DNA from: Sphingobacteriaceae bacterium
GTDB lineage: Bacteria > Bacteroidota > Bacteroidia > UBA7662
NCBI GenBank assembly: GCA_030682795.1
Contig: JAUXNJ010000019.1
Location: 1-64,000 of the forward strand
Direction of reading: 5' to 3'
Length of the DNA: 64,000 bases
Part shown: positions 1 through 64,000 of the stretch, piece after piece
Position numbering within the stretch: the stretch's first letter is position 1
Layout of the letters: each line of letters begins with the position of its first letter
Position numbers and translations under genes: made by a program
The notes under the pieces: generated by a model
Databases searched by the model: none
Told to the model about the DNA's origin: nothing
What the model saw: only the letters and a program-made list of their open reading frames with translations

Positions 1-191
1 AGGAAAGGTTAAATCTCCGTACTCCGATCCAACCTGCACCGTTAGGCGCCTCAAGAGAACGAGAAGTTTAGGATTTACCCGCATCATAGAATGGCCAAAA
101 GTAATAACTCTGTGTTAACCCTTCGATGAACTCAGGGACCGCCCTTCGATGAACTCAGGGACCGGCCGTCGAACCCCAGGGACCGGTAGGA
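1..191. repeat. Family G direct repeat, left copy
   Basis: This stretch recurs, diverged but clearly alignable along its whole length, at 2210-2400 in the same orientation. Shared blocks include AGGAAAGGTTAAA at the start, CAACCTGCACC, GGCCAAAAG, AACTCTGTGTTAACCCTTCG and the closing TCGAACCCCAGGGACCG. Its right part (118-191) consists of tandem copies of the CCCTTCGATGAACTCAGGG-type repeat (family A) that recurs between genes in this window. The two copies bracket the AbiE gene pair. The left copy starts at the window edge and may extend further. Confidence 0.8.
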
Positions 192-247
192 TTTCATTCT
201 ACTGCGCTGCATGAACGCTCAGGCACCGGTAGATTGTGGCGCGTCAC

Positions 248-1105
248 TCATGGCTCGATAATTTTCAAAGTACTTAGTATATCTTTAAAATATACCGGCG
301 ACCAAATGTTGAGTCTTTCGGGCATCGAAATAAAACGAACTATATCGGCTTTGGCTTGCTCAAAATTTACTCGATCGATTTTTTGGAGCAGCAATTCATA
401 CAATTCGGCTTTGCTTAATTCAGCATTTGGTCTATCACCACTTTCAAAAGCACGCCTTTGCAAATGTGCCAGGTTCAAGGCGGTACCACGACGTAAATAC
501 CACTCTAAATCGTACCAATCGCGTCCTTTAACACGACTTCCCCATTTCCTAAAAAGGAGTGCATGCATTTTGCCGGCAAATAAATCGGGGAGACTGAGGC
601 AATTCACATAAAAGGAAAAGGGCTTTGTGAGCAATCGTTGCTCGGTAAAAAATCCCAGTGGTGGTTGCGTGTCTATTTCCAATTTAATCTTTACTATGGG
701 CTTATGGCTCAGGTGCAAGGGCAAATGGGTAGTTTCAAAAATCAGTTCGCTCCATAAGGTATCGGCCTTCACAAAAGCGGAATCGACCTGGGTAACTGTT
801 GACTTTTCCTTTTGCCGGATACTTACCCGCATGCCAAGCGCATCAAACTCAGCTAAAATCGCCTCAAAGTATTTACTGATTTCAAAGGCATCATTTTTTT
901 CAAGCAAAGAGAAATCCAAGTCTTCCGAGAAGCGGTCTAGGCCATGAAAAATACGCAGCGCCGTACCACCATAAAAAGCGGCCTCCTTAAAAAAGTTTGC
1001 CCGATACAAAGCTGCCAGGGCCACTTCCTGCATTATTTCGCGCAAGGCAGCTTCGGTAGCTTGTGCTGTTTTGGGCTCATAACTGGCCAACCATTGCTTT
1101 ATCAT
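248..1105 (-). CDS. AbiEii/AbiGii-type nucleotidyltransferase toxin
   Basis: Toxin half of a type IV toxin-antitoxin (abortive infection) pair. The 285-residue protein carries the DUF1814/AbiEii signature: GGTAL at residues 46-50, then R58-FSEDLDF (59-65) with the paired acidic residues expected of a nucleotidyltransferase active site, a VKIKLEID strand at about 138-145 and the conserved K-GRDWYDLEWYL region around 194-204. AbiEii enzymes are known to act as (GTP-preferring) nucleotidyltransferases that arrest growth, with tRNA targets shown for relatives. The start overlaps the stop of the upstream antitoxin gene by 4 bases (ATGA), indicating translational coupling. The pair sits between family G repeats, which suggests a cassette acquired as a unit. 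Family assignment is firm; the target is unknown. Confidence 0.9.
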   Translation of the reverse strand: MIKQWLASYEPKTAQATEAALREIMQEVALAALYRANFFKEAAFYGGTALRIFHGLDRFSEDLDFSLLEKNDAFEISKYFEAILAEFDALGMRVSIRQKEKSTVTQVDSAFVKADTLWSELIFETTHLPLHLSHKPIVKIKLEIDTQPPLGFFTEQRLLTKPFSFYVNCLSLPDLFAGKMHALLFRKWGSRVKGRDWYDLEWYLRRGTALNLAHLQRRAFESGDRPNAELSKAELYELLLQKIDRVNFEQAKADIVRFISMPERLNIWSPVYFKDILSTLKIIEP

Positions 1106-1740
1106 AAAGAGGCGAGGAATTGAAGGAGGTTATGCACACTGTTTTGTTTTGGACAACCAGGTAACCAAGCCATCATTTCGTGCCGGTCAAATTGCTTTAC
1201 ATCACCTAATTCCATGCGCAAATCCTCAAATAAATACGCTTGTACCGCTTTTTTACTGCGAAGCTGTACCCCAGAAGTGGTCGTAATTTTGTCGCAGAGG
1301 CTCTTTTCGGGACTGGCCAGGAGCACCGACTGCCGGGGCTTTAGATCCACCATTTGTATGCCATAACTGTAATAGGGCATGGGAAGGTGGGTGAAGCTGA
1401 ACAACCCAAGTGGCGTATCGAAGCATTTTGTTGGTTTTGGTGTAACGCTGGTAATTTCAACTGCCCTTTCAGGTATCAGTCCCCAATGAAATAAAGCGGC
1501 GTCCAATGAAACATAACTGGGACCATACAGCTGATTGGCAATTAGGAAAGGTTCGGGCAATTGCGCATGAAGTTGCTCAGATGCCAAATAGAGTCCTTTT
1601 CTTAATTGAACGAGATACCCCTGCGCAACAAGCTTGTTTATTTTGTCGTACGGACTGCTGTAGGCGGCTAACATCGACAACAGCATTTGCGTAGACAAAG
1701 GACTGTCTGCATGCTTTTGTATGTCAAATAGCCAGTTCAC
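1102..1740 (-). CDS. AbiEi-type antitoxin / winged-helix repressor
   Basis: First gene of the AbiE operon, 212 residues from a GTG start. Residues about 15-60 read as a winged helix-turn-helix (LSTQMLLSMLAAYSSPYDKI followed by LVAQGYLVQLRKGLYLAS), the usual N-terminal DNA-binding domain of AbiEi. The middle contains YVSLDAALFHWGLIPERAVEI, closely resembling the AbiEi antitoxin core. AbiEi proteins are known to neutralise AbiEii and to repress their own promoter through inverted repeats. A 9+9-bp inverted repeat lies directly upstream (1757-1783) next to a -7 box, which fits that model. The short distance from the -7 box to the GTG implies a very short leader. Confidence 0.85.
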   Translation of the reverse strand: MNWLFDIQKHADSPLSTQMLLSMLAAYSSPYDKINKLVAQGYLVQLRKGLYLASEQLHAQLPEPFLIANQLYGPSYVSLDAALFHWGLIPERAVEITSVTPKPTKCFDTPLGLFSFTHLPMPYYSYGIQMVDLKPRQSVLLASPEKSLCDKITTTSGVQLRSKKAVQAYLFEDLRMELGDVKQFDRHEMMAWLPGCPKQNSVHNLLQFLASL

Positions 1741-1744
1741 ATGT

Positions 1745-1783
1745 CAAATATAAAGAATTAATTCGTCATTTTGTCGAATTAAT
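1745..1783 (-). promoter_or_regulatory. Promoter and likely autoregulatory operator of the AbiE operon
   Basis: On the minus strand a TATATTTG box (1752-1745) matches the Bacteroidota -7 consensus TAnnTTTG just ahead of the GTG start at 1740. Immediately upstream lies a perfect inverted repeat, ATTAATTCG (1757-1765) / CGAATTAAT (1775-1783), with a 9-base spacer. It covers the position where the -33 element would lie, so a bound dimer would block transcription. That the AbiEi protein binds here is inferred from the behaviour of the family. Confidence 0.6.
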
Positions 1784-1807
1784 GTTTATTATTTTACATT
1801 TTTTCGT

Positions 1808-2209
1808 GTTGCGTGATAACCGCCCACCACCGGTCGCTGAGCGCTGCGACAGCAGCAGTCGAAGCGCGGTGGATTCCATTGCTGACAAGGGTAACTGGGG
1901 TTTTCGATGACTGTGGCCCTTCGACGGGACTTACAGACCGCTTCGCTTTTCAGACATCAGACCGCCCTTCGGCTGCTGCGCGCTCGGGACCGGCCTTCGA
2001 CGGGGCTCAGGGACCGGTGGGAATTCTTTAGCACCTTGTTTATGATGCCCGCGGCTGTGAAACAGCCGTCTGTGTAAGTCCTTGGCGTCGGTGCATCTGC
2101 ATGGCATTATTATTTTTCGCGGAATGGAGATTGTTCTTCAAATCAGAAATCGCCAATCGAAATCGCTAATCAAAAATCCCCAAGGGCCCTCCGAGCCAAT
2201 CCTCTAAAG
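1808..2209. repeat. Intergenic repeat field (families A and B), no gene
   Basis: No convincing gene. The left half is built from degenerate family A units (variants of CTGAGCGCTGCGACAGCAG, CTTCGACGGGRCTCAGGGACC and GACCGCCCTTCGGCTGC). At 2136-2180 there is a family B block (variants of AAATCGCCAATCGAAATCGC), the inverse of the GATTTCGATTGGCGATTT units seen at 3538, 43566 and 57965. A 72-codon plus-strand reading frame here is built from repeat sequence and is not called. Confidence 0.7.
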
Positions 2210-2400
2210 AGGAAAGGTTAAAGCTATGTACTCCGCCTCAACCTGCACCAAAATGTATATAAGCGAACCAGAAGTTTTCAGTTCACCTCAATCATGGCAC
2301 GGCCAAAAGCAAAAACTCTGTGTTAACCCTTCGCTTGCTTCGCGCTCAGGGACCACCCTTCGATGAACTCAGGGACCGGCCATCGAACCCCAGGGACCGC
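2210..2400. repeat. Family G direct repeat, right copy
   Basis: Direct-repeat partner of 1-191, same orientation, same order of conserved blocks, ending in family A units. It ends flush with the TAG stop codon of the minus-strand gene that follows at 2401. Confidence 0.8.
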
Positions 2401-3504
2401 CTAAACCGCCCCTGGCGCAGTGATGTTCTTCTTATAGCGATTATTTGCCTTCAGCCACATCTTGATAAAAAAAGGAATTTGACTTAACAGCAAGGCTACA
2501 GCTAGCGACAATAACAAAAACTCTCGTGGCAACATTTGATCTAACAAAGCAGCCAAAACAATAAAGCCGATGTTGGCAGCATAAAGCACCAGGGAGGCTT
2601 GTTTGTGATTCAAGCCAATGTCTATCAAAGTATGGTGGATGTGGTTGCGATCGGCTGCAAAAGGTGAACGGCCTTTGAGCAAGCGCACTGTAAATACCCG
2701 GAGGGTGTCGAAAAGCGGGATAATGAGTAGGTTAAACGCATACACCGCCGCGGCAATCGAAAAGAAAATATTGGGTTCATGGACGCGGCTTTCTTGAATA
2801 AACCGAATGGTAATGATGCTAATCATATAACCCAACACCAAGGAGCCCGAATCGCCCATAAAAATACTGGCGGTGGAAAAGTTATAACGCAGAAACGCGA
2901 ACAGCGAACCAATGAGGGTGAGACAAAGAAACACAAACACCACATCGTTCATCTGGTAAAACCAGTAAGCATAGGTACCCAACACAATAACGCCAATGCC
3001 CGCGGCCAAACCATTGATGCCATCTATCAAATTAAAGCCATTCATGATGGTGAGAATGGCAATGGTGCTAATTACAACCGTTACCCAATACGGCAGGTCG
3101 TGGATTTCAAGCAATCCGTACAGATTGGTAATGCGAATATCTCCCCGAATAACCACGATGAGGGTGGCGAGAATTTGTGCCGCCAGCTTTTTCCAGGCAG
3201 GCATGGGAAACAGGTCGTCTTTGATACCCACCACAAATAATATGAGCAGCGCGGCTACGATGGCGTTAAAGCCAGTGATTTTCAGACCTGCCGACCAAAA
3301 TACAAAGGAAAAAAAGAACCCCACAAACAAGGCTAGTCCACCAAGTGTAGGGATACGGGTCACATGCTCTTTGCGGTGATTGGGCTCGTCATACAACTTT
3401 TTAAGCTTGGCCAGTGTAATGATGCTGGGAACGCTGTAATAGGTGATGAGAAACGCCATCACAAAACTCAGGAACATTTCAAGCTGAAGGGCGTATTGTT
3501 GCAA
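2401..3504 (-). CDS. WecA/TagO-type undecaprenyl-phosphate sugar-1-phosphate transferase
   Basis: Integral inner-membrane enzyme that transfers a HexNAc-1-phosphate from a UDP-sugar to undecaprenyl phosphate, starting lipid-linked glycan synthesis. The 367-residue protein has about ten hydrophobic segments and all hallmarks of the MraY/WecA superfamily: KDDLFP with the paired Asp at 96-97, NLIDGINGL at 158-166, FMGDSGSL at 215-222 and the RNHIHH loop at 286-291 typical of the WecA/TagO branch. It lies upstream of a family A/G repeat block and downstream of the WbpM-like gene, with which it is co-directional. A second, WbpL-type transferase is encoded at 12451, so this one may serve a separate glycan. 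Sugar specificity cannot be read from the sequence. Confidence 0.9.
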   Translation of the reverse strand: MQQYALQLEMFLSFVMAFLITYYSVPSIITLAKLKKLYDEPNHRKEHVTRIPTLGGLALFVGFFFSFVFWSAGLKITGFNAIVAALLILFVVGIKDDLFPMPAWKKLAAQILATLIVVIRGDIRITNLYGLLEIHDLPYWVTVVISTIAILTIMNGFNLIDGINGLAAGIGVIVLGTYAYWFYQMNDVVFVFLCLTLIGSLFAFLRYNFSTASIFMGDSGSLVLGYMISIITIRFIQESRVHEPNIFFSIAAAVYAFNLLIIPLFDTLRVFTVRLLKGRSPFAADRNHIHHTLIDIGLNHKQASLVLYAANIGFIVLAALLDQMLPREFLLLSLAVALLLSQIPFFIKMWLKANNRYKKNITAPGAV

Positions 3505-3521
3505 GGTGATTGTTTGGTTTG

Positions 3522-3529
3522 CAAAAATA
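3522..3529 (-). promoter_or_regulatory. -7 box for the WecA-like gene
   Basis: TATTTTTG on the minus strand fits TAnnTTTG and lies 18 bases ahead of the ATG at 3504. No good TTG element is visible at the usual -33 distance, so this is a partial promoter match. Confidence 0.4.
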
Positions 3530-3537
3530 GCAAAAGG

Positions 3538-3690
3538 GATTTGGGATTTGCGATTTCGATTGGCGATTTATGATTTTGGCGGTAATGTGGGATGCTGGCC
3601 AACGAAGTATGAATTGGAATGGCGAATAGCGAATCCGGTTCGAGGACAACCCATTATTTTACCGCAAAGGGCGCAGAGAACGCCAAACTA
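3538..3690. repeat. Family B and family F repeat remnants
   Basis: 3538-3573 is a family B block (GATTTGCGATTTCGATTGGC type). 3658-3688 holds a single family F arm (TTTTACCGCAAAGGGCGCAG), related to the arms at 38523, 39605 and 40150. The region separates the WecA-like gene from the WbpM-like gene. Confidence 0.65.
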
Positions 3691-3701
3691 GAGAATAGCG
3701 C

Positions 3702-5660
3702 TTAGCTATGACTTTCTTTGGTGCCTTCTTCAGTATTCGGATTAAACCGCACCTTGTCGAGCTCCTCGAAACGCGAATTGTTACTCACAAATTCAGGTAC
3801 CAATTCTTTGATTTTGGCCACAATGCGGTTCTCATCTCCCAAATTCAGCACTTGCTTCATATTCACCAACTGCTGCGAAACCTGATCGTAGTCATACGAC
3901 CGCACCTTGGCAATCATGATTTTTTCATGGTGCGTAGGCTGGGTATTCTCCGTGGTGGCCAAGAGCTCTTCGTAGAGTTTTTCACCCGGACGTAAACCTG
4001 TGAAGCTGATCTGAATGTCTTTACCTAATTGCAAACCCGATAATTTCACCATCTTTTTCGCCACGTCGAGAATGCGCACCGACTCGCCCATATCGAAGAT
4101 GAAAATTTCACCGCCATTGCCCATCACCCCTGCTTCTAATACCAATTGACAAGCCTCGGGGATGGTCATAAAATAACGGGTAATGTCGGGATGGGTAACC
4201 GTAATAGGACCACCCGCCTCGATTTGCTTTTTGAAGAGCGGAATCACCGAACCATTCGACCCCAACACATTGCCAAAACGTGTGGTCACAAAACGCGTGG
4301 TATTCGACATGGCGTTGTTCAAGCTCTGGGTGTAAATTTCGGCAATACGCTTGGTGGCTCCCATCACATTGGTGGGGTTTACGGCTTTGTCGGTACTCAC
4401 CATCACAAATTTGTGCACACCAAACTCCATCGATAAATCTGCAATGTTTTGTGTACCAAAAATATTCACCATGGCTGCTTCGTAAGCATTTTCCTCCATC
4501 AAAGGCACATGCTTGTAAGCCGCCGCATGAAACACATAATTGGGACGAAACTTTTTGAAAATATGCCGCATGCGACGTTCATTGCGAATGTCGGCAATTA
4601 CTAAACGCACCGAACTCAACAGCGAAGCATGCACCTTGCGCAACTCTTGCTCGAGCTCGTACATGGCTGTTTCACCCTGGTCAACCAAAATGAGTTGCGC
4701 AGGACGATAATGCAACAATTGCCGGGCAATCTCCGAGCCTATAGAGCCAGCCGCACCAGTCACCATCACCACCTTTTCAAATACCTCGTTACGCACATTG
4801 TCTTTGTCGAGCTGAATCTCATCGCGCTGCAACAAATCTTCGATTTTCACCGCCTTAATCTGATGAGAGGTGAGCTCTCCGTTGATCCATTTTTCGATGG
4901 CGGGCACCGACTTTACCTTGATGTTGTGCAACAAACAAAGGTCTATGATTTCGCGCTTTCGTGCATTGGAGATGTTGTGAATGGCCAAAATAACCTCGTC
5001 CACTTCCTTCTTTTCAATAAAGTCGTTGGAGAGAACTGCTGGACCGTACACCCGTGCGCCTTGAATTACCTTGGCCTGTTTGGTAGGATTGTCGTCGATA
5101 AAACCGATGACATTGTATTGCATGTTTTTGTCCTGCGAGAAGGTGTTTTTAACCAACATCCCCGAAGAACCCGCGCCATAAATCAAAATATTGAGCTTCA
5201 CCCGACCCTTGTCAAACAGGGTTTGATAAATGGCTTTGAAAATGAAACGACTGCTGATGAGTAAAAAAGTGCTGAAAACAAAATGTATCAGGAGCACCGC
5301 AATAGGTACCAAAAGCACATGACTTCCTTGCGGGAAGTACTTGTAGGAAACCAGGTTGATGATAACAAGTACCGAAGTGGCTAGTCCCGCTGCCTTCACC
5401 AATTTAAACGCATCTTCTACGCTGGTATGGCGCACTACGCCGCTAAAAGATCTGAATAGTAAGAAGGAGATGGTATAAAACCCCAAGGCCATGAACGACT
5501 GGCTGAACATCATTTGCAAATCAACCTGCGCGAGCTCAAAATTATAACGCAGCACCACAGCAATTTGAAAGGCAAACATCACCATGGCCAAGTCGATGAG
5601 CAACACCAACCAGCGCGATACGAAGCGGTTGGCATACAAACGAAGGAAACGTGTGATCAT
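3702..5660 (-). CDS. wbpM: WbpM/CapD-type UDP-GlcNAc 4,6-dehydratase (membrane-anchored)
   Basis: Converts UDP-GlcNAc to UDP-4-keto-6-deoxy-HexNAc, the precursor of QuiNAc, FucNAc or bacillosamine-type sugars. The 652-residue protein has four N-terminal membrane segments (about 15-140), a first Rossmann-like domain with GAGSSG at 162-167, and the catalytic extended SDR domain starting with TGAAGSIG at 301-308. The active site shows S422-TDK and M433-GATK437, the Ser/Met/Lys arrangement of the WbpM group where Met replaces the usual Tyr. Length matches the long membrane-bound subgroup. With the reductase at 13449 and the WbpL-like transferase at 12451 it would supply the initiating sugar. Exact product stereochemistry is not determinable here. 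Confidence 0.9.
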   Translation of the reverse strand: MITRFLRLYANRFVSRWLVLLIDLAMVMFAFQIAVVLRYNFELAQVDLQMMFSQSFMALGFYTISFLLFRSFSGVVRHTSVEDAFKLVKAAGLATSVLVIINLVSYKYFPQGSHVLLVPIAVLLIHFVFSTFLLISSRFIFKAIYQTLFDKGRVKLNILIYGAGSSGMLVKNTFSQDKNMQYNVIGFIDDNPTKQAKVIQGARVYGPAVLSNDFIEKKEVDEVILAIHNISNARKREIIDLCLLHNIKVKSVPAIEKWINGELTSHQIKAVKIEDLLQRDEIQLDKDNVRNEVFEKVVMVTGAAGSIGSEIARQLLHYRPAQLILVDQGETAMYELEQELRKVHASLLSSVRLVIADIRNERRMRHIFKKFRPNYVFHAAAYKHVPLMEENAYEAAMVNIFGTQNIADLSMEFGVHKFVMVSTDKAVNPTNVMGATKRIAEIYTQSLNNAMSNTTRFVTTRFGNVLGSNGSVIPLFKKQIEAGGPITVTHPDITRYFMTIPEACQLVLEAGVMGNGGEIFIFDMGESVRILDVAKKMVKLSGLQLGKDIQISFTGLRPGEKLYEELLATTENTQPTHHEKIMIAKVRSYDYDQVSQQLVNMKQVLNLGDENRIVAKIKELVPEFVSNNSRFEELDKVRFNPNTEEGTKESHS

Positions 5661-5831
5661 AGGTTTAGTTACAATAACTTAAGGACGCTATCTATTAAGC
5701 AAATGCCTGAGGTTTATAGATTTGATCCATTTGTTTACAAAAATCGACTAAAATTTTGGAATAATAATACCATGTTGAGGGTATTTTTTAAGCTTAACAA
5801 TTATTTCATGGGATTCGGGATGCAAGCGTGG

Positions 5832-6021
5832 GGGGATGGATGCTCTGGGATAGGTTTGAGCGCGTGTAACAGCTTCCCTGAGTTCATTGAGGGTACCGCA
5901 GAGGGCGCGAAGGCGCAGAGGGGATTTGCGATTTGAAATTCGCTATTCGAAATTTGACAGACGGTGTTCGAAGGCGCTTTTTAAACGCTCTTTGCGTTTT
6001 TTGCGAACTCCACGGTAAAAA
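5832..6021. repeat. Family C long repeat, left copy flanking the ATPase gene
   Basis: A ~190-bp unit that recurs nearly identically at 7443-7626 in the same orientation. Both begin GGGGATGGATGCTCTGGG, contain GAGGGTACCGCAGAGGGCGC, and end with GGTGTTCGAAGGCGCTT, a run like AAACGCTCT-TGCGTTTT and a GGTAAAA tail. Within each copy the CCGCAGAGGGCGC half and the CTCTGCG half are inverted with respect to each other, so the unit can fold back; these arms belong to the same family (F) that flanks the GxxExxY gene at 39745. Confidence 0.85.
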
Positions 6022-6062
6022 TCCATCGGATATCCCATCTGTAAAGCGAGCGCGGCATTGCC

Positions 6063-7373
6063 TTACATATCTCGTAACGATAAGCCCTGATAATCAATCT
6101 CGTAACCATTAAAATCAAGGAGCAACTTTTTAGCTTTTTCCTTTAGTTTGGGAAGACTGATTTGATTGGGATTCCGCTTTACTTCAGCAATCAATATGCG
6201 CTTACTCAACTCATTTATTGCTACAATATCAATTTCGTTTTGATTATCACGCTCCCAATACGTACCGATGAGGTTATAGCTTTTTTCTGCCTTTAACTTT
6301 TCAATGAAGTATTTTTCTAAAAACCTCCCACAAAAAGTTGGATAATCGCGCACCACCAGCTCTTTGATATAGGCTAAGTTACCGATTTCAATCGCGCTGC
6401 GATGCTTGAATATAAATCGAAACCAAAAGTTTAAAAAATTGTCCTCAACCGTATATTTAACCATTCGACTATTTGGCTTAGCCAAAATAGGTCGGATCTT
6501 TTTAATCAATCCATAGTCATTCTCCAGACGATCGAGGTGGCCCCCTACAGTTGTTTCAAGAATGGATTCAATGGCAGGTCGAGACGTTTTACCTGAGGCG
6601 ATAAGCGAAAGAATAGAAAAATAAATTCCGTATTCCTTTCCAAATTCTTCTATCAACAAATGTTTGCCTTCTTCGATAAAAAGTGAATTTTCGGTGAAAA
6701 CATATTCTAAAATCGCATCTAAATGAAGTGCCTTGTTTAGCAACAATAGCTCTACGTACTTAGCAACGCCCCCGGTAAATAAGTAAAAAGCCAATAAGTC
6801 TTCTTTGGCATAACCGGGAGCATTTTCCTCCATTATTTGCGCTAAGGTAGCCACGTCAAAAGCTTTCACATGCAAACGGTGCGTTGCTCTTCCAAATAAA
6901 GGTTCTTTACTGCCCTCAAATATGCGCGTCATCAACGAATACACCGATCCACAAAGCACTAGATTTATTTTACTACTATCCTTATGTGCATCCCAAAGAT
7001 GTTGCATGTCTGAGAACACAGCCGCATTCACTGTATTGAATTCCTGAAATTCATCGATAATCAAAGTAAAATGCTGTGACTTGGAAAGCTCCATCAGCAA
7101 AGCAAATATTTCTTTAAATGATTTGATTTCACCAAATATTGGCACTTCTAGTTTTCTTTTGATTTCCTCTGTAAATTCAGCACAAAGCAGGGTTTCGCTT
7201 TTTTTACTCACGAAAAAATACAATGATTTGCTATGAGCATAGGCTTTAGAAATCAAACTTGTTTTACCAATTCTACGGCGACCTACTACAAAAGTCATCT
7301 GTGCAGCTAGCGTTGCTAACTGTTCAATTTTAGCCAGCATGGCTAGTTCTGACGTTCTGTTATAAAATTTCAT
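6063..7373 (-). CDS. P-loop ATPase with C-terminal nuclease-like (DUF234) domain
   Basis: Member of the archaeal-type STAND/AAA ATPase family common in prokaryotic accessory regions. Visible are a P-loop GRRRIGKTSL near residue 31, a Walker B motif LIIDEFQEF around 105, sensor-like LVLCGSVYSLM around 140, a winged-helix stretch around 255-300 and a C-terminal DUF234 region with NEIDIVA and AEVKRN, resembling the D...ExK core of PD-(D/E)XK nucleases. I place the start at the Met of MKFYNRTSEL, the usual N-terminus; an ATG four codons upstream also exists. The cellular role of the family is not established. The gene is isolated and bracketed by two family C repeats, which suggests it moves or was acquired as a cassette. 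Confidence 0.8.
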   Translation of the reverse strand: MKFYNRTSELAMLAKIEQLATLAAQMTFVVGRRRIGKTSLISKAYAHSKSLYFFVSKKSETLLCAEFTEEIKRKLEVPIFGEIKSFKEIFALLMELSKSQHFTLIIDEFQEFNTVNAAVFSDMQHLWDAHKDSSKINLVLCGSVYSLMTRIFEGSKEPLFGRATHRLHVKAFDVATLAQIMEENAPGYAKEDLLAFYLFTGGVAKYVELLLLNKALHLDAILEYVFTENSLFIEEGKHLLIEEFGKEYGIYFSILSLIASGKTSRPAIESILETTVGGHLDRLENDYGLIKKIRPILAKPNSRMVKYTVEDNFLNFWFRFIFKHRSAIEIGNLAYIKELVVRDYPTFCGRFLEKYFIEKLKAEKSYNLIGTYWERDNQNEIDIVAINELSKRILIAEVKRNPNQISLPKLKEKAKKLLLDFNGYEIDYQGLSLRDM

Positions 7374-7442
7374 TTTCAACTGCAATATACATTACAGTAA
7401 CCGGAATTACAATAGGTGGGGGATTCGAAATTTGAGATTCGA

Positions 7443-7626
7443 GGGGATGGATGCTCTGGGGTAGGTTTGAGCGCGTGTAACAGGTTCCCTGAGTTTATTG
7501 AGGGTACCGCAGAGGGCGCGAAGGCGCAGAGGGGATTTGAAATTCGGAATTTGAAATTCGACTGGCGGTGTTCGAAGGCGCTTCCTAAACGCTCTCTGCG
7601 TTTTCTGCGACCTCTGGGGTAAAAAA
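7443..7626. repeat. Family C long repeat, right copy flanking the ATPase gene
   Basis: Direct-repeat partner of 5832-6021. It differs by scattered substitutions and a few small indels in the family B-like middle (GAAATTCGGAATTTGAAATTC). See the left copy for shared blocks. Confidence 0.85.
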
Positions 7627-7711
7627 CCAGCAGATTTGTGATTAGTTATTTCGATTTAGCCTAAAAAAATCAATAGAACTTCCAGAGCAGCTATATCAGC
7701 ACCAGATTGCC

Positions 7712-7834
7712 CCTGCGCTAGGGCCTATTCTGTCTCTCAGGGAGCATCGCGACCGGTCTGTTAGGGAGTGTAACGACCGGTCTGTTAGCAAACCAAAGGT
7801 TTGCGGTCTGTAAAGTGAGCCGCAGGCGAACGAT
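7712..7834. repeat. Family H repeat block (GACCGGTCTGTTAGGGAG units)
   Basis: Contains two near-identical CGACCGGTCTGTTAG units and a third degenerate one, then GTAAAGTGAGCCGCAGGCGA. It ends at the stop codon of the Wzi-like gene. Related blocks occur at 44282-44372 and 58034-58121. Confidence 0.65.
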
Positions 7835-9463
7835 CTAGTAGTCGTAATACAAATTCCGCAGCTGACTGCGCAAGCCAAGCATAAACCAATGCGTATTGCG
7901 GGTGCTTATGTCCATGTCTTCGTGGCGATAAATGTAGCGAACTTCAACCCGCAAATTGGTTTTGGGGTTAAGCACCCTGCCAAAGGCGGCTTCAAGGTGC
8001 AGACTGTTGGCCGGGCGGCCCCAGCCAATAGGAACACCTAATTGACCAATACCACCTGGTACATTGTAATAGTTCTGACGGATGTCTTGACCATAGTTCA
8101 AGCCTGCACTGTCGAGCCCCACGCGCATTATAATGGCTTTGGCCGATGCAAACCAAGCTTTGTTCCAATTGTACTCGGCCATGCCCAATAGCTCTTTAAA
8201 GTTAGCTCCTGCCGGATGCGCAATGGGCTGGCCTGAATGGCCATAATTGGTAAGGGTAGACCAATGGCTGTAGGTGTATGGGCGCACCATATTAAATTCC
8301 GAAAGGAAAAAGAGGTTCTTAACTCCAAAAGCCTTGTAGTCCTTCCAGCCCAATTGAAAGCTGTATTTGTTTACCACTGCGCCATTTTGTGCTAAAAATT
8401 TACGTGTATGGAGTTCATCAATCAAAAACTGCATATAGGCCTGGCTGTACTTCGTAGTTTTATAAGCGGCCGTGGCAGCTAATAAAAAGTTGCCTTCGCT
8501 GCCGGTTGAATATTGAATGGGCCAGTACAAAATTACCGGGTTGAGGTATTGCCAAGGAATGGTTTTGCTATTGCCTAAACTGTCATCCCCCAACCAAACA
8601 ATCGATTGAAAGGCACCTAAACTCAACCTATCTGTAACTTTCCAGTCGAGGTAACTCATGGCTGCATACTTCTTGCGAAACAAGTCCCCACCACTGATAT
8701 CAGGACTAGGTACCTTGCTGTAAATATCCACCATTTGCTGCAGCCAGTAGGTATATTGGAAGGGGCCAAACTTAGCCTGCATGCGTAAAAATGGATTCGG
8801 AAAGGCCACATCCGCCATCAGTACAGAGCGATAGCCTTCGCCCACAAACTGCTGTCCTTGACCAAACTGAAAGTTCAAAAACTCAGAGGGCTGATACGTA
8901 AAAAAACCATTAGCGCTTGCATAATCCCATGCTCCTGCTGTGCCAAAGGGTCTCGGCCTACCTTGGCCCGGCACAACCCCATAACCTCGAATAAAACTAT
9001 CTATGTAGGCAGGAAACAAGCCTTGATTTTCATAAAAGGAAGTGGTAAAGGAAAGTTTACTCCCTAAATACCCCTGTACCTGAAAACCCCTTGTGTTGAG
9101 CCAGGTATTGCCGCCAATTGCCAAATCTCTACCCAAGGCTAAATCTGCCAGTAGGTCAATTTGCACACCCCAATCGGGTTGTTTTAGTTCAATTAAATGC
9201 TCATGAAATGCCTTGCGCAGGAACCAGTTTTTACCTGCGCCCTCAGCTTGTGCAGTGTCAGGCAATTGTAGTCGAGGGCGTACTGAACGATGCGTATTCA
9301 AACCCGCCTCTAGCTCTTTTAGTTCTTGTTGGCGGTTGAGGCCATGCTCGAGGGGGAGTTGGATGGGGGGAGTGGTTTGGGCAAAGACTTCAGGCCACGC
9401 AAGTAAATTGAACAAGACCAGAACAGTTAAAAAGAGTTTATTTGAATAAATTCGTATTGGCAT
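7835..9463 (-). CDS. Wzi/RemB-like outer-membrane beta-barrel protein
   Basis: A 542-residue protein with an N-terminal signal peptide (hydrophobic stretch ending ...WPEVFAQ at about residue 29) and alternating aromatic beta-strand pattern up to a C-terminal ...RNLYYDY typical of outer-membrane barrels. The stretch FGQGQQFVGEGYRSVLM around 200-216 resembles the capsule-assembly Wzi / gliding protein RemB family of Bacteroidota. Such proteins attach or organise surface polysaccharide at the outer membrane, which fits the adjacent polysaccharide operon; RemB relatives have also been tied to gliding. The assignment rests on motif impression and context, so the specific role is uncertain. Confidence 0.65.
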   Translation of the reverse strand: MPIRIYSNKLFLTVLVLFNLLAWPEVFAQTTPPIQLPLEHGLNRQQELKELEAGLNTHRSVRPRLQLPDTAQAEGAGKNWFLRKAFHEHLIELKQPDWGVQIDLLADLALGRDLAIGGNTWLNTRGFQVQGYLGSKLSFTTSFYENQGLFPAYIDSFIRGYGVVPGQGRPRPFGTAGAWDYASANGFFTYQPSEFLNFQFGQGQQFVGEGYRSVLMADVAFPNPFLRMQAKFGPFQYTYWLQQMVDIYSKVPSPDISGGDLFRKKYAAMSYLDWKVTDRLSLGAFQSIVWLGDDSLGNSKTIPWQYLNPVILYWPIQYSTGSEGNFLLAATAAYKTTKYSQAYMQFLIDELHTRKFLAQNGAVVNKYSFQLGWKDYKAFGVKNLFFLSEFNMVRPYTYSHWSTLTNYGHSGQPIAHPAGANFKELLGMAEYNWNKAWFASAKAIIMRVGLDSAGLNYGQDIRQNYYNVPGGIGQLGVPIGWGRPANSLHLEAAFGRVLNPKTNLRVEVRYIYRHEDMDISTRNTHWFMLGLRSQLRNLYYDY

Positions 9464-9629
9464 GCTTTGGATGGGTGACAGCTAGGTAGAAAACAAAATG
9501 AAAAATAACTGCTATAAAACGCTTACGATTCGAATTAAAAGATTGCATCATTAGATTTTGAATGAACAAACGTTCCGAAATCTCTGATTTCAGCTGTGTC
9601 TGTTTTCTTTTGAATCAACTCCAAATGAA

Positions 9630-10211
9630 TCATCGAAACAGTTCTTGTTTTGTTATTGCTGTGTTAAACTGCTCATTCCAAAAGTACCAAAGTCCAAAAA
9701 TGACAACGTAATACATGGGCCTCATGATCCAGTCATGAGCAAAATCCCAATGAGGAATTTCTTTGGCCATCCACAAGCCAAGAATAACCACTCGTACAAT
9801 GTTGGTTACATGAATAGCTAAAAATCCCAGCGGTATGAACCATAATTTATGTTTCCAGCTGCCAGGGAAAAGAAGAAAAAGTATAGCAATCTGGAAAAAC
9901 TGCTTTAAACCGGAGCAGCTCTCGGCGACCTCCAGTGCTTTTCCGTTTTCAAAGCGCATGACGTTCAAGGGTTCTGTGGTCATATTCAGTCCAAATACCC
10001 ATTCATTTATCCAATAGGAGGCTTTAAATACCTCTACAGCCAATCGATTTGCTGATTCAATGATGGGAGGAACGCTTTTGATTTGGTCTGCGAACTCCCA
10101 CCAAAAAACGTGGAATCCATAAGTAATGATCATGAACAAACCGATGTCGTAGACAAAGCGGTATGGACCACGATAAGCCGCTTTTACGTAGTTTTTCAGC
10201 TGCTTAACCAT
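9630..10211 (-). CDS. Exosortase/archaeosortase family transpeptidase
   Basis: Multi-pass membrane cysteine protease/transpeptidase of the exosortase family. With the Met of MVKQ as start the protein has 193 residues and five or so membrane spans. The catalytic triad is visible: C99 in ESCSGLK, R140 in TNIVRVVIL, and H159 in WDFAHDWIM, in the order and spacing of the family. I chose 10211 because this ATG overlaps the upstream deacetylase stop by 8 bases; the upstream in-frame Met adds 15 residues without family character. It ends a minus-strand operon with a deacetylase and a FemAB-like gene, both known companions of exosortases in exopolysaccharide loci. No protein with a PEP-CTERM-like tail is present in the window, so its substrate is unknown. 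Confidence 0.85.
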   Translation of the reverse strand: MVKQLKNYVKAAYRGPYRFVYDIGLFMIITYGFHVFWWEFADQIKSVPPIIESANRLAVEVFKASYWINEWVFGLNMTTEPLNVMRFENGKALEVAESCSGLKQFFQIAILFLLFPGSWKHKLWFIPLGFLAIHVTNIVRVVILGLWMAKEIPHWDFAHDWIMRPMYYVVIFGLWYFWNEQFNTAITKQELFR

Positions 10212-11058
10212 GCTGTAGATGAGATGCAAGCATTCCGGTGCGTGCAGCATCAGCAATACTCTGGCATTTATGTTCTTGCATCAGGTGCCGCAATCTTGAA
10301 AAAGAAGAACCGGTACCCTGACCGTACTTCCATTTGTTTGTCCATTCATTCGGGAGTGCTTTCATAGCTGGGTCAAAATCCCTTGGATGGAAGTACATCA
10401 TGTGGTATCCGGGTTTGGCAAGCTGTCTATCCACCAGAAAGGGTGGCATCAGGCGGAAAAAACCACTTCCAGCATACGGCCAGCCATTCAATATAGGCCA
10501 GGTACTTACCGGCAAGTACGTAATGCGCTTATCAATGTGCAATTGAAATGGACTATTGGGCACTTTGCCATGTTCTCCTAGAGTGCCCGATTTTAGTGAA
10601 CTATCGTAGCGAATATTGAGCGAAACCAAAATATCTCTGTAAGGCTCCAGTCGGGTATCAATCGAAAATGCCGGCGTTCGGTAGGAGATGGGCGATTGCC
10701 CCGTAAGGTCTTGAAGTGTTGCCATATTGGTCACCAAATCAGACTGAAACCTTTTCAAACTTTGGGTTGCTGCGTATTCGTGCAAATCAGAGTGTGCTCC
10801 TACTTCATTTCCAGAAGCTACTATGCGCTTGATTAACTGCGGGTACTGCCTCGCAAAACGGCCCATGGTGAAAAAAGTAGCCGATTGTCCTGTTTGATGC
10901 AACAACTCCAAAATCTGGTCAACCCAAATTTCAGCCCTCAAATTGGCGTTATGCCAAAAAGGTTCGGCATCGAAGCCAGGAAGCGGAGAATACAGATAAA
11001 ACCATTCTTCTAGGTCAAAACTGAGGATGTGTAAAGAGGTCGATTGCTGCTCTTTCAC
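10204..11058 (-). CDS. Polysaccharide deacetylase, exosortase-associated (DUF3473-type)
   Basis: Predicted metal-dependent carbohydrate esterase (CE4/NodB fold) removing N-acetyl groups from a polysaccharide. Motif 1 SFDLEEWF at 13-20 gives the catalytic/metal Asp (D15); GAHSDLHEY gives metal ligands H89 and H93; RTPAFS at 127-132 is motif 3; and MMYFHPRDFDP at 220-230 is the HPxxFDP element characteristic of the DUF3473 subgroup found with PEP-CTERM/exosortase systems. Start is a GTG that abuts the stop of the frame-restored FemAB tail (TAG|GTG). It overlaps the exosortase by 8 bases. The 284-residue length is normal for the subgroup. Confidence 0.85.
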   Translation of the reverse strand: MKEQQSTSLHILSFDLEEWFYLYSPLPGFDAEPFWHNANLRAEIWVDQILELLHQTGQSATFFTMGRFARQYPQLIKRIVASGNEVGAHSDLHEYAATQSLKRFQSDLVTNMATLQDLTGQSPISYRTPAFSIDTRLEPYRDILVSLNIRYDSSLKSGTLGEHGKVPNSPFQLHIDKRITYLPVSTWPILNGWPYAGSGFFRLMPPFLVDRQLAKPGYHMMYFHPRDFDPAMKALPNEWTNKWKYGQGTGSSFSRLRHLMQEHKCQSIADAARTGMLASHLQHG

Positions 11059-11203
11059 CTAGTAGATAAATTTGGCACTCAGTTTTCCTAAAAAAGCAAC
11101 AAGTTCAAAGGGCAAAAGGCGAATAAGAGGTGCTATTTTAGCCAACATCCACTTGCCCTCTCTTTTAATTCCATTCTGGTACCATGCCAAGGGCACATCT
11201 ACT
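11059..11203 (-). pseudogene. Out-of-frame C-terminal tail of the FemAB-like gene
   Basis: The FemAB-like frame at 11199-11909 stops right after the family motif FKRQWG. Shifting by one base at the G5 run (11209-11205) opens a frame that continues AVDVPLAWYQNG and runs ~48 residues to a TAG ending exactly where the deacetylase GTG starts (11058). Family members normally continue after the KxxWG motif with a Pro-rich PLxYxY segment, so this is most simply the missing C-terminus, separated by loss of one G. A sequencing error in the homopolymer, a true mutation, or -1 frameshifting on the G-run are all possible. Confidence 0.7.
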
Positions 11204-11909
11204 GCCCCCATTGTCTTTTAAATTGATGAACACCTGAACCGGTGGTACTTCTCCCAAAGCTATAAATGTCGAAACGTGCTGTTTTGGCATGAGATATCAT
11301 CTTTTCATGCATGAAATAGGCCGCTCCCAGGCTATGGTATTTTTTAAGGGTTGCAAACCACGCATTTTCATAAAAACCACCAATAGCCAGGTTGCATGCA
11401 GCCCCTATGGGTTTGCCTTTGTGGTATAGCACAAAAATTTCGGCATGACCTTCTTTAAAACCATCCAACAACGCACTGAAAAAAGTCTTTGGCAAGGGTA
11501 AGCTACCTAATTCATGCAAGCGCTTGGCGTAAACCAGCCAAAAAGGCTGCAATAAGGCGTGTGTTCCGAGTTCCAATTTAAATGCGGCATGGTCTATCTG
11601 TAACAACTTTTTTCGGAGCCCGGCTTTTGGCTGGTATTGATTTAGGTTCAACCATGAAGCGGTTTTAAATGCCTTGTCCTTACCTGTCCACCTCCAAACG
11701 ACTCCCTGCGACAAAAGCTGTTGCCAAGGCAACTCCCTATGTGTTTGATGCGGGGGCCATAGGCCATAGGACAAATGTGGTAAAGCCACCCAACGGCTTC
11801 GTATTTGAACGGCGGCTATTTCGGTATTTGGTATCCTTCCACTCTCCCAACCAAATACCGAAGCTATGCGATCTGCCAGTCCGATCGGGCTTTGCTCCGG
11901 CATAATCAT
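11199..11909 (-). CDS. FemAB-like GNAT protein, exosortase/EPS-associated (frameshifted)
   Basis: 236 residues with the late part of the FemAB/GNAT fold: IFVLYHKGKPIGAACNLA, AWFATLKKYHSLGAAYFMH and the signature FDIYSFGRSTTGSGVHQFKR ending KRQWG. This signature (FGRS...GtgxFKxxWG) is characteristic of the FemAB-like proteins of exosortase-linked exopolysaccharide loci, which are usually over 300 residues. The N-terminus also looks somewhat short. The start ATG overlaps the NeuD-like stop as TAATG. The reading frame ends prematurely at 11199; see the tail entry at 11059-11203. Function in these loci is presumed to be aminoacyl or acyl transfer to a carbohydrate, not proven. Confidence 0.75.
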   Translation of the reverse strand: MIMPEQSPIGLADRIASVFGWESGRIPNTEIAAVQIRSRWVALPHLSYGLWPPHQTHRELPWQQLLSQGVVWRWTGKDKAFKTASWLNLNQYQPKAGLRKKLLQIDHAAFKLELGTHALLQPFWLVYAKRLHELGSLPLPKTFFSALLDGFKEGHAEIFVLYHKGKPIGAACNLAIGGFYENAWFATLKKYHSLGAAYFMHEKMISHAKTARFDIYSFGRSTTGSGVHQFKRQWGQ

Positions 11910-12454
11910 TATGCGCCAAAAGTGGTGTTTCTCTCCACCAACTGCAAAGGAGCTACCGTAGCATACTTAACCACCCGTGCCGCTCCACCTATATAAGCCA
12001 AAGAGCGAACGTGGCAAAAATCCTCAAGTATTGCTTCGTGATCCACAACAGTCCCCGCGTTCACAATTACCTGTCTGCCAACTTGAGCGTATGCTTGAAC
12101 AATGGTGCCTTGAAGCAAGACGCTCCCCTCATTTATCCTTGCGGTGGGTGAAACCAAGGCCGATGGATGAATGAGGGTAAAGGGTTTGTGGGCCAGCTCT
12201 AGACTGATTTGTCCTCGTATTTCGTTGTTTCCAATGGCAACTAGTAATGGTAATTCCGGCAAGCAATCAGGCCTATATGGCCCTAAAAAAGGAGGCAGGT
12301 TTTGTCTGTCCCTTTGCACTGCCTTTGCCTGATCGTCGAAATAACCGGCTATCTCGATGCCCATGTCGCGACAAGCATCCATCAAAACCAAAGCATGACC
12401 ACCCATGCCATACAGCAATACTTCATCAACACTCTTTGATGTCGTCATGTTCAT
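11909..12454 (-). CDS. NeuD/PglD-like sugar O/N-acyltransferase
   Basis: 181 residues. The N-terminal part (VLLYGMGGHALVLMDACRD, then GYFDDQ) is the Rossmann-like nucleotide-sugar-binding half of the NeuD/PglD family. The second half (HPSALVSPTARINEGSVLLQ onward) is a left-handed parallel beta-helix of hexapeptide repeats that would bind acetyl-CoA; NAGTVVDHEAILEDFCHV carries the conserved His. The usual acceptor is a UDP-sugar or glycan. The C-terminus (VVERNTTFGA region) is slightly shorter than typical. It overlaps WbpL-like upstream by 4 bases and the FemAB-like gene by 1 base, so it belongs to the same operon. Confidence 0.8.
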   Translation of the reverse strand: MNMTTSKSVDEVLLYGMGGHALVLMDACRDMGIEIAGYFDDQAKAVQRDRQNLPPFLGPYRPDCLPELPLLVAIGNNEIRGQISLELAHKPFTLIHPSALVSPTARINEGSVLLQGTIVQAYAQVGRQVIVNAGTVVDHEAILEDFCHVRSLAYIGGAARVVKYATVAPLQLVERNTTFGA

Positions 12455-13452
12455 GCGTATTTGCGCATCAAACGCATTTTAAAAACAACATACAACAAGG
12501 TGAAGGGAAGTAATAAGACCAGTCCCTGGGTAAAAAAAGTCCAATCTGACGGTAGCACCCGGATGATTAATATGTTCATCAACAGCTGAACCAAGGCATA
12601 ACCCACACTCACCACACGGTGTTGCCAGCCATGCTCGTTTACCAGCAGTTGGTAAAAGTGTAGGCGGTGTGCTTTGAATATATTTTCCTTTCGATACAGC
12701 CGCTGAATGATGGTCAAAACCGTATCCATACCATACAAAGAAACAAATAAGATGTATTTCAACTCGCCTGTTTGTAAAATCAACATCGATAAGGCGAAAA
12801 GCACAATAAAGCCAATGCCCATGCTGCCCACATCACCTGCGAAGCATTTAGCCCGCTTACGGAAATTAAAGAACAAAAAGACCACCAAAGCCGCAATGGT
12901 CCATACAAAAAAGGAAGGGTCTAAAAATGGGTTTTGCTCATTCAACCAGGCCATGGTGAGTAACATGGTTAAGCTATACAAGCCAGTGATGCCGTTGATT
13001 CCATCCATGAAATTATAAGCATTGAGGGTGCCGATAACTACCACAGGCACCAAAATGAGCCAACCTATCGGCAGCACATCCATGATTCCTGTATCGTACA
13101 TGAGCAACAGGACGCCACTGATGTGTGCTGTGAGGCGAACCCTGTTGGGCAGCGACCGGATATCATCCCAGATGCTTACTACACCCACAAGCAACAATCC
13201 CAACGAAGCCCAAACGTAAGGCCAACCCTGTTGGATATTCCATGCCCAAAAGGCCAAAAGGAAAACGATACCGCCACCACGGATGGTGATGTAACTATGC
13301 GAACTCCTAGCATTCGGATTATCGATGATGTTCCAGAGATAAGCTAACTTAAAGTAAATCAATTCAATAACAGTCAACAATACAAGTGCCAATGGGACTT
13401 GAATGAACATGTTATCAGGGAAACTGACTAATAAATCAACATTCAATATCAT
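12451..13452 (-). CDS. wbpL: WbpL/WbcO-type undecaprenyl-phosphate HexNAc-1-phosphate transferase
   Basis: Membrane enzyme initiating O-unit assembly by transferring a HexNAc-1-P (D-FucNAc or QuiNAc in characterised relatives) to undecaprenyl phosphate. About ten hydrophobic segments. Motifs: DNPNARSSHSYITIRGGG at about 42-59, WDDIRSLP near 93, YNFMDGINGITG around 146-157, FAGDVGSMGIG around 204-214 and the FKAHRLHFYQLL loop of the WbpL branch (HRxHxYQ, different from the HIHH of the gene at 2401). It overlaps its neighbours by 4 bases on both sides. The preceding two genes (reductase and glycosyltransferase) are in the same order as wbjE-wbjF-wbpL in the Pseudomonas aeruginosa O11 cluster. 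Confidence 0.88.
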   Translation of the reverse strand: MILNVDLLVSFPDNMFIQVPLALVLLTVIELIYFKLAYLWNIIDNPNARSSHSYITIRGGGIVFLLAFWAWNIQQGWPYVWASLGLLLVGVVSIWDDIRSLPNRVRLTAHISGVLLLMYDTGIMDVLPIGWLILVPVVVIGTLNAYNFMDGINGITGLYSLTMLLTMAWLNEQNPFLDPSFFVWTIAALVVFLFFNFRKRAKCFAGDVGSMGIGFIVLFALSMLILQTGELKYILFVSLYGMDTVLTIIQRLYRKENIFKAHRLHFYQLLVNEHGWQHRVVSVGYALVQLLMNILIIRVLPSDWTFFTQGLVLLLPFTLLYVVFKMRLMRKYA

Positions 13453-14351
13453 TCAATTTTAAAGTGATTGACTACAGACCGTGGATTCCAATTCAATTCG
13501 CGCCTTGCTTTAGAGTCATCAATAATATAATCATGAATCAGCTTTTCCAATTTATCTGAATTCAGCGGAAAAAAACTTATAACATCACCAATACTTGCCA
13601 AACATTTTGCAATAAAGAGCGGGATATTCCTGGAAATCGGCCTATTCAGCTGCTTACAAATAACTGACTCCAATTCTCGATAAGACGGATGTTTGCCATC
13701 TGCTAGATTAAAAGTGCCGTTGCTACCACAATTGTCTATTATTAACCTAGCAATATCTTCCGCCAATACCATGCTGCGTCGAGCTTTACCTCCAGCCACT
13801 GAAAAGTAAAATCCTTTTTTCAATGCAGAAATCATTTGTCCTAAATTGCCTGGTGGATTCTTTCCGACAATTAGGGGAACTCTCAAAATCAACACTGGAA
13901 TGCCAACCTCATTGGACCATTCTCTCAAAAAACTTTCTGCTTTAATCTTGGACTTAGCGTATGGTGTTTCACCTGCTAATGCAGTATCCTCTTTAATTTC
14001 TACACCACTATTAAATCCATATACGGCAACTGTACTCACAAAAACAACCCCCTGCAACTTACTCTTGTCAATTGCTTCTATCAAAATTTTTACGCTTCTA
14101 TAATTCGCTAAATCCGAAAGCTGCTCTTCATCGGCGTGATGTTTACGAACATGTGCTCGTCCCGTTGCGATTATCAAATTCTCATATGAGTGTTTTAAAA
14201 TCAAAGGGTGTTTTTCATGATAAAAATCATAAGATATTGAATTTTTATTAGACCTGCCTATTGAGTCAAAACAGCCCTCTGGAATACTAGAAACTATATA
14301 CTTGCCTAAGAAACCAGTTGCACCCGCAATTAAATATTTCTTATCAATCAT
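13449..14351 (-). CDS. WbjF/WbpV-like NAD-dependent sugar 4-reductase/epimerase
   Basis: Extended short-chain dehydrogenase of 300 residues. The N-terminal GATGFLGKYIV gives the nucleotide-binding GxxGxxG; VFVSTVAVYGFN carries the catalytic Ser and TPYAKSKIKAE the YxxxK pair. Relatives next to WbpL-type transferases reduce the 4-keto group of the WbpM product to UDP-QuiNAc or UDP-D-FucNAc, the likely role here. It overlaps the glycosyltransferase gene (8 bases) and the WbpL-like gene (4 bases). Base composition is visibly more AT-rich than that of the genes to its left, as for the glycosyltransferase next door. Confidence 0.78.
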   Translation of the reverse strand: MIDKKYLIAGATGFLGKYIVSSIPEGCFDSIGRSNKNSISYDFYHEKHPLILKHSYENLIIATGRAHVRKHHADEEQLSDLANYRSVKILIEAIDKSKLQGVVFVSTVAVYGFNSGVEIKEDTALAGETPYAKSKIKAESFLREWSNEVGIPVLILRVPLIVGKNPPGNLGQMISALKKGFYFSVAGGKARRSMVLAEDIARLIIDNCGSNGTFNLADGKHPSYRELESVICKQLNRPISRNIPLFIAKCLASIGDVISFFPLNSDKLEKLIHDYIIDDSKARRELNWNPRSVVNHFKIE

Positions 14352-15492
14352 TGGTTATAAAATATTCTAGGAACCTCGTTTTTGCCTGCTTTTCTGAAAA
14401 ATTATTATCATAGAAAGCACGATAATGCTCAGGACTCGTTTCAGTAATTAATCTAAACATTTCTTTTTCAAAAGCTTGTGGTTTGGCTTCACTCTGAACT
14501 ACCAAGCCTACCTTTTCCTTTATTACGCAATTGTGAATTTCTGTCCCAATTGGCCCAAAATACAGCGTAGGCCTACCCGCTTTCAATATATTATAAAACT
14601 TGGAAGGAACACCTAAGCCAAACATGCTCTCATTAAGACTAACCAAACAAAAATGTGCCTGACCTAAAATATCAGATTGCTCTGTACGCATGTATGCCCC
14701 TTCAAAGTAAACGTTTTTCATCTTATTTACTTTCACATATTCCTGCAAATGCGCTCTTTCGGACCCTTCCCCTTTAATAATAAACTCAAATAATTCGCTA
14801 TCTAATCGTTTAAACCACTCTAGAAAATCCTTCAAGGCTTGCATGGGGCCAACATTTCCCGCATATAAAATTTTTATCTTGCCTTTGGGATACGGTTGTA
14901 ACTCTATATTTTCATCAGCCCAATTACGTATTATCTGAACATCCTTAACACCCTTCTCTTTTATTACTTTTTCCATATCGTCACCAAGAACAATCGCACT
15001 TGAAAGACGCTTGTATGCAAAGCCATAAAATGGCGTAAGCAGCTTTCCTAAATATTTACTAAGCCCTGAGGAGGTTTTAACCAGGTTGTCAGGAAATACA
15101 TCATGAATTAAAAAGGTCAACTTAGACGAAAAAAACCAGGGCATCACCATCAATAAAGTCTGCGGATTTGTTACCGCCAAAATTCTATCATCGGGCTGCA
15201 AAAGTCTTTTTAACTTTATGGAAACAATAATAGAAAAGTAGAATCCAAATATTACTCTCAAAATGTGATTCCGAACGAACGGGCTCTTTAAATACATTAT
15301 GTTGCTATCATGGCTTTTCATTTCCAATTCAGGCAAGCCATATTTGTAACTCGCGGCCTCTCCCGCAATTACATAAACCTCAAATTTCTCGCTTAAAAAT
15401 TCAACAACTTGAGCTAGAATATGAGCCGTGCTAGTATTTGAGGGCTTATATAGCTCTGTTACAACCCAAATTCTAGCCAATCTTCCAGACAT
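14344..15492 (-). CDS. GT4 glycosyltransferase, WbjE/WbuB-like
   Basis: 382-residue cytoplasmic GT-B glycosyltransferase. N-terminal acceptor domain begins IWVVTELYKPSNTSTAHI; the donor-binding half contains KILYAGNVGPMQAL and a KGEGSERAHLQEYV segment, then FGLGVPSKFYNILKAGRPTL with the conserved Glu/Lys-type nucleotide pocket of family GT4. Similar proteins beside fnlABC add L-FucNAc as second sugar of the O-unit; this position in the operon (between fnlC and the reductase) suggests the same. Overlaps fnlC by 20 bases. AT-rich relative to most of the operon. Confidence 0.8.
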   Translation of the reverse strand: MSGRLARIWVVTELYKPSNTSTAHILAQVVEFLSEKFEVYVIAGEAASYKYGLPELEMKSHDSNIMYLKSPFVRNHILRVIFGFYFSIIVSIKLKRLLQPDDRILAVTNPQTLLMVMPWFFSSKLTFLIHDVFPDNLVKTSSGLSKYLGKLLTPFYGFAYKRLSSAIVLGDDMEKVIKEKGVKDVQIIRNWADENIELQPYPKGKIKILYAGNVGPMQALKDFLEWFKRLDSELFEFIIKGEGSERAHLQEYVKVNKMKNVYFEGAYMRTEQSDILGQAHFCLVSLNESMFGLGVPSKFYNILKAGRPTLYFGPIGTEIHNCVIKEKVGLVVQSEAKPQAFEKEMFRLITETSPEHYRAFYDNNFSEKQAKTRFLEYFITND

Positions 15493-16699
15493 TGGCTTTG
15501 ATATAAGATGTGTAGGAAAGGATTATCCTTAAAACTTTTTCAGACACATTCGGCATGCTGTAGTCGGCAACAAGACGCAAGGAGACGAGTGATGGGTGAC
15601 GGGTGACAGGTGACAATTCACGGGGGGTAATGTCTTGGCGTTGCAAATGCTGTAGTCCCTGCATAATTCTTACCGGATCCAGACCAACCATCATTACCGA
15701 AGCTTCTTCCATGGCCTCAGGCCGCTCGTGTGCCTCTCGAATATTCAAAGCGCGGAAATTCAGAATAGACGACTCTTCACTAATGGTACCACTATCCGAA
15801 AGAACAGCATAAGCATTCAGTTGAAGGGCGTTGTAGTCGGAAAAGCCGAGGGGCTTTTGCCACTGGATTAGTGGGTGGAGATGGAACGCTGACGCTTCGA
15901 CTTTGCTCAGCGCAAGTGACGCGGATTGGGCGGATTGGCGCGGATTTAATTGTTCGAGGCGTTTGCGAGTGCGGGGGTGTGTACTAACTATCACGGGATA
16001 GCCGTACATTTCGGCGATCTGGTTCAGCGATTCGAGCAAGCCAAAGAAGGTTTTGTCGTTGCTGATATTCTCTTCACGGTGAGCTGATACCACAAAATAC
16101 TTGCCTTTTTCTAATTGCAAACGCTCCAGCACATCACTTTTTTCAATTTGGGGGAGATAATGGTGCAAAACCTCAAACATGGGAGAACCCGTTTTGATAA
16201 CCCGATCGGGCGACAATCCCTCGCGCAACAAATATTCGCGGGCGATGTCAGAATAGGTCATGTTAATGTCTGAGATGTGGTCTACAATCTTCCTATTAGT
16301 TTCCTCTGGCACGCGCTGGTCAAAACAGCGATTTCCTGCTTCCATATGGAAAATAGGAATTTTTCTCTTTTTAGCAGGAATAGCGCAAAGGCAAGAATTG
16401 GTATCACCTAGGACCAAAAATGCATCGGGCTGAACCTCTTCCAATATAGGATCAATGTTGATGAGAATTTGCCCTACAGTCGCAGTGGCTGTAGCTCCAG
16501 CAGCATTTAGAAAAAAATCAGGCTTCCGGATGCCCAAATCTTCGTAAAAGACCTCATTTAACTCGTAATCGTAGTTTTGGCCAGTATGGACTGTGATGTG
16601 CTCAATGGCTGGGGAGGCATCAAGAGCAGCCATTACGCGAGAAAGGCGAATGATTTCGGGTCGGGTACCGACCACTGTCATGACTTTTAGTTTTTGCAT
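15473..16699 (-). CDS. fnlC: FnlC/WbjD/CapG-type UDP-HexNAc 2-epimerase with two in-frame insertions
   Basis: Non-hydrolysing 2-epimerase of the WecB family, last step to UDP-L-FucNAc. Start taken at MQKLKVMTVVGTRPE; upstream in-frame codons are repeat-derived. Family motifs are present: GTRPEIIRL, HTGQNYDYELN, LGDTNSC, HMEAGNRCFDQRVPEE, VVSAHREENI, STHPRTRKRLEQL, LSDSGTISEESS, REAHERPEA and NVSEKVLRIILSYT. Two stretches have no counterpart in the family: about 21 residues after RLEQL (NPRQSAQSASLALSKVEA...), encoded by a family E/A repeat at 15881-15950, and about 15 residues (ELSPVTRHPSLVSLR) before LVADYSMPNVSEK, encoded around 15575-15619. Both keep the frame and fall in loops, so the enzyme may still work. 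Confidence 0.88.
   Translation of the reverse strand: MQKLKVMTVVGTRPEIIRLSRVMAALDASPAIEHITVHTGQNYDYELNEVFYEDLGIRKPDFFLNAAGATATATVGQILINIDPILEEVQPDAFLVLGDTNSCLCAIPAKKRKIPIFHMEAGNRCFDQRVPEETNRKIVDHISDINMTYSDIAREYLLREGLSPDRVIKTGSPMFEVLHHYLPQIEKSDVLERLQLEKGKYFVVSAHREENISNDKTFFGLLESLNQIAEMYGYPVIVSTHPRTRKRLEQLNPRQSAQSASLALSKVEASAFHLHPLIQWQKPLGFSDYNALQLNAYAVLSDSGTISEESSILNFRALNIREAHERPEAMEEASVMMVGLDPVRIMQGLQHLQRQDITPRELSPVTRHPSLVSLRLVADYSMPNVSEKVLRIILSYTSYIKANVWKIG
15575..15619. repeat. Short tandem GGGTGAC-type insertion inside fnlC
   Basis: Plus-strand sequence here carries about three 7-bp units (GGGTGAC GGGTGAC AGGTGAC) at 15594-15614. It encodes ELSPVTRHPSLVSLR, which separates ITPR from LVADYSMPNVSEK, positions I expect to be adjacent in WecB/CapG relatives. 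Length is a multiple of three, preserving the frame. Confidence 0.6.
15881..15950. repeat. Family E repeat (partial) inserted in the fnlC coding frame
   Basis: Starts ATGGAACGCTGA and continues GACGCGGATTGGGCGGATT and GCGCGGATTTAA, the left half of the family E hairpin found at 16721, 17934, 18421 and 18519. Nested within it is a family A-like piece (CTTCGACTTTGCTCAGCGCA). Read on the minus strand it adds about 21 residues to FnlC without a stop. Confidence 0.8.
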
Positions 16700-16720
16700 T
16701 TCGTTTTTGAGATGTTTTTG

Positions 16721-16816
16721 ATGGAACGCTGATAACACGGATTGAGCGGATTGACGCGGATTTTTTGCCGTTGTTATCAGCGATTATCCGCTAAATCAGC
16801 GTGTTCTGAGTTCTAT
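16721..16816. repeat. Family E hairpin between fnlB and fnlC
   Basis: Imperfect palindrome: ATGGAACGCTGATAACACGG ... GACGCGGATT on one side and AATCAGCGTGTTCTGAGTTCTATA on the other. It fills the gap between the two genes; its right terminus (TTCTA on plus, TAGAA on minus) coincides with the TAG stop codon of the fnlB/capF gene. Confidence 0.8.
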
Positions 16817-17931
16817 ACTGTTTCGAAGTAAGTATCCGGGTCGGAGGGATCGAAGGGTTCGTTGATCCAGAAGTTGGTATAAAGCGTTTCCTCGCCGATG
16901 TTTTTGATGTTATGTGTGTACCAAATGGGCATATCTACATAAGCAGGTTCATTCCCATCGAGGTAGAAGTTGTATACTTCTGAGGTGCCAATACGGCGAA
17001 GTTGGATAAGTGCCTTACCCTTAATGACCGCAAATCGTTCGATTTTACGCGTATGGAAATGGTTGCCACGCGTAATACCTGGAACCGTTGTCGAAAACGA
17101 GGTTTGTCCTGGAATGCCGTGACGAGCGATTTCTACAAAAGCCCCTCTGTTATCGGTATGCTGCACAAATTTCCTAGGGAAATAGGCTGGAATATCCATA
17201 TAGCAGCGATAAGTATTGAAAAGCTTGTGTTCAAAGTCATTGCGTAAGGCTGGGAATTCGCCTCTGTCTTGATACACTTCCTTGTAGTGCTGCAGCAAAA
17301 TCAATATTTCCGACACCTTTGCCTCAGCCGTGTGTCCAAGTACCTTTTCGTGGGTGTTGTCGCCCGTGCGGATGGCTTGCAAAATGGCATCTACTACTTC
17401 ACCCACATAAATGAGTTTCAGTTGACCATCTATCTCAATTTTTGGTGTTTCGTTCCGTGCTATTTGGTGGCAAAAAGTAGCAACAACCGAATTGTAAAAG
17501 GGGTGCCCAAAGGGCCCGTACACATTGGGAATGATGAGTCCAGTGAATGTACCACCTGACCTGTTCGCCCAATCCACAAAAGCCAGACGTCCTTCTTTTT
17601 TTGATTTACCGTAGAGGTTATCACGCTCTTCCTGGGTGGAAGAAGAAATGAGGACATGGGCTTTGCTTTCCGTGCGCTCGAGAGATGCTATCAATTGCTG
17701 CACCAAACCAGTATTCGTTGCATAAATCACTTCAGGATCGTTATGGCGGTTAAGGGCAGCAAGATGGACGATAACGTCGCATTGCGTAACGAAAGCATCA
17801 AGAGCTTGATCATTATCAAAATACGACCTGTCGAACTCAACTAACTCGAACTCTTCTTTGAGAAGATTTATTGTTTGATAGAGGTGATAACCTACAAAGC
17901 CATGTTGGCCTGTGATGCCTATTTTTTTCAT
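16813..17931 (-). CDS. fnlB: FnlB/WbjC/CapF: bifunctional UDP-sugar reductase with C-terminal cupin
   Basis: Second enzyme of UDP-L-FucNAc synthesis (CapF/WbjC type): a C-terminal cupin epimerises at C3 and the N-terminal SDR reduces C4. 372 residues from MKKIGITGQHGFVG; the 22 codons upstream in the same frame (ADTHRSNPRKSVQS...) are translated repeat and are excluded. N-domain: GITGQHGFVGYHL nucleotide-binding, ALNRH, SSTQEERDNLYGKSKKEGR with YxxxK. C-domain (about 240-372): DNRGAFVEIAR, GITRGNHFHTRKIERFAVI (metal-binding His residues) and YTHNIKNIGEE. Length agrees with CapF. Family E hairpins lie immediately before and after the gene. Confidence 0.92.
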   Translation of the reverse strand: MKKIGITGQHGFVGYHLYQTINLLKEEFELVEFDRSYFDNDQALDAFVTQCDVIVHLAALNRHNDPEVIYATNTGLVQQLIASLERTESKAHVLISSSTQEERDNLYGKSKKEGRLAFVDWANRSGGTFTGLIIPNVYGPFGHPFYNSVVATFCHQIARNETPKIEIDGQLKLIYVGEVVDAILQAIRTGDNTHEKVLGHTAEAKVSEILILLQHYKEVYQDRGEFPALRNDFEHKLFNTYRCYMDIPAYFPRKFVQHTDNRGAFVEIARHGIPGQTSFSTTVPGITRGNHFHTRKIERFAVIKGKALIQLRRIGTSEVYNFYLDGNEPAYVDMPIWYTHNIKNIGEETLYTNFWINEPFDPSDPDTYFETV

Positions 17932-17933
17932 AA

Positions 17934-18018
17934 GATCGAACGCGGAGCACGCGGATTGAACGGATTTGCGCGGATTTGATCTGTGAGTATCAGCCAAATC
18001 CGTGTCATCCGTGTTCTA
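17934..18018. repeat. Family E hairpin between the GxxExxY gene and fnlB
   Basis: GATCGAACGCGGAGCACGCG ... GCGCGGATTTGAT on the left arm and AAATCCGTGTCATCCGTGTT on the right arm. It begins 3 bases from the fnlB start codon and its right end supplies the TAG stop of the GxxExxY gene (18018-18016). Confidence 0.8.
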
Positions 18019-18408
18019 TTTCAAACTTTCTTTATTTGTAAAAACTTTTCTTGAAAACTGCGGCTTTTTGCCGAAGTTAAGCAGCAATCCCACTTCTATA
18101 TTGGTTGCTTTTAGGTAGTTGATGATCTGGTATTCATGTTCCTCACAATGAGCTTCAGCTGCCTTCAATTCAATAATCACTTGATCTTCAACGATGATGT
18201 CGGCATAATAATCACCAACCAGCTGCTCTTGATAGAAGACCTTAATAGGCACTTGCCTTTGAGCCTTCAGTCCCATGCTTTTTAACTCAATCAAAAGCGC
18301 ATTTTCATAAACCTTCTCTAGGAAACCATAGCCGAGTGTATTATAGACACTGAAATATGCCTTCAATATCAAATCGGTTGTTTCTGAATGCAGAAGTGTT
18401 TGTTTCAT
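18016..18408 (-). CDS. GxxExxY protein (PD-(D/E)XK_3 nuclease-like)
   Basis: 130-residue protein of the GxxExxY family, named after GFLEKVYE at about 28-35 here. The core YYADIIVEDQVIIELKAAE (about 72-90) has the D...(E)xK arrangement of the PD-(D/E)XK nuclease superfamily to which this family has been assigned. Biological function is unknown. It interrupts an otherwise tightly overlapping sugar operon and is hugged on both sides by family E hairpins (17934-18018; 18421-18516 and 18519-18614), one of which provides its stop codon. A second family member at 39745 is also enclosed by matched repeats, of a different family. Confidence 0.9.
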   Translation of the reverse strand: MKQTLLHSETTDLILKAYFSVYNTLGYGFLEKVYENALLIELKSMGLKAQRQVPIKVFYQEQLVGDYYADIIVEDQVIIELKAAEAHCEEHEYQIINYLKATNIEVGLLLNFGKKPQFSRKVFTNKESLK

Positions 18409-18420
18409 ATGCTACAGGTT

Positions 18421-18516
18421 TATGGAACGCTGAACACGCGGATTAAGCTGATTAACGCGGATTTAATCAGTGAAAATCCGCCCAATCCGCCCAATCCGCG
18501 TCATCCGTGTTCTATT
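18421..18516. repeat. Family E hairpin upstream of the GxxExxY gene (first of tandem pair)
   Basis: Full-length unit: TATGGAACGCTGAACACGCG, GATTAACGCGGATTTAATC, then CAGTGAAAATCCGCCCAATC and CGTCATCCGTGTTCTAT. Its left end lies 13 bases from the ATG of the GxxExxY gene. A second unit follows at once. Confidence 0.85.
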
Positions 18517-18518
18517 GA

Positions 18519-18614
18519 TTGGAACGCTAAACACGCCGATTGACCTGATGTGCGCGGATTATAGAAAATTCTAATCAGTGAAAATCCGCCCGATCCGCGT
18601 CATCCGTGTTCTAT
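18519..18614. repeat. Family E hairpin, second of tandem pair, overlapping a gene end
   Basis: TTGGAACGCTAAACACGCCG ... AATCAGTGAAAATCCGCCCG and ATCCGCGTCATCCGTGTTCT. Its right 15 bases overlap the end of the neighbouring cupin gene and supply its last four codons (IEHG) and TGA stop. Confidence 0.85.
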
Positions 18615-19031
18615 CCACGGAATCTCCTCTAGCGAAAAGCGAATATCGTCAGCTTTGGATGCTTCCAGGTCGAAATCTGAAAAGACCCACAGCCTAGCAT
18701 TTCCTTCTACTGCCTTAAAACCATTGAGATACCCACCGGGAATCGCCAAAACTGCCGGCTGACTTGCATTCAGCAACCACGTTGTGCGACCTGGTACATC
18801 TGGCTTATCATTATCCACTAGCGGAATGATTTGTACTTCAAAGCTACCAGCTGCTGGAAAAAACCACTTTCGTTCTTTATAATGCCCCTGCCAAGCACGG
18901 ATGATCTTCGTATCAACTGGCTCAATGGCATACATCCTTACAATCTCTTTCAGATTAAAATCCGAAAAGGCATGCAATACGCCTCGTTGGTCATGGTGAC
19001 TGACTGCTGAAAGTAGTTCTGGTAACACCAT
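18600..19031 (-). CDS. RmlC-like cupin sugar epimerase of the L-FucNAc operon
   Basis: 143 residues, single cupin domain resembling dTDP-4-keto-6-deoxyglucose 3,5-epimerase (IRAWQGHYKERKWFFPAAGSF, then LAIPGGYLNGFKAVE). Genes of this kind often sit between fnlA and fnlB in Bacteroidota clusters; its exact reaction is not known. I place the start at the ATG that overlaps the fnlA stop (TGATG); a GTG one codon upstream is the alternative. The C-terminal IEHG and the TGA come from a family E repeat, so the native end of the protein has probably been altered. Confidence 0.78.
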   Translation of the reverse strand: MVLPELLSAVSHHDQRGVLHAFSDFNLKEIVRMYAIEPVDTKIIRAWQGHYKERKWFFPAAGSFEVQIIPLVDNDKPDVPGRTTWLLNASQPAVLAIPGGYLNGFKAVEGNARLWVFSDFDLEASKADDIRFSLEEIPWIEHG

Positions 19032-20059
19032 CACACCAAAAAGGCATCAACCGCCTCTCCCAATACCTCTTTACGAATAAAGGGTAGGCCTCTCAATAAT
19101 TTTTCCATTGCAACCGCATCCAGCTGTTGGGTATTGTGCGAATGGTAATCTTGTACGTCGCTCAAGGCCGCCGTACCTTCTGAAAAATATTGTGCGTAAT
19201 TCAAGTCGCGGTTGTCGGCTGGTATCCGGTAAAAATCGCCCATGTCCTCAGCTTTCATCATCTCTTCGCGTGTACACAAGGTTTCATACAACTTTTCACC
19301 ATGTCGTGTACCTATAATGCGGACTTCGGTGCGCTTGTTACAAATGCGTTGCAGTGCCTCTGCCAAATCGCCAATGGTTCCTGCGGGTGCTTTGTTCACG
19401 AATAAATCGCCTGGTCTACCATTTTCAAAGGCAAACAATACCAACTCTACTGCTTCGTCGAGCGACATGAGGAACCGCGTCATATTGGGGTCGGTAATTG
19501 TAATAGGTAAGCCCTGATTGATTTGATTTACAAACAAAGGAATCACCGATCCTCGCGATGCCATTACGTTACCATAACGTGTTAAACAAACCGTTGTTTC
19601 TGTTAAGTCACGCGCAGCAGCAATAGCCACTTTCTCCATGAGGGCTTTAGAAATACCCATAGCATTGATGGGATAGGCCGCCTTATCGGTACTCAAACAA
19701 ATCACCTTTTTTACCCCATGTGCAGCAGCTGAATCAATGACATTTTGGGTACCTAACACATTGGTTTTGGTAGCTTCAAGCGGAAAGAACTCACAGGAGG
19801 GTACTTGTTTCAAGGCAGCAGCATGGAAAACATAATCAACACCCTTCATGGCACGATCTACACTTGTTTTATCACGAACATCCCCTATATAAAATTTTAA
19901 TTTAGGACTATTGATCTGATTTCTCATATCATCCTGCTTTTTTTCATCTCTAGAAAAAATTCGGATCTCTGAAAAATATTTTGTGGGCAGGAATTTTTTC
20001 ACAACTGCGTTTCCGAATGAGCCTGTACCACCGGTAACGAGTAACACTTTATTTATCAT
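19031..20059 (-). CDS. fnlA: FnlA/WbjB/CapE UDP-GlcNAc 4,6-dehydratase/5-epimerase
   Basis: First enzyme of UDP-L-FucNAc formation: dehydrates UDP-GlcNAc and inverts C5 (and C3). 342 residues, soluble SDR: LVTGGTGSFGNAVVKKF at 7-23 for NAD(P); FSRDEKKQDDMR; HAAALKQVPSCEFFP; LSTDKAAYPINAMGISKALM, in which the Lys of the YxxxK pair is kept and Met takes the place of Tyr as in CapE; and TRYGNVMASRGSVIP. Length matches CapE/FnlA. It is the first gene of the operon that runs down to the exosortase, and its stop overlaps the cupin gene. Confidence 0.93.
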   Translation of the reverse strand: MINKVLLVTGGTGSFGNAVVKKFLPTKYFSEIRIFSRDEKKQDDMRNQINSPKLKFYIGDVRDKTSVDRAMKGVDYVFHAAALKQVPSCEFFPLEATKTNVLGTQNVIDSAAAHGVKKVICLSTDKAAYPINAMGISKALMEKVAIAAARDLTETTVCLTRYGNVMASRGSVIPLFVNQINQGLPITITDPNMTRFLMSLDEAVELVLFAFENGRPGDLFVNKAPAGTIGDLAEALQRICNKRTEVRIIGTRHGEKLYETLCTREEMMKAEDMGDFYRIPADNRDLNYAQYFSEGTAALSDVQDYHSHNTQQLDAVAMEKLLRGLPFIRKEVLGEAVDAFLV

Positions 20060-20064
20060 AATAA

Positions 20065-20072
20065 CAAAATTA
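20065..20072 (-). promoter_or_regulatory. Possible -7 box for the fnlA operon
   Basis: TAATTTTG on the minus strand matches TAnnTTTG 6-13 bases ahead of the fnlA ATG, which would give an almost leaderless transcript. No -33 element at proper distance was found. The rest of the gap to 20327 is AT-rich with no gene or repeat seen. Confidence 0.35.
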
Positions 20073-20327
20073 TTCGAGGAGATTATTGTAACGAGATTTC
20101 TTCAAATGCAATAGGCCAAGGGTACAATTGATTGTGGATAAAGTATTTATCGTAGTTTTATACGCGCAGCATAATTACAAAGAGCGCGATACTATGAAAC
20201 AAATATGCATTTAATACTCAAAGAGTAAATTTAAATTGGTATACATAACTTTACATCTGTAGTGCCAAAATCATTTGTACAAATTCTAATAAGCGACATT
20301 TCCCTTTAAATGCAACTTTTTACAGAA

Positions 20328-22130
20328 TTACCCCTTAACATTAAATTCCTTTTCCCATAGCGCAATGTTGCACATTCGCCACATCAAGTTTACATCTTTC
20401 GGCTTGCTAATATTATTTTCAAAAATTGAATTTAGTAATGGTGAAACCATTACATCATTCCATAAAATAGTATTATGTAACCATTCTTTAGTTGGTGCCG
20501 TAAATCCAATTTTTTTTCTTCTAAAAACAATTTCGGCTGGAAGCATACCTTCCATAGCCTTCCTCAGGATATACTTAGACCATAAATTATTCAATTTATA
20601 TTTGTTGTTGATTGATAAACTAGTTTCCACTACAGAATAATCCATGAAGGGCAACCTCGTTTCAATAGAGCAAGCCATAGAATTTTTATCTTCCCACTTT
20701 AATAACTGCGGTATTTGGGTTTGTGTAATTTCCATATTTTGCAATTCATTTAAATTACCATAAGCCTTAGACAATGCACTTACAGTAATAAAATCTATAC
20801 TCTCCAGATAATCCTTATTAATTCTACCTAATCGACTCAAAACTCGCAACTTTCTTATATTGACATTTGTGAAGTAAAAATAATTTAAAAGTATGCTTTT
20901 CAATGAAATTCCGTAATTCCTTGTAATATTCCTTAATACAAAAAACCTCCTCCAAAAAGATAGGGACTTCAAAAATGCGCCAATATATCTCGGATAACCC
21001 AAAAGAATCTCGTCCGCCCCTTGTCCATCTAATAACACTGTAACACCATTCTGTTTAGCCTTTTTCATTACTGCATATTGCAGATAGACAGAGGGAGTCC
21101 CAAAAGGCTCCTCTTGTATTCTAACGAGATTCTTAACATCGTTCAGAAAATCTAATGTTGTTGGTGAGGTAACATGCCATTCCAAATTTAATTTATCAAC
21201 AACAAGTCTTGCAAACTCCTTTTCATTGACCGCAGGGTCTAAGGACTCGGCCGTTATTGCATTGAACTTTTCGCCAGATTCCATATTGTGAAGGCGTGAT
21301 GCCACAGCAGAAATAAAAGAACTATCTAAGCCTCCACTCAAACAGGCTCCGATTTTTACATCAGAGCGTAAGCGCCATGTAACTGAACGCTCAAATTCCG
21401 ATAAAAAAAGTTTCAATGTTTGCTGTTCGCTTAGCTGATTAAGCTTTTCATTTCTTGCAATAGTATAGTACTTATGAATGTTGAATGTTTTTGTTTGTAA
21501 ATCAAAAATTAATTTATGACCACCTGCTAAAGTATTGACGCCTTCAAAAAAAGTATCATTGGTATGGTCTGACATATTTAATACTAGATACTCCATCAAA
21601 ATGCGCTTATTAACCTTGACAGTCAAATGTTGAGTCAAAATTGGTTTAATCTCAGAAGAAAAAATAAATTTTCCATTCACAATTGAATAGTAAAATGGCT
21701 TCACTCCAAATCTATCCCTACAACAAAACAGCCTCTGTTTCATTTTGTCATAAATAACAAAAGACCACATGCCATTAAAAAGGTTAACGCAGTCCTCACC
21801 ATAATTATCATAGGCTGCGAGTATTACCTCGGTATCTGTCTGAGATTTGAAAACATATCCCTTGTCTTCAAGCTCTTTGCGTATCTCAAGATAATTATAA
21901 ATTTCACCATTATAAGTGATAACATATCGATCTCCATACAGCATGGGCTGTTTCCCATCATCACTCAAATCAATTATCGCCAAGCGTCGATGACCTAATC
22001 CTATAGCACCATCGCAATATACACCTTCTCCATCCGGTCCTCTATGGTGCATTAAATCGGTTAAAATTCGTATTTCACTTTCATTTACGATTTCATTATC
22101 ATATTTCAATATACCTGCAATTCCGCACAT
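20328..22130 (-). CDS. Asparagine synthetase (glutamine-hydrolysing), AsnB-like
   Basis: 600-residue class II amidotransferase. The N-terminal Ntn domain starts MCGIAGIL with the catalytic Cys2 exposed after Met removal, and shows HHRGPDGEG, GHRRLAIIDLS and YNGEIYNY. The synthetase domain has the ATP pyrophosphatase loop SGGLDSS at 265-271. In polysaccharide loci such enzymes often amidate a uronic-acid residue of the repeat unit instead of making free asparagine; a ManNAc3NAcA pathway is present here, so amidation of that sugar is a reasonable inference. The gene is AT-rich and begins the AT-rich block that extends to about 30.7 kb. Confidence 0.88.
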   Translation of the reverse strand: MCGIAGILKYDNEIVNESEIRILTDLMHHRGPDGEGVYCDGAIGLGHRRLAIIDLSDDGKQPMLYGDRYVITYNGEIYNYLEIRKELEDKGYVFKSQTDTEVILAAYDNYGEDCVNLFNGMWSFVIYDKMKQRLFCCRDRFGVKPFYYSIVNGKFIFSSEIKPILTQHLTVKVNKRILMEYLVLNMSDHTNDTFFEGVNTLAGGHKLIFDLQTKTFNIHKYYTIARNEKLNQLSEQQTLKLFLSEFERSVTWRLRSDVKIGACLSGGLDSSFISAVASRLHNMESGEKFNAITAESLDPAVNEKEFARLVVDKLNLEWHVTSPTTLDFLNDVKNLVRIQEEPFGTPSVYLQYAVMKKAKQNGVTVLLDGQGADEILLGYPRYIGAFLKSLSFWRRFFVLRNITRNYGISLKSILLNYFYFTNVNIRKLRVLSRLGRINKDYLESIDFITVSALSKAYGNLNELQNMEITQTQIPQLLKWEDKNSMACSIETRLPFMDYSVVETSLSINNKYKLNNLWSKYILRKAMEGMLPAEIVFRRKKIGFTAPTKEWLHNTILWNDVMVSPLLNSIFENNISKPKDVNLMWRMCNIALWEKEFNVKG

Positions 22131-22193
22131 ATTATAAGTTTTAATTTATATTTCAAATAGATTTTATGAGGCGCCAATGGTAATCGATTTAAT

Positions 22194-23432
22194 TTATTTG
22201 ACCCTAATTCCCCCATTTTTCATTATATTTAGAAGTTTCGAAGCAACCCTTTCGACTTCATAAAGTTCTATGGTATTATTTCTAGCTTTAAAGCACATTT
22301 CTTCGTATTCGTTAACTGACAAATTCAGCATTTTCTTCAATGCATCGCGTAAAGAGACTGCATTTTTAGACTTCGCCAAAAAACCCGTAGAACCATCGAC
22401 CACCAAATCTTTAGCTACACCCACTTCAAAAGCCACAACTGGTTTACCGCAGATTAGGGCTTGATTAACCATCATTGGACCTGCATCCTCAATTGAAGCT
22501 GACACGAAACAGTAACACTCTTGATATGAACTAATTAATTCGGTTTCTCCAATGAATCCTAAATATTTTTTATGAAAGGCCAAATCACTGAAAAAATCAT
22601 CAGCCCTGTTCCCAATTATAACTAATTCAACCGTCTCACATAAATCACAATCTTTTTGCAATAATAACAGCGCTTCTTTTAATATTGCCATACCTTTTCG
22701 TCTTTCCAAAGGTGTTGACGCTCCTATCAATAAACTCTTCTTCGATTCATAAGAATCACGGGTATTTGATGGCCTATATTTCCTTCCATCAATTCCAAGA
22801 GGAAGATAATTACAACCATGATCCTTGAAAATCATACTTTCAGTAAAATCCCTCATTAAATCTGTGGTACCAAGCAGGAGTCCCACATCAATTCTACTTA
22901 GATATTTACTCCTATATGTTAAATTGGATACAGCAATAAATTTAAACGGTTTTTTTAACCCAGGACAGTTTGTACAATTCGTCTTAAAGCCATTACAGTC
23001 CCATTTATAATGACAACCTCCAGCTAGAGGCCCCATGTCCATAGGATATATAAAAATACGTGCCCCTGTCTTTACAGATAGCTTATGGATAGTCTTGGCA
23101 TTGATTATTCCTGATGTCCAGTACAATACTATCATATCAATCTTGCCATATTTTCGAAAGAGCATTTCAGATGAAATAAGAGTTACTTTTTCGAAGATAT
23201 TATAAAAATAATAATCATTATTTGTAATTAATTTTCGTAAAGTTTTCTCAACTATCAATTTTAGTTTAACAGCAAAAAATAATACCCAATTACGCCAACC
23301 CCCTTGTTTTAAAACATCAGGAGTAAAAACATAATTATTGCACCCTTGCATCTCAAGTGCCTTAACTAAAGGATAAATAACCTGATTTATAATTGACCCA
23401 GAACTTAAGTTGTTTATATGCAAAATCTTCAT
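22194..23432 (-). CDS. GT4 glycosyltransferase with Cys-rich segment
   Basis: 412-residue GT-B enzyme. N-terminus MKILHINNLSSGSI; middle segment MDMGPLAGGCHYKWDCNGF followed by more Cys (KTNCTNCPG) is a cysteine-rich signature also seen in the glycosyltransferase at 51435 and in WcaC-like enzymes. C-terminal donor domain: GASTPLERRKGMAIL, then SASIEDAGPMMVNQALICG with the Glu region of GT4 and KPVVAFEVGVAKDL. Adds one sugar of the repeat unit; linkage unknown. First gene of a four-gene minus-strand run in transcription terms is Wzx; this is the last. Confidence 0.8.
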   Translation of the reverse strand: MKILHINNLSSGSIINQVIYPLVKALEMQGCNNYVFTPDVLKQGGWRNWVLFFAVKLKLIVEKTLRKLITNNDYYFYNIFEKVTLISSEMLFRKYGKIDMIVLYWTSGIINAKTIHKLSVKTGARIFIYPMDMGPLAGGCHYKWDCNGFKTNCTNCPGLKKPFKFIAVSNLTYRSKYLSRIDVGLLLGTTDLMRDFTESMIFKDHGCNYLPLGIDGRKYRPSNTRDSYESKKSLLIGASTPLERRKGMAILKEALLLLQKDCDLCETVELVIIGNRADDFFSDLAFHKKYLGFIGETELISSYQECYCFVSASIEDAGPMMVNQALICGKPVVAFEVGVAKDLVVDGSTGFLAKSKNAVSLRDALKKMLNLSVNEYEEMCFKARNNTIELYEVERVASKLLNIMKNGGIRVK

Positions 23433-23444
23433 AATCCAAAATTC

Positions 23445-24632
23445 CTAACCGATTAGCATGTAATCACTAATTCGCTCTTTTGCTATATTGTCCCAACTAT
23501 AATTCATTCTAATTTTCTTCGACCCAATAGTTCCTAATTCTCTTCTCTTCGCCGAACTTTCGAGCATCAATAATTTTCGAGCTAAATCTAAATAATTCTC
23601 ACACTCGTAGTCTAAACCATTGCCGGACACTCTTTCACGAGCATAAAGTTTATTACTTACGATTAAAGGAAGTCCACAAGCTGCTGCATCAAGCATAGAT
23701 GTAGATTCTTGAGTTGGCCACACACCGATGTCCGCAGATTGATAATATATCCAAAGCTTCTTATAATCTTCAAACGGTATAATCTGACATCCATGGCATG
23801 ACTTAATATCTTCCAATTGTTCACCAACTCCTATGAACAAACCTTTAAAATTTGTTTTACCCATATCATACAAATAAGCTATCGCTCTAGCCAAAACTAA
23901 AGGATTTTTATCACTTGCAAATCTACCTGTGTAAATACAAACTATATCAATATCGGTATATCCCAATTTCTTTCTTACGTCAGTTCTACGACATTCATCA
24001 TTGTAATTCTCAACAGGCCTAAACAAATCAGTATCTACACCTAAAGGAGTAACTTTACACTTTTTCAAAGGCACACCCATGTATTTCACAGCAACAAATC
24101 TAGCGTCATTTGTGGCTGGAAAACATTTGTCGACAAATAACGATATGAACCACCCTGTATATTTCTTCAACACGATCCACTTTAATTTTTCCCAAGAAAA
24201 ACTATCCCAAGTTGAGTGCAACTTAAAAACAGATAATACGTAGTGATTAGCTGTAAAAAATCGATATCCCAAAATTCGCTTGTAAAGCGCTAACTGCAAA
24301 ACATAGGGTGATGAGATTTCCCAGGTATGAACAACATCAGGCTTTATTTTCCGCAATAAAGAAAACAAACCCCTTAGATAAATCGTGTTCATAAATAAAA
24401 AATGTGGGACTCTATGAATAATAACTTTGTCAACAACTTTTGTAGACTCATTTACAAACATATCATTATGAATACCCTCATAATTTTTGTAAAATGTTTG
24501 AGTAAAATATGTTTTACCTTTACTAGATATCAAATGGACTTCATGCCCGAGTTCGGCTAATTTCGCAGGCAAACAATTACCTACATATCCCATACCTTCT
24601 GTATAATAAGGAGTTACAAAAACTATTTTCAT
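23445..24632 (-). CDS. GT4 glycosyltransferase
   Basis: 395 residues, GT-B fold. N-terminal MKIVFVTPYYTEGMGYVGN and KLAELGHEVHLISS; donor-site half with VTPLGVDTDLFRP, CIYTGRFASDKNPLVLARAI and ESTSMLDAAACGLPLIVS, where the Glu/Asp pair binding the nucleotide sugar is expected. Gap of 12 bases to the next gene and 11 to the polymerase gene indicates one transcript. Substrate not deducible. Confidence 0.82.
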   Translation of the reverse strand: MKIVFVTPYYTEGMGYVGNCLPAKLAELGHEVHLISSKGKTYFTQTFYKNYEGIHNDMFVNESTKVVDKVIIHRVPHFLFMNTIYLRGLFSLLRKIKPDVVHTWEISSPYVLQLALYKRILGYRFFTANHYVLSVFKLHSTWDSFSWEKLKWIVLKKYTGWFISLFVDKCFPATNDARFVAVKYMGVPLKKCKVTPLGVDTDLFRPVENYNDECRRTDVRKKLGYTDIDIVCIYTGRFASDKNPLVLARAIAYLYDMGKTNFKGLFIGVGEQLEDIKSCHGCQIIPFEDYKKLWIYYQSADIGVWPTQESTSMLDAAACGLPLIVSNKLYARERVSGNGLDYECENYLDLARKLLMLESSAKRRELGTIGSKKIRMNYSWDNIAKERISDYMLIG

Positions 24633-24643
24633 AACGAAAAAAA

Positions 24644-25897
24644 TTATTTTTTATAGAAAACACGAATTCTCAGCACAAAAGAAGCAATCGGCACTGAAAG
24701 CAATCCAAACGTAATCATTGACGGTAATAAGGGAATACTAATTAATGATAAGACAGCAAGAAATAATGCCACAAAAACTGTCTGGCTGATCAAGTTGTTA
24801 TTTCTAAAAACTAAATTATCCAAAAAATTCAAATATACACCCAAGAATAAGGCCTGAAATACTACTCCAATATAGCTAAAGTCAACCCAAGCATCACCTA
24901 CAAAAATCGAATTCACCGTAGCACCTTGGATATTACCTGCTAACAACATGTCGGATGAAACAAATTCAGAATCACTTAGTAAATTATGAACTAAACGAAT
25001 GTTCATGCCATAGGTATGAGGATAAATTGCTGGATAGTGCTCGGTGTACAGCGCTAGAACCCTATTCGGCTCATTAAAAATTCTGTTAGAAACCAATGTC
25101 ATTGCGGTAAATGAATCCTCCGCATTCGTAGTTAAAAGATATATTCCAATTAATACAAACACTGAGAAAAGCGCCACAATGAAGGATTTTCTGAAATTTA
25201 GCTTCCGCCCTTTTGTAACAAAATAGAAAAGCAAAATTTGAAAAACAAAAATCAACGCCGAACTTTTCGATAGATTTGCCAACAAACCAACAAAAATAAG
25301 AAGTAGATATCCAACACCAAACCAAATTCGTAGGATATTTCCTTTATACAAGGCAATCGCCAAAAAGAGAAAACCAATAAACCTACCAGTTCCTGTAATG
25401 GCATAATTATAGAATCCCGAAATCCATCCTTGGACACCAGTATTGGCCCTGTAGAAACCAAAATCCTCTGGTGTAACAGGATTCCTAATAACGTACAGTA
25501 ACGAATCTAATCCGCCAAAAAAAAATAGACCTACAATAATAAATATACTAAATAAAATGGATAAAAAAACCAATAATAAATCATTAATAAAGATTATCTT
25601 TCTTTCCGACTCAACCCAATAATTGAAATCTAAACGATTACTTTTTCTCTTTCCAAAAAGCCAAACATACAAAAGTTGACCAGTTATAAACATAACTACA
25701 GCCATTGTCATTAAAATACTTAAGATCTTCACATGTTCTTTGTCACAATCCGCCCAATGATAAATCACATATGCTGGCCCATACATAAACAGAAATAGCA
25801 CCAAAAATAGCGAAGTCAAATTTAGTGTTGACTTAAAAATAAGCAAATATAAAAACAGCAACACAATGGAAGCTGAATAAACGCTCAATTCAAGCAC
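24644..25897 (-). CDS. wzy: O-antigen/EPS polymerase (Wzy-like)
   Basis: 417 residues, 10-12 predicted membrane helices and no other domain: hydrophobic blocks at about 5-22, 28-45, 58-78, 100-125, 160-180, 190-206, 215-228, 236-255 and several after 320, with a long hydrophilic loop (about 260-315, TTNAEDSFTAMTLVSNR onward), the periplasmic loop pattern of Wzy/O-antigen polymerases. It lies between glycosyltransferase genes and the flippase with an 8-base overlap to the latter. Wzy sequences diverge strongly, so the call rests on topology and position. Confidence 0.75.
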   Translation of the reverse strand: MLELSVYSASIVLLFLYLLIFKSTLNLTSLFLVLFLFMYGPAYVIYHWADCDKEHVKILSILMTMAVVMFITGQLLYVWLFGKRKSNRLDFNYWVESERKIIFINDLLLVFLSILFSIFIIVGLFFFGGLDSLLYVIRNPVTPEDFGFYRANTGVQGWISGFYNYAITGTGRFIGFLFLAIALYKGNILRIWFGVGYLLLIFVGLLANLSKSSALIFVFQILLFYFVTKGRKLNFRKSFIVALFSVFVLIGIYLLTTNAEDSFTAMTLVSNRIFNEPNRVLALYTEHYPAIYPHTYGMNIRLVHNLLSDSEFVSSDMLLAGNIQGATVNSIFVGDAWVDFSYIGVVFQALFLGVYLNFLDNLVFRNNNLISQTVFVALFLAVLSLISIPLLPSMITFGLLSVPIASFVLRIRVFYKK

Positions 25898-27167
25898 GCT
25901 TGACTAATTTAAAAGCAAGAAAAATTGACACCATATTCAATATGGTACCAAAAATTGAGTAGAGTAGTATGGAATATTTGTGACCTCCGAAATGGTACCC
26001 CAAGACGATACCGATAACGGAAAAAATCAAACCGCAACCTTGAATAGCTAAATATAGCCGTTGACCATTATAAATAACAAAAATGTTACTTAAAGGATGT
26101 GCAACAAATTCAGTAAAAATAAAAATGGCCATAATTTGTGCATAAACTCCAGATACAACCCATTCATTGCCAAAAATTAATTTAAACAATTGAGATCCAC
26201 CCAGAGATAAAACTGTAAAAGGAATAACTCCTAAAAAAATCGTTTTTCTTAAGACACCTATAAATAAAGGCTTAACACTCCTATTTTCATTTTTTAATTT
26301 CAACGCTTCCACTCTAAATACCCCCCAAACAGAATTCGACAAAATTATAGCAGGAGTCTTCATAACGCGAGTAGTAAAAGCATAAAATCCCACAATAGAA
26401 GAAGAATAAAAATACGCCAACAATAACGGCATTAATTGTTGCGAAAAGGTGATTATTAGTTCCGACCAAAGAATAGTGAAAGGAAACTTTTTATATTGTA
26501 TAGCAGCTTGAATAGACGCGGTAAAATTTAGAAAACCATATACTTTTTTTATGTCTTCTTTGAAATAAAAAAACACAAATAAAAATAAAGCTGTTAAAAC
26601 TATTGATCCTGAATAACCATATACAAGCCCAAAAGCATCATCAGAAAAAAAACCAAAAAATAAATTCAAGGCAACAACTATGATAGATTGAAAAATCGTT
26701 GCAATAGTAATTAACTTATATCTCTCATTCCGTTGAAACCATAATTGCAAACAAGAATAAAAGACAATAATAAAAGAAATAATAGGAATGTAAGGAAAAA
26801 CTTTATCGAACAGCTCATTCAGGTTCATCTTTAACCGAATGTAATCACTGAACACATATAATGAAATAGATGCCCCTGAACAAATAATAAATGACAATAC
26901 TAAACAAAACAAAATGACATTCAGAGCAACCTCTCTACTCTTTGGGAATAAGATAGCCTGTTCATATTTTCCCGAAGATAGGGACGCTAAAAAGCTGGAA
27001 AGTCCTGTAAAAACAGCTAGTAACCCAAAAGCCTCTGGGCTGTAAATCCTTGACAATAATGGGCTTACCGCTAAAATTAGCGCTTGACTTAAAATAGATC
27101 CTGTAGATAATGTCAAAACGTTTCTATTAAACGCAGATATTTTATTTCTATCTAACATAGAAAACAT
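25890..27167 (-). CDS. wzx: O-unit flippase (Wzx, polysaccharide transporter family)
   Basis: 425 residues with 12 or so membrane helices and the typical start of the family: NVLTLSTGSILSQALILAVSPLLSRIYSP then FGLLAVFTGLSSFLASLSSGKYEQAILFPKS. It would flip undecaprenyl-linked repeat units to the periplasm for the Wzy at 24644. A second, longer flippase is encoded at 47179. AT-rich like its neighbours. 243 bases without gene separate it from wbpI on its upstream side. Confidence 0.85.
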   Translation of the reverse strand: MFSMLDRNKISAFNRNVLTLSTGSILSQALILAVSPLLSRIYSPEAFGLLAVFTGLSSFLASLSSGKYEQAILFPKSREVALNVILFCLVLSFIICSGASISLYVFSDYIRLKMNLNELFDKVFPYIPIISFIIVFYSCLQLWFQRNERYKLITIATIFQSIIVVALNLFFGFFSDDAFGLVYGYSGSIVLTALFLFVFFYFKEDIKKVYGFLNFTASIQAAIQYKKFPFTILWSELIITFSQQLMPLLLAYFYSSSIVGFYAFTTRVMKTPAIILSNSVWGVFRVEALKLKNENRSVKPLFIGVLRKTIFLGVIPFTVLSLGGSQLFKLIFGNEWVVSGVYAQIMAIFIFTEFVAHPLSNIFVIYNGQRLYLAIQGCGLIFSVIGIVLGYHFGGHKYSILLYSIFGTILNMVSIFLAFKLVKRA

Positions 27168-27410
27168 TTTGCTGTAAAAAAGCCTTTTTTGAAAATAACA
27201 ACAGGGTGGTAATGGGATATAATGCCTAACAACAAAATAACTAAGTCAATATTTGTTAGTTGATGGACTTATTTGTATCTATTCTTTAACATCATACAAG
27301 GAACAATAAATAACTCTAATTGGCGAAATATAAAATAATAGGGATATATAATTATTCTAATTGGCTTCTATTATTATACTGAAAGTTCAAAACAAGTAAG
27401 TGGCTCTTCA

Positions 27411-28508
27411 TCAAAAAAGATTTAAAATACTCAAAATTCTTACTACAGAACTACCATCACCGTAATAGTCAGGGTGTGACATTGGTGTAGTAATCGTATT
27501 ACACATTTCCTCAATAATAAACTCATTTGATCCAGCCAATCGATTCCAACCCAACTCTAAAGTTTCAACCCATTCCGTTTGGTTGCGTAAAGTAACACAC
27601 GGTTTGGACAGGAAGTACGCCTCCTTTTGTAAACCTCCTGAATCTGTAACGATAAAACTTGACTTTTTTATTAGCAATAGCATTTCCAGGTATCCAATCG
27701 GACTTATAACCTTTAAATTATCAGGGATTGTTAAACCAAACTCTCTTATTCTTTTCTCAGTTCTAGGATGTAAAGGAAGAATTCCTTTGCTTTTTATCAG
27801 TGATAACCCTCTAAGGATACTAGACAAAACATTTTTATCATCAGTATTTTCAGCTCTATGGAAAGTAACTAGAAAAAAAGGTTCCGAATAGAATTGATCA
27901 CCTATTTTAACATTATCTAGGAGGCCATTTATTTCATTTTCAGAAAAACGATCTACTAATCGACCATACTCTAAGCAAACGTCGTACATTATATCACCTA
28001 CTAATAAACCACTAGTTAACCCTTCGTTTTTAAGATTGTCAACGGCATTCTGTGTCGGACAAAACAACCATTCGCTTAAATGATCGGTCAAAATCCTATT
28101 TTGCTCTTCTGGCATCACCTTCCAAAAGCTGCGTAAACCGGCCTCAATGTGTGCAACCTTAATGTTTAATTTAGCTGCAGCTAATGCACCTGCTAGAGTA
28201 GAATTTGTATCACCATATACAAGAACAATATCAGGCGACTCATTTTGCATTATTTCCTCTAACTCAATCAACATCCGTCCAATCATTTTTCCATTCGATG
28301 TACCACCAACGCTCAAGCTGTAATGAGGAGTTGGAATTCCCATCTCGTTGAAAAATATATTCGACATAACCTCATCATAATGCTGTCCCGTATGAACAAT
28401 CACCTCTGTAAATTTTTCCTTCCATAATTCAGTTCTAATTAATTTACTGAAGACCGATGCCTTAATAAATTGTGGCCTAGCACCAACAATTGTCAATATT
28501 TTTTTCAT
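27411..28508 (-). CDS. wbpI: WbpI-like UDP-2,3-diacetamido-glucuronate 2-epimerase
   Basis: 365-residue non-hydrolysing 2-epimerase of the WecB fold. KILTIVGARPQFIKASVFSK at the start, HTGQHYDEVMSNIFF, GRMLIELEEI, VLVYGDTNSTLAGALAAAKL, HIEAGLRSF-K-MPEEQNRI, TFHRAENTD, VTDSGGLQKEAYFL and LRNQTEWVET. The RPQFIKAS and YGDTNSTLAGALAA wording is the WbpI version more than that of WecB, and the other UDP-ManNAc3NAcA genes (wbpA, B, D, E) are all in this window. It would give UDP-ManNAc3NAcA. It is distinct from the fnlC paralogue at 15473. Confidence 0.82.
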   Translation of the reverse strand: MKKILTIVGARPQFIKASVFSKLIRTELWKEKFTEVIVHTGQHYDEVMSNIFFNEMGIPTPHYSLSVGGTSNGKMIGRMLIELEEIMQNESPDIVLVYGDTNSTLAGALAAAKLNIKVAHIEAGLRSFWKVMPEEQNRILTDHLSEWLFCPTQNAVDNLKNEGLTSGLLVGDIMYDVCLEYGRLVDRFSENEINGLLDNVKIGDQFYSEPFFLVTFHRAENTDDKNVLSSILRGLSLIKSKGILPLHPRTEKRIREFGLTIPDNLKVISPIGYLEMLLLIKKSSFIVTDSGGLQKEAYFLSKPCVTLRNQTEWVETLELGWNRLAGSNEFIIEEMCNTITTPMSHPDYYGDGSSVVRILSILNLF

Positions 28509-28694
28509 GCCTAAATATATTTTAAAATATAATCACTTAAATTATACTCCTGTGAGATTTTTATTCTATTCCAACTTAATAATCTCAAAGTGCACAAATC
28601 GCAGAGCTATTTACTAAATTATCGCCTCTAAAAGACTGAATTATCATTAATTCGTTCGGCAATCTAAATGTTTTGAACCAAAGTACTTTGCAAA

Positions 28695-29855
28695 CTATTG
28701 CATTTTAATATCCCATTGATTTATGCGGTCCGAAATATAAAGTACATCATTAGTTTCTAAATCATAATACATTGGTATACGAACCAAACATTCAGAGAAT
28801 CTGTCACAATTAGGTAATACAGCACTAAAACTTTTATCATAAGCTTTAAAAAAATCACTCTTGTGAAGTGAGATATAATGAAAGACAGCATGTATATTTA
28901 AGGACTTCAAATACTCAATAAATCGTGTTCTATCGTTAAGATTCTGCATCACTATATAAAACATATGAGCATTGTTGGTAGAATTATTGGGGACTTTCGG
29001 CAAAGCCACTTCATGATTTGTAGCCCAATCTTGAATTTGATCAAAGTACATTTTCCATATTTCCTTCCGTCTATTTTGAATTAAATCGAGGTTTTCAAGC
29101 TGAGCCCACAAAAAAGCAGCAATGGTTTCAGAAGGCAAAAAAGACGAGCCAACATCTACCCACCCATACTTATCCACTTCACCTCTGAAAAACGCCGACC
29201 TATTGGTGCCTTTCTCCCAAATTATTTCCGCTCGATCTATAAATCGGTCATCATTGATAGCCAACATTCCACCTTCACCACTAATGATATTTTTAGTTTC
29301 GTGAAATGAAAAGGCTGCTAAATGACCAATACTCCCTAAGGCTCTTTTCTCCCCTTTAGCATTGGTATAGAAGCTATCGATCGCTTGTGCCGCATCTTCA
29401 ACCACCCACAATCCATGTTTGTTAGCGAGGGCCATGATGGCATCCATATCGCATGCCACCCCCGCATAGTGTACCGGTACAATAGCTTTGGTCTTTTCGG
29501 TAATCAGGGGTTCAATAATAGCTGCATCCATGTTAGGATTATCTGCCATCGAATCGGCAAAAACCAATTTGGCACCTCGCAACACAAATGCATTTGCCGT
29601 GCTAACAAAAGTGTAAGACGGTAGAATTACTTCGTCTCCTGCTTGTATGTCGATGAGAATAGCTGCCATTTCAAGGGCATCGGTACAAGATGTGGTTAAA
29701 AGGCTCTTCTTGAAGCCATAACGTTGTTCAAAAAAAGATTGACACAATTTAGTGTACTTACCATTACCCGACAATTTGCCAGAATACACGGCATCGTACA
29801 TATAATGGGCTTCTTTTCCCGTTAGGAAAGGTTTATTAAAGGGAATGTTTGGCAT
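28695..29855 (-). CDS. wecE: WecE/RffA dTDP-4-amino-4,6-dideoxygalactose transaminase
   Basis: PLP aminotransferase of the DegT/DnrJ/EryC1 family. Start taken at MPNIPFNKPFLTGKE, the typical WecE N-terminus; the extra upstream 11 codons overlap wecD further. Motifs: GNGKYTKLCQSFFEQRYG, LTTSCTDALEMAAIL, DEVILPSYTFVSTANAF, VHYAGVACDMDAIM, EDAAQAIDSFY and the PLP-lysine segment AFSFHETKNIISGEGG (Lys188 of the trimmed protein). It aminates the dTDP-4-keto sugar made by RmlB; WecD next door then acetylates it. The 3-prime half is more AT-rich than the 5-prime half, suggesting a mosaic. Confidence 0.9.
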   Translation of the reverse strand: MPNIPFNKPFLTGKEAHYMYDAVYSGKLSGNGKYTKLCQSFFEQRYGFKKSLLTTSCTDALEMAAILIDIQAGDEVILPSYTFVSTANAFVLRGAKLVFADSMADNPNMDAAIIEPLITEKTKAIVPVHYAGVACDMDAIMALANKHGLWVVEDAAQAIDSFYTNAKGEKRALGSIGHLAAFSFHETKNIISGEGGMLAINDDRFIDRAEIIWEKGTNRSAFFRGEVDKYGWVDVGSSFLPSETIAAFLWAQLENLDLIQNRRKEIWKMYFDQIQDWATNHEVALPKVPNNSTNNAHMFYIVMQNLNDRTRFIEYLKSLNIHAVFHYISLHKSDFFKAYDKSFSAVLPNCDRFSECLVRIPMYYDLETNDVLYISDRINQWDIKMQ

Positions 29856-30507
29856 AGTGATAGATATTAACTTTTGAATAGTGAGCAAAACCTAAATTTT
29901 CGTAAAAACGACACGCCAAAGTGTTAGATTCTTGAGTAGCCACATAAAGCAATTCTCCTGGTTCGATGGCATTTTCGATTGATTTAACCAGCAACGAACC
30001 TATTCCACGGCCCTGAAAACCAGCGTCTACAGCAATTAATCCGATTTTATTTTCATCCCTTTTCAGAGAGCAGATGGCAAATCCCATAATACTTTTATTC
30101 TCCTCATAAACCTTAATAATAGTATTTTCATCGCTAATCGCATTATCCACCCATTTTTTATACAATTTTTTGAAATGATCAATTCCAAAATTTGGATCTT
30201 TTAAAAAGCGTGATTCATGACCGCTAACAAAGGCCAAGTTTACAAGCTGTTCATAAGAGTGTTTTAATGGATTAAAATCAACAACATTTATGCTTTCAGC
30301 AAATATATCAACGGCCTTAATAAAAGTTATTTTAACATCCACGAGTGCTGCTTCTACACAGATTGGTTTTCGCGAAAATATATATACGATATCGAAATTT
30401 CCTTCATTTATACTTTCTATGTCCAAAGCATCAACATCTTCGTCCACCGTTAATTTTCCTATTTTTTTTTCAAAAAACGATGAATCCCAATCTAAATACT
30501 GAATCAT
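29836..30507 (-). CDS. wecD: WecD/RffC-like dTDP-fucosamine acetyltransferase
   Basis: GNAT-fold N-acetyltransferase forming dTDP-4-acetamido-4,6-dideoxy-galactose (Fuc4NAc). 223 residues from the ATG of MIQYLDWDSSFFEKKIGKL, essentially the length of the enterobacterial enzyme; the longer frame begins only with TTG at 30540. The acetyl-CoA site is seen in GLIAVDAGFQGRGIGSLLV, and TQESNTLACRFYENLGF is the typical C-terminal WecD segment. It overlaps wecE by 20 bases. A well-formed promoter lies just upstream, so wecD-wecE (and perhaps wbpI) form a transcript. Confidence 0.83.
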   Translation of the reverse strand: MIQYLDWDSSFFEKKIGKLTVDEDVDALDIESINEGNFDIVYIFSRKPICVEAALVDVKITFIKAVDIFAESINVVDFNPLKHSYEQLVNLAFVSGHESRFLKDPNFGIDHFKKLYKKWVDNAISDENTIIKVYEENKSIMGFAICSLKRDENKIGLIAVDAGFQGRGIGSLLVKSIENAIEPGELLYVATQESNTLACRFYENLGFAHYSKVNIYHYAKHSL

Positions 30508-30554
30508 ATAGCTTATTAATGTTTTAGTTATCACTTTCAAAATGTATCATTTAT

Positions 30555-30588
30555 CAAAAGTATGTTTTTAAGGATTTGTATTACCAAA
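30555..30588 (-). promoter_or_regulatory. Promoter of the wecD-wecE operon
   Basis: On the minus strand, TTTG (30588-30585) followed after 22 bases by TACTTTTG (30562-30555) fits the Bacteroidota TTG / TAnnTTTG pattern. Transcription would begin around 30548, some 40 bases before the wecD ATG at 30507. The gap 30589-30791 is AT-rich with nothing else recognised. Confidence 0.5.
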
Positions 30589-30791
30589 TAAAATCTTTAA
30601 TCAGTTGCCAATTTCTTTTTAAGGTTTTTTACGTTATTCAACTATTTTTTCCTAAAGCATTTTCATATTAAAAGGATAAAACATTAGAATTATTTAAGTT
30701 AAAATGGAAAACACTTTATTTCAAATTTAAATTCTGATAGTAATTCGTATGAGGAGTAAAGTATTAATCCAAATTGGTTCGACTCGCTCGC

Positions 30792-32000
30792 CTATTCTAT
30801 ATCAATTAAATAGTTCCTAAGAATAAAACTTGCAATTGCCAGTGAAGAAGTTGCTCCCGGGGAAGGCGCATTCAACACATGTATTTGGTTGCCTTCTCGT
30901 TCCACGCTAAAATCCATTAACAATTTGCCTGATGAGCTCATGGCTTGGGCACGCACACCGGCGGAACCCTTTACCAACATGCTGGCCTCTACTTCAGGAA
31001 TCATCACCTTGGCCTTGGCAATAAAGGATGCCATAGAAAGAGAAGAGACAAATTCACCCATGGCAAAAGTGAAGTTTTTACGCAGAAAATTTAAAAAGCC
31101 CACATAGGTGAGGCTCTCTAAAGTGTCTTTGAGATTGATGTCGCTGTTGGTGTAACCCTCACGCTTAAAAGCCAGAACAGCATTGGGACCTACTTCGCGT
31201 TCGCCCGATACCATACGCGTAAAATGCACGCCCAAAAAAGGGTACTTGATGTCGGGTACGGGATAAATGAGGTGGTTTACCATGTCGTTAAACTCGGGCT
31301 TGAAGCTCAGGTATTCGCCCCGAAAGGGCACGATTCGTAAAGGCTCTTTTTTACCGGTAAAGCCTTTGTAAGTGCGATCGGAATGCAAGCCCGTGCAGCT
31401 CACCAACCTATCGAAATTGTGGCTTTGAGTAGCGGTTTGAATGGTGATTTCTCCTGCCGGTGTTTGATTCACCGACCAAACAGGACTGTTGAAATGCACT
31501 TTACCGCCCCTATCTTCGATAAGGGCTACCAGTTTATTCATTACGCCTTTGTAATCGGTTATGCCTTCTTCGGGCACCAAAAGCGCTTCAGTGGCTTGCA
31601 CCATGGGTTCGCGCTGCCGCAACTCCGCTTTACTAAGCATTTTTAGTCCTTGCAAACCATTGGCTTCGCCGCGTTTGGCTAATCCGCGTAAGGTTTCATT
31701 TTGTTGCTGATTGGCAGCCAAAACCACCTTGCCACATATTTCATGGGTAATGTCGTGTTCCCGGCAAAAAGCTGTCATTTCCCTTATTCCTTCAACCGCC
31801 AAGCGTGCCTTCAGCGAGCCAGGTTCGTAATACAACCCGCAATGCAGCACCCCGCTGTTTCTTCCCGACTGATGAAAACCGGGTCCATCCTCTTTTTCGA
31901 AAAGCTGCACTTGGAGTGCGGGATATTTCAGTAGCAATTTGTAAGCAGTGGCTAAACCAATGAGGCCACCACCAATTACAGCAATGCGCTTAGCTGCCAT
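30792..32000 (-). CDS. lhgO: L-2-hydroxyglutarate oxidase (LhgO)
   Basis: FAD-dependent DAO-family oxidoreductase converting L-2-hydroxyglutarate to 2-oxoglutarate. 402 residues: IAVIGGGLIGLATAYKLL for FAD, then HQSGRNSGVLHCGLYYEPGS, the near-invariant LhgO motif, then VPEEGITDYKGVMNKL and the C-terminal APSPGATSSLAIASF. It starts 32 bases downstream of the wbpB stop and is co-directional. WbpB-type dehydrogenases are known to recycle bound NADH with 2-oxoglutarate, making 2-hydroxyglutarate; an oxidase that returns it to 2-oxoglutarate would complete the cycle. That link is inference from adjacency. Confidence 0.9.
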   Translation of the reverse strand: MAAKRIAVIGGGLIGLATAYKLLLKYPALQVQLFEKEDGPGFHQSGRNSGVLHCGLYYEPGSLKARLAVEGIREMTAFCREHDITHEICGKVVLAANQQQNETLRGLAKRGEANGLQGLKMLSKAELRQREPMVQATEALLVPEEGITDYKGVMNKLVALIEDRGGKVHFNSPVWSVNQTPAGEITIQTATQSHNFDRLVSCTGLHSDRTYKGFTGKKEPLRIVPFRGEYLSFKPEFNDMVNHLIYPVPDIKYPFLGVHFTRMVSGEREVGPNAVLAFKREGYTNSDINLKDTLESLTYVGFLNFLRKNFTFAMGEFVSSLSMASFIAKAKVMIPEVEASMLVKGSAGVRAQAMSSSGKLLMDFSVEREGNQIHVLNAPSPGATSSLAIASFILRNYLIDIE

Positions 32001-32032
32001 ATGCCAGGAGTTTATCGGTCGGCGATACCAAA

Positions 32033-33055
32033 TTAACCAATGTTGCTGTACTTGTAAACGCGTTCGATGATTTCTACCACCTTAAGGCCTTCGAGGGCGT
32101 TAGTGGTGATGGTAGCCCGGTTGTGAATCACATCAACCACATTGTCGATCACAAAATTGTGATTTTGTGCCGAGCCTTTGTAGGCACCATAGTCATTACC
32201 AGGATTGGTAGGTGCCAATTCGGGCATTTCGTAATTCTGCACATGGCAGTATTCTACTTTGTCCATGTACTGTCCACCAATCTTCACTGCCCCTTTTTCG
32301 GCAATTATGGTCATGCTGCTTTCAAGGTTTTTGTCCCAAACAGCTGTAGAAAAACTCAATACGCCGCTCCCACCATTGAGGAAATCGAAGGTTACGATAC
32401 CTGAATCTTCAAAATCGGTGAGTTCGGCATGGTTAAAGTCGTAAAAGCGACTTTTGATGTTGTGTATGTCGCCAAACAGCCAATACAGGATGTCGATGAA
32501 GTGTGAAAACTGGGTAAAGAGGGTGCCTCCATCCAGTTCTTTGTTGCCGTGCCAGCTGCCAGGCTTGTAATAACGATCATCACGGTTCCAATAACAATTG
32601 AGTTGTACCATGTAAATTTTGCCCAGCTTTCCGCTTTCGACCATGTCTTTGATCCATACCGAAGGTGGTGAGTAGCGGTTTTGCATCACGGCAAAAACCT
32701 GTCGGTGTACCTGTAACGCCTTAAAGATTACCTTTTCGGCATCGGCTTTTGATAAGGCTAAGGGCTTTTCAATCACCACGTGTTTGCGGGCCTCTAAAGC
32801 CTCGAGTGCGTGTTCGCAGTGAAAGCCATTGGGTGTTGCGATGTTTACAACCTCAATTTCAGGATGTGCGGCAAACATTTCGGCCGGGGTGGCATATTGG
32901 GGTACCCCAAACTGGTCGGTATTTACCTTATCGGCCGGAAGTACGTCGCAAAGTGCAACCAATTCGGCTTCGGGATTGCGTTTGATCATTTCGGCATGGC
33001 GTTTTCCGATGTGTCCGCAGCCAATCACCGCAAATTTTACAGTGGAATTTGACAT
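32033..33055 (-). CDS. wbpB: WbpB/WlbA-like UDP-GlcNAcA 3-dehydrogenase (Gfo/Idh/MocA family)
   Basis: 340 residues: FAVIGCGHIGKRHAEMIKRN is the Rossmann NAD site; VNIATPNGFHCEHALEAL, VVIEKPLALSKADAEKV (the EKP Lys of the family) and FAVMQNRYSPPSVWIKDM; the C-terminal alpha/beta domain has GSWHGNKELDGGTLFTQFSHFIDIL with catalytic-type His/Asp residues. It oxidises C3 of UDP-GlcNAcA before transamination by WbpE. Start ATG overlaps the wbpD stop as TAATG, giving the order wbpA-wbpD-wbpB-lhgO. Confidence 0.85.
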   Translation of the reverse strand: MSNSTVKFAVIGCGHIGKRHAEMIKRNPEAELVALCDVLPADKVNTDQFGVPQYATPAEMFAAHPEIEVVNIATPNGFHCEHALEALEARKHVVIEKPLALSKADAEKVIFKALQVHRQVFAVMQNRYSPPSVWIKDMVESGKLGKIYMVQLNCYWNRDDRYYKPGSWHGNKELDGGTLFTQFSHFIDILYWLFGDIHNIKSRFYDFNHAELTDFEDSGIVTFDFLNGGSGVLSFSTAVWDKNLESSMTIIAEKGAVKIGGQYMDKVEYCHVQNYEMPELAPTNPGNDYGAYKGSAQNHNFVIDNVVDVIHNRATITTNALEGLKVVEIIERVYKYSNIG

Positions 33056-33639
33056 TATATTTTGGTTACTATTCCGTTAGATAATTGGTACATATCCCCG
33101 CCTTCAGGGCATTTCGACTGACCGCTCTCGTCAAAGTTCAAACGATGACCATATTCGCTCATCCATCCAATTTGTCGAGCCGGATTTCCTACTACCAATG
33201 CATATGCGGGAACGGTTTTGGTCACCACCGCACCAGCACCGATGAAGGCGAATGGTCCGATGTCGTGACCACAAACAATGGTGGCATTGGCCCCGATGCT
33301 GGCGCCTTTGCCTACATGGGTTTTAGCATATTCGGCTTTACGAATCACAGCTGAGCGTGGGTTAGTAACATTGGTAAAAACACAAGAAGGGCCGAGGAAC
33401 ACATCGTCGTCGCAAGTAACCCCGCTATAAACACTGACATTATTCTGAATCTTTACATTTTTCCCAATTACCACTTCAGGAGATATAACTACATTTTGTC
33501 CTATATTACACTTTTCGCCAACAACACACCGTGACATAATATGGCTAAAATGCCATATTGTCGTTCCTGGCCCTATATTACAGCCTTCATCGATTACTGC
33601 AGTAGGATGAGCAAAAAAACTCTGATTCATACCTTCCAT
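33055..33639 (-). CDS. wbpD: WbpD-like UDP-GlcNAc3NA N-acetyltransferase
   Basis: 194-residue hexapeptide-repeat acyltransferase (left-handed beta helix). NQSFFAHPTAVIDEGCNIG, IWHFSHIMSRCVVGEKCNIGQN, VKIQNNVSVYSG, LGPSCVFTNVTNPRSAV and GKGASIGANATIVCGHDIG. IWHFSHI and FTNVTNPR are typical of the WbpD/WlbB group that acetylates the 3-amino group made by WbpE. Start taken at MEGMNQ (33639), 1 base after the wbpA stop; MNQS is the alternative. The N-terminal third looks more AT-rich than the rest. Confidence 0.85.
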   Translation of the reverse strand: MEGMNQSFFAHPTAVIDEGCNIGPGTTIWHFSHIMSRCVVGEKCNIGQNVVISPEVVIGKNVKIQNNVSVYSGVTCDDDVFLGPSCVFTNVTNPRSAVIRKAEYAKTHVGKGASIGANATIVCGHDIGPFAFIGAGAVVTKTVPAYALVVGNPARQIGWMSEYGHRLNFDESGQSKCPEGGDMYQLSNGIVTKI

Positions 33640-33640
33640 T

Positions 33641-34933
33641 TTACAACCGCGAATCAACCAATTCTCTATCAATAATGCCTTTAGCGTCGAATATAATTGT
33701 ATCGTTTTTTTTCATTTCAAAGAAATCAATAGCTTTAAACTCATCATGGGCCACAGCAATAACAACAGCCTGATATTTCTTATTTCCTAAACTAGATAAT
33801 AAGGTTAAGTTATATTCTTCGTTCACTTCTTGCACATCTGCCCAAGGATCATATACATCAACATTCAATCCATACTGCATTAATTCCGTCACAATATCAA
33901 CAACTTTTGTATTACGAACATCAGGGCAGTTTTCTTTAAAAGTAATTCCTAATACCAATGTATTTGACCCCTTAATTTTACAACCGTTTTGAATCATTAA
34001 TTTGACAACTTTATTCGCAATGAACATTCCCATATTATCATTAACTCTTCTTCCAGATAAAATCACCGCTGGATGATACCCCACTTCTTCCGCTTTATGG
34101 GCTAAATAATAAGGATCAACACCAATACAATGACCACCAACGAGACCTGGCTTGTATTTCAAGAAATTCCATTTGGTTCCTGCAGCTTCTAAAACATCAT
34201 TTGTGTCTATATTCAGACGATCAAAAATCAAGGCTAGCTCGTTTACAAAAGAAATATTAATATCCCTCTGAGCGTTTTCGATAGCCTTTGATGCTTCTGC
34301 AACCTTTATACTAGGAGCTCTATGGGTTCCTGCACAAATTATACTTCGATACAAATTATCGACCTCCTCTGCTATTTCAGGAGTAGAACCAGATGTTACC
34401 TTCATAATCTTAGTGAGTGTATTTATCTTATCACCTGGATTAATACGCTCTGGAGAATACCCACAAAAGAAATCCAAATTAAACTTCAAACCAGAGCTTT
34501 TTTCCAATACAGGCACACAATCCTCCTCAGTACAGCCGGGATACACTGTTGATTCATAAATTATAATATCTCCTCTTTTAATAACCTTACCTAACATTTC
34601 CGACGCTTTCAACAAAGGCCTAAGATCTGGAGCCTTGAAGTGATCTATGGGAGTCGGTACAGTGACTATGAAAATATTACATTCTTTTAAAGATTCAATC
34701 TTGGAAGAAAAACTTAAGCCTATCTGACTGGTAGAGCTTGCTAAATCCATGGCTACCTTCAAACCAACCAAATCCGCTTCATTGGTGCGATCTTTAACAT
34801 GATTCAATTCATTTATTCTAGTGTCATTAATATCAAAACCAATTACCCTATATTTTTTCCCAAACTCTATTGCTAAAGGTAGCCCAACATAGCCCAATCC
34901 TATTATCGCAATCTTATACTTTATTATTTGCAT
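33641..34933 (-). CDS. wbpA: WbpA/TviB-like UDP-HexNAc 6-dehydrogenase
   Basis: 430-residue nucleotide-sugar dehydrogenase oxidising C6 of UDP-GlcNAc (or UDP-GalNAc) to the uronic acid with 2 NAD. KIAIIGLGYVGLPLAIEFGKK gives the NAD site; VPTPIDHFKAPDL, ESTVYPGCTEEDC, GYSPERINPGDK with the conserved Glu, and the catalytic-Cys segment GLVGGHCIGVDPYYLAHKA. The C-terminal domain contains GITFKENCPDVRNTKV and VYDPWAD. The wording ESTVYPGCTEE and SPERINPGDK is that of the WbpA/TviB/WbpO group. First gene of the wbpA-wbpD-wbpB-lhgO run. AT-rich. Confidence 0.9.
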   Translation of the reverse strand: MQIIKYKIAIIGLGYVGLPLAIEFGKKYRVIGFDINDTRINELNHVKDRTNEADLVGLKVAMDLASSTSQIGLSFSSKIESLKECNIFIVTVPTPIDHFKAPDLRPLLKASEMLGKVIKRGDIIIYESTVYPGCTEEDCVPVLEKSSGLKFNLDFFCGYSPERINPGDKINTLTKIMKVTSGSTPEIAEEVDNLYRSIICAGTHRAPSIKVAEASKAIENAQRDINISFVNELALIFDRLNIDTNDVLEAAGTKWNFLKYKPGLVGGHCIGVDPYYLAHKAEEVGYHPAVILSGRRVNDNMGMFIANKVVKLMIQNGCKIKGSNTLVLGITFKENCPDVRNTKVVDIVTELMQYGLNVDVYDPWADVQEVNEEYNLTLLSSLGNKKYQAVVIAVAHDEFKAIDFFEMKKNDTIIFDAKGIIDRELVDSRL

Positions 34934-35057
34934 TTGATATAATTAAAACTTCAGTCATTTATTAAAACAGCCTTATTTATTTAATAACAAAAATATTTTG
35001 GACGTTTTCATAAGCATTCTTGATTTGGATAGAACTTGTTCTTGTGGCTGAGATAAA

Positions 35058-36110
35058 CTAACTAATAGGCATATACCACCACTTCTTTATCAAAAACCAT
35101 AATGCAGCCAAGATGAACAATAGAAATCCTACAACCACTGCCGTTATTTGACGACCTTGACCTTTCCAATTCAAAGGCAGATTAGGTTGATCAATAATTT
35201 GAATTACGGGCTCTTCTCGTTCTAAAGTAAATTTAGTCAATTCTAAATTTTTCACTAATTCTCCATACATGGCTGTAAGCATTTGAATCTGAATTTGCTT
35301 TTTTGCTGCCGGCACACGAGCACGCATCAGAACCAAACTTTGGTTTTGATCAGCTTCTAGAGCTGCGGAGCCCATGAAAACATCCAACTCCTTTTTAACA
35401 GAGTCAACCCGGCTTTCTAAAATAGCCACCGTGCGGCTTGTTTTGCCCGTTTTTAACTCTAAATACATTTCCGTAGCCTTTTCGATGATGAGCTGACTCA
35501 TTAAAAAGGCCCATAATTCGTTGGTATCTGTTAGCTTCAAATCAATAATAGATGCTTTTTTATCAAGCTTATTAACTTGCGTACTCTTTTGAATTTGGCT
35601 GATTACTATAGCCAAGGTACTATCCTCGGCTCTGGTAAATGCTTTTCTTTCTTTATCAGTGGGTATGAGTTTGATTTTACCTTTCTCTAAGGCTTCGCTA
35701 TAATTATTTTGCAAATAAGCATTTAATAAATGATTATTCTCTAATTCTGGTTTCGGCTCCAATAACGCACTTTCCAGTATTTTTTGAGAGCGCAAAAGGA
35801 GTATCAAGTTATCGGAAGAAAACATGCCGCCGCCGCCCCCACCTAAATCTAAACCAAACTGAGAAGCTAAACCCATTAAGTTACCACCCCCAGCCGTTTT
35901 CTCTTCAACAATGAAAGTTAAATGACTTGTATAGAGTACCTTTTTAAAAAAATGCGCATAGCCAAAGCCCAATGCCCCGCCCAAAAGGCCCATAAGCATT
36001 AACCGCCACCGATAGCCCCACAAATAGGTTAATGTGGCTTGTAGTTTTTGGATCAGTTCTTTTAAACTGATTTCGTCGGAAGGCGTGATTGGCTGCAGTT
36101 GCTCGTTCAT
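35058..36110 (-). CDS. wzz: Wzz-type chain-length determinant / polysaccharide co-polymerase
   Basis: 350 residues with the Wzz topology: a cytoplasmic lead (ISLKELIQKLQATLTYLWGY), first membrane segment about 37-56 (LMLMGLLGGALGFGYAHFF), a large periplasmic region with a glycine-rich patch (GLDLGGGGGGMF around 90) and coiled-coil-prone helices, and a second membrane segment about 322-345 preceded by a Pro-rich QIIDQPNLPLNWKG. No Walker motifs follow, so no fused Wzc-type tyrosine kinase. It overlaps the upstream Wza-like gene by 4 bases (ATGA), fitting a joint polymerisation/export machine. Confidence 0.85.
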   Translation of the reverse strand: MNEQLQPITPSDEISLKELIQKLQATLTYLWGYRWRLMLMGLLGGALGFGYAHFFKKVLYTSHLTFIVEEKTAGGGNLMGLASQFGLDLGGGGGGMFSSDNLILLLRSQKILESALLEPKPELENNHLLNAYLQNNYSEALEKGKIKLIPTDKERKAFTRAEDSTLAIVISQIQKSTQVNKLDKKASIIDLKLTDTNELWAFLMSQLIIEKATEMYLELKTGKTSRTVAILESRVDSVKKELDVFMGSAALEADQNQSLVLMRARVPAAKKQIQIQMLTAMYGELVKNLELTKFTLEREEPVIQIIDQPNLPLNWKGQGRQITAVVVGFLLFILAALWFLIKKWWYMPIS

Positions 36111-38509
36111 CGGTTGATTTGGCTAAACAGTAGGTATAAAGTGGCTAGTCCCGTTAATTTCACCGTGGTATTTTCAATCACCCGGTTCCAATTAACCGGC
36201 TCCCCTTTTTCTTTTTCCCTTTTCGTAATTTCCTTTTCCATCACATAAATGGTGGCTCCAGGTGTAACTTTTGGATATACCCTGAGTCCTAGATAAGAGC
36301 GGGTGCGAGACACCTTGTCGTCTGCAGCCACTACGAATAATCGACGCTTATTGGCCCTTTCGCTAAAACCATCACCATAACGCTTAACAAAGCCATCGGC
36401 CCGCAATCCTGTTTTGAAGGGCGCATTTACCGCCTCTAAACCAGTAGTATTGAGGTATTGCACACCTAAACCTTGGATGCTTACATAGGGTACAAATTCA
36501 GGAACACTGATACTATCACCATCTTGAAGGCGGTAGTTATAGCGGGAGCTCAACGATCGGAGTACTTTACTCAAGTCGAGCAGCACCTGTCCTCCGGGAG
36601 CCGTTTGGCGATAAAACTTAGCGGCCTCTACAAAGGCATACGGTTTCAAACCCCCGGCACGCTGAATGAGGTCTGATACCCGCTCGTCTCTGCTCAACAA
36701 GGCATAGGTGCCTGGGAAGTTAAATTCACCCGTAAGGGTAACGCTGGCAGGGCTCATAAAATCGGCCAAGGTACGTACATACACCCGGTCGTATGGCATG
36801 AGCATTTTGCTTAAATCAGCACCTTTGAGCTCCCCATTCTCAACTTCTACACTTACCGTAAAAATGCGTGACCCTGCTTTTTTCTGTTCATCAAAAAGCG
36901 AAATGCGAATGATTTCGATGCGTTTTACATCGGCTTCAGGTTTCAACCCACCTACTTGTAATAACAAATCGCCTAGAGTTAATCCGCTGGCATATTCAAT
37001 GGCGCCAGGCTTCCGCACCGCGCCAATTACCTGTATGTCGTAGGTGTCAATTAAATCACTTTTGGAAGCCACCAATAATTTATCGTACGGCTGCAGCTTT
37101 ATATTGGCGCCCGACAAGCTATCGGCCATCAACCCATTCAAATCTAAGGCAATCATTTCGCGACTTGCATCCGTTTTTCTTCGCGATAAAAAGGCCTTTT
37201 GCATATAGGCAGTGGGTTTAAGCCCCCCAGCCCTGCGAATGAGCTCATACACGGTGATGTTGGGTTCAAAGGTATAACTGCCTGGCTGGTTCACATCCCC
37301 ATCAATCTCTAAGGCATTGCGTACATCATCGGGTAAGCCACGTACCAAAATTTGATCCCCATCCCGCAGGCTATCCAGCGGCATTTTACCAGCCGTCATC
37401 TGAAACTCTTTTACTTCACGTGCGCCATTGGCAAAGGTGATGCGCTGGATGCTTCCTTGATAGGCGTTACTACTGAGTCCACCTGCCCAATCAATGAGGG
37501 CTTCTAGTCCTTCAGAGGGCAATAACTCATAAGTTGCTGGCCGGCGCACAGCTCCCTCCAGTTCTACAATACTGCCCAAGGCCTTTACCACAATGTAATC
37601 TTGGTCTTCTAAGCTAAAAGGCTTATTGCTCAACTTACCTGCTAAAAAATGATAGGTATCGAAACGATACACCACTTTGCCAGCGCGCTGCACTTCGATT
37701 TGCCGCACAGAACCCGCCTCAGAAGGGCCACCAGCGGCTAGCAAGGCATTAAAAACCGAGTTTAAGGCAGAAAACTCGTAGGTGCCTGGATTGTTCACTT
37801 CACCCACCACATTCACCTTTATCACCCGGCTAAACAGCAAGGTAATTTCAAGTTGGTTGTTATTTAAGTCGTAATACTGCCCAAATTTAGCACGAATGAG
37901 CTTACGAGCCGCTTCAAAAGTTAAGCCCGTGAGGTAAAGGGTACCCATGCCCTTCACCCTTGCTGCCCCTTTACTATCGATTTTAACAACCTCGTTGGCA
38001 TAAGATACCCCAAAAACCGATACCACCAATTCATCACCAGGACCTAACACATAGGTATCGGGCGCTTTGGTATCAGTGGCTTGTCCCATCAATTGTAAAT
38101 TACCCGATTGGTAAATACTTCTACCATACAGGGCTGGTTTGCTGCCATCTAGCGCTACTACTTCGGTTTGTACCTCTGGTCGTGGCACCACTGCAGCGGG
38201 TTTTAAAATGTTTTTAGCTGGTGCAGGTGCAGCCACGGGTGTTAAAACGGTTTCTTTGATAGGATTGCTTCCCATGCCTGCTAAACGCGTTTTAAAAGCC
38301 AAGGCCTCAGCAGCGGGCAAACCCATGCTTAAGGCCAAATTTTCACCATCGGTAATGTTTAGCCCTCGGGCTTCGCCCTGCTTTACGATGTCGCGAATTT
38401 GGTCATCGCTCAATTCAGAGACTTTAATTTTGCTCAGGTCGGTAGGCATTTGCGCCCAAGCTAGTGAGGTGATGGTAAGTAGGAAAAGGAGGAGGAGGTG
38501 TTTACGCAT
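36107..38509 (-). CDS. wza: Wza-like outer-membrane polysaccharide export protein (SLBB repeats)
   Basis: 800 residues with a signal peptide (MRKHLLLLFLLTITSLAWAQ). A Poly_export (BON/PES) domain around 150-215 (YVLGPGDELVVSVFGVSYA, then KGMGTLYLTGLTFEAARKLI) is followed by a series of SLBB beta-grasp repeats recognisable by the recurring NxPGTYEF / PxxVxELIxxAGGL pattern (about 235, 320, 405, 495, 605). A C-terminal hydrophobic segment (VKLTGLATLYLLFSQINR) may span the outer membrane. Much longer than E. coli Wza, as usual for Bacteroidota. Forms the export channel partner of the Wzz protein encoded downstream. Confidence 0.88.
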   Translation of the reverse strand: MRKHLLLLFLLTITSLAWAQMPTDLSKIKVSELSDDQIRDIVKQGEARGLNITDGENLALSMGLPAAEALAFKTRLAGMGSNPIKETVLTPVAAPAPAKNILKPAAVVPRPEVQTEVVALDGSKPALYGRSIYQSGNLQLMGQATDTKAPDTYVLGPGDELVVSVFGVSYANEVVKIDSKGAARVKGMGTLYLTGLTFEAARKLIRAKFGQYYDLNNNQLEITLLFSRVIKVNVVGEVNNPGTYEFSALNSVFNALLAAGGPSEAGSVRQIEVQRAGKVVYRFDTYHFLAGKLSNKPFSLEDQDYIVVKALGSIVELEGAVRRPATYELLPSEGLEALIDWAGGLSSNAYQGSIQRITFANGAREVKEFQMTAGKMPLDSLRDGDQILVRGLPDDVRNALEIDGDVNQPGSYTFEPNITVYELIRRAGGLKPTAYMQKAFLSRRKTDASREMIALDLNGLMADSLSGANIKLQPYDKLLVASKSDLIDTYDIQVIGAVRKPGAIEYASGLTLGDLLLQVGGLKPEADVKRIEIIRISLFDEQKKAGSRIFTVSVEVENGELKGADLSKMLMPYDRVYVRTLADFMSPASVTLTGEFNFPGTYALLSRDERVSDLIQRAGGLKPYAFVEAAKFYRQTAPGGQVLLDLSKVLRSLSSRYNYRLQDGDSISVPEFVPYVSIQGLGVQYLNTTGLEAVNAPFKTGLRADGFVKRYGDGFSERANKRRLFVVAADDKVSRTRSYLGLRVYPKVTPGATIYVMEKEITKREKEKGEPVNWNRVIENTTVKLTGLATLYLLFSQINR

Positions 38510-38522
38510 GTACTTTAGGTTT

Positions 38523-38562
38523 TTTTTACCGCGGAGGGCGCGGAGGACGGGGAGGGGTTTTG
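38523..38562. repeat. Single family F arm
   Basis: TTTACCGCGGAGGGCGCGGA and following GGACGGGG: a lone arm of the CCGCAGAGG-type repeat in the short gap between rmlB and the wza-like gene. Confidence 0.6.
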
Positions 38563-38579
38563 GGCTATTTTATTTGCAA

Positions 38580-39587
38580 TTAGCCTTGAAACAAAGCCAG
38601 ATAATAATCAACGGTGGTACTGAGGTATGCGTCGAATTTTTGCTTCGGCTCCCAGTTTAAGTCGTTTTTTAATTTGCTGGCATCAATGGCATAGCGCAAA
38701 TCGTGGCCTTTGCGGTCGGTTACATAGCTAATGAGTCCCGCTGACGTGCCACTCGGGCGATTCAGCTTTTGATCGAGGATGCCACAAAGCTTTTTCACCA
38801 GCTCAATGTTCATCCACTCATTGTTGCCACCCACGTTATAAGTTTCGCCTGAAACACCCTTATGCCAAATGGCATCCATGGCGCTTACATGATCCCCCAC
38901 AAACAGCCAGTCGCGAATGTTCTCGCCTTTGCCGTAAACTGGAATGGGCTTGTTTTGAATGATTTGCTTAATCACCACCGGAATCAACTTTTCGGGATAT
39001 TGGTTTGGGCCATAGTTGTTCGAGCAATTGCTAATCACCACTGGCAAACCAAAAGTCTCATGGTAGGCACGTACAAAATGATCGCTGGAGGCTTTAGAAG
39101 CTGAATAAGGAGATCTTGGATCATAAGGCGTGTCTTCACGGAAGAGGCCTTCTGCACCCAAACTGCCGTATACTTCGTCGGTGGAGATGTGGTAAAAGAG
39201 GTATTTACTTCTATCGGCATGTTCGCCCCAGGCCTTCACCGCTGCATTCAAAAGGGTAACCGTACCCACCACATTGGTCATTACAAATTCCATGGGGTTT
39301 TCGATGGAGCGGTCCACATGACTCTCTGCCGCCAAATGCATCACTCCGTTGATCTCGTATTTAGCGAACAAGTCGGTGATGAGTTTAGCGTCGCAAATAT
39401 CGCCTTGAACGAAAACGAAATTGGGCTTGTCTGCAACTTCCTTGAGGTTGGCAAGATTGCCAGCATAGGTCAATTTATCCAACACAACAATTCTATACCT
39501 TGGGTAGGCCGTGACAAAATGTTTAACCGCATGGCAGCCGATGAAGCCAGCACCACCAGTTAGCAGTATGTTTTTTTCGAAGGTCAT
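38580..39587 (-). CDS. rmlB: dTDP-glucose 4,6-dehydratase
   Basis: 335 residues, extended SDR. ILLTGGAGFIGCHAVKHF (NAD site), LDKLTYAGNLANL, HLAAESHVDRSIENP, HISTDEVYG with the Thr-Asp-Glu catalytic elements, YSASKASSDHFVRAY with the YxxxK pair, and NCSNNYGPNQYPEKLIP: all hallmarks of RmlB. Provides dTDP-4-keto-6-deoxyglucose for the WecE/WecD branch. rmlA, rmlC and rmlD are not seen in the window, so dTDP-glucose must come from a gene elsewhere and no rhamnose branch is evident here. Confidence 0.94.
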   Translation of the reverse strand: MTFEKNILLTGGAGFIGCHAVKHFVTAYPRYRIVVLDKLTYAGNLANLKEVADKPNFVFVQGDICDAKLITDLFAKYEINGVMHLAAESHVDRSIENPMEFVMTNVVGTVTLLNAAVKAWGEHADRSKYLFYHISTDEVYGSLGAEGLFREDTPYDPRSPYSASKASSDHFVRAYHETFGLPVVISNCSNNYGPNQYPEKLIPVVIKQIIQNKPIPVYGKGENIRDWLFVGDHVSAMDAIWHKGVSGETYNVGGNNEWMNIELVKKLCGILDQKLNRPSGTSAGLISYVTDRKGHDLRYAIDASKLKNDLNWEPKQKFDAYLSTTVDYYLALFQG

Positions 39588-39604
39588 TTATAGGATAAAG
39601 TTAG

Positions 39605-39640
39605 TTTTTTCACCGCAGAGGTCGCTGAGGTCGCAAAGAA
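39605..39640. repeat. Family F arm, left flank of second GxxExxY gene
   Basis: TTTTTTCACCGCAGAGGTCG and CTGAGGTCGCAAAG. Inverted counterpart of 40150-40186, which enclose the GxxExxY gene in an element of about 580 bp. The same arms occur face to face, without a gene, inside the family C units. Confidence 0.8.
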
Positions 39641-39744
39641 GATAAACGTTGACATTGCTCATTCTGCGCAAATGTTTTCAAAAATACCGTAAGAATTTGC
39701 TTTTGGGTCTTTGGTATACTAAATTTTCTAAAAATTGAAAGCTC

Positions 39745-40143
39745 ATGAACTCCAAAGATTTAAATCAAATTGGCTTTAGTGTGGTAGGTGCTGCCATTGA
39801 AGTTCACAAAACACTTGGACCTGGTTTGCTTGAAAGTATCTATCAAAAAGCCATGGAGGTAGAACTTAAGTCTCGAAAACATATTGTCAAAACCGAAGTA
39901 CTAGTCCCAGTAGTTTACAAAGAGGAAGTCATTGCAAATGACTTAAGAGTTGATCTTTTGGTTGATGATGCAGTAATCATTGAATTGAAAGCTGTAAGCG
40001 AAATTCATCCAAAAATGCAATCGCAACTGCTCACTTATTTACGTCTAACTGATTTAAAACTAGGATATCTAATTAATTTCCATGAGGTAAAGCTGCTAGA
40101 TGGTCTTCAACGGTTCGTGAACAACTTCGACCGGGCTGTCTAA
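39745..40143 (+). CDS. GxxExxY protein (PD-(D/E)XK_3 nuclease-like)
   Basis: 132 residues; GLLESIYQ at about 28-35 is the name-giving motif, preceded by GAAIEVHKTLGPG. The core LRVDLLVDDAVIIELKAVSE (about 70-89) shows D...(E)LK as in PD-(D/E)XK nucleases; LTYLRLTDLKLGYLINF is the typical C-terminal strand-helix. Homologous to the 18016-18408 protein but clearly diverged, so not a recent duplication. Plus strand, opposite to its neighbours, and enclosed between inverted family F arms. Function of the family is unknown. Confidence 0.9.
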   Translation: MNSKDLNQIGFSVVGAAIEVHKTLGPGLLESIYQKAMEVELKSRKHIVKTEVLVPVVYKEEVIANDLRVDLLVDDAVIIELKAVSEIHPKMQSQLLTYLRLTDLKLGYLINFHEVKLLDGLQRFVNNFDRAV

Positions 40144-40149
40144 ACCATC

Positions 40150-40186
40150 CTTTCAGCGCTCTCTGCGTCCTCTGCGGTGAAAAAAT
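40150..40186. repeat. Family F arm (inverted), right flank of second GxxExxY gene
   Basis: CTTTCAGCGCTCTCTGCGTC and CTCTGCGGTGAAAAAAT, the reverse complement of the 39605-39640 arm with few differences. It begins 7 bases after the GxxExxY stop and runs into the stop codon of the convergent regulator gene at 40186. Confidence 0.8.
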
Positions 40187-40713
40187 CACTTCGTCCAAAG
40201 CACAATGTGCGGCTCAGATTCAAAATCATATCCCAACCCAGTTCCATCCGAGGGTTGTATGCTATATCGAATTTTTCGCTTGATAAGGCCTTCAGCCTTG
40301 GGAATGAGTTGGCTCAAATATTGAAGATCAATTTGGCCAATGAGCCGCAGATCAATCACCCCACTGTCGGTGCCTTTGGCATAATCGCCTACTACTACTG
40401 CTAATTCTAAATCGCCCAATCTACCTAATACAGACTCTATAATCTGATCAAAACCTAAATACTTTGATACCAAGCTTCTGATATCCCCATAAATGGGGTG
40501 TTTGGTATTGGCCTTGTAAAGTATGGTATTGCCAGCGTTCTCCGACTCCAATAAACCCGCCTCTGAAAGTCTGTTCAGCTCCACACGTACGGCATTGGTG
40601 CTCTCCCCAAATTCATCCGCCAAAGAGCGCAAATAGGCTTTATTACTCTGATTGCTGAAAAATTTCAACAAGAGCTTAATACGAGTCTTAGAAGTAATGA
40701 GTGTTTCGAGCAT
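40186..40713 (-). CDS. Winged-helix regulator with degenerate nucleotidyltransferase domain
   Basis: 175 residues from MLETLITSKTRIKLL. Residues about 5-75 are an ArsR/MarR-like winged helix (IKLLLKFFSNQSNKAYLRSL, then STNAVRVELNRLSEAGLLES). The C-terminal half (LGDLELAVVVGDYAKGTDSG, VIDLRLIG) looks like a MNT-type nucleotidyltransferase fold, but the Gly-Ser and paired Asp of the active site are not intact, suggesting a sensory rather than catalytic role. Such regulators recur in Bacteroidota polysaccharide loci. A perfect 22-bp palindrome 184 bases upstream (40897-40918) is a candidate binding site. A longer frame to 40800 exists but its N-terminus has no domain character. Confidence 0.72.
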   Translation of the reverse strand: MLETLITSKTRIKLLLKFFSNQSNKAYLRSLADEFGESTNAVRVELNRLSEAGLLESENAGNTILYKANTKHPIYGDIRSLVSKYLGFDQIIESVLGRLGDLELAVVVGDYAKGTDSGVIDLRLIGQIDLQYLSQLIPKAEGLIKRKIRYSIQPSDGTGLGYDFESEPHIVLWTK

Positions 40714-40896
40714 CCAAATGGATTTTTCGAGCTTTGGAAGGAAATTAAAAAACAAGCAGCTGTTAGATTTACACAGCTTCGCCTCCTCAGTCCCAGTCAT
40801 TGCTCGAGAACGAGTAGTTTTTTTACACGAACAAAGAACGAAAACAATTTTTGTTCTGCCAAAAGACTGTACATTATTTTATTGTGAAGGATGACA

Positions 40897-40918
40897 ATAT
40901 ACCCTAATTAGGGTATAT
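40897..40918. promoter_or_regulatory. Perfect 22-bp palindrome, candidate operator
   Basis: ATATACCCTAA followed directly by its exact complement TTAGGGTATAT. It lies in the divergent gap between the winged-helix regulator (minus, from 40713) and wbpE (plus, from 41140), where an operator of such a regulator would be expected. No other copy was noticed in the window. Confidence 0.55.
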
Positions 40919-41094
40919 AAATATAAAACATCAAAATTTGCACCTAAAAACAGGCTCTGCTTGATACACCCAATACCCGTCGATAAAGATTACCTAAGCC
41001 AAGTCGACTGCCCTATACCTCGCCAGATAGACCTTTCAAAATGAAATACAACCCAGGAGTAGCTAAGATTCTTGCAACGAAGTTTTACACGAGA

Positions 41095-41123
41095 TTGATG
41101 TTGGAAGCTTTGTCTTATATTTG
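41095..41123 (+). promoter_or_regulatory. Promoter of wbpE
   Basis: TTG (41095-41097), 18-base spacer, TATATTTG (41116-41123) matches the Bacteroidota TTG / TAnnTTTG promoter. Start of transcription would be near 41130, a dozen bases before the ATG at 41140, supporting that start over the longer in-frame ATG at 41041. Confidence 0.6.
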
Positions 41124-41139
41124 CCGCAAATATTATCAA

Positions 41140-42267
41140 ATGCAACATTCCATATCCATGGTAGATCTCAAGGCGCAGTATGCCTTGATCAAAGATGAAA
41201 TCGACAAGGGAATCAGTGAAGTAATCGACAATACCGCCTTTATAAATGGGCCAGCTGTCAAAAGCTTTCAAAAGAATCTAAGTGACTATCTGGGAGGCGC
41301 CCATGTAATTCCTTGTGCCAATGGTACGGATGCCTTGCAAATTGCCATGATGGCCTTGGACTTACAGCCAGGCGATGAAATAATTACGGCGGACTTTACC
41401 TATGTAGCGACTGCAGAAGTCATTGCGCTTTTACAATTGAAGCCGATATTGGTGGACGTGGATCCACGCACCTTCAATATCGATTTGGCACAAATGGAAG
41501 CTGCTATCGGTCCACGCACAAAAGCCATTGTGCCAGTTCACTTATTTGGCCAATGCGCCGATATGGCGCCTATCTTGGCCATTGCGGCCAAGCACAATTT
41601 GTACGTAATTGAAGATACTGCGCAAGCCATTGGTGCTACTTATACCTTTCCTGATGGTCGCCAAGCTAAAGCCGGCACCATGGGAACCATTGGTTGTACC
41701 AGCTTTTTCCCTAGCAAAAATTTAGGGTGTTATGGGGATGGAGGCGCAATATTTACAAACGACGCTCAATTGGCCGAGAAAATTCGAGTAATCGCAAATC
41801 ATGGCCAAAAGGTGCAGTATTATCACGATGAAATTGGTGTGAACTCTCGTCTTGATAGCCTTCAAGCAGCCGTTTTAAATGCAAAATTGCCGCATTTAGA
41901 CCGGTACAATACTACACGCAGATGGGCTGCTGATTACTACAACGAAGCATTTGCTGATGTATCCTGGCTGGTCACTCCCCTCATTAGCAAAAACAGCACA
42001 CATGTGTTTCATCAGTATACTTTACAACTTGATGAAAAGCTTGACCGCCAGGCACTGCGCGATCATTTAACTGCGCTAGGCATTCCATCGATGATTTATT
42101 ACCCTGTTCCATTACATCAGCAAAAAGCCTATGAACAAGCCGGTACTTTTCCGGTTACTGAAAAACTATGCAGAAGCGTTTTTTCATTACCCATGCATAG
42201 CGAGCTTACCGTTGAAGTATTGGACTATATCATAGAAGGTGTTAAGTCGTTCTCTAAATTAGGCTAA
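41140..42267 (+). CDS. wbpE: WbpE-like UDP-3-keto-GlcNAcA aminotransferase (DegT family)
   Basis: 375 residues from MQHSISMVDLKAQYALIKDE. PLP enzyme: ANGTDALQIAMMAL, GDEIITADFTYVATAEVI, VHLFGQCADM, VIEDTAQAIGA with Asp159, and the PLP Lys193 in SFFPSKNLGCYGDGG; C-terminal MIYYPVPLHQQKAYE. SISMVDLKAQY and FFPSKNLG-YGDGGA are typical of the WbpE/WlbC group, which transaminates the WbpB product using glutamate. It is on the plus strand, alone, about 6 kb from wbpA/B/D and with its own promoter. The longer frame from 41041 is rejected because the promoter would lie inside it. Confidence 0.88.
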   Translation: MQHSISMVDLKAQYALIKDEIDKGISEVIDNTAFINGPAVKSFQKNLSDYLGGAHVIPCANGTDALQIAMMALDLQPGDEIITADFTYVATAEVIALLQLKPILVDVDPRTFNIDLAQMEAAIGPRTKAIVPVHLFGQCADMAPILAIAAKHNLYVIEDTAQAIGATYTFPDGRQAKAGTMGTIGCTSFFPSKNLGCYGDGGAIFTNDAQLAEKIRVIANHGQKVQYYHDEIGVNSRLDSLQAAVLNAKLPHLDRYNTTRRWAADYYNEAFADVSWLVTPLISKNSTHVFHQYTLQLDEKLDRQALRDHLTALGIPSMIYYPVPLHQQKAYEQAGTFPVTEKLCRSVFSLPMHSELTVEVLDYIIEGVKSFSKLG

Positions 42268-42450
42268 ACAGACGTAACAAATATTGATTTGAGGTTATAT
42301 CTCTGGATTTGATTATATGCCTAAGTAAAACCAGCACTGCTGTAAATGAGGCTGGAGAGTGAATATGTTTAAAGTCCTTACTATTCTGTTTTTTCAAAAC
42401 CTTCGGACTTGATTAATAGGGACAAGCTTTGTCCTTATCGTGCAGAACAA

Positions 42451-42864
42451 TTACTGATGTTCTATTCTCAGCGCAGCCTTGGTTTGCTTGCGTTTGAGAA
42501 TGAGCAAACTACGGTAATGCCCATTGAGTTTTTGGTTGCCTTTGCCTTCATAAAACAAAGTGTCTCCAGCCATTTTAAACTCATCTCCACTGAATTTATA
42601 GGCCTTTTCGAACTTGAGGTAGGTATGCTCTCTCCTGCTCTTGGCGGTTGACTTCATTTGGAGCTTGTTTGCTTGCTGACTCCAACTACCAGCATCCTTC
42701 CATACGCTACCATCGAAAAAATTTTCTTGGAAAGTATAAGTTTTATCGGGGTTTAGCGTCAATACAAAAACCACATTTTTGTATTCGTCAACAGCCTCGT
42801 ACACCTCTTGCACATCGTTTCTTACAAACGAAAGCTGAAAGATGGCTAAAAACACAATTGCCAT
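42451..42864 (-). CDS. Small secreted protein, lipocalin-like, function unknown
   Basis: 137 residues from the ATG of MAIVFLAIFQLSFV; the longer frame starts with TTG. The N-terminus is a short signal-type hydrophobic stretch. The rest (VVFVLTLNPDKTYTFQENFF, GSWSQQANKLQMKS, GDTLFYEGKGNQKLNGHYRS) has the alternating beta pattern with a central GxW that resembles small lipocalin-like domain proteins of Bacteroidota. No specific family recognised. Follows wbpE convergently. Confidence 0.6.
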   Translation of the reverse strand: MAIVFLAIFQLSFVRNDVQEVYEAVDEYKNVVFVLTLNPDKTYTFQENFFDGSVWKDAGSWSQQANKLQMKSTAKSRREHTYLKFEKAYKFSGDEFKMAGDTLFYEGKGNQKLNGHYRSLLILKRKQTKAALRIEHQ

Positions 42865-42903
42865 TTGTTTAAACAGCTTAGACTGAGAACGAAAAGTTTC
42901 CAA

Positions 42904-43356
42904 TTTTTAGAATTTTAGAGTGATGACAAAAGTACGTATGAAAAAAATAAAGGGCAAACTGTTTTTGATAATTTTAAATTATTAATCTTTTTTTAATGAT
43001 TACAGCGCAAATGAAGCGGCACGCTCATCCGAAAATGACAATATTAACTTTATATTAATACACCTAACATATATATACGTTACTCTTGGCACTTTGGTTT
43101 TTCCAAAACAACAGAAACGATTTAGATTTACATTTTTATGACAATTGTATAAAAAATTCATTTTCTGGCACGATATTAAATAACCATCATAATTATATGA
43201 CTCATCAGTAAAATAAGGTGCGTTGTGGCGTTCAAAAAATGAGTCATTCATTCACTTTGCAACTATTCTTTTGCACTCCAAGACTGTTGAGCACTCGCAG
43301 AAATGGGTATGAATATTCGAAATTCAATGCCGTTTAGTTGAGGCATGTCGCGGTAA
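42904..43356. other. Gene-free AT-rich stretch
   Basis: About 450 bases of AT-rich sequence. An 83-codon minus-strand frame (43000-43251) has an unusual, Cys/Asn/Tyr-rich composition and no recognisable motif, so it is not called. No repeat of the window's families was seen before 43357. Confidence 0.5.
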
Positions 43357-43360
43357 GTGA

Positions 43361-43563
43361 TTGACGAAGGGTTGTTTTACCGCTGTGGCGCAGAGAAGCT
43401 ATTACTGCTTGAAAGTCTACTTGCATGCTTTAAATGTTCGCAGCAAAGCATGGCTGTTTTTGGTGCCTTTCGACAGACTCAAGGACCGCAGGAATTGGCT
43501 GTTGGCAGGTCACGCGTTTCGAGCACCTCAACAACCGGCGGAGACTATCAGCGTTAACTAAAA
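43361..43563 (+). repeat. Family I repeat, copy 1
   Basis: About 200 bp that recurs inverted at 57653-57945: GGTTGTTTTACCGCTGTGGC, GCAGAGAAGCTATT, TAAATGTTCGCAGCAAAGCA, TGGCTGTTTTTGGTGCCTTT, TTTCGAGCACCTCAAC and CAGCGTTAACTAAA are shared. Both copies keep an open frame in the same register (here 43357-43557) encoding KCSQQSMAVFGAFRQ-QGPQE and VSSTSTTGG. The inner CTTTCGACAGACTCAAGGAC is a family A unit. Confidence 0.75.
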
Positions 43564-43565
43564 AA

Positions 43566-44280
43566 CATTGATTGGCGATTTGCGATTTCGATTGGCGATT
43601 TCTGATTTTAGTTCAGGAATCCTCGATGTACCTGCTAAAAATGATCATTCCGGGCAGGTTGCTGTACGCTAGCCCCCAATCTATATCTTAGCGACCAGAG
43701 GGAGCGGACTTGATTTCAGATTTCGATTGGCGATTTCGATTGGCGATTGGCGATTGGCGATTGGCGATTTCGAGTGGCGATTTCTGATTTTAGTTCAGGA
43801 ATCCTCGATGTACCTGCTAAAAATGATCATTCCGGGCAGATTGCTGTACGCAAGGGCCTGCGCTATCTCTGAGCGACCAGCGGGAGCGGACTTGATTTAT
43901 GATTTCAGATTTCTGAGTTGGATTTATGATGTTGATTGGCGATTGGCGATTTCGATTGGCGATTTAGGATTTGGCAGTGAACGCCATCGTTATACCTGCT
44001 AAAAATGATCATTCCGGGCAGATTGTTGTACGCCAGCGCCCAATCTATCTCTGAGCGACCAGAGGGAGCGGACTTGATTTATGATTTCAGATTTCTGAGT
44101 TAGATTTATGATGTTGATTGGCGATTGGCGATTTCGATTGGCGATTTCGATTGGCGATTTGCGATTTCGATTGGCGATTTAGGATTTGGCAGTGAACGCC
44201 ATCGTTATACCTGCTAAAAATGATCATTCCGGGCAGGTTGCTGTGCGCAAGGGCCTGCGCTATCTCTGAGCGACCAGCGG
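43566..44280. repeat. Family D/B tandem array (four units)
   Basis: A core CCTGCTAAAAATGATCATTC continuing CGGGCAG occurs at 43631, 43813, 43995 and 44210, giving steps of 182, 182 and 215 bases. Each core is followed by GCTGTACGC-like sequence, a CTATCTCTGAGCGACCAG segment, GGGAGCGGACTTGATTT, and a variable number of GATTGGCGATTTC (family B) units. The third step is longer because of added family B units. The core contains the palindrome AATGATCATT. No protein is encoded. Confidence 0.85.
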
Positions 44281-44281
44281 G

Positions 44282-44372
44282 AGCGGTCTGTTAGGGAGTG
44301 GAACGACCGGTCTGTTAGGGAGCCTCCCGGCGACCGGTCTGTATAGCGAGCCGAAGGCGAGCGGTCTACAAG
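44282..44372. repeat. Family H repeat block upstream of mltD
   Basis: Three GACCGGTCTGT-type units (GCGGTCTGTTAGGGAGTGG, CGACCGGTCTGTTAGGGAG, CGACCGGTCTGTATAGCGAG) closing with CCGAAGGCGAGCGGTCT. Same family as 7712-7834 and 58034-58121. Confidence 0.7.
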
Positions 44373-44428
44373 ACAATTTCTTGTCCGTATGCCCGTTAAG
44401 ACCTATCTTTACGAATTAAATTGCAAGC

Positions 44429-46075
44429 ATGTTGAAAAAGCCCTTATTGGTCGTTTTTTTGCTAATCGGCTGGTTGCCAGCCTTGGCACAAACCTCCATC
44501 AGCAGCACAACAGCCAGTTTCGACGAAGAGAATGAGCAAATCATCAGCGCCTTGGACAGTTTGGTGCACCTCACTTTCTTCGACCAAAAAAAACGCACCC
44601 AAGAAATTCGGCGTTTAAATAAATATGGTTTTCGTCCCAACGAAATACCCACCTACCCCGATTCGGTAATTGCCTACCGCATTGCCCACATGCCTTCGCC
44701 CATGAGCCTCGAGTACAACGAGCATGTGAAGGCTTTCATCGATTTTTACGCCAACCGCCGCCGCGGCTTGCTCGAACGGGCCATGGGCTTGTCGAATTAC
44801 TACTTTCCCATTTTTGAAGAAACCCTGGAGCGCCACCAGCTTCCCCACCAATTAAAATACCTGGCCATTGTAGAATCGGCCCTCAACCCCACCGCCGTGA
44901 GCAAGGCTGGAGCCACCGGTCTCTGGCAATTTATGTACGGCACAGGCAAGATGTATGGTTTAGATGTGAACTTTTACGTTGACGAACGCCGCGACCCCTG
45001 GCTGGCCTCGGAAGCAGCAGCCAGGTATTTCAAAGACTTGTACCGGGTGTATAAAGACTGGCTGTTGGTATTGGCAGCCTACAATTGCGGTCCAGGCAAC
45101 GTAAACAAAGCCATCCGACGCTCTGGCGGCAAAACCAGTTATTGGGACCTGATGCCTTATCTTCCCAAAGAAACCCGTGGCTATGTACCAGCCTTTATCG
45201 CTGTTACCTACATCATGACCTATGCGGCGGAGCATAATTTGTATGCTACCCCGCTCATTAGCTTGCCGCAAGACGTAGATACGGTACAAGTGCAAGGACC
45301 AGTAAATATCCAATATTTCGGCAGTTTACTCGACATAGAGCCTGCAGCCATGGCTTTGCTAAACCCGCAACTCAAGCAACAGTTTATCCCGAAGAGCTTT
45401 GAACGCTATACGCTGCGTCTTCCCGCCAGCAAAGTGGCCGAATACGAGCGCAAACGCGATTTGATGGAAGCCTACCTCAATCCACCAGCCGTTTTGCAAG
45501 ACAGTATGCTTTTGGCGCAGGAAGAAAGTTTACCTGTACTGCTAGCGTCTTCACAAGTGCATAAAACTGCACCTGAGGTTCAAATCATCCGCCACACGGT
45601 TACCAAAGGTCAAACTTTAGGCAGTGTGGCCAATAAATACAACGTTTCGGTGAACGACATCAAGCGTTGGAACAAATTGTCGAGCAATATGCTGCGCATT
45701 GGCCAGACGCTCAAAATAGAAAAGACGCTGCCGGCACCCAAGGCCAAGCCCATCATTGTGCAGCAACCGGCCAAACCCAAAGCGGCTCCTGCTGCAATTA
45801 GCGAAGGTGCTGACAGCAGTCTTGTAATGGCTTCAGCCGACAGCATGCCTGCCAGCAAAGCGAATTCAGAGCTCCTAGCCAAAGCAAAAGAAGAAAAAAA
45901 CACCCAAACCCTGAAGAATAACAAGACTTCAGAGCATACCGTGCAGCCGGGCGACACCCTTTGGTCGATTTCGCAACGCTACGAAGTAACCGTGGCTGAT
46001 TTACTGAAGGCCAACAACCTAAATAAAAACGCCAAAATACAGCCAGGCCAAAAGCTTAAAATTTTGCTGGGATGA
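44429..46075 (+). CDS. mltD: MltD-like membrane-bound lytic transglycosylase with LysM domains
   Basis: 548 residues; cleaves peptidoglycan glycan strands in the periplasm. Signal peptide to about residue 20 (LLVVFLLIGWLPALAQ). SLT (goose-lysozyme-like) domain about 105-230 with the catalytic Glu in LAIVESALNPTAVSKAGATG, LWQFM and AAYNCGPGNVNKAI. Two LysM peptidoglycan-binding domains: HTVTKGQTLGSVANKYNVSV at about 391 and HTVQPGDTLWSISQRYEVTV at about 502, separated by a Lys/Ala/Pro-rich linker. Overlaps the DUF4837 gene by 4 bases. A near-consensus -7 box (TATCTTTA) precedes it at about 44404. Confidence 0.9.
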   Translation: MLKKPLLVVFLLIGWLPALAQTSISSTTASFDEENEQIISALDSLVHLTFFDQKKRTQEIRRLNKYGFRPNEIPTYPDSVIAYRIAHMPSPMSLEYNEHVKAFIDFYANRRRGLLERAMGLSNYYFPIFEETLERHQLPHQLKYLAIVESALNPTAVSKAGATGLWQFMYGTGKMYGLDVNFYVDERRDPWLASEAAARYFKDLYRVYKDWLLVLAAYNCGPGNVNKAIRRSGGKTSYWDLMPYLPKETRGYVPAFIAVTYIMTYAAEHNLYATPLISLPQDVDTVQVQGPVNIQYFGSLLDIEPAAMALLNPQLKQQFIPKSFERYTLRLPASKVAEYERKRDLMEAYLNPPAVLQDSMLLAQEESLPVLLASSQVHKTAPEVQIIRHTVTKGQTLGSVANKYNVSVNDIKRWNKLSSNMLRIGQTLKIEKTLPAPKAKPIIVQQPAKPKAAPAAISEGADSSLVMASADSMPASKANSELLAKAKEEKNTQTLKNNKTSEHTVQPGDTLWSISQRYEVTVADLLKANNLNKNAKIQPGQKLKILLG

Positions 46076-47136
46076 GCAGGAGGTTGCGCCTTTTCGGCGG
46101 TGTTTTGGCATTGCTCTGGCTTGGGGCCTGTGGAACCGGAGAGTTTGATGCCGAGTCGCTGCCCGATGCGGTTGGGAGTCCAGGCGAGCTCATCATTGTT
46201 TGCGACGAAGAGGTATGGGCTGGGGCTTCTGGTCTTGAAATCCGCAAAACTTATGGCAGTGAGCAGCTAGGCTTGCCACAGGCTGAACCTTGGTTCCGCA
46301 TCATTCGCTTCGACGAAAGCAAATTCAACGCCATTACGCGCAAGTACCGCACCATTTTACTGATTACCACGCTCGACAACGACTCCAAAACCAGTCGCTA
46401 CATCCGCGATTTGCTCGGAGAGCGTGGTCAGGCCGATAAAATAAACGACTCGAGCTTTGTATTTGTGGAAAGCGCCGATCGCTGGGCGCGTGGCCAGCAG
46501 GTGCTGTACCTCATCGGCAAAGACGACGCCAGTTTGGCCAGGGCTGTAGTGCGTAAACGCAGCGAAATGCTGAACTATCTCCGTCAAAAGGAACTCAACC
46601 GCTTGATGGCGGCCATCAAGGCCAAGCCCCGGAACAAAGCGCTGGAGCAACTCATTGCCGACAGTTTGGGCCTCGGCATTACCCTGCCTAAGTCTTACCA
46701 ATTGCGGCTAGCCGATGGGCAGTTTGTGTGGGTGAGCAGGGAAGATGCCGACAAAACCCTCAGTTTACTGATCAGCACCCGTCCCTACGAGCAAGAAAGC
46801 GACTTTAGCGCTGCTGCCGTGTTGGCCTACAAAGACAGCTTGACACGCGCCCGGGTGCCCGGTCCCCTCAAAGGCTCGTGGTACACCACCGAGTACCTCG
46901 CCCCACCCGATACTTTTGTGAGCAGTTTTGCCGGCGAATACGCGCTTTTTCAGCGGGGTTTGTGGAAGGTAGAAAACGACTTTATGGGCGGTCCTTTTGT
47001 GCACCTTACAGCCTATGATGCCCGCCGCGGTTTGTTGGTAGAGCTTGAAGGCTTTGTATACTATCCCAAAGAAAAGAAGCGGGAGTTGCTGCGGGAGTTG
47101 GAGGCCATTATTGGCTCGGTGGAGCTGGTAAAATAA
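46072..47136 (+). CDS. DUF4837 family lipoprotein
   Basis: 354 residues with a lipoprotein signal: hydrophobic stretch then LWLGACGTGE, Cys20 being the expected lipidation site. The beginning of the mature part, SPGELIIVCDEEVW, is the typical DUF4837 pattern, as are ILLITTLD and ADRWARGQQVLYLIG further on. The family is largely confined to Bacteroidota and has no assigned function. ATGA overlap with mltD suggests a shared envelope role. Confidence 0.82.
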   Translation: MSRRLRLFGGVLALLWLGACGTGEFDAESLPDAVGSPGELIIVCDEEVWAGASGLEIRKTYGSEQLGLPQAEPWFRIIRFDESKFNAITRKYRTILLITTLDNDSKTSRYIRDLLGERGQADKINDSSFVFVESADRWARGQQVLYLIGKDDASLARAVVRKRSEMLNYLRQKELNRLMAAIKAKPRNKALEQLIADSLGLGITLPKSYQLRLADGQFVWVSREDADKTLSLLISTRPYEQESDFSAAAVLAYKDSLTRARVPGPLKGSWYTTEYLAPPDTFVSSFAGEYALFQRGLWKVENDFMGGPFVHLTAYDARRGLLVELEGFVYYPKEKKRELLRELEAIIGSVELVK

Positions 47137-47178
47137 GGCTTCCTAAAAAATTTACAACTGCCAGCGTGCTTTTTCGGC

Positions 47179-48690
47179 CTATTTTAGGGCATTTCCTTTA
47201 CCAAAGCGCCCCAACTGCGTGCTCACCAACGCATGCAATTCATCGGATAGGCGAAATTTCCACACGCCCAGTACGAGCAAGCTGCCCATGAGGGCCGATC
47301 GCAGGGCAATGCTTCCAACGCTCGACCAAAAGCCTGCTTCGGCAGCTGGCAAAAAGTACCCGCAAGCATAGCTCGTAAAAAGCAGCAAAATCACCTGCAG
47401 CGTGCGTTTTTCGAAAGGCTGCATGCCCACTTTCTGGTAAATAAAGCCGCCTTTGAGGAGGTTAAACAGCAAAACCGACAGGGTAGAACCTGCGGCCGCA
47501 CCTACCAGTCCGTAAATCGGAATCATGATGTAATTGGTGCCAAAAGAAATAAATCCCAAGAAAAGAATGCTGCCCAGGTTAAAACGGTAATAGGGCGAAT
47601 TGAGAATAATTTCGCTGTTGATGCCATTGGCCATGTCGATCAGGCGCGAGATTCCGATAAAAAACACCACCCATTTGCCGGGCCTGTAAACCTCGCCATT
47701 CGGAATGAGGTTGAAGAGGGCATCGATGTTGCCCCAAATGAGCACAAAAAGGAGTCCCCCCAGAATTAGCTGATTGAGGCTGGCTTGTTTGTAGAGCTTG
47801 CCCATGGCTTTAAAATCCCGGTCTTTCCACTGCTGCGCTACCAAGGTACCAGCGATTTGTCCCACTGCCCGCCTCGGCATATCGATGATGGTGCCAATAA
47901 AAAAGCTGATGCTGTAAATGCCTGCGAGCGATAAACCAGCCAACCAGGCCAGCATGATGCCATCGATGCGTTCGTTGATAACCACCCCAGCGCCTCCAAT
48001 CATCATCCATAGACTAAAGCGCAGTAGTTCGGGACGCAAAGCAGGGTCGATGCGCACAAATTTAGGCTGTAAAAAGAGCACCCCTAAATGGCGTAAATAA
48101 AACATCAAAATCAACACAGCGAGCAAGTAAGTGGCAGCAAAAAGGAGCATAAACTGCTCAAAACTGATGTGTTGGTATGCGTAAAGGAGGGTAAGCAGGG
48201 TGAGGCTAAGGCGCAAAAAGACTTCGCGGATGAGGGCATTGACCACGATGCGCAAATGAAGTCTGGCCCATATTTCGAAAATGGTTTGCACCATCATCAA
48301 GGCGGTGACAGGCAGCACGAGCCATAAAAAATCATTCACCAAGGCTGCATTGGCATCAAACAGCTCCATGACGTAAGAGCGAAGCAGGTAAAAAAGTCCG
48401 CCAAAAACTAGCAAACCCGTTGCTGCCATGCCCAAACAAAAAAGCAAATAGCCGTTGTGTTGGCGGCTTTCATCCTTGAAATACGGAAAAAACCTCCCCA
48501 TGGCGCTTTGTAAGCCAAGTTGTGTAAAAATCGACAAGCTCATGGCTACGCTGATGATGATTTCGCGCAAGCCAATTTCTTCTGCACTCAGGAATTTCGG
48601 AAAGAAAAAGAGCAGGTTAAGGGCTCCTAGCGCCACGCCAAAATAGGTGACGGCCGTAGCCTTAAAGCCTTGTCGGATGATGACGCCCAT
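47179..48690 (-). CDS. Second polysaccharide flippase (MATE/PST family)
   Basis: 503 residues with 12-14 membrane helices: GVALGALNLLFFFPKFLSAEEIG at the N-terminus is characteristic of Bacteroidota lipopolysaccharide/polysaccharide flippases, and FPYFKDESRQHNGYLLF and INERIDGIMLAWLAGLSLAG follow. Longer than the Wzx at 25890 and of more typical host base composition, so perhaps part of a conserved second surface glycan route with the transferases at 48793-55369. Convergent with the DUF4837 gene. Confidence 0.8.
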   Translation of the reverse strand: MGVIIRQGFKATAVTYFGVALGALNLLFFFPKFLSAEEIGLREIIISVAMSLSIFTQLGLQSAMGRFFPYFKDESRQHNGYLLFCLGMAATGLLVFGGLFYLLRSYVMELFDANAALVNDFLWLVLPVTALMMVQTIFEIWARLHLRIVVNALIREVFLRLSLTLLTLLYAYQHISFEQFMLLFAATYLLAVLILMFYLRHLGVLFLQPKFVRIDPALRPELLRFSLWMMIGGAGVVINERIDGIMLAWLAGLSLAGIYSISFFIGTIIDMPRRAVGQIAGTLVAQQWKDRDFKAMGKLYKQASLNQLILGGLLFVLIWGNIDALFNLIPNGEVYRPGKWVVFFIGISRLIDMANGINSEIILNSPYYRFNLGSILFLGFISFGTNYIMIPIYGLVGAAAGSTLSVLLFNLLKGGFIYQKVGMQPFEKRTLQVILLLFTSYACGYFLPAAEAGFWSSVGSIALRSALMGSLLVLGVWKFRLSDELHALVSTQLGRFGKGNALK

Positions 48691-48776
48691 GCTGCAAACC
48701 TAATTGAAAATTTGCCTGCTTGGGCTACGGAATGCCAGATTGCGGGAATGAACTGCCATTTTTGATCAATAAATTT

Positions 48777-48784
48777 TAGCTTTG
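48777..48784 (+). promoter_or_regulatory. -7 box upstream of the 48793 gene
   Basis: TAGCTTTG matches TAnnTTTG a few bases before the ATG at 48793; the candidate TTG upstream is too close (about 12 bases), so the promoter is incomplete by this criterion. Confidence 0.35.
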
Positions 48785-48792
48785 TGCGGCCC

Positions 48793-49722
48793 ATGGAGGC
48801 CTTCACCATGCAGACAGCTGTTTTACTTCTTGCCTTTAACCGTCCCGACACCACCCGCCTGGTGCTCGAGCGCATCCGTCAAGCACGGCCTCCCCGGCTG
48901 TATGTGGCTTGCGATGCCGCCCGTGCTGGTCGCCCGCAGGAAGCCGCCGCCGTGGCCGAAGTGCGTGCCTTGGTGGAGGAGCTGGTAGACTGGCCCTGCA
49001 ATTTGCACACCTTGTACCGCGAGCAAAACCTAGGCTGCAAAATGGCTGTAAGTGGTGCCATCAGCTGGTTTTTTGCCCAAGAAGAAATGGGCATCATCTT
49101 AGAAGACGATTGTTTACCCGACCTCAGTTTTTTTCCTTATTGCGAAACGCTTTTAGAGCGCTTCAAAGACGATGAGCGCATTTTTATGATCAGCGGCAAT
49201 AATTTTCAACGCGGTAAAGCAACCTCAGCCCATTCGTACTACTACTCCTGGCTTACGCACATTTGGGGCTGGGCCAGCTGGCGAAGAAGTTGGGAACGGG
49301 TAGACCTAGAAATGAAGCAGTGGCCCGCTTTTATGGCGGCAGGCGGTGTGCAGCAGATTTACCCGAAAAAGCGCTATGCCAAAGTATGGGAACGCACGTT
49401 TGAGCGCTATTTGGCAGGAAAATACAACACCTGGGACTACCCGCTGCTGTTTGCCAGTTGGTGGCACCGCCAGTTAACCGTTTTGCCGGAAGTGAATTTG
49501 GTGAGTAATATTGGGTTTGGGGGAACGCATACCCATACCGCTAGTGATGTTTATACCAAATTGAGTGCACTGCCAACGGTAACTTTGAATGAATTCTCCC
49601 ACAATCCTATCATCTCCCCTCAGCTCAAAGCTGATTACAGGACCTTCGACTATTTTATGTTTCCTTCACTCTTGCGAAAAGGCATGCGTTTACTTGCACA
49701 AAAGCTTGGTTTAAAAGCATAG
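48793..49722 (+). CDS. GT-A type glycosyltransferase (nucleotide-diphospho-sugar transferase)
   Basis: 309 residues. TAVLLLAFNRPDTTRLVLERI at the start is the GT-A nucleotide-binding strand; IILEDDCLPD (about 100-109) supplies the acidic DxD-like metal site; HIWGWASWRRSWERVD and WDYPLLFASWWHRQLTVLPE are typical of the group sometimes named hemolytic protein HlpA-like. Transfers a sugar in surface glycan assembly. I start at the ATG of MEAFTMQ; the inner MQTAVLL (48808) is equally possible. Confidence 0.75.
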   Translation: MEAFTMQTAVLLLAFNRPDTTRLVLERIRQARPPRLYVACDAARAGRPQEAAAVAEVRALVEELVDWPCNLHTLYREQNLGCKMAVSGAISWFFAQEEMGIILEDDCLPDLSFFPYCETLLERFKDDERIFMISGNNFQRGKATSAHSYYYSWLTHIWGWASWRRSWERVDLEMKQWPAFMAAGGVQQIYPKKRYAKVWERTFERYLAGKYNTWDYPLLFASWWHRQLTVLPEVNLVSNIGFGGTHTHTASDVYTKLSALPTVTLNEFSHNPIISPQLKADYRTFDYFMFPSLLRKGMRLLAQKLGLKA

Positions 49723-49741
49723 TCGTTTCGCGAGAGAGACC

Positions 49742-49749
49742 TATATTTG
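49742..49749 (+). promoter_or_regulatory. -7 box upstream of methyltransferase operon
   Basis: TATATTTG, an exact TAnnTTTG match, 11 bases ahead of the ATG at 49761. No clear -33 TTG. It would drive the run of genes 49761-52673, which are overlapping or a few bases apart. Confidence 0.45.
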
Positions 49750-49760
49750 TCTGATACGAT

Positions 49761-50705
49761 ATGACCAAAGCCACACAACCCGTTTGTCCGCTTAGCAAAA
49801 GCAACAATGCCACCCTCATCGAACGCATTCCACTTGCAGCCTTGGATGCCTTGTACATGCGTTTGTACGGCGCACCCATCGCCCGCTTGTATCCAGGCCG
49901 AAGCACCATTGACATGTGGCAATGCAATGAGAGTGATCTCATTTGGTTCGACCCCTTGGTGCCAGGCGATGAAGCATTTTACAATGCACTTCAAGCACGT
50001 GACTGGTATTACGTTGACCACAAGCATGAGTTTGATGTGGCGGCACGTTTTATTTCAAAACACGACAAAGTGCTGGAAGTAGGCAGTGGAAAAGGAAATT
50101 TCGGCAAGTTTTTAAATAATGACAGCTATGTTGGGCTCGATTTCAGCATCAAAGCCAAAGAAATGGCTGCTCAAAACGGAATCGACGTAAGAAATGAAAC
50201 CGTTCAAGCACATGCCGATTTAAACCCTGGCGTGTATGATGTAAGCTGTGCGTTCCAAGTCTTAGAGCACGTGCCCGATGTATTTGAGTTTTTAGAAGCC
50301 ATGGTAAAAGCCCTTAAGCCTGGGGGTAAACTGATTATCGCCGTTCCTAGCGAAGCTTCTTACATCAGCAGGTCCAATAACTTAGCCTTAAACCTGCCTC
50401 CTCACCACATGAGCAGGTATACCGACCAAGCCCTGAAAAACATTTGCAACTACCTTCCTGTTGACTTATTGGCGTTGGAGCATGATCCTTTGCAACCGCA
50501 ACATTATTTTGATTATCCGTATCAAATTGCGATGGAAGCATTTCGAAAAAGATTCGGCTCAAGTTATAAGTCTGTTGACAATAGCTTCTTGAATAAAGTG
50601 CTTCGCATTCCTGCTACAATTATTGGAAAGCTTTTACAAAATGGTTTTAACGGCGGCAATACGCCAATAGGCCACACTGTTTTAGCCGTTTACGTAAAGC
50701 GATAA
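49761..50705 (+). CDS. Class I SAM-dependent methyltransferase
   Basis: 314 residues. A Cys-containing N-terminal lead (about 1-95, with MWQCNESDLIWFDP) is followed by the Rossmann methyltransferase domain: motif I DKVLEVGSGKGNFGKFL at about 107-123, GLDFSIKAKEMA with the acidic residue, CAFQVLEHVPDVFEFL for motif II/III and LKPGGKLIIAVPSE. The split lead-plus-methyltransferase layout is common among glycan-modifying methyltransferases. Substrate unknown; context suggests a sugar residue. Confidence 0.8.
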   Translation: MTKATQPVCPLSKSNNATLIERIPLAALDALYMRLYGAPIARLYPGRSTIDMWQCNESDLIWFDPLVPGDEAFYNALQARDWYYVDHKHEFDVAARFISKHDKVLEVGSGKGNFGKFLNNDSYVGLDFSIKAKEMAAQNGIDVRNETVQAHADLNPGVYDVSCAFQVLEHVPDVFEFLEAMVKALKPGGKLIIAVPSEASYISRSNNLALNLPPHHMSRYTDQALKNICNYLPVDLLALEHDPLQPQHYFDYPYQIAMEAFRKRFGSSYKSVDNSFLNKVLRIPATIIGKLLQNGFNGGNTPIGHTVLAVYVKR

Positions 50706-50709
50706 GTTT

Positions 50710-51438
50710 ATGCTTGCGTATTTAAACAAGCAATACAAGCTACAACAGTTCCAGCCAGCTTGGTACAGTTTGTTCATTAATCCTTTTTACATCATCAGAA
50801 AGGCCCTTTTCACAAACATCCAAAAACTTGCACCGCATTTAGGGGGAGGTAGGTTGTTGGATTTCGGCTGCGGGGCAAAGCCGTATAGAAGTCTCTTTGA
50901 GGTAACTGAATACCTTGGCTTGGATATGGAAAACCCTGGCCATCCCCACCTTACCGAGGAAGTAGATGTGTTTTACGATGGCAAAACCATTCCTTTTGAA
51001 AATAACAGCTTCGATGCTGTATTGAGCAGTGAAGTACTAGAACATGTTTTTGAGCCTGAGTCTACACTTCGGGAAATTAACAGGGTGCTTAAGCCTGGTG
51101 CCATGGGCCTTTTTACGGTGCCATTTGTATGGAATGAGCATGAGACCCCCTACGATTATGGTCGTTACAGTGCTTTTGGTATCACACACCTCATGCAAAA
51201 AAGTGGCTTTGAGATTGTGGAGTTACATCGCACCACCCATTTCATCGAAACATGGTTGCAACTGGGCATTTTATATCTGTACCAATTGCTTGAAACCCGT
51301 AACAAATACATCAACATCCTTTTAACCACGCTTTTTATTTCCCCTTTTAATTTGTTGGCTGTTGTATTATCGAAAATACTGCCTCGAAACCATAGCTTTT
51401 ATTTCAACCTCGTTGTGCTAGTGCGTAAAATGCCATGA
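50710..51438 (+). CDS. Class I SAM-dependent methyltransferase, glycan locus
   Basis: 242 residues. Motif I LLDFGCGAKPYRSLFE at about 51-66, YLGLDMENPGHP, then FDAVLSSEVLEHVFEPE and LKPGAMGLFTVPFVWNEHE-PYDYGRYS; the last segment (YDxxRYS) is typical for methyltransferases of O-antigen/EPS clusters. A hydrophobic C-terminal stretch (INILLTTLFISPFNLLAVVL) suggests membrane association. Starts 4 bases after the previous gene and overlaps the next by 4. Confidence 0.8.
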   Translation: MLAYLNKQYKLQQFQPAWYSLFINPFYIIRKALFTNIQKLAPHLGGGRLLDFGCGAKPYRSLFEVTEYLGLDMENPGHPHLTEEVDVFYDGKTIPFENNSFDAVLSSEVLEHVFEPESTLREINRVLKPGAMGLFTVPFVWNEHETPYDYGRYSAFGITHLMQKSGFEIVELHRTTHFIETWLQLGILYLYQLLETRNKYINILLTTLFISPFNLLAVVLSKILPRNHSFYFNLVVLVRKMP

Positions 51439-52673
51439 AAATTACGCTACTCTCTACCTCGGATCAATCGGGCGGTGCAGCCATTGCTTGTATGCGATTA
51501 GCAGATGCGCTTCATGACTTTGGACATGAGGTGCGCCTATTGGTCATGGAAAAAAGAGGAAATCACCCCAGGGTAATCGAAGTAGCTCCTCACAGGCGAA
51601 AGATTGATGGCCTTCTCAAGGACATTCAATATGCTTGGAACAAACGATTTTTGATAAAACCCGGTTTTGGCTTTAGTGCCAATCCTTGGTGGGACCACGC
51701 GCTGCATACGCATCCCACGATACAGGATGCCGATGTGCTTAATTTGCACTGGATTAACCACGGTTTTATTGGTCTTGATGCCTTGCGAAAACTGTTTGCG
51801 CTGCAAAAGCCCATGATATGGCATATGCACGACTATTGGGCCTTTACTGGAGGCTGCCATTATCCTGGCAGCTGTACGCATTTTGAAACAGGATGTGGCC
51901 ATTGCCTTGCTTTGCGCAAGCAGGGTGCGCAAGACTTATCACGGCAGCAATGGCTGCAAAAACAAGCCCTTTTTCAACTGAATCCACCTGTTTTAGTGGG
52001 CGCCAGTGCCTGGCTCACACAAGAGGCCGCCAAATCAGCCTTGGTACAATCAACCGCCGCCCAAGCCCAGCACATTTGCAATCCTATTGACTTAACATAC
52101 TACACAGCCGCCGACAAAGCCGCCGTGCGTACTGCAATGGGCTTGTCGCCACACAAAAAGTATGTGCTGTTTGCAGCCATGAACACAGCAGATCCTCGTA
52201 AAGGTTTTAACCAACTTATAAGTGCCTTAAAGACCCTAGAAGGCGAGTTGGCACAGACGACTGAACTGCTCGTGGCTGGTAAAACAAATTTGAAACTGAT
52301 AGCGGATACTTCGTTCAAAGTACATTTTTTGGGTGCTTTAAATCAAGATGGCATGCGCAATGCCTATCGTGCAGCCACTGCCTTTGTGATTCCTAGTTTA
52401 GAAGAAAACCTGCCAAACACCATTCTTGAAAGTCTGGCCTGCGGAACCCCAGTGGCTGGATTCGAGGTGGGAGGAATTCCGGAGATGGTTCAACATGGAA
52501 GGAACGGTTTTTTGGCCCCTGTGGGAGATGCGGCCGCACTTGGTAATGCCATTCGTTCAACCTTGCTGCTTAGCGAGTCTTCACTGAATACTGCTAGCAG
52601 CATACTTGCATTTGAATCGTCAGTGATTGCCGAAAAATATACTGTGCTGGCCAATGGTTTGTTGAAAATGTAG
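51435..52673 (+). CDS. GT4 glycosyltransferase, WcaC-like
   Basis: 412 residues, GT-B. N-terminus ITLLSTSDQSGGAAIACMRL with LLVMEKRG; central WHMHDYWAFTGGCHYPGSC plus further Cys (TGCGHCLAL) is the cysteine-rich block of WcaC-like transferases, also present in the paralogue at 22194. Donor domain: VLFAAMNTADPRKGFNQLI, VIPSLEENLPNTILESLACG with the E-x7-E pair, TPVAGFEVGGIPEMV. ATGA overlap with the preceding methyltransferase gene. Confidence 0.85.
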   Translation: MKITLLSTSDQSGGAAIACMRLADALHDFGHEVRLLVMEKRGNHPRVIEVAPHRRKIDGLLKDIQYAWNKRFLIKPGFGFSANPWWDHALHTHPTIQDADVLNLHWINHGFIGLDALRKLFALQKPMIWHMHDYWAFTGGCHYPGSCTHFETGCGHCLALRKQGAQDLSRQQWLQKQALFQLNPPVLVGASAWLTQEAAKSALVQSTAAQAQHICNPIDLTYYTAADKAAVRTAMGLSPHKKYVLFAAMNTADPRKGFNQLISALKTLEGELAQTTELLVAGKTNLKLIADTSFKVHFLGALNQDGMRNAYRAATAFVIPSLEENLPNTILESLACGTPVAGFEVGGIPEMVQHGRNGFLAPVGDAAALGNAIRSTLLLSESSLNTASSILAFESSVIAEKYTVLANGLLKM

Positions 52674-52713
52674 CTTTTGCCCACGCTACTTTGAAAAACA
52701 TCAACTATTGTTT

Positions 52714-54597
52714 ATGTTTGCTAAAAAAAACATGCGCTACACATTCCTTTTGCTTGCGATTCTCCTTTCGAGCACATGCTATGTGAAAGCACAAATACCG
52801 GCACACATTCCCTCTGTTGGCCTGATAGGCTATTGGCCTTTTGACAGTTCAGCATTAAATCATGCAGGAACAGCGCATCATGGCTCAACAAATGCCGTTA
52901 CAAACACGAACAACCGCTTTGGTCAACCTGCAAAAGCTTATTATTTAGACGGTAGCACTTCCTTCATCACCCTCCCGGCAACGGCTATGCAACAGGTTTC
53001 GGGGGCATTTACAGTTTCTATTTGGGCTCGTTCCGATACTTTTGTGCCTAGTGCAACAGGTCACGAAATTATAAATGATCGCACCAGTGCCACTTGGCCA
53101 TACCGCTTTCGGATAGGTTTTGCTTACGCCAACAACACCATTTTTAATGTCGACAGTGCTTATTTCGACCGCATCGCTGCCAATGGGACAATTCAAAAGG
53201 TTGGCAGTGCCCAACCCAGCTTTGATGGTTGGGAACACTATGTTTTTGTATACGATTTCCCTACTGCATCTACAGCGAGCATCCAAGCTTACCGCAACGG
53301 ACAATTGGTAGGCAGCACCCCTGCACCAACTGCTGTAACAGGAGCGAGAAATATCAATATCGGAAGAACATTTTTCCCAGGTGGGCCCTCTAATGGTCTC
53401 GGCTATTTTAAAGGGAGCGTAGATGATGTTTGTCTTTGGAGCAGGGCCCTAACTGCCGCTGAAATACAAACCCTATACGCTGAGTGTTCATTAGCAATAC
53501 AAGCTCAACCTTCGGATCAAGCTGTGGGGGTAGGCGCCAATGTAAGCTTTCAAGTAACAGCACCTACTGTCTCGAGCTATTTGTGGCAAATCGACTCTTC
53601 TGCCAATGGCAATTGGCAAGCTTTGGGCAATGGACCCGTATTTTCCGGGGTCAATACCCCAACACTTACGGTTTCAGGCGTCCAGCGCAGCCTAGCTGGT
53701 GCAAGATTTCGTTGTTTTATGAGTACTGGCACGTGTTCTGGCTATTCTAATACCGCTTTATTGGAAGTAAACTGTCAACAGCTCATCAATCAGCAACCCA
53801 TCTCCACCAGTCAATTCGTGGGTAGTCAAGCCTCTTTTCAAATCAACAGCACCATCAACGGCCTACAATATCAATGGCAAACCCTGAGCAGTGGAAACTT
53901 TGTTTCGCTCCAAAATTTAGGTCAATACAGCGGTGTAAATACCCCTAATTTGCAAGTGAGCACACTAAGCCTGGTGAATAATGGCCAATTATTCCGCTGT
54001 TTAGTAACTGGCTTAGGGTGTAACGATACCAGTGTAAACGTGGTATTGACTGTAAATTGCCTGCCACTTATAACGCAGCAACCTGTGAATGATACGGTAA
54101 GCCTTCAACAAACAGCACAATTTTTTGTGAACCCTTCCTCTTCAAGTGCTACTTATCAATGGTATCAAAACAGCGGACTTGGTTTTGTAGCCCTCAGCAA
54201 TGCTGGCCAATATACGGGCGTTACAACCTCCCAAATGCAGATGAGCAATGTGCAATTGATTAACAACAATACTGCCTTCCGCTGCATTGTTAATGACAAC
54301 AATTGTGCAGATACTTCAGCCACCGCTTTTCTTACCGTGATAAACAATGTTTCGGTTCCAGAATACGGGCAGCTGCGCATTCAAGTATACCCCAACCCTG
54401 CCAAAGAGCAGATCACCTTGGTTTTGGGTGAAAGTCGCGGTCCTGAACACCTTCAAATATTTAACCTGTTGGGCAGCCTGCAATTTGAAGCACGTCTTGA
54501 TGGAGGTAAACATCTGCTTTCGATTGCCAACTGGCCGGCGGGTACCTATGTAATTCGTGTGGGGAACGCCAGCACGCGCTTGGTAGTACTGCCCTGA
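52714..54597 (+). CDS. Secreted LamG / Ig-like surface protein with T9SS sorting domain (paralogue 1)
   Basis: 627 residues. Signal peptide MRYTFLLLAILLSSTCYVKAQ (start at 52714 or at the inner ATG 52732). LamG/concanavalin-like domain about 27-255: GLIGYWPFDSSALNHAGTA, FTVSIWARSD, GWEHYVFVYDF, GRTFFPGGPS and DDVCLWSRALTAAEIQTLY. Three Ig-like repeats follow (about 265-350, 355-440, 450-535), each with QPxxxxVxVGxxxxFxV, YxWQ and FRC/LLxVNC. The C-terminal ~75 residues (IQVYPNPAKEQITLVL, ending GTYVIRVGNASTRLVVLP) are a type A T9SS sorting domain, so it is exported through the system whose SprA is encoded at 61052. Likely a carbohydrate-binding surface adhesin; ligand unknown. Confidence 0.85.
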   Translation: MFAKKNMRYTFLLLAILLSSTCYVKAQIPAHIPSVGLIGYWPFDSSALNHAGTAHHGSTNAVTNTNNRFGQPAKAYYLDGSTSFITLPATAMQQVSGAFTVSIWARSDTFVPSATGHEIINDRTSATWPYRFRIGFAYANNTIFNVDSAYFDRIAANGTIQKVGSAQPSFDGWEHYVFVYDFPTASTASIQAYRNGQLVGSTPAPTAVTGARNINIGRTFFPGGPSNGLGYFKGSVDDVCLWSRALTAAEIQTLYAECSLAIQAQPSDQAVGVGANVSFQVTAPTVSSYLWQIDSSANGNWQALGNGPVFSGVNTPTLTVSGVQRSLAGARFRCFMSTGTCSGYSNTALLEVNCQQLINQQPISTSQFVGSQASFQINSTINGLQYQWQTLSSGNFVSLQNLGQYSGVNTPNLQVSTLSLVNNGQLFRCLVTGLGCNDTSVNVVLTVNCLPLITQQPVNDTVSLQQTAQFFVNPSSSSATYQWYQNSGLGFVALSNAGQYTGVTTSQMQMSNVQLINNNTAFRCIVNDNNCADTSATAFLTVINNVSVPEYGQLRIQVYPNPAKEQITLVLGESRGPEHLQIFNLLGSLQFEARLDGGKHLLSIANWPAGTYVIRVGNASTRLVVLP

Positions 54598-54640
54598 GGC
54601 GCATGCGGGCGTTGGCCGGCTTTTTTTGTAATATTGCGCC

Positions 54641-55369
54641 ATGTTTCAGCCCCGCCTCAGCATCGTCACCATTACCTTTAACGCTGGAGCTGTTTTGCAA
54701 CGCACCATGGATTCGGTGGCCGAGCAAGATTATCCTTACATCGATTATGTATTGGTAGATGGAGCCTCGCACGACAATACCGTGGACTTAATTAAAGCCC
54801 AGCAGCAGCAAATGCCGCTGCGATTTGTGAGCGAGCCCGACAAAGGGCTGTACGACGCCATGAACAAAGGCTTGGCAATGGCGCAAGGCGATTATGTGCT
54901 CTTTTTGAATGCCGGTGATACCCTGGCCGATGCCCATGTGGTGTCTGAAATGTTTGCTACCCAGTCCGAGGCAGATGTTTATTATGGTCACGCCATGGTG
55001 GTAAACCTCGATGGCAAAGAGCTCGGACTTCGCCAACCACTGCCTCCTGCCCATCTCAACTGGAAAAGCCTGCAATGGGGGATGTCGGTTTGTCACCAAG
55101 CCTTTGTAATCAAGCGCAGCCTGGCCCTGCCCTACGATTTACAATACCGCATTTGTGCTGACATCGATTGGATGATACGTTGTTTAAAGCAGGCAACTGT
55201 AACCGTTCATACGGGAGGTTTGGTTTGCCGCTTTTTGGCCGATGGCCTCTCGAGCACCCACCGCAAAAAGGCCTGGAAAGAGCGCTATCAAGTGTTGAGC
55301 AAACACTACGGCTGGTTCACCAATTTGCTGAATCATGTGTACATCGTGCTGCGGTACCCGTTTAAATAG
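54641..55369 (+). CDS. GT2 glycosyltransferase (WcaA/colanic-acid type)
   Basis: 242 residues, GT-A. LSIVTITFNAGAVLQRTMDSV at the start, DYVLVDGASHDNTVDLI and FVSEPDKGLYDAMNKGLAMA carry the DxD-like donor site; YVLFLNAGDTLAD supplies the next acidic pair; ADIDWMIRCLKQA is the C-terminal base-type region. The wording matches the WcaA-like GT2 group common in EPS loci. It lies between the two LamG-Ig-T9SS genes. Substrates unknown. Confidence 0.85.
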   Translation: MFQPRLSIVTITFNAGAVLQRTMDSVAEQDYPYIDYVLVDGASHDNTVDLIKAQQQQMPLRFVSEPDKGLYDAMNKGLAMAQGDYVLFLNAGDTLADAHVVSEMFATQSEADVYYGHAMVVNLDGKELGLRQPLPPAHLNWKSLQWGMSVCHQAFVIKRSLALPYDLQYRICADIDWMIRCLKQATVTVHTGGLVCRFLADGLSSTHRKKAWKERYQVLSKHYGWFTNLLNHVYIVLRYPFK

Positions 55370-55738
55370 CAGGGTGCCACCAGATGCAATGATTGCAAAA
55401 AAACCAGCAATACCCTTGCAATCAAGCTAGCATTATTAATGTGGCAGAGATGACGCCTTCAAGTTTATGAGGCAAATAACCTATTGACCCTGCAACCTTA
55501 TTTCCTACACGCAAACCAGTGCCTTTTCAGTTGTATGCTATTCAAAAAACCTTGCGGCACCAAAGCAACGTACTAAACACTTTCTGAATTTTTTATTATC
55601 TTTGAAACATTGGGCGCGGTTAAACGCTGCGTTATTTCGGCTCTTTGGAGTTTTTTGCTTCAACACTCACACGATAAATGCATAATGCTCTCCATACCTG
55701 CCAACAAACCAAATCAGCAACCCTTATCCACTTAAAAA
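55370..55738 (+). promoter_or_regulatory. Intergenic region with possible promoter of the second LamG gene
   Basis: 369 bases without a gene. TATCTTTG at 55597-55604 fits TAnnTTTG and would give a leader of about 125 bases before the ATG at 55739; no TTG at the -33 distance. Nothing else recognised. Confidence 0.4.
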
Positions 55739-57613
55739 ATGAAAATACATTCCGGCCTGATGTTTCCTGCATACCTGGTGGTTTTATTTGCCTTCTTTAA
55801 TTCGGCGATCGCGCAAGTACCTTCCTATGTCCCTACCAATAACCTCATTGGATACTGGCCCCTCGACAGTAATTTTTTAAACGCCTTTGCTCCACTGCAT
55901 CATGGAACAAATACGGGTGCCACCCCTGCCATTGGCAGAACGGGCATCAATTCAGTAGGCATGCGATTCAACGGTACAACTGCCTTTGCAAGCTTACCAG
56001 CTACTGTGATGAGTCAAGTCAACGGTTCGTTTAGTGTAAGCATTTGGTTAAATACAGATTCTACTTTTCCTAATAACCTGGGTTATGACCCCATTAATGA
56101 CCGAACTGCTGCGCAGTGGCCCTTTCGGTTTAGGTTAATGTTTGGGCAAACAAACTTTGGCACGTATAGTCCCGACAGTGCCTACATGGATCACATCAAT
56201 GCAAATGGCGTGCTTCCACGTGCTCCTGCACCCTACCCAAGTATAGACGGATGGACGCACTATGCCCTGGTTTATGATGGCAGCAGCACTGCTGGCGTCA
56301 TGCGCATTTATCATAACGGTGTGTTAACCGGCGTATCTGCTACAACCAATTTAACGTCGGGTGCAAGACCGATCAATATTGGCAGAGGGCTCTCGCCAAG
56401 TTTGCCTGGTGGCTATGGCTTTTTCAAGGGAACCATTGACGAGATTGCGATTTGGAATAGAGCCCTGAGCGGGACGGAAGTTTTAAACCTATACCAATCA
56501 TGTGCCGTAAGCATTGCGAGCCAGCCTCAAAACCAAAATGTTACTGTAGGTAGCACTGCTACGTTCACCGTCATACCCTCCTCTGCAAACGCCGGCATAC
56601 AGTGGCAGGTTGATTCAACAGGCGGCAATTGGATTCCGCTTTTGAACAGTGCTTCCGTTTCTGGAGCCAATACAACTACTTTAAGTATAAGTAATGTTGG
56701 CAGAAGCTTGAATGGCGTCCGTTTTCGAGCACTTATCATTGATTCCGCTTGTGTAGGTGCCTCCCAAATGGCTACTTTGAATGTTAATTGCCTACCGCTT
56801 TTGAATCAAAGTCCGGTTTCAAGCACCCATCCAATCGGGAGTGCTGCCAATTTCGTTGCTGGGTCGACGGTGCCGGGTACACAATACCAATGGCAAATCA
56901 ATGTCGGCGGAGGCTTTCAGAACATCTCTAACTTTGGTCAGTATACCGGTGCTAATACAAATACGCTAACAGTTTCAAACCTGAGCCGTCAAAACAACGG
57001 TCACCAATTCCGTTGTTTGCTTGCTAATTTGGGTTGTGTCGATACCAGCCAGGTAGCAACCTTAACGGTTTTATGCGACCAACTCATCACATCACAACCT
57101 GTTGATTTTAATGGTATTGTAGGGGGAAATGCCTCTTTTAGCTTAAATCAAACACCAGGCGCTAATTACGCTTGGTTTGTGAATAACGGGCTAAGCTTTA
57201 ACCCCATCAGTAATGGTGGGCAATTCAGCGGTGCAACAACAGCAAATTTGCAAATCAACAACCTCGGCCTTTTGAACAACAATACGGCTTACATTTGCGT
57301 GGTTACTGTAGGGGATTGCAGCGATACCTCTTCCATCGCTTTACTACGTGTAAGTACCGGTACCAGTACATCAAATATAGACCGCAAGCCCCCGACCATC
57401 TACCCAAATCCCGTTGTGAATTGGGTGTTTATCGACCTTTCTGGTCAAGCTACCTCAACGGATGTGCGCATTTTTGATCCTGCTGGTCGACTGTGCTACG
57501 ACCAACTACTCGAACCGGGTAAGCACCAACTGCCAATTGAAAAATGGGCGAATGGCCTGTACATCGTTCATATTGGTCAGGATGTTCATCGCATGCTGGT
57601 GCAGCGTCCCTAA
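55739..57613 (+). CDS. Secreted LamG / Ig-like surface protein with T9SS sorting domain (paralogue 2)
   Basis: 624 residues, same architecture as the protein at 52714: signal peptide to about residue 26 (AFFNSAIAQ), LamG domain (NNLIGYWPLDSN, FSVSIWLNTDS, GWTHYALVYDG, DEIAIWNRALSGTEVLNLY), three Ig-like repeats (SQPQNQNVTVGSTATFTVIP, then NQSPVSSTHPIGSAANF, then SQPVDFNGIVGGNASFSL) and a T9SS sorting tail beginning TIYPNPVVNWVFIDLS. The sequences are clearly homologous across the full length but well diverged. Both are separated only by a glycosyltransferase gene. Confidence 0.85.
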   Translation: MKIHSGLMFPAYLVVLFAFFNSAIAQVPSYVPTNNLIGYWPLDSNFLNAFAPLHHGTNTGATPAIGRTGINSVGMRFNGTTAFASLPATVMSQVNGSFSVSIWLNTDSTFPNNLGYDPINDRTAAQWPFRFRLMFGQTNFGTYSPDSAYMDHINANGVLPRAPAPYPSIDGWTHYALVYDGSSTAGVMRIYHNGVLTGVSATTNLTSGARPINIGRGLSPSLPGGYGFFKGTIDEIAIWNRALSGTEVLNLYQSCAVSIASQPQNQNVTVGSTATFTVIPSSANAGIQWQVDSTGGNWIPLLNSASVSGANTTTLSISNVGRSLNGVRFRALIIDSACVGASQMATLNVNCLPLLNQSPVSSTHPIGSAANFVAGSTVPGTQYQWQINVGGGFQNISNFGQYTGANTNTLTVSNLSRQNNGHQFRCLLANLGCVDTSQVATLTVLCDQLITSQPVDFNGIVGGNASFSLNQTPGANYAWFVNNGLSFNPISNGGQFSGATTANLQINNLGLLNNNTAYICVVTVGDCSDTSSIALLRVSTGTSTSNIDRKPPTIYPNPVVNWVFIDLSGQATSTDVRIFDPAGRLCYDQLLEPGKHQLPIEKWANGLYIVHIGQDVHRMLVQRP

Positions 57614-57652
57614 CCACCTCCCGGAAACTGCGAGCCTGCAATCAAAGTTATT

Positions 57653-57945
57653 TAGTTAACGCTGACGTCCTAAACGTTAGAAGCTTGAGAGGTATCCAGC
57701 TCTCCTTTGCTGCGCGCTCTGGTCAAGCTACGAAGTAGCGTCGACCAAAAGCCTCCGCCGGTCGTTGAGGTGCTCGAAACGCATGTTTTGATTGCAGCCA
57801 TTTCCTGTGGTCCTTGAATCTGTCGAAAGGCACCAAAAACAGCCATGCTTTGCTGCGAACATTTAAAAAATGCAGGTAGGTTTTCAAGCTGCAATAGCTT
57901 CTCTGCGCCAGAGCGGTAAAACAACCCTTTGTCTATCAATTACTG
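57653..57945 (-). repeat. Family I repeat, copy 2 (inverted, with ~90-bp extra segment)
   Basis: Reverse-complement match to 43361-43563. It carries an extra ~90 bases (GTCGACGCTACTTCGTAGCT through GGACGTC) just before the shared CAGCGTTAACTAAA end. The conserved reading frame is again open (57939-57670) and is extended by the extra segment. Confidence 0.75.
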
Positions 57946-57964
57946 TGACAACCAATTTTAGGCA

Positions 57965-58165
57965 TCATCACCAAATCAGAAATCAGAAATCGAATTCATA
58001 AATCAGAAATCATACAACGCCAGGGCCTGCTCTATCTGAAAAGGGAGCATCGCGACCGGTCTGATGTCTGAAAAGTGAGCGCAGCGAGCGGTCTGTAAAG
58101 CGAGCGCAGCGAGCGGTCTAATTCAGAAATCGCAAATCGAAATCGCAAATCGCAAATCGAAATCC
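57965..58165. repeat. Family B and H repeat block upstream of malic enzyme
   Basis: 57972-58013: AAATCAGAAATCAGAAATCG type units (family B inverted). 58034-58121: family H units (GCGACCGGTCTGATGTCTG and two GCGAGCGCAGCGAGCGGTCT copies). 58122-58165: further family B. Preceded by a piece (ACGCCAGGGCCTGCTCTATC) that also occurs inside the family D units. Confidence 0.7.
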
Positions 58166-58176
58166 CCCGCTTTTAT

Positions 58177-58184
58177 TACATTTG
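58177..58184 (+). promoter_or_regulatory. -7 box of the maeB-ruvA-sprA run
   Basis: TACATTTG matches TAnnTTTG 5 bases before the malic enzyme ATG at 58190, implying a nearly leaderless transcript. No -33 TTG; upstream is repeat sequence. Confidence 0.4.
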
Positions 58185-58189
58185 CAGCA

Positions 58190-60466
58190 ATGAAAGATAA
58201 AGCGCGGAAAAAGGAGATCTTAGACTACCACAGTCAGGGTCGCCCCGGGAAAATTGAGGTCATTCCCAGCAAACCTACCAATTCACAACGTGACCTTGCC
58301 ATTGCCTATTCCCCTGGTGTGGCCGAGCCTTGCCTCGAAATCGAAAAAAACGTTGACGACGTCTATAAATACACCGCCAAAGGCAACCTGGTAGCCGTTA
58401 TCTCTAACGGCACCGCGGTATTAGGTCTGGGTGACATCGGTCCCGAAGCCTCCAAACCCGTGATGGAAGGCAAAGGCCTGCTCTTCAAAATATTTGCCGA
58501 CATCGACGTATTCGACATTGAGCTCAACGTAAAAGACGTAGACCAGTTTGTAGCCACGGTGAAAGCCATGGAGCCCACTTTTGGCGGGGTAAACCTCGAA
58601 GACATCAAAGCGCCCGAGTGTTTTGAAATCGAACGCCGCCTGAAAGAGGAAATGAACATTCCGGTGATGCACGACGACCAGCACGGTACCGCCATCATTT
58701 CGAGCGCAGCCCTGTTGAATGCCGTTGAACTGGCCGAAAAAGAGCTTAAAAACGTACGCATTGTGATTAACGGCGCCGGTGCCTCGGCCATCAGCTGTAC
58801 CCGCTTGTTTGAAGCCTTGGGTGCCGACCGCAAAAACATCATCATGCTCGATTCTAAGGGCGTGATTCGTGCCGACCGCGAAAATCTGGAAGAAAACAAA
58901 CGCTATTTCGCCACCCAAGTCGACCTACACACTTTGGAAGAAGCTTTGGCAGGTGCCGACGTATTTGTGGGCTTGAGCAAAGGCAATGTGGTGAGTCAGG
59001 ACATGATTCGCTCCATGGCGCCCAACCCCATTGTGTTCGCACTGGCCAATCCCGATCCCGAAATCGCTTACGATTTGGCCATGGCCGCGCGTGAAGACAT
59101 CATCATGGCCACCGGTCGCTCCGACCATCCTAACCAGGTAAACAACGTCCTAGGGTTCCCTTACATTTTCAGAGGAGCCCTCGACGTGCGTGCCTCGCGC
59201 ATCAACGAAGAAATGAAGTTGGCAGCGGTGAAAGCCCTGGCCCAGCTCGCCAAAACCCCCGTTCCCGAAGTGGTGAACCTCGTTTATGGCGAAAAAAACA
59301 TCCAGTTTGGCAAAAATTACATCATCCCCAAGCCTTTTGATCCACGCCTCATTTATACCGTTTCGCCGGCTGTAGCCAAGGCGGCCATGGACTCTGGCGT
59401 GGCCAAGCACCCCATTACCGATTGGGATGGCTATAACTTGGAACTCAAAAAGCGCCTCGGTTTAGACGAGAAGTTCATGAACCTGCTCACGCAAAAAGCC
59501 AAGCGCGACCCTAAAAAGGTGGTTTTTGCCAATGCCGACAGCTTCAAAGTGCTCAAAGCCGCTCAAATTGTGTACGACGAAGGCATCGCCAAGCCCATTT
59601 TATTGGGAGACGTGGAGCTCATCCAAAAAATTGCCGATGAAAATGCGCTTGACATCAGCAATATGCCGATCATCGATCCCTTCAAAGCCACGCCACGCTT
59701 CGAAGAATATGCGGAAGGGCTTTTCGAAAAGCGCAAGCGCAAGGGCGTAACCCTGTACGATGCCCGCAAACTGCTCATGAATCGCAGCTATTACGGTTGT
59801 ATGATGCTCGAAGCCGGTGAAGCCGACGCCTTTGTATCGGGCATCACCCGCAAATATGCCCATGCCATGTCCCCTGCCTTGCAAGTAATCGGCGCCGAAC
59901 CCGGTACCGGGCGCGTTTCAGGCATGTACATCATGCTCACCAAACATGGTCAATTCTTCTTCTCCGACACCTCAGTAACGCCGAATCCAACGGTTGAAGA
60001 CATTGTAGACATCACCATTTCTACCGCCAATGCCGTAAAGCGGCTGGGTATCAAGCCCGTGGTTGCTTTGCTGAGCTATTCCAATTTTGGCTCGGTAGAA
60101 GGCGAAGTGCCTAAAAAAATGTCGCAAGCCACCGCCATTCTCAAGGAGCGCTACCCTGGTTTGTTGGTAGATGGTGAGATGCAGGCCAATTTTGCCATGG
60201 ACAACGAAATGTTGGCCGAAAACTTCCCTTTCAGCGAATTGGTAGGGCATCAGGTCAATACCTTCATCTTCCCCGACCTGGCCTCCGCCAATATGTCGTA
60301 CAAAATGCTGCAAAGTTTTGGCGCGGCAGAAGCCATTGGACCGGTACTGATTGGTCTCAAAAAGCCAGTACACATTCTCCAACTCGGCAGCACCGTGCGT
60401 GAAATTGTGAACATGGTAACCATCGCTGTGGTGGATGCGCAAACCCGGGGGCAAAAAACCAAATGA
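58190..60466 (+). CDS. maeB: NADP-dependent malic enzyme (MaeB type, with PTA-like C-terminal domain)
   Basis: 758 residues; oxidative decarboxylation of malate to pyruvate with NADPH formation. Malic enzyme part about 1-425: YSPGVAEPCLEIEKN, LVAVISNGTAVLGLGDIG, KPVMEGKGLLFKIFADIDVF, MHDDQHGTAIISSAALLNAV (metal site) and VINGAGASAISCTRLFEALG (nucleotide site). The C-terminal ~330 residues (from about 430) resemble phosphate acetyltransferase but in MaeB enzymes have a regulatory, acetyl-CoA-sensing role. Length is that of E. coli MaeB. ATGA overlap with ruvA. Confidence 0.95.
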   Translation: MKDKARKKEILDYHSQGRPGKIEVIPSKPTNSQRDLAIAYSPGVAEPCLEIEKNVDDVYKYTAKGNLVAVISNGTAVLGLGDIGPEASKPVMEGKGLLFKIFADIDVFDIELNVKDVDQFVATVKAMEPTFGGVNLEDIKAPECFEIERRLKEEMNIPVMHDDQHGTAIISSAALLNAVELAEKELKNVRIVINGAGASAISCTRLFEALGADRKNIIMLDSKGVIRADRENLEENKRYFATQVDLHTLEEALAGADVFVGLSKGNVVSQDMIRSMAPNPIVFALANPDPEIAYDLAMAAREDIIMATGRSDHPNQVNNVLGFPYIFRGALDVRASRINEEMKLAAVKALAQLAKTPVPEVVNLVYGEKNIQFGKNYIIPKPFDPRLIYTVSPAVAKAAMDSGVAKHPITDWDGYNLELKKRLGLDEKFMNLLTQKAKRDPKKVVFANADSFKVLKAAQIVYDEGIAKPILLGDVELIQKIADENALDISNMPIIDPFKATPRFEEYAEGLFEKRKRKGVTLYDARKLLMNRSYYGCMMLEAGEADAFVSGITRKYAHAMSPALQVIGAEPGTGRVSGMYIMLTKHGQFFFSDTSVTPNPTVEDIVDITISTANAVKRLGIKPVVALLSYSNFGSVEGEVPKKMSQATAILKERYPGLLVDGEMQANFAMDNEMLAENFPFSELVGHQVNTFIFPDLASANMSYKMLQSFGAAEAIGPVLIGLKKPVHILQLGSTVREIVNMVTIAVVDAQTRGQKTK

Positions 60467-61050
60467 TTGCCTACCTCAGCGGTCGCATCCTCTTTAAAAA
60501 CCCTACCCAGCTCATCATCGATGTGCAAGGGGTAGGGTATGAAGTCAACATCTCGCTGTATACCTACGGCAAACTGGGAGATGGAGAAGCCATTCAGCTG
60601 CACACCTATTTGAGCGTGCGCGAAGATGCCCAGGTATTGTACGGCTTCATCGACAAGCTCGAAAAGGAAGTCTTTATGCTGCTCCTGAGCGTGCAAGGCA
60701 TTGGCCCGAACACTGCCCGCACCATCCTCAGCTACGCTACCCCCGACGAATTGCAGCGCGCCATTGCCAGCGGCAACGAGGCCGATATTCGGCGCATCAA
60801 AGGGGTGGGACCCAAAACCGCCCAGCGGTTGATTTTGGAGCTGCGCGACAAATTCAGCAAATTGGCTGGATTTGAAGACAGCGCTGTTTTAAGTGTCGGC
60901 AATAATATCAAAGAAGAGGCGTTAATGGCTTTGGTTACGCTGGGATTCCCGCGTCCACAGATGGAAAAAATACTAACTCAAATGGTGCAACAAGCAGCTG
61001 GACCGCTTACCGTGGAAGAGCTCATAAAAAAGGCCTTAAGAAGCGTATAA
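60463..61050 (+). CDS. ruvA: Holliday junction branch-migration protein RuvA
   Basis: 195 residues. OB-fold N-terminal domain (MIAYLSGRILFKNPTQLIID, VGYEVNIS), tandem helix-hairpin-helix domain (VQGIGPNTARTILSY, then IKGVGPKTAQRLILELRDKF) that grips DNA, and a C-terminal RuvB-interacting domain (EALMALVTLGFPRPQMEKIL). Normal length. Coupled to malic enzyme by ATGA and followed after 1 base by sprA, an arrangement seen in other Bacteroidota. Confidence 0.96.
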   Translation: MIAYLSGRILFKNPTQLIIDVQGVGYEVNISLYTYGKLGDGEAIQLHTYLSVREDAQVLYGFIDKLEKEVFMLLLSVQGIGPNTARTILSYATPDELQRAIASGNEADIRRIKGVGPKTAQRLILELRDKFSKLAGFEDSAVLSVGNNIKEEALMALVTLGFPRPQMEKILTQMVQQAAGPLTVEELIKKALRSV

Positions 61051-61051
61051 A

Positions 61052-64000
61052 GTGAGATTATTGCGGGGATATGGCTGGACACACAGGCCAAAAAGTCTGA
61101 CTACCTTCAGGCTGCTATCGCTTTTGATAGCAGCTTGTTGCGTTTTGGGACAGGGCGAGGCCCTCGGACAAGGAAATCCGGGTGGCGACAGCACTTCCAC
61201 GGGCTTGCCTTATCCGATGCAAGACAGTCAGGATCCGCTCAACCGCGGCCGCAATCCACTCAATCTCAACCGCCCCACCACCCAAATCGTTCAATACGAC
61301 CCCATTTCGGGCCGTTACATCCTGCGTGAAAAGGTAGGCGACGTATTTATTGGCGAAGGCACGCCCATGACCTACGAGGAATACTTGCGATGGGAACGGG
61401 AAAAAAACAAAAAGGCCTACTGGCGAGAACGTACGGGGGGCCAAGCGTCGGGCAACATCGAACGCGAAGGCATCATCCCCAAAATTTACGTAGGCCCCAA
61501 GGTATTCGATAAAATTTTCGGCGGCAGCTTTGTAGACATCCGACCACAGGGCTCTGCCGAATTGCGTTTTGCGGGTAACTCCAACTACATCGACAATCCC
61601 AACCTTACCGTGCAGCAGCGGCGCATTGGCAACTTCGACTTCGACATGAACATCCAAATGACCGTGCAAGGTGCCATAGGAGAGAAGCTGAAGTTTACCG
61701 CCAGTCAGAACACCCAAGCCGTATTCAACTTCGAAAACCAAATGAAGCTCGAATACACAGGTTTTGAGGACGAAATCATCAAAAAAATAGAGGTAGGTAA
61801 CGTCAACCTGCCTTTGCGCTCTGCCCTCATCCAGGGCAGCCAGAGTTTGTTCGGTATCAAAGCCGAGATGCAATTCGGGCGCTTACGAGTAACCACAGTA
61901 ATGTCGCAGCAGCGTGGTCAAACCCAATCGGTAGCCGTACAAGGCGGCGCCCAAACCACCCGTTTCGATATTCCTGTTGACCAATACGATGCCAACAGGC
62001 ACTTCTTCCTTGCCCAGCATTTCCGCGACCAATACAACCAGGCCATGGCCACCCTGCCGGTGATCCGTTCCAATGTGGTGATTACCCGGGTAGAAGTGTG
62101 GGTAACCAACCGCAACCAAATCAGCGCCGACGTGCGCGACGTGGTGGGCTTCATGGACTTGGGTGAAACCACTCCCCACAACAACAACCTGCAGTCGAAT
62201 GGTGGGGTGCCCTTTCCCCGCAACGAAGCCAACAACCTCTACAGCAACTTGGTGAACCCCGCCAATGCCGGTGCCCGTTTGTCTAACTCGCTCCTAGATA
62301 TATTAGAAGGCAACTTCCCCTTTTCGAACCTGCGCAACGCGGCAGATTACGAGGTGACCTTTGCCCGCAAACTCGAGCAAAACCAATACACCTTTCATCC
62401 GCTGCTGGGTTATGTGTCGCTAAACGCAGCACTCAACAACGACGAAGTGTTGGCTGTGGCCTATGAATACACGGTGAATGGGGTTTTATACCGCGTGGGT
62501 GAATTTTCACAAGAAGTGCCCTCGCAACAGGACGCTCCCTCGGTGCTCTTTCTCAAACTCCTCAAAGGCACCACCATCCGTACCGATTTGCCCATTTGGG
62601 ATTTGATGATGAAAAACATCTACTCGCTGAATGCTTTTCAGTTGAGTCAGCAAGATTTTATCCTCAACGTAGTATACAACGATGTACTCACCGGCAACAA
62701 GAACTTTGTACCCGAAGGTAGTTTAGCTGGCCGGCAGCTGATTCAGGTACTGGGGCTCGACCGCCTGAACACCCAGCTGGAACCGCAGCCCGATGGCATC
62801 TTCGATTTTGTACCTAACATCACCATTGACAAGCAACGGGGACGGGTAATTTTTCCTCAAATCGAGCCCTTTGGTCGTGATTTAGAGGCTGCCTTCGATG
62901 CAGCTGGTCCTACCCCCGATGCCGTCAAGCGGAAGTACGTCTTCCAGCCACTCTACGACAGCACCCGGGCCTGGGCCCAGCAGTTTCCCGAGCTCAACCG
63001 CTTTCGGTTGATAGGGCAATACCAATCGGCCTCTGGTTCTGAAATCAATTTGGGAGCCATGAACATTCCCCCCAACTCGGTACAAGTAACAGCGGGAACG
63101 CGGCAGCTGCAAGAAGGCACCGATTTTACGGTAGATTACACCTTGGGCCGCGTAAAAATTATCAACCCCAGCTTGCTCAGCTCGGGCGAACAAATCAATG
63201 TGCAGTTCGAAAATAACCCGCTCTTTCAAGCCACTGCACGTACCCTTTCTGCCACCCGATTCGACTACCGCCTCAACCGTGACGTGAACTTAGGTGCAAC
63301 CCTTTTGCACCTCAATGAGCGGCCCATCACGCCCAAGGTCACCCAAGGCGACGAGCCCATTCGCAACACCATGATTGGCTTAGACATGAGTGCGCAAAAA
63401 GAGAGCAAATTCATCACCCGCATGGTAGATAAGCTGCCTTTTTTAAGCACCAAAGAAATTTCCTCGGTGCAAATGACAGCCGAATATGCGCGCTTGCTAC
63501 CCGGCAATGCCCGGGCCATTGGGGAAGGCGGTGGCATTTCCTACATCGACGATTTTGAAGCCGCAGAAAGCAATTTTGAGCTCAAAAGCTTCTCTCAATG
63601 GCAAATTGCCAGTACGCCGAGTGCTTTCCCAGAAGCGGCCCTGCGCAACAACCTTGCCTATGGGTTCAACCGGGCTAAGCTCAATTGGTACAACATCGAC
63701 CCGCTCTTTTTCCGCAACGCCCCCATCACGCCGGAGCATTTGCGCACCGATTTAGAAGCCAAGTCGAACCACTACACCCGAGAAGTACTCGAGCAGGAGG
63801 TATTCCCCAATAAGCAGCTGGCCAACAACCAGCCACAAACCATCCCTACCTTCGATTTGGCGTATTATCCAAATCAAAAAGGGCCCTATAATTTCGACGT
63901 CTTGCCTAGTGCCTACTCCGCAGGCGTAGCTGCCAACGGCAGCCTCAACGATCCGCGTTCGCGTTGGGGAGGGGTGCAGCGCAAAATCGAAACCAACGAC
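61052..64000 (+). CDS. sprA: SprA, T9SS outer-membrane translocon (N-terminal part, runs off the window)
   Basis: Open without a stop from a GTG at 61052 (1 base after the ruvA TAA) to the end, 983 codons. Start choice: the N-terminus gives basic residues followed by a hydrophobic signal segment (LTTFRLLSLLIAACCVLGQG). Characteristic SprA stretches: RYILREKVGDVFIGEGTPMT, RTGGQASGNIEREGIIPKIY, FVDIRPQGSAELRFAGNSNY, TVQGAIGEKLKFTASQNTQA and GEGGGISYIDDFEAAESNFE. SprA is the giant (over 2000 residues in known cases) 36-strand barrel through which T9SS cargo, such as the two LamG proteins here, leaves the cell. The 3-prime half lies outside. Confidence 0.95.
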   Translation, partial: MRLLRGYGWTHRPKSLTTFRLLSLLIAACCVLGQGEALGQGNPGGDSTSTGLPYPMQDSQDPLNRGRNPLNLNRPTTQIVQYDPISGRYILREKVGDVFIGEGTPMTYEEYLRWEREKNKKAYWRERTGGQASGNIEREGIIPKIYVGPKVFDKIFGGSFVDIRPQGSAELRFAGNSNYIDNPNLTVQQRRIGNFDFDMNIQMTVQGAIGEKLKFTASQNTQAVFNFENQMKLEYTGFEDEIIKKIEVGNVNLPLRSALIQGSQSLFGIKAEMQFGRLRVTTVMSQQRGQTQSVAVQGGAQTTRFDIPVDQYDANRHFFLAQHFRDQYNQAMATLPVIRSNVVITRVEVWVTNRNQISADVRDVVGFMDLGETTPHNNNLQSNGGVPFPRNEANNLYSNLVNPANAGARLSNSLLDILEGNFPFSNLRNAADYEVTFARKLEQNQYTFHPLLGYVSLNAALNNDEVLAVAYEYTVNGVLYRVGEFSQEVPSQQDAPSVLFLKLLKGTTIRTDLPIWDLMMKNIYSLNAFQLSQQDFILNVVYNDVLTGNKNFVPEGSLAGRQLIQVLGLDRLNTQLEPQPDGIFDFVPNITIDKQRGRVIFPQIEPFGRDLEAAFDAAGPTPDAVKRKYVFQPLYDSTRAWAQQFPELNRFRLIGQYQSASGSEINLGAMNIPPNSVQVTAGTRQLQEGTDFTVDYTLGRVKIINPSLLSSGEQINVQFENNPLFQATARTLSATRFDYRLNRDVNLGATLLHLNERPITPKVTQGDEPIRNTMIGLDMSAQKESKFITRMVDKLPFLSTKEISSVQMTAEYARLLPGNARAIGEGGGISYIDDFEAAESNFELKSFSQWQIASTPSAFPEAALRNNLAYGFNRAKLNWYNIDPLFFRNAPITPEHLRTDLEAKSNHYTREVLEQEVFPNKQLANNQPQTIPTFDLAYYPNQKGPYNFDVLPSAYSAGVAANGSLNDPRSRWGGVQRKIETND
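61108..61137 (+). promoter_or_regulatory. Strong hairpin in the sprA signal-peptide codons
   Basis: GCTGCTATC (61111-61119) and GATAGCAGC (61126-61134) are perfectly complementary around a GCTTTT loop; three more pairs (including one G-U) extend the stem to 12. It lies about 55 bases into sprA and is followed by TTGTTGCGTTTTG. Could act as an attenuator between ruvA and sprA or reflect chance within Leu/Ala codons. Confidence 0.45.

Follow-up and report, generated by a model that had tools for sequence, protein, structure and literature searches.

GxxExxY nuclease genes and inverted CRCNRAG arrays as parts of a probable REPtron-like element

At positions 39745 to 40143 of a 64,000-nt stretch (hereafter the window; all coordinates are window positions) of a 3.14-Mb genome, a gene of the GxxExxY family lies between two inverted arms, and the same arms recur nearby with no gene between them. 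The locus raises the question of whether gene and repeats form a single element, with gene-bearing and gene-less versions, or whether they have other reasons to stand together. Here, we examine the locus itself, the association of arms and gene in other genomes and the occupancy of shared sites, and weigh a REPtron-like element against its alternatives.

The GxxExxY locus and its arms in the source genome

The left arm (39605-39643, plus strand, TTTTTTCACCGCAGAGGTCGCTGAGGTCGCAAAGAAGAT) carries the units CGCAGAG, CGCTGAG and CGCAAAG, and is answered by an inverted right arm at 40147-40185 on the minus strand (TTTTTTCACCGCAGAGGACGCAGAGAGCGCTGAAAGGAT). The arms are 39 nt each, 79% complementary and separated by 503 nt, and no other inverted pair was found in the region 38400-40900. 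The open reading frame between them (39745-40143, plus strand) encodes a PD-(D/E)XK nuclease of 132 aa, which matches PF13366 PDDEXK_3 (E 6e-39, 133.4 bits, curated cut-off 22) and TIGR04256 GxxExxY (E 3e-39, 133.9 bits, curated cut-off 35) only, and does not qualify as an HUH Y1 transposase. The gene differs in orientation from both of its neighbours, which are on the minus strand, unlike most of its relatives. The arm pair and the profile matches thus confirm the original prediction of a GxxExxY gene enclosed by inverted arms.

Seven residues are invariant in GxxExxY proteins (G27, E30, Y33, D70, E80, K82 and Q94), and all catalytic residues are conserved. The AlphaFold2 model (pLDDT 93.8) has a predicted fold of the Cas4/lambda-exonuclease type; its nearest PDB structures are SSO0001, a Cas4-family nuclease, followed by LHK-Exo and lambda exonuclease (best E 3e-3, no close match), and a search for a solved structure related by sequence found none. 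The PF13366 match, the conserved catalytic residues and the predicted fold agree with the assignment of GxxExxY to the PD-(D/E)XK superfamily that had been proposed.

The same arms had also been predicted to face each other without a gene within units at 5832-6021 and 7443-7626 and to occur singly near 3658 and 38523, and all were located there. The gene-less fold-back at 5893-6021 has the facing arms CGCAGAG/CGCGAAG/CGCAGAG and CGTGGAG/CGCAAAA/CGCAAAG, and that at 7504-7626 is its near-copy; the single arms, both on the plus strand, lie at 3658-3690 (TTTTACCGCAAAGGGCGCAGAGAACGCC) and 38523-38560 (TTTTTTTACCGCGGAGGGCGCGGAGGACG). Exact matches to ACCGCRGAGGNCGC number five in the 3.14-Mb genome, all five inside the window, and allowing one mismatch adds two sites that resemble arms, again in the window, and three isolated ones outside it. 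Across the whole genome searched, the exact and arm-like one-mismatch sites all fall within 3661-40178 of the window, and this arm type is therefore confined to ~36.5 kb around its gene.

The source genome holds four GxxExxY genes, and all four have inverted flanks, each pair different in sequence. Besides the reported gene (L003), the window contains L002 (18016-18408, minus strand), whose inverted arms at 17935-17977 (plus strand, ATCGAACGCGGAGCACGCGGATTGAACGGATTTGCGCGGATTT) and 18474-18515 (minus strand) are built from a different unit (CGCGGAT/CGCGGAG). L001 has the arms AAACACGGAGGTCACGGAGGACACGGAG, while the fourth gene, L004 (C9:36823-37170), is accompanied by a 160-bp degenerate inverted repeat that is unrelated to CRCNRAG.

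Arm architecture and distribution across genomes

Generality was examined with 80 named loci and 30 more genomes of the class, the named gene relatives being mostly from Bacteroidota. The surveyed GxxExxY flanks share a common plan, in which TTTAACC is followed by three to four CRCNRAG units (R = A/G) in steps of 9-11 bp, with the opposite flank inverted. An inverted-repeat score of at least 13 was reached by 54/73 GxxExxY loci compared with 17/413 other ORFs from the same loci. Under a stricter test, at least two CRCNRAG units on both flanks were found at 54/109 GxxExxY loci and at 3/411 other ORFs (p = 9e-39); about half of the GxxExxY loci fail this test, and as the loci were picked by similarity to typical members, the flank fraction holds for that part of the family. 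These comparisons reject the proposition that GxxExxY flanks are no better than those of random genes, and uphold the prediction that inverted repeats flank GxxExxY genes generally.

Among the best-scoring control ORFs were several four-helix-bundle-type proteins and one RAYT, each accompanied by distinct repeats of its own. The two-flank CRCNRAG test was passed by 0/30 four-helix-bundle, 0/26 RAYT and 0/24 DUF234 genes, and arms as a general trait of small multicopy genes were rejected on these grounds; the pairing of gene and arms is specific to the GxxExxY family. The four-helix-bundle genes (TIGR02436, S23-like) have, in many genomes, inverted flanks of a 7-bp-period word (for example GTATTGAGTATTTAGTATTGAG), with a median inverted-repeat score of 19 at loci L177-L206 (e.g., L187, L190 and L201), and apparently constitute a parallel system. 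In the window, an AAA ATPase gene with a DUF234 domain (6063-7385) lies between near-identical gene-less fold-back units at 5832-6021 and 7443-7626. We rejected a tie between this ATPase and the arms, and take its position as incidental, because other DUF234 genes are without them. DUF234-type ATPase genes (L314-L320) often have a TTTTGGCGAATTATAA-like motif on both sides, inverted.

Which features of the arms are retained bears on what may recognize them. Between the two arms of a locus, identity is.99 at C1,.90 at R2,.99 at C3,.96 at A6 and.97 at G7 of the unit, and.74 in the spacers, while mismatches comprise 83 G-U-compatible and 101 incompatible transitions (p = 0.21). The retention of unit letters but not of spacers, with no G-U bias, fits recognition of a DNA word and not selection on an RNA stem; an IVS-like RNA stem under selection was rejected for want of G-U asymmetry. 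Proteins and arms are correlated (Mantel rho 0.26, p = 0.001), but this correlation is confounded by phylogeny and is therefore not used as proof of coevolution, and the excess of within-locus over between-locus arm similarity is inflated by the arm-picking procedure. One-sided tandem amplification of arms was observed at L072, L001 and L128; at L072, a Dyadobacter locus, there are three copies of a ~100-bp unit and the gene has a stop codon.

Scanning 247 genomes for the arm pattern AACCRCNRAGN{1,4}CRCNRAG gave 1200 matches, whereas the reversed pattern, used as a control, gave 0-3 per strand per genome. GxxExxY genes were found in 154 of these 247 sampled genomes of the class. At least one arm was present in 108/154 gene-bearing and 20/93 gene-less genomes (p = 6e-14), with means of 7.0 and 1.2 arms per genome, respectively. 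The association holds when stratified by family (odds ratio 6.3, p = 0.0008) and when gene labels are shuffled within families (p = 0.0002). Three genomes are exceptions, having no GxxExxY gene and 59 (G204), 15 (G181) and 14 arms (G180, which is 99% complete); a search of the three for GxxExxY genes or relics gave nothing convincing even at E <= 10. The original prediction that the repeats occur only where a cognate gene exists therefore stands as a strong association and fails as a strict rule: arms abundant without the gene, the second outcome named beforehand as speaking against it, were in part observed.

The element has a median size of ~530 bp and fits closely between genes: in 30/41 loci, no more than 12 bp separate the upstream stop codon from the start of the left arm, and the median distance from the end of the right arm to the following start codon is 16 bp. 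GxxExxY genes are co-directional with both neighbours in 50/59 cases (controls, 152/251), for instance where the gene separates radA from an FAD-dependent protein gene in Bacteroides or fabD from fabG in Sphingomonas. In-frame stops are present in 4 of 80 GxxExxY copies. One arm architecture extends across phyla, with GxxExxY and the same arms also present in Bernardetia, Bacteroides finegoldii, Sphingomonas and Gemmatirosa, where the gene lies between two whole fold-backs. They were further found in metagenome-assembled genomes labelled Spartobacteria (upstream fold-back only), Anaerolineae and Methanosarcinales, labels that may be wrong. Occurrence in 5 of 72,556 plasmid records and 0 of 50,697 phage records, a near-absence from both, resembles that of a chromosomal repeat system.

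Gene-less relatives and filled and empty sites

An autonomous/non-autonomous relation between gene-bearing and gene-less units had been proposed from the window, where only the arms are clearly shared between the two. Kinship of the two forms is borne out in G011, which has one gene-bearing element (on C36, flanked on either side by AACCACAGAGACACAGAG arms) together with no fewer than five gene-less fold-backs of ~200 bp whose ends are the same as, or nearly the same as, those of the C36 element. One of these matches the C36 element over 104 bp at its left end, well past the arm, identifying the gene-less fold-backs as true relatives of the gene-bearing unit, and one is a near-perfect predicted hairpin (z = -17.7). 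Within the G011/G144 fold-back set, pairing is kept by two-sided changes at 11/47 pairs. Likewise, G187 contains fold-backs of 65-90 bp with the arm type of its own gene, and G131 has two arm subtypes, with matching arms at two of its GxxExxY genes.

Comparison of related genomes, which had been suggested as a check, revealed empty sites. In genus g15, the junction of a pair of aldehyde dehydrogenase genes holds the element in G142, G009 and G051, and holds it twice in G166; in G247, G249 and G086 it is empty and the two genes nearly abut. The site is thus filled in some members of the genus and empty in others, as in a mobile element, gain being inseparable from loss in this comparison. In filled sites, TTAACC of the arm often supplies the TAA stop of the upstream gene. 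In other genera, this junction carries a full element (G174 and G084), GxxExxY with other arms (G097), solo arms (G035 and G073) or nothing, and in G112 a gene-less palindrome precedes the second aldehyde dehydrogenase gene. The junction (L222-L251) is a repeat hotspot, whose occupant varies with the genus among the GxxExxY unit, solo arms and unrelated palindromes, or is lacking altogether. No target-site duplication was found, as 44 loci showed no excess over permuted flanks. Related species carry the element at orthologous positions (L084/L076 and L070/L072), suggesting that it moves rarely.

A probable element and its alternatives

With the gene between mirror-image arrays and gene-less arrays in the same genomes, gene and repeats look like one element, and we consider it probable that GxxExxY and its inverted CRCNRAG arrays constitute a REPtron-like unit of ~530 bp whose sole protein is a PD-(D/E)XK nuclease. 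Such a nuclease would have its gene flanked by two copies of the site that it recognizes, and would most likely bind tandem CRCNRAG units, which lie 9-11 bp, or about one helical turn, apart. It may then nick or resect the arms themselves or the hairpin that two facing arms can form, after which host replication, recombination or repair would place new copies of the unit between cistrons or retain it in the population. The gene-less fold-backs and single arms would be passive derivatives that use the nuclease in trans. Binding, cleavage and protein-driven copying of the arms are steps that we infer from these patterns. Several observations count against this reading, namely the lack of target-site duplications, the 14-59 arms in three genomes that have no GxxExxY gene, the roughly half of loci that fail the strict two-flank test, the unrelated 160-bp repeat at L004 and the orthologous positions shared by related species; presence and absence at a site could also come about by loss.

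The position of the element would also suit arms that are control sites of the resident gene, through which GxxExxY regulates itself or an mRNA stem is processed to set expression within an operon. The genes are usually inside operons and co-directional with their neighbours (50/59 versus 152/251), the arms follow directly on the upstream stop (30/41 within 12 bp) and end a median of 16 bp before the next start, and the G011/G144 fold-backs retain pairing, in part by two-sided changes. However, many gene-less arm pairs are located elsewhere, empty sites exist, and the mismatches (83 versus 101, p = 0.21) lack a G-U bias and so do not indicate that an RNA stem is under selection; we therefore regard this explanation as unlikely. 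We consider it improbable that GxxExxY is cargo and that the arms belong to another mobilizer, such as a RAYT or an unknown nuclease. The arm-rich genomes that have no GxxExxY gene (G204, G181 and G180) and the presence of Y1 transposase genes in every genome checked speak for a separate mobilizer, but RAYT genes carry their own hairpin REPs (0/26 with CRCNRAG arms), four-helix-bundle genes have their different 7-bp-period array (0/30), the arms do not recurrently enclose any other gene family (3/411), and the same arms go with GxxExxY in several phyla.

A nuclease fold with an intact active site, encoded by genes that are patchy, multicopy and sometimes broken, might instead indicate a defence or addiction device, in which DNA is the target of the nuclease and the arms serve as decoys or as a label or shield for self. 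Yet no partner gene was noticed and the genes sit in housekeeping operons (fabD-fabG, radA and paired aldehyde dehydrogenases), which makes such a device quite improbable. Short purine-rich words are common in the intergenic DNA of these genomes, and ordinary local repeats could thus flank a gene by chance or low complexity; this is hardly credible given the same-locus and same-genome controls (17/413, 3/411 and 0/30), which refute it, and the 0-3 matches per strand per genome of the reversed pattern.

The REPtron-like reading places the element closest to RAYT/TnpA-REP systems, which likewise have a small protein gene between two inverted repeat copies, gene-less REP and REPIN copies elsewhere in the genome as facing pairs and singles, a chromosomal location and a gene in low copy. 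Repeats also pile up near the gene in some RAYT genomes, as they do in the window; Nunvar et al. described repeats accumulating close to the cognate gene for some RAYT genes (PMC2817692). The predicted likeness in logic to RAYT/REP thus holds in detail. However, RAYTs are HUH Y1 enzymes and GxxExxY is a PD-(D/E)XK nuclease, REPs are GTAG-headed palindromes and the arms are TTTAACC plus CRCNRAG arrays, and RAYT genes in these genomes have repeats of another kind. Having neither an HUH enzyme nor a GTAG palindrome, the GxxExxY element therefore lies outside the RAYT/REP family definition.

Other systems share single features. MITEs and their parental insertion sequences also combine a full-length unit with short derivatives that keep its ends (as over ~104 bp in G011), but the GxxExxY element encodes no DDE transposase, a test of 44 loci revealed no target duplication, and its gene-less copies are palindromic over almost their whole length. 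GxxExxY shares its predicted fold, the catalytic D-ExK and the Q-x3-Y motif with Cas4, lambda exonuclease and RecB-type nucleases, but is a single domain of 125-130 aa with no helicase, Cas1 or recombinase partner. The 23S rRNA intervening-sequence (S23-like, TIGR02436) four-helix-bundle genes are small genes between inverted arrays in the same genomes, yet their protein is unrelated and their arms have a 7-bp period (CRCNRAG, 0/30). PD-(D/E)XK homing endonuclease genes are similarly small, expendable and patchy, but GxxExxY is intergenic with inverted repeats, not within an intron or intein, and occupies many unrelated sites per genome. A literature search, with subscription papers and preprints outside its scope, found no publication on a GxxExxY-arm element and only passing mentions of GxxExxY; the arm strings matched only unrelated sequence.

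We give even chances to the broader proposal of a new class of repeat element, present in several phyla, in which a lone Cas4/lambda-exonuclease-like nuclease recognizes, spreads or maintains CRCNRAG arrays and their miniature derivatives. If true, this would be a third independent invention of a small protein with cognate inverted repeats, beside RAYT/REP and the four-helix-bundle genes with their 7-bp arrays. Such a system, whether it transposes or maintains its repeats, would rely on an unusual enzyme and might supply a compact nuclease with sequence specificity, and the defined DNA word provides a substrate with which to test a protein family found in 154 of 247 sampled genomes. The link between arms and gene would also account for some of the repeat DNA interspersed between genes in these genomes.
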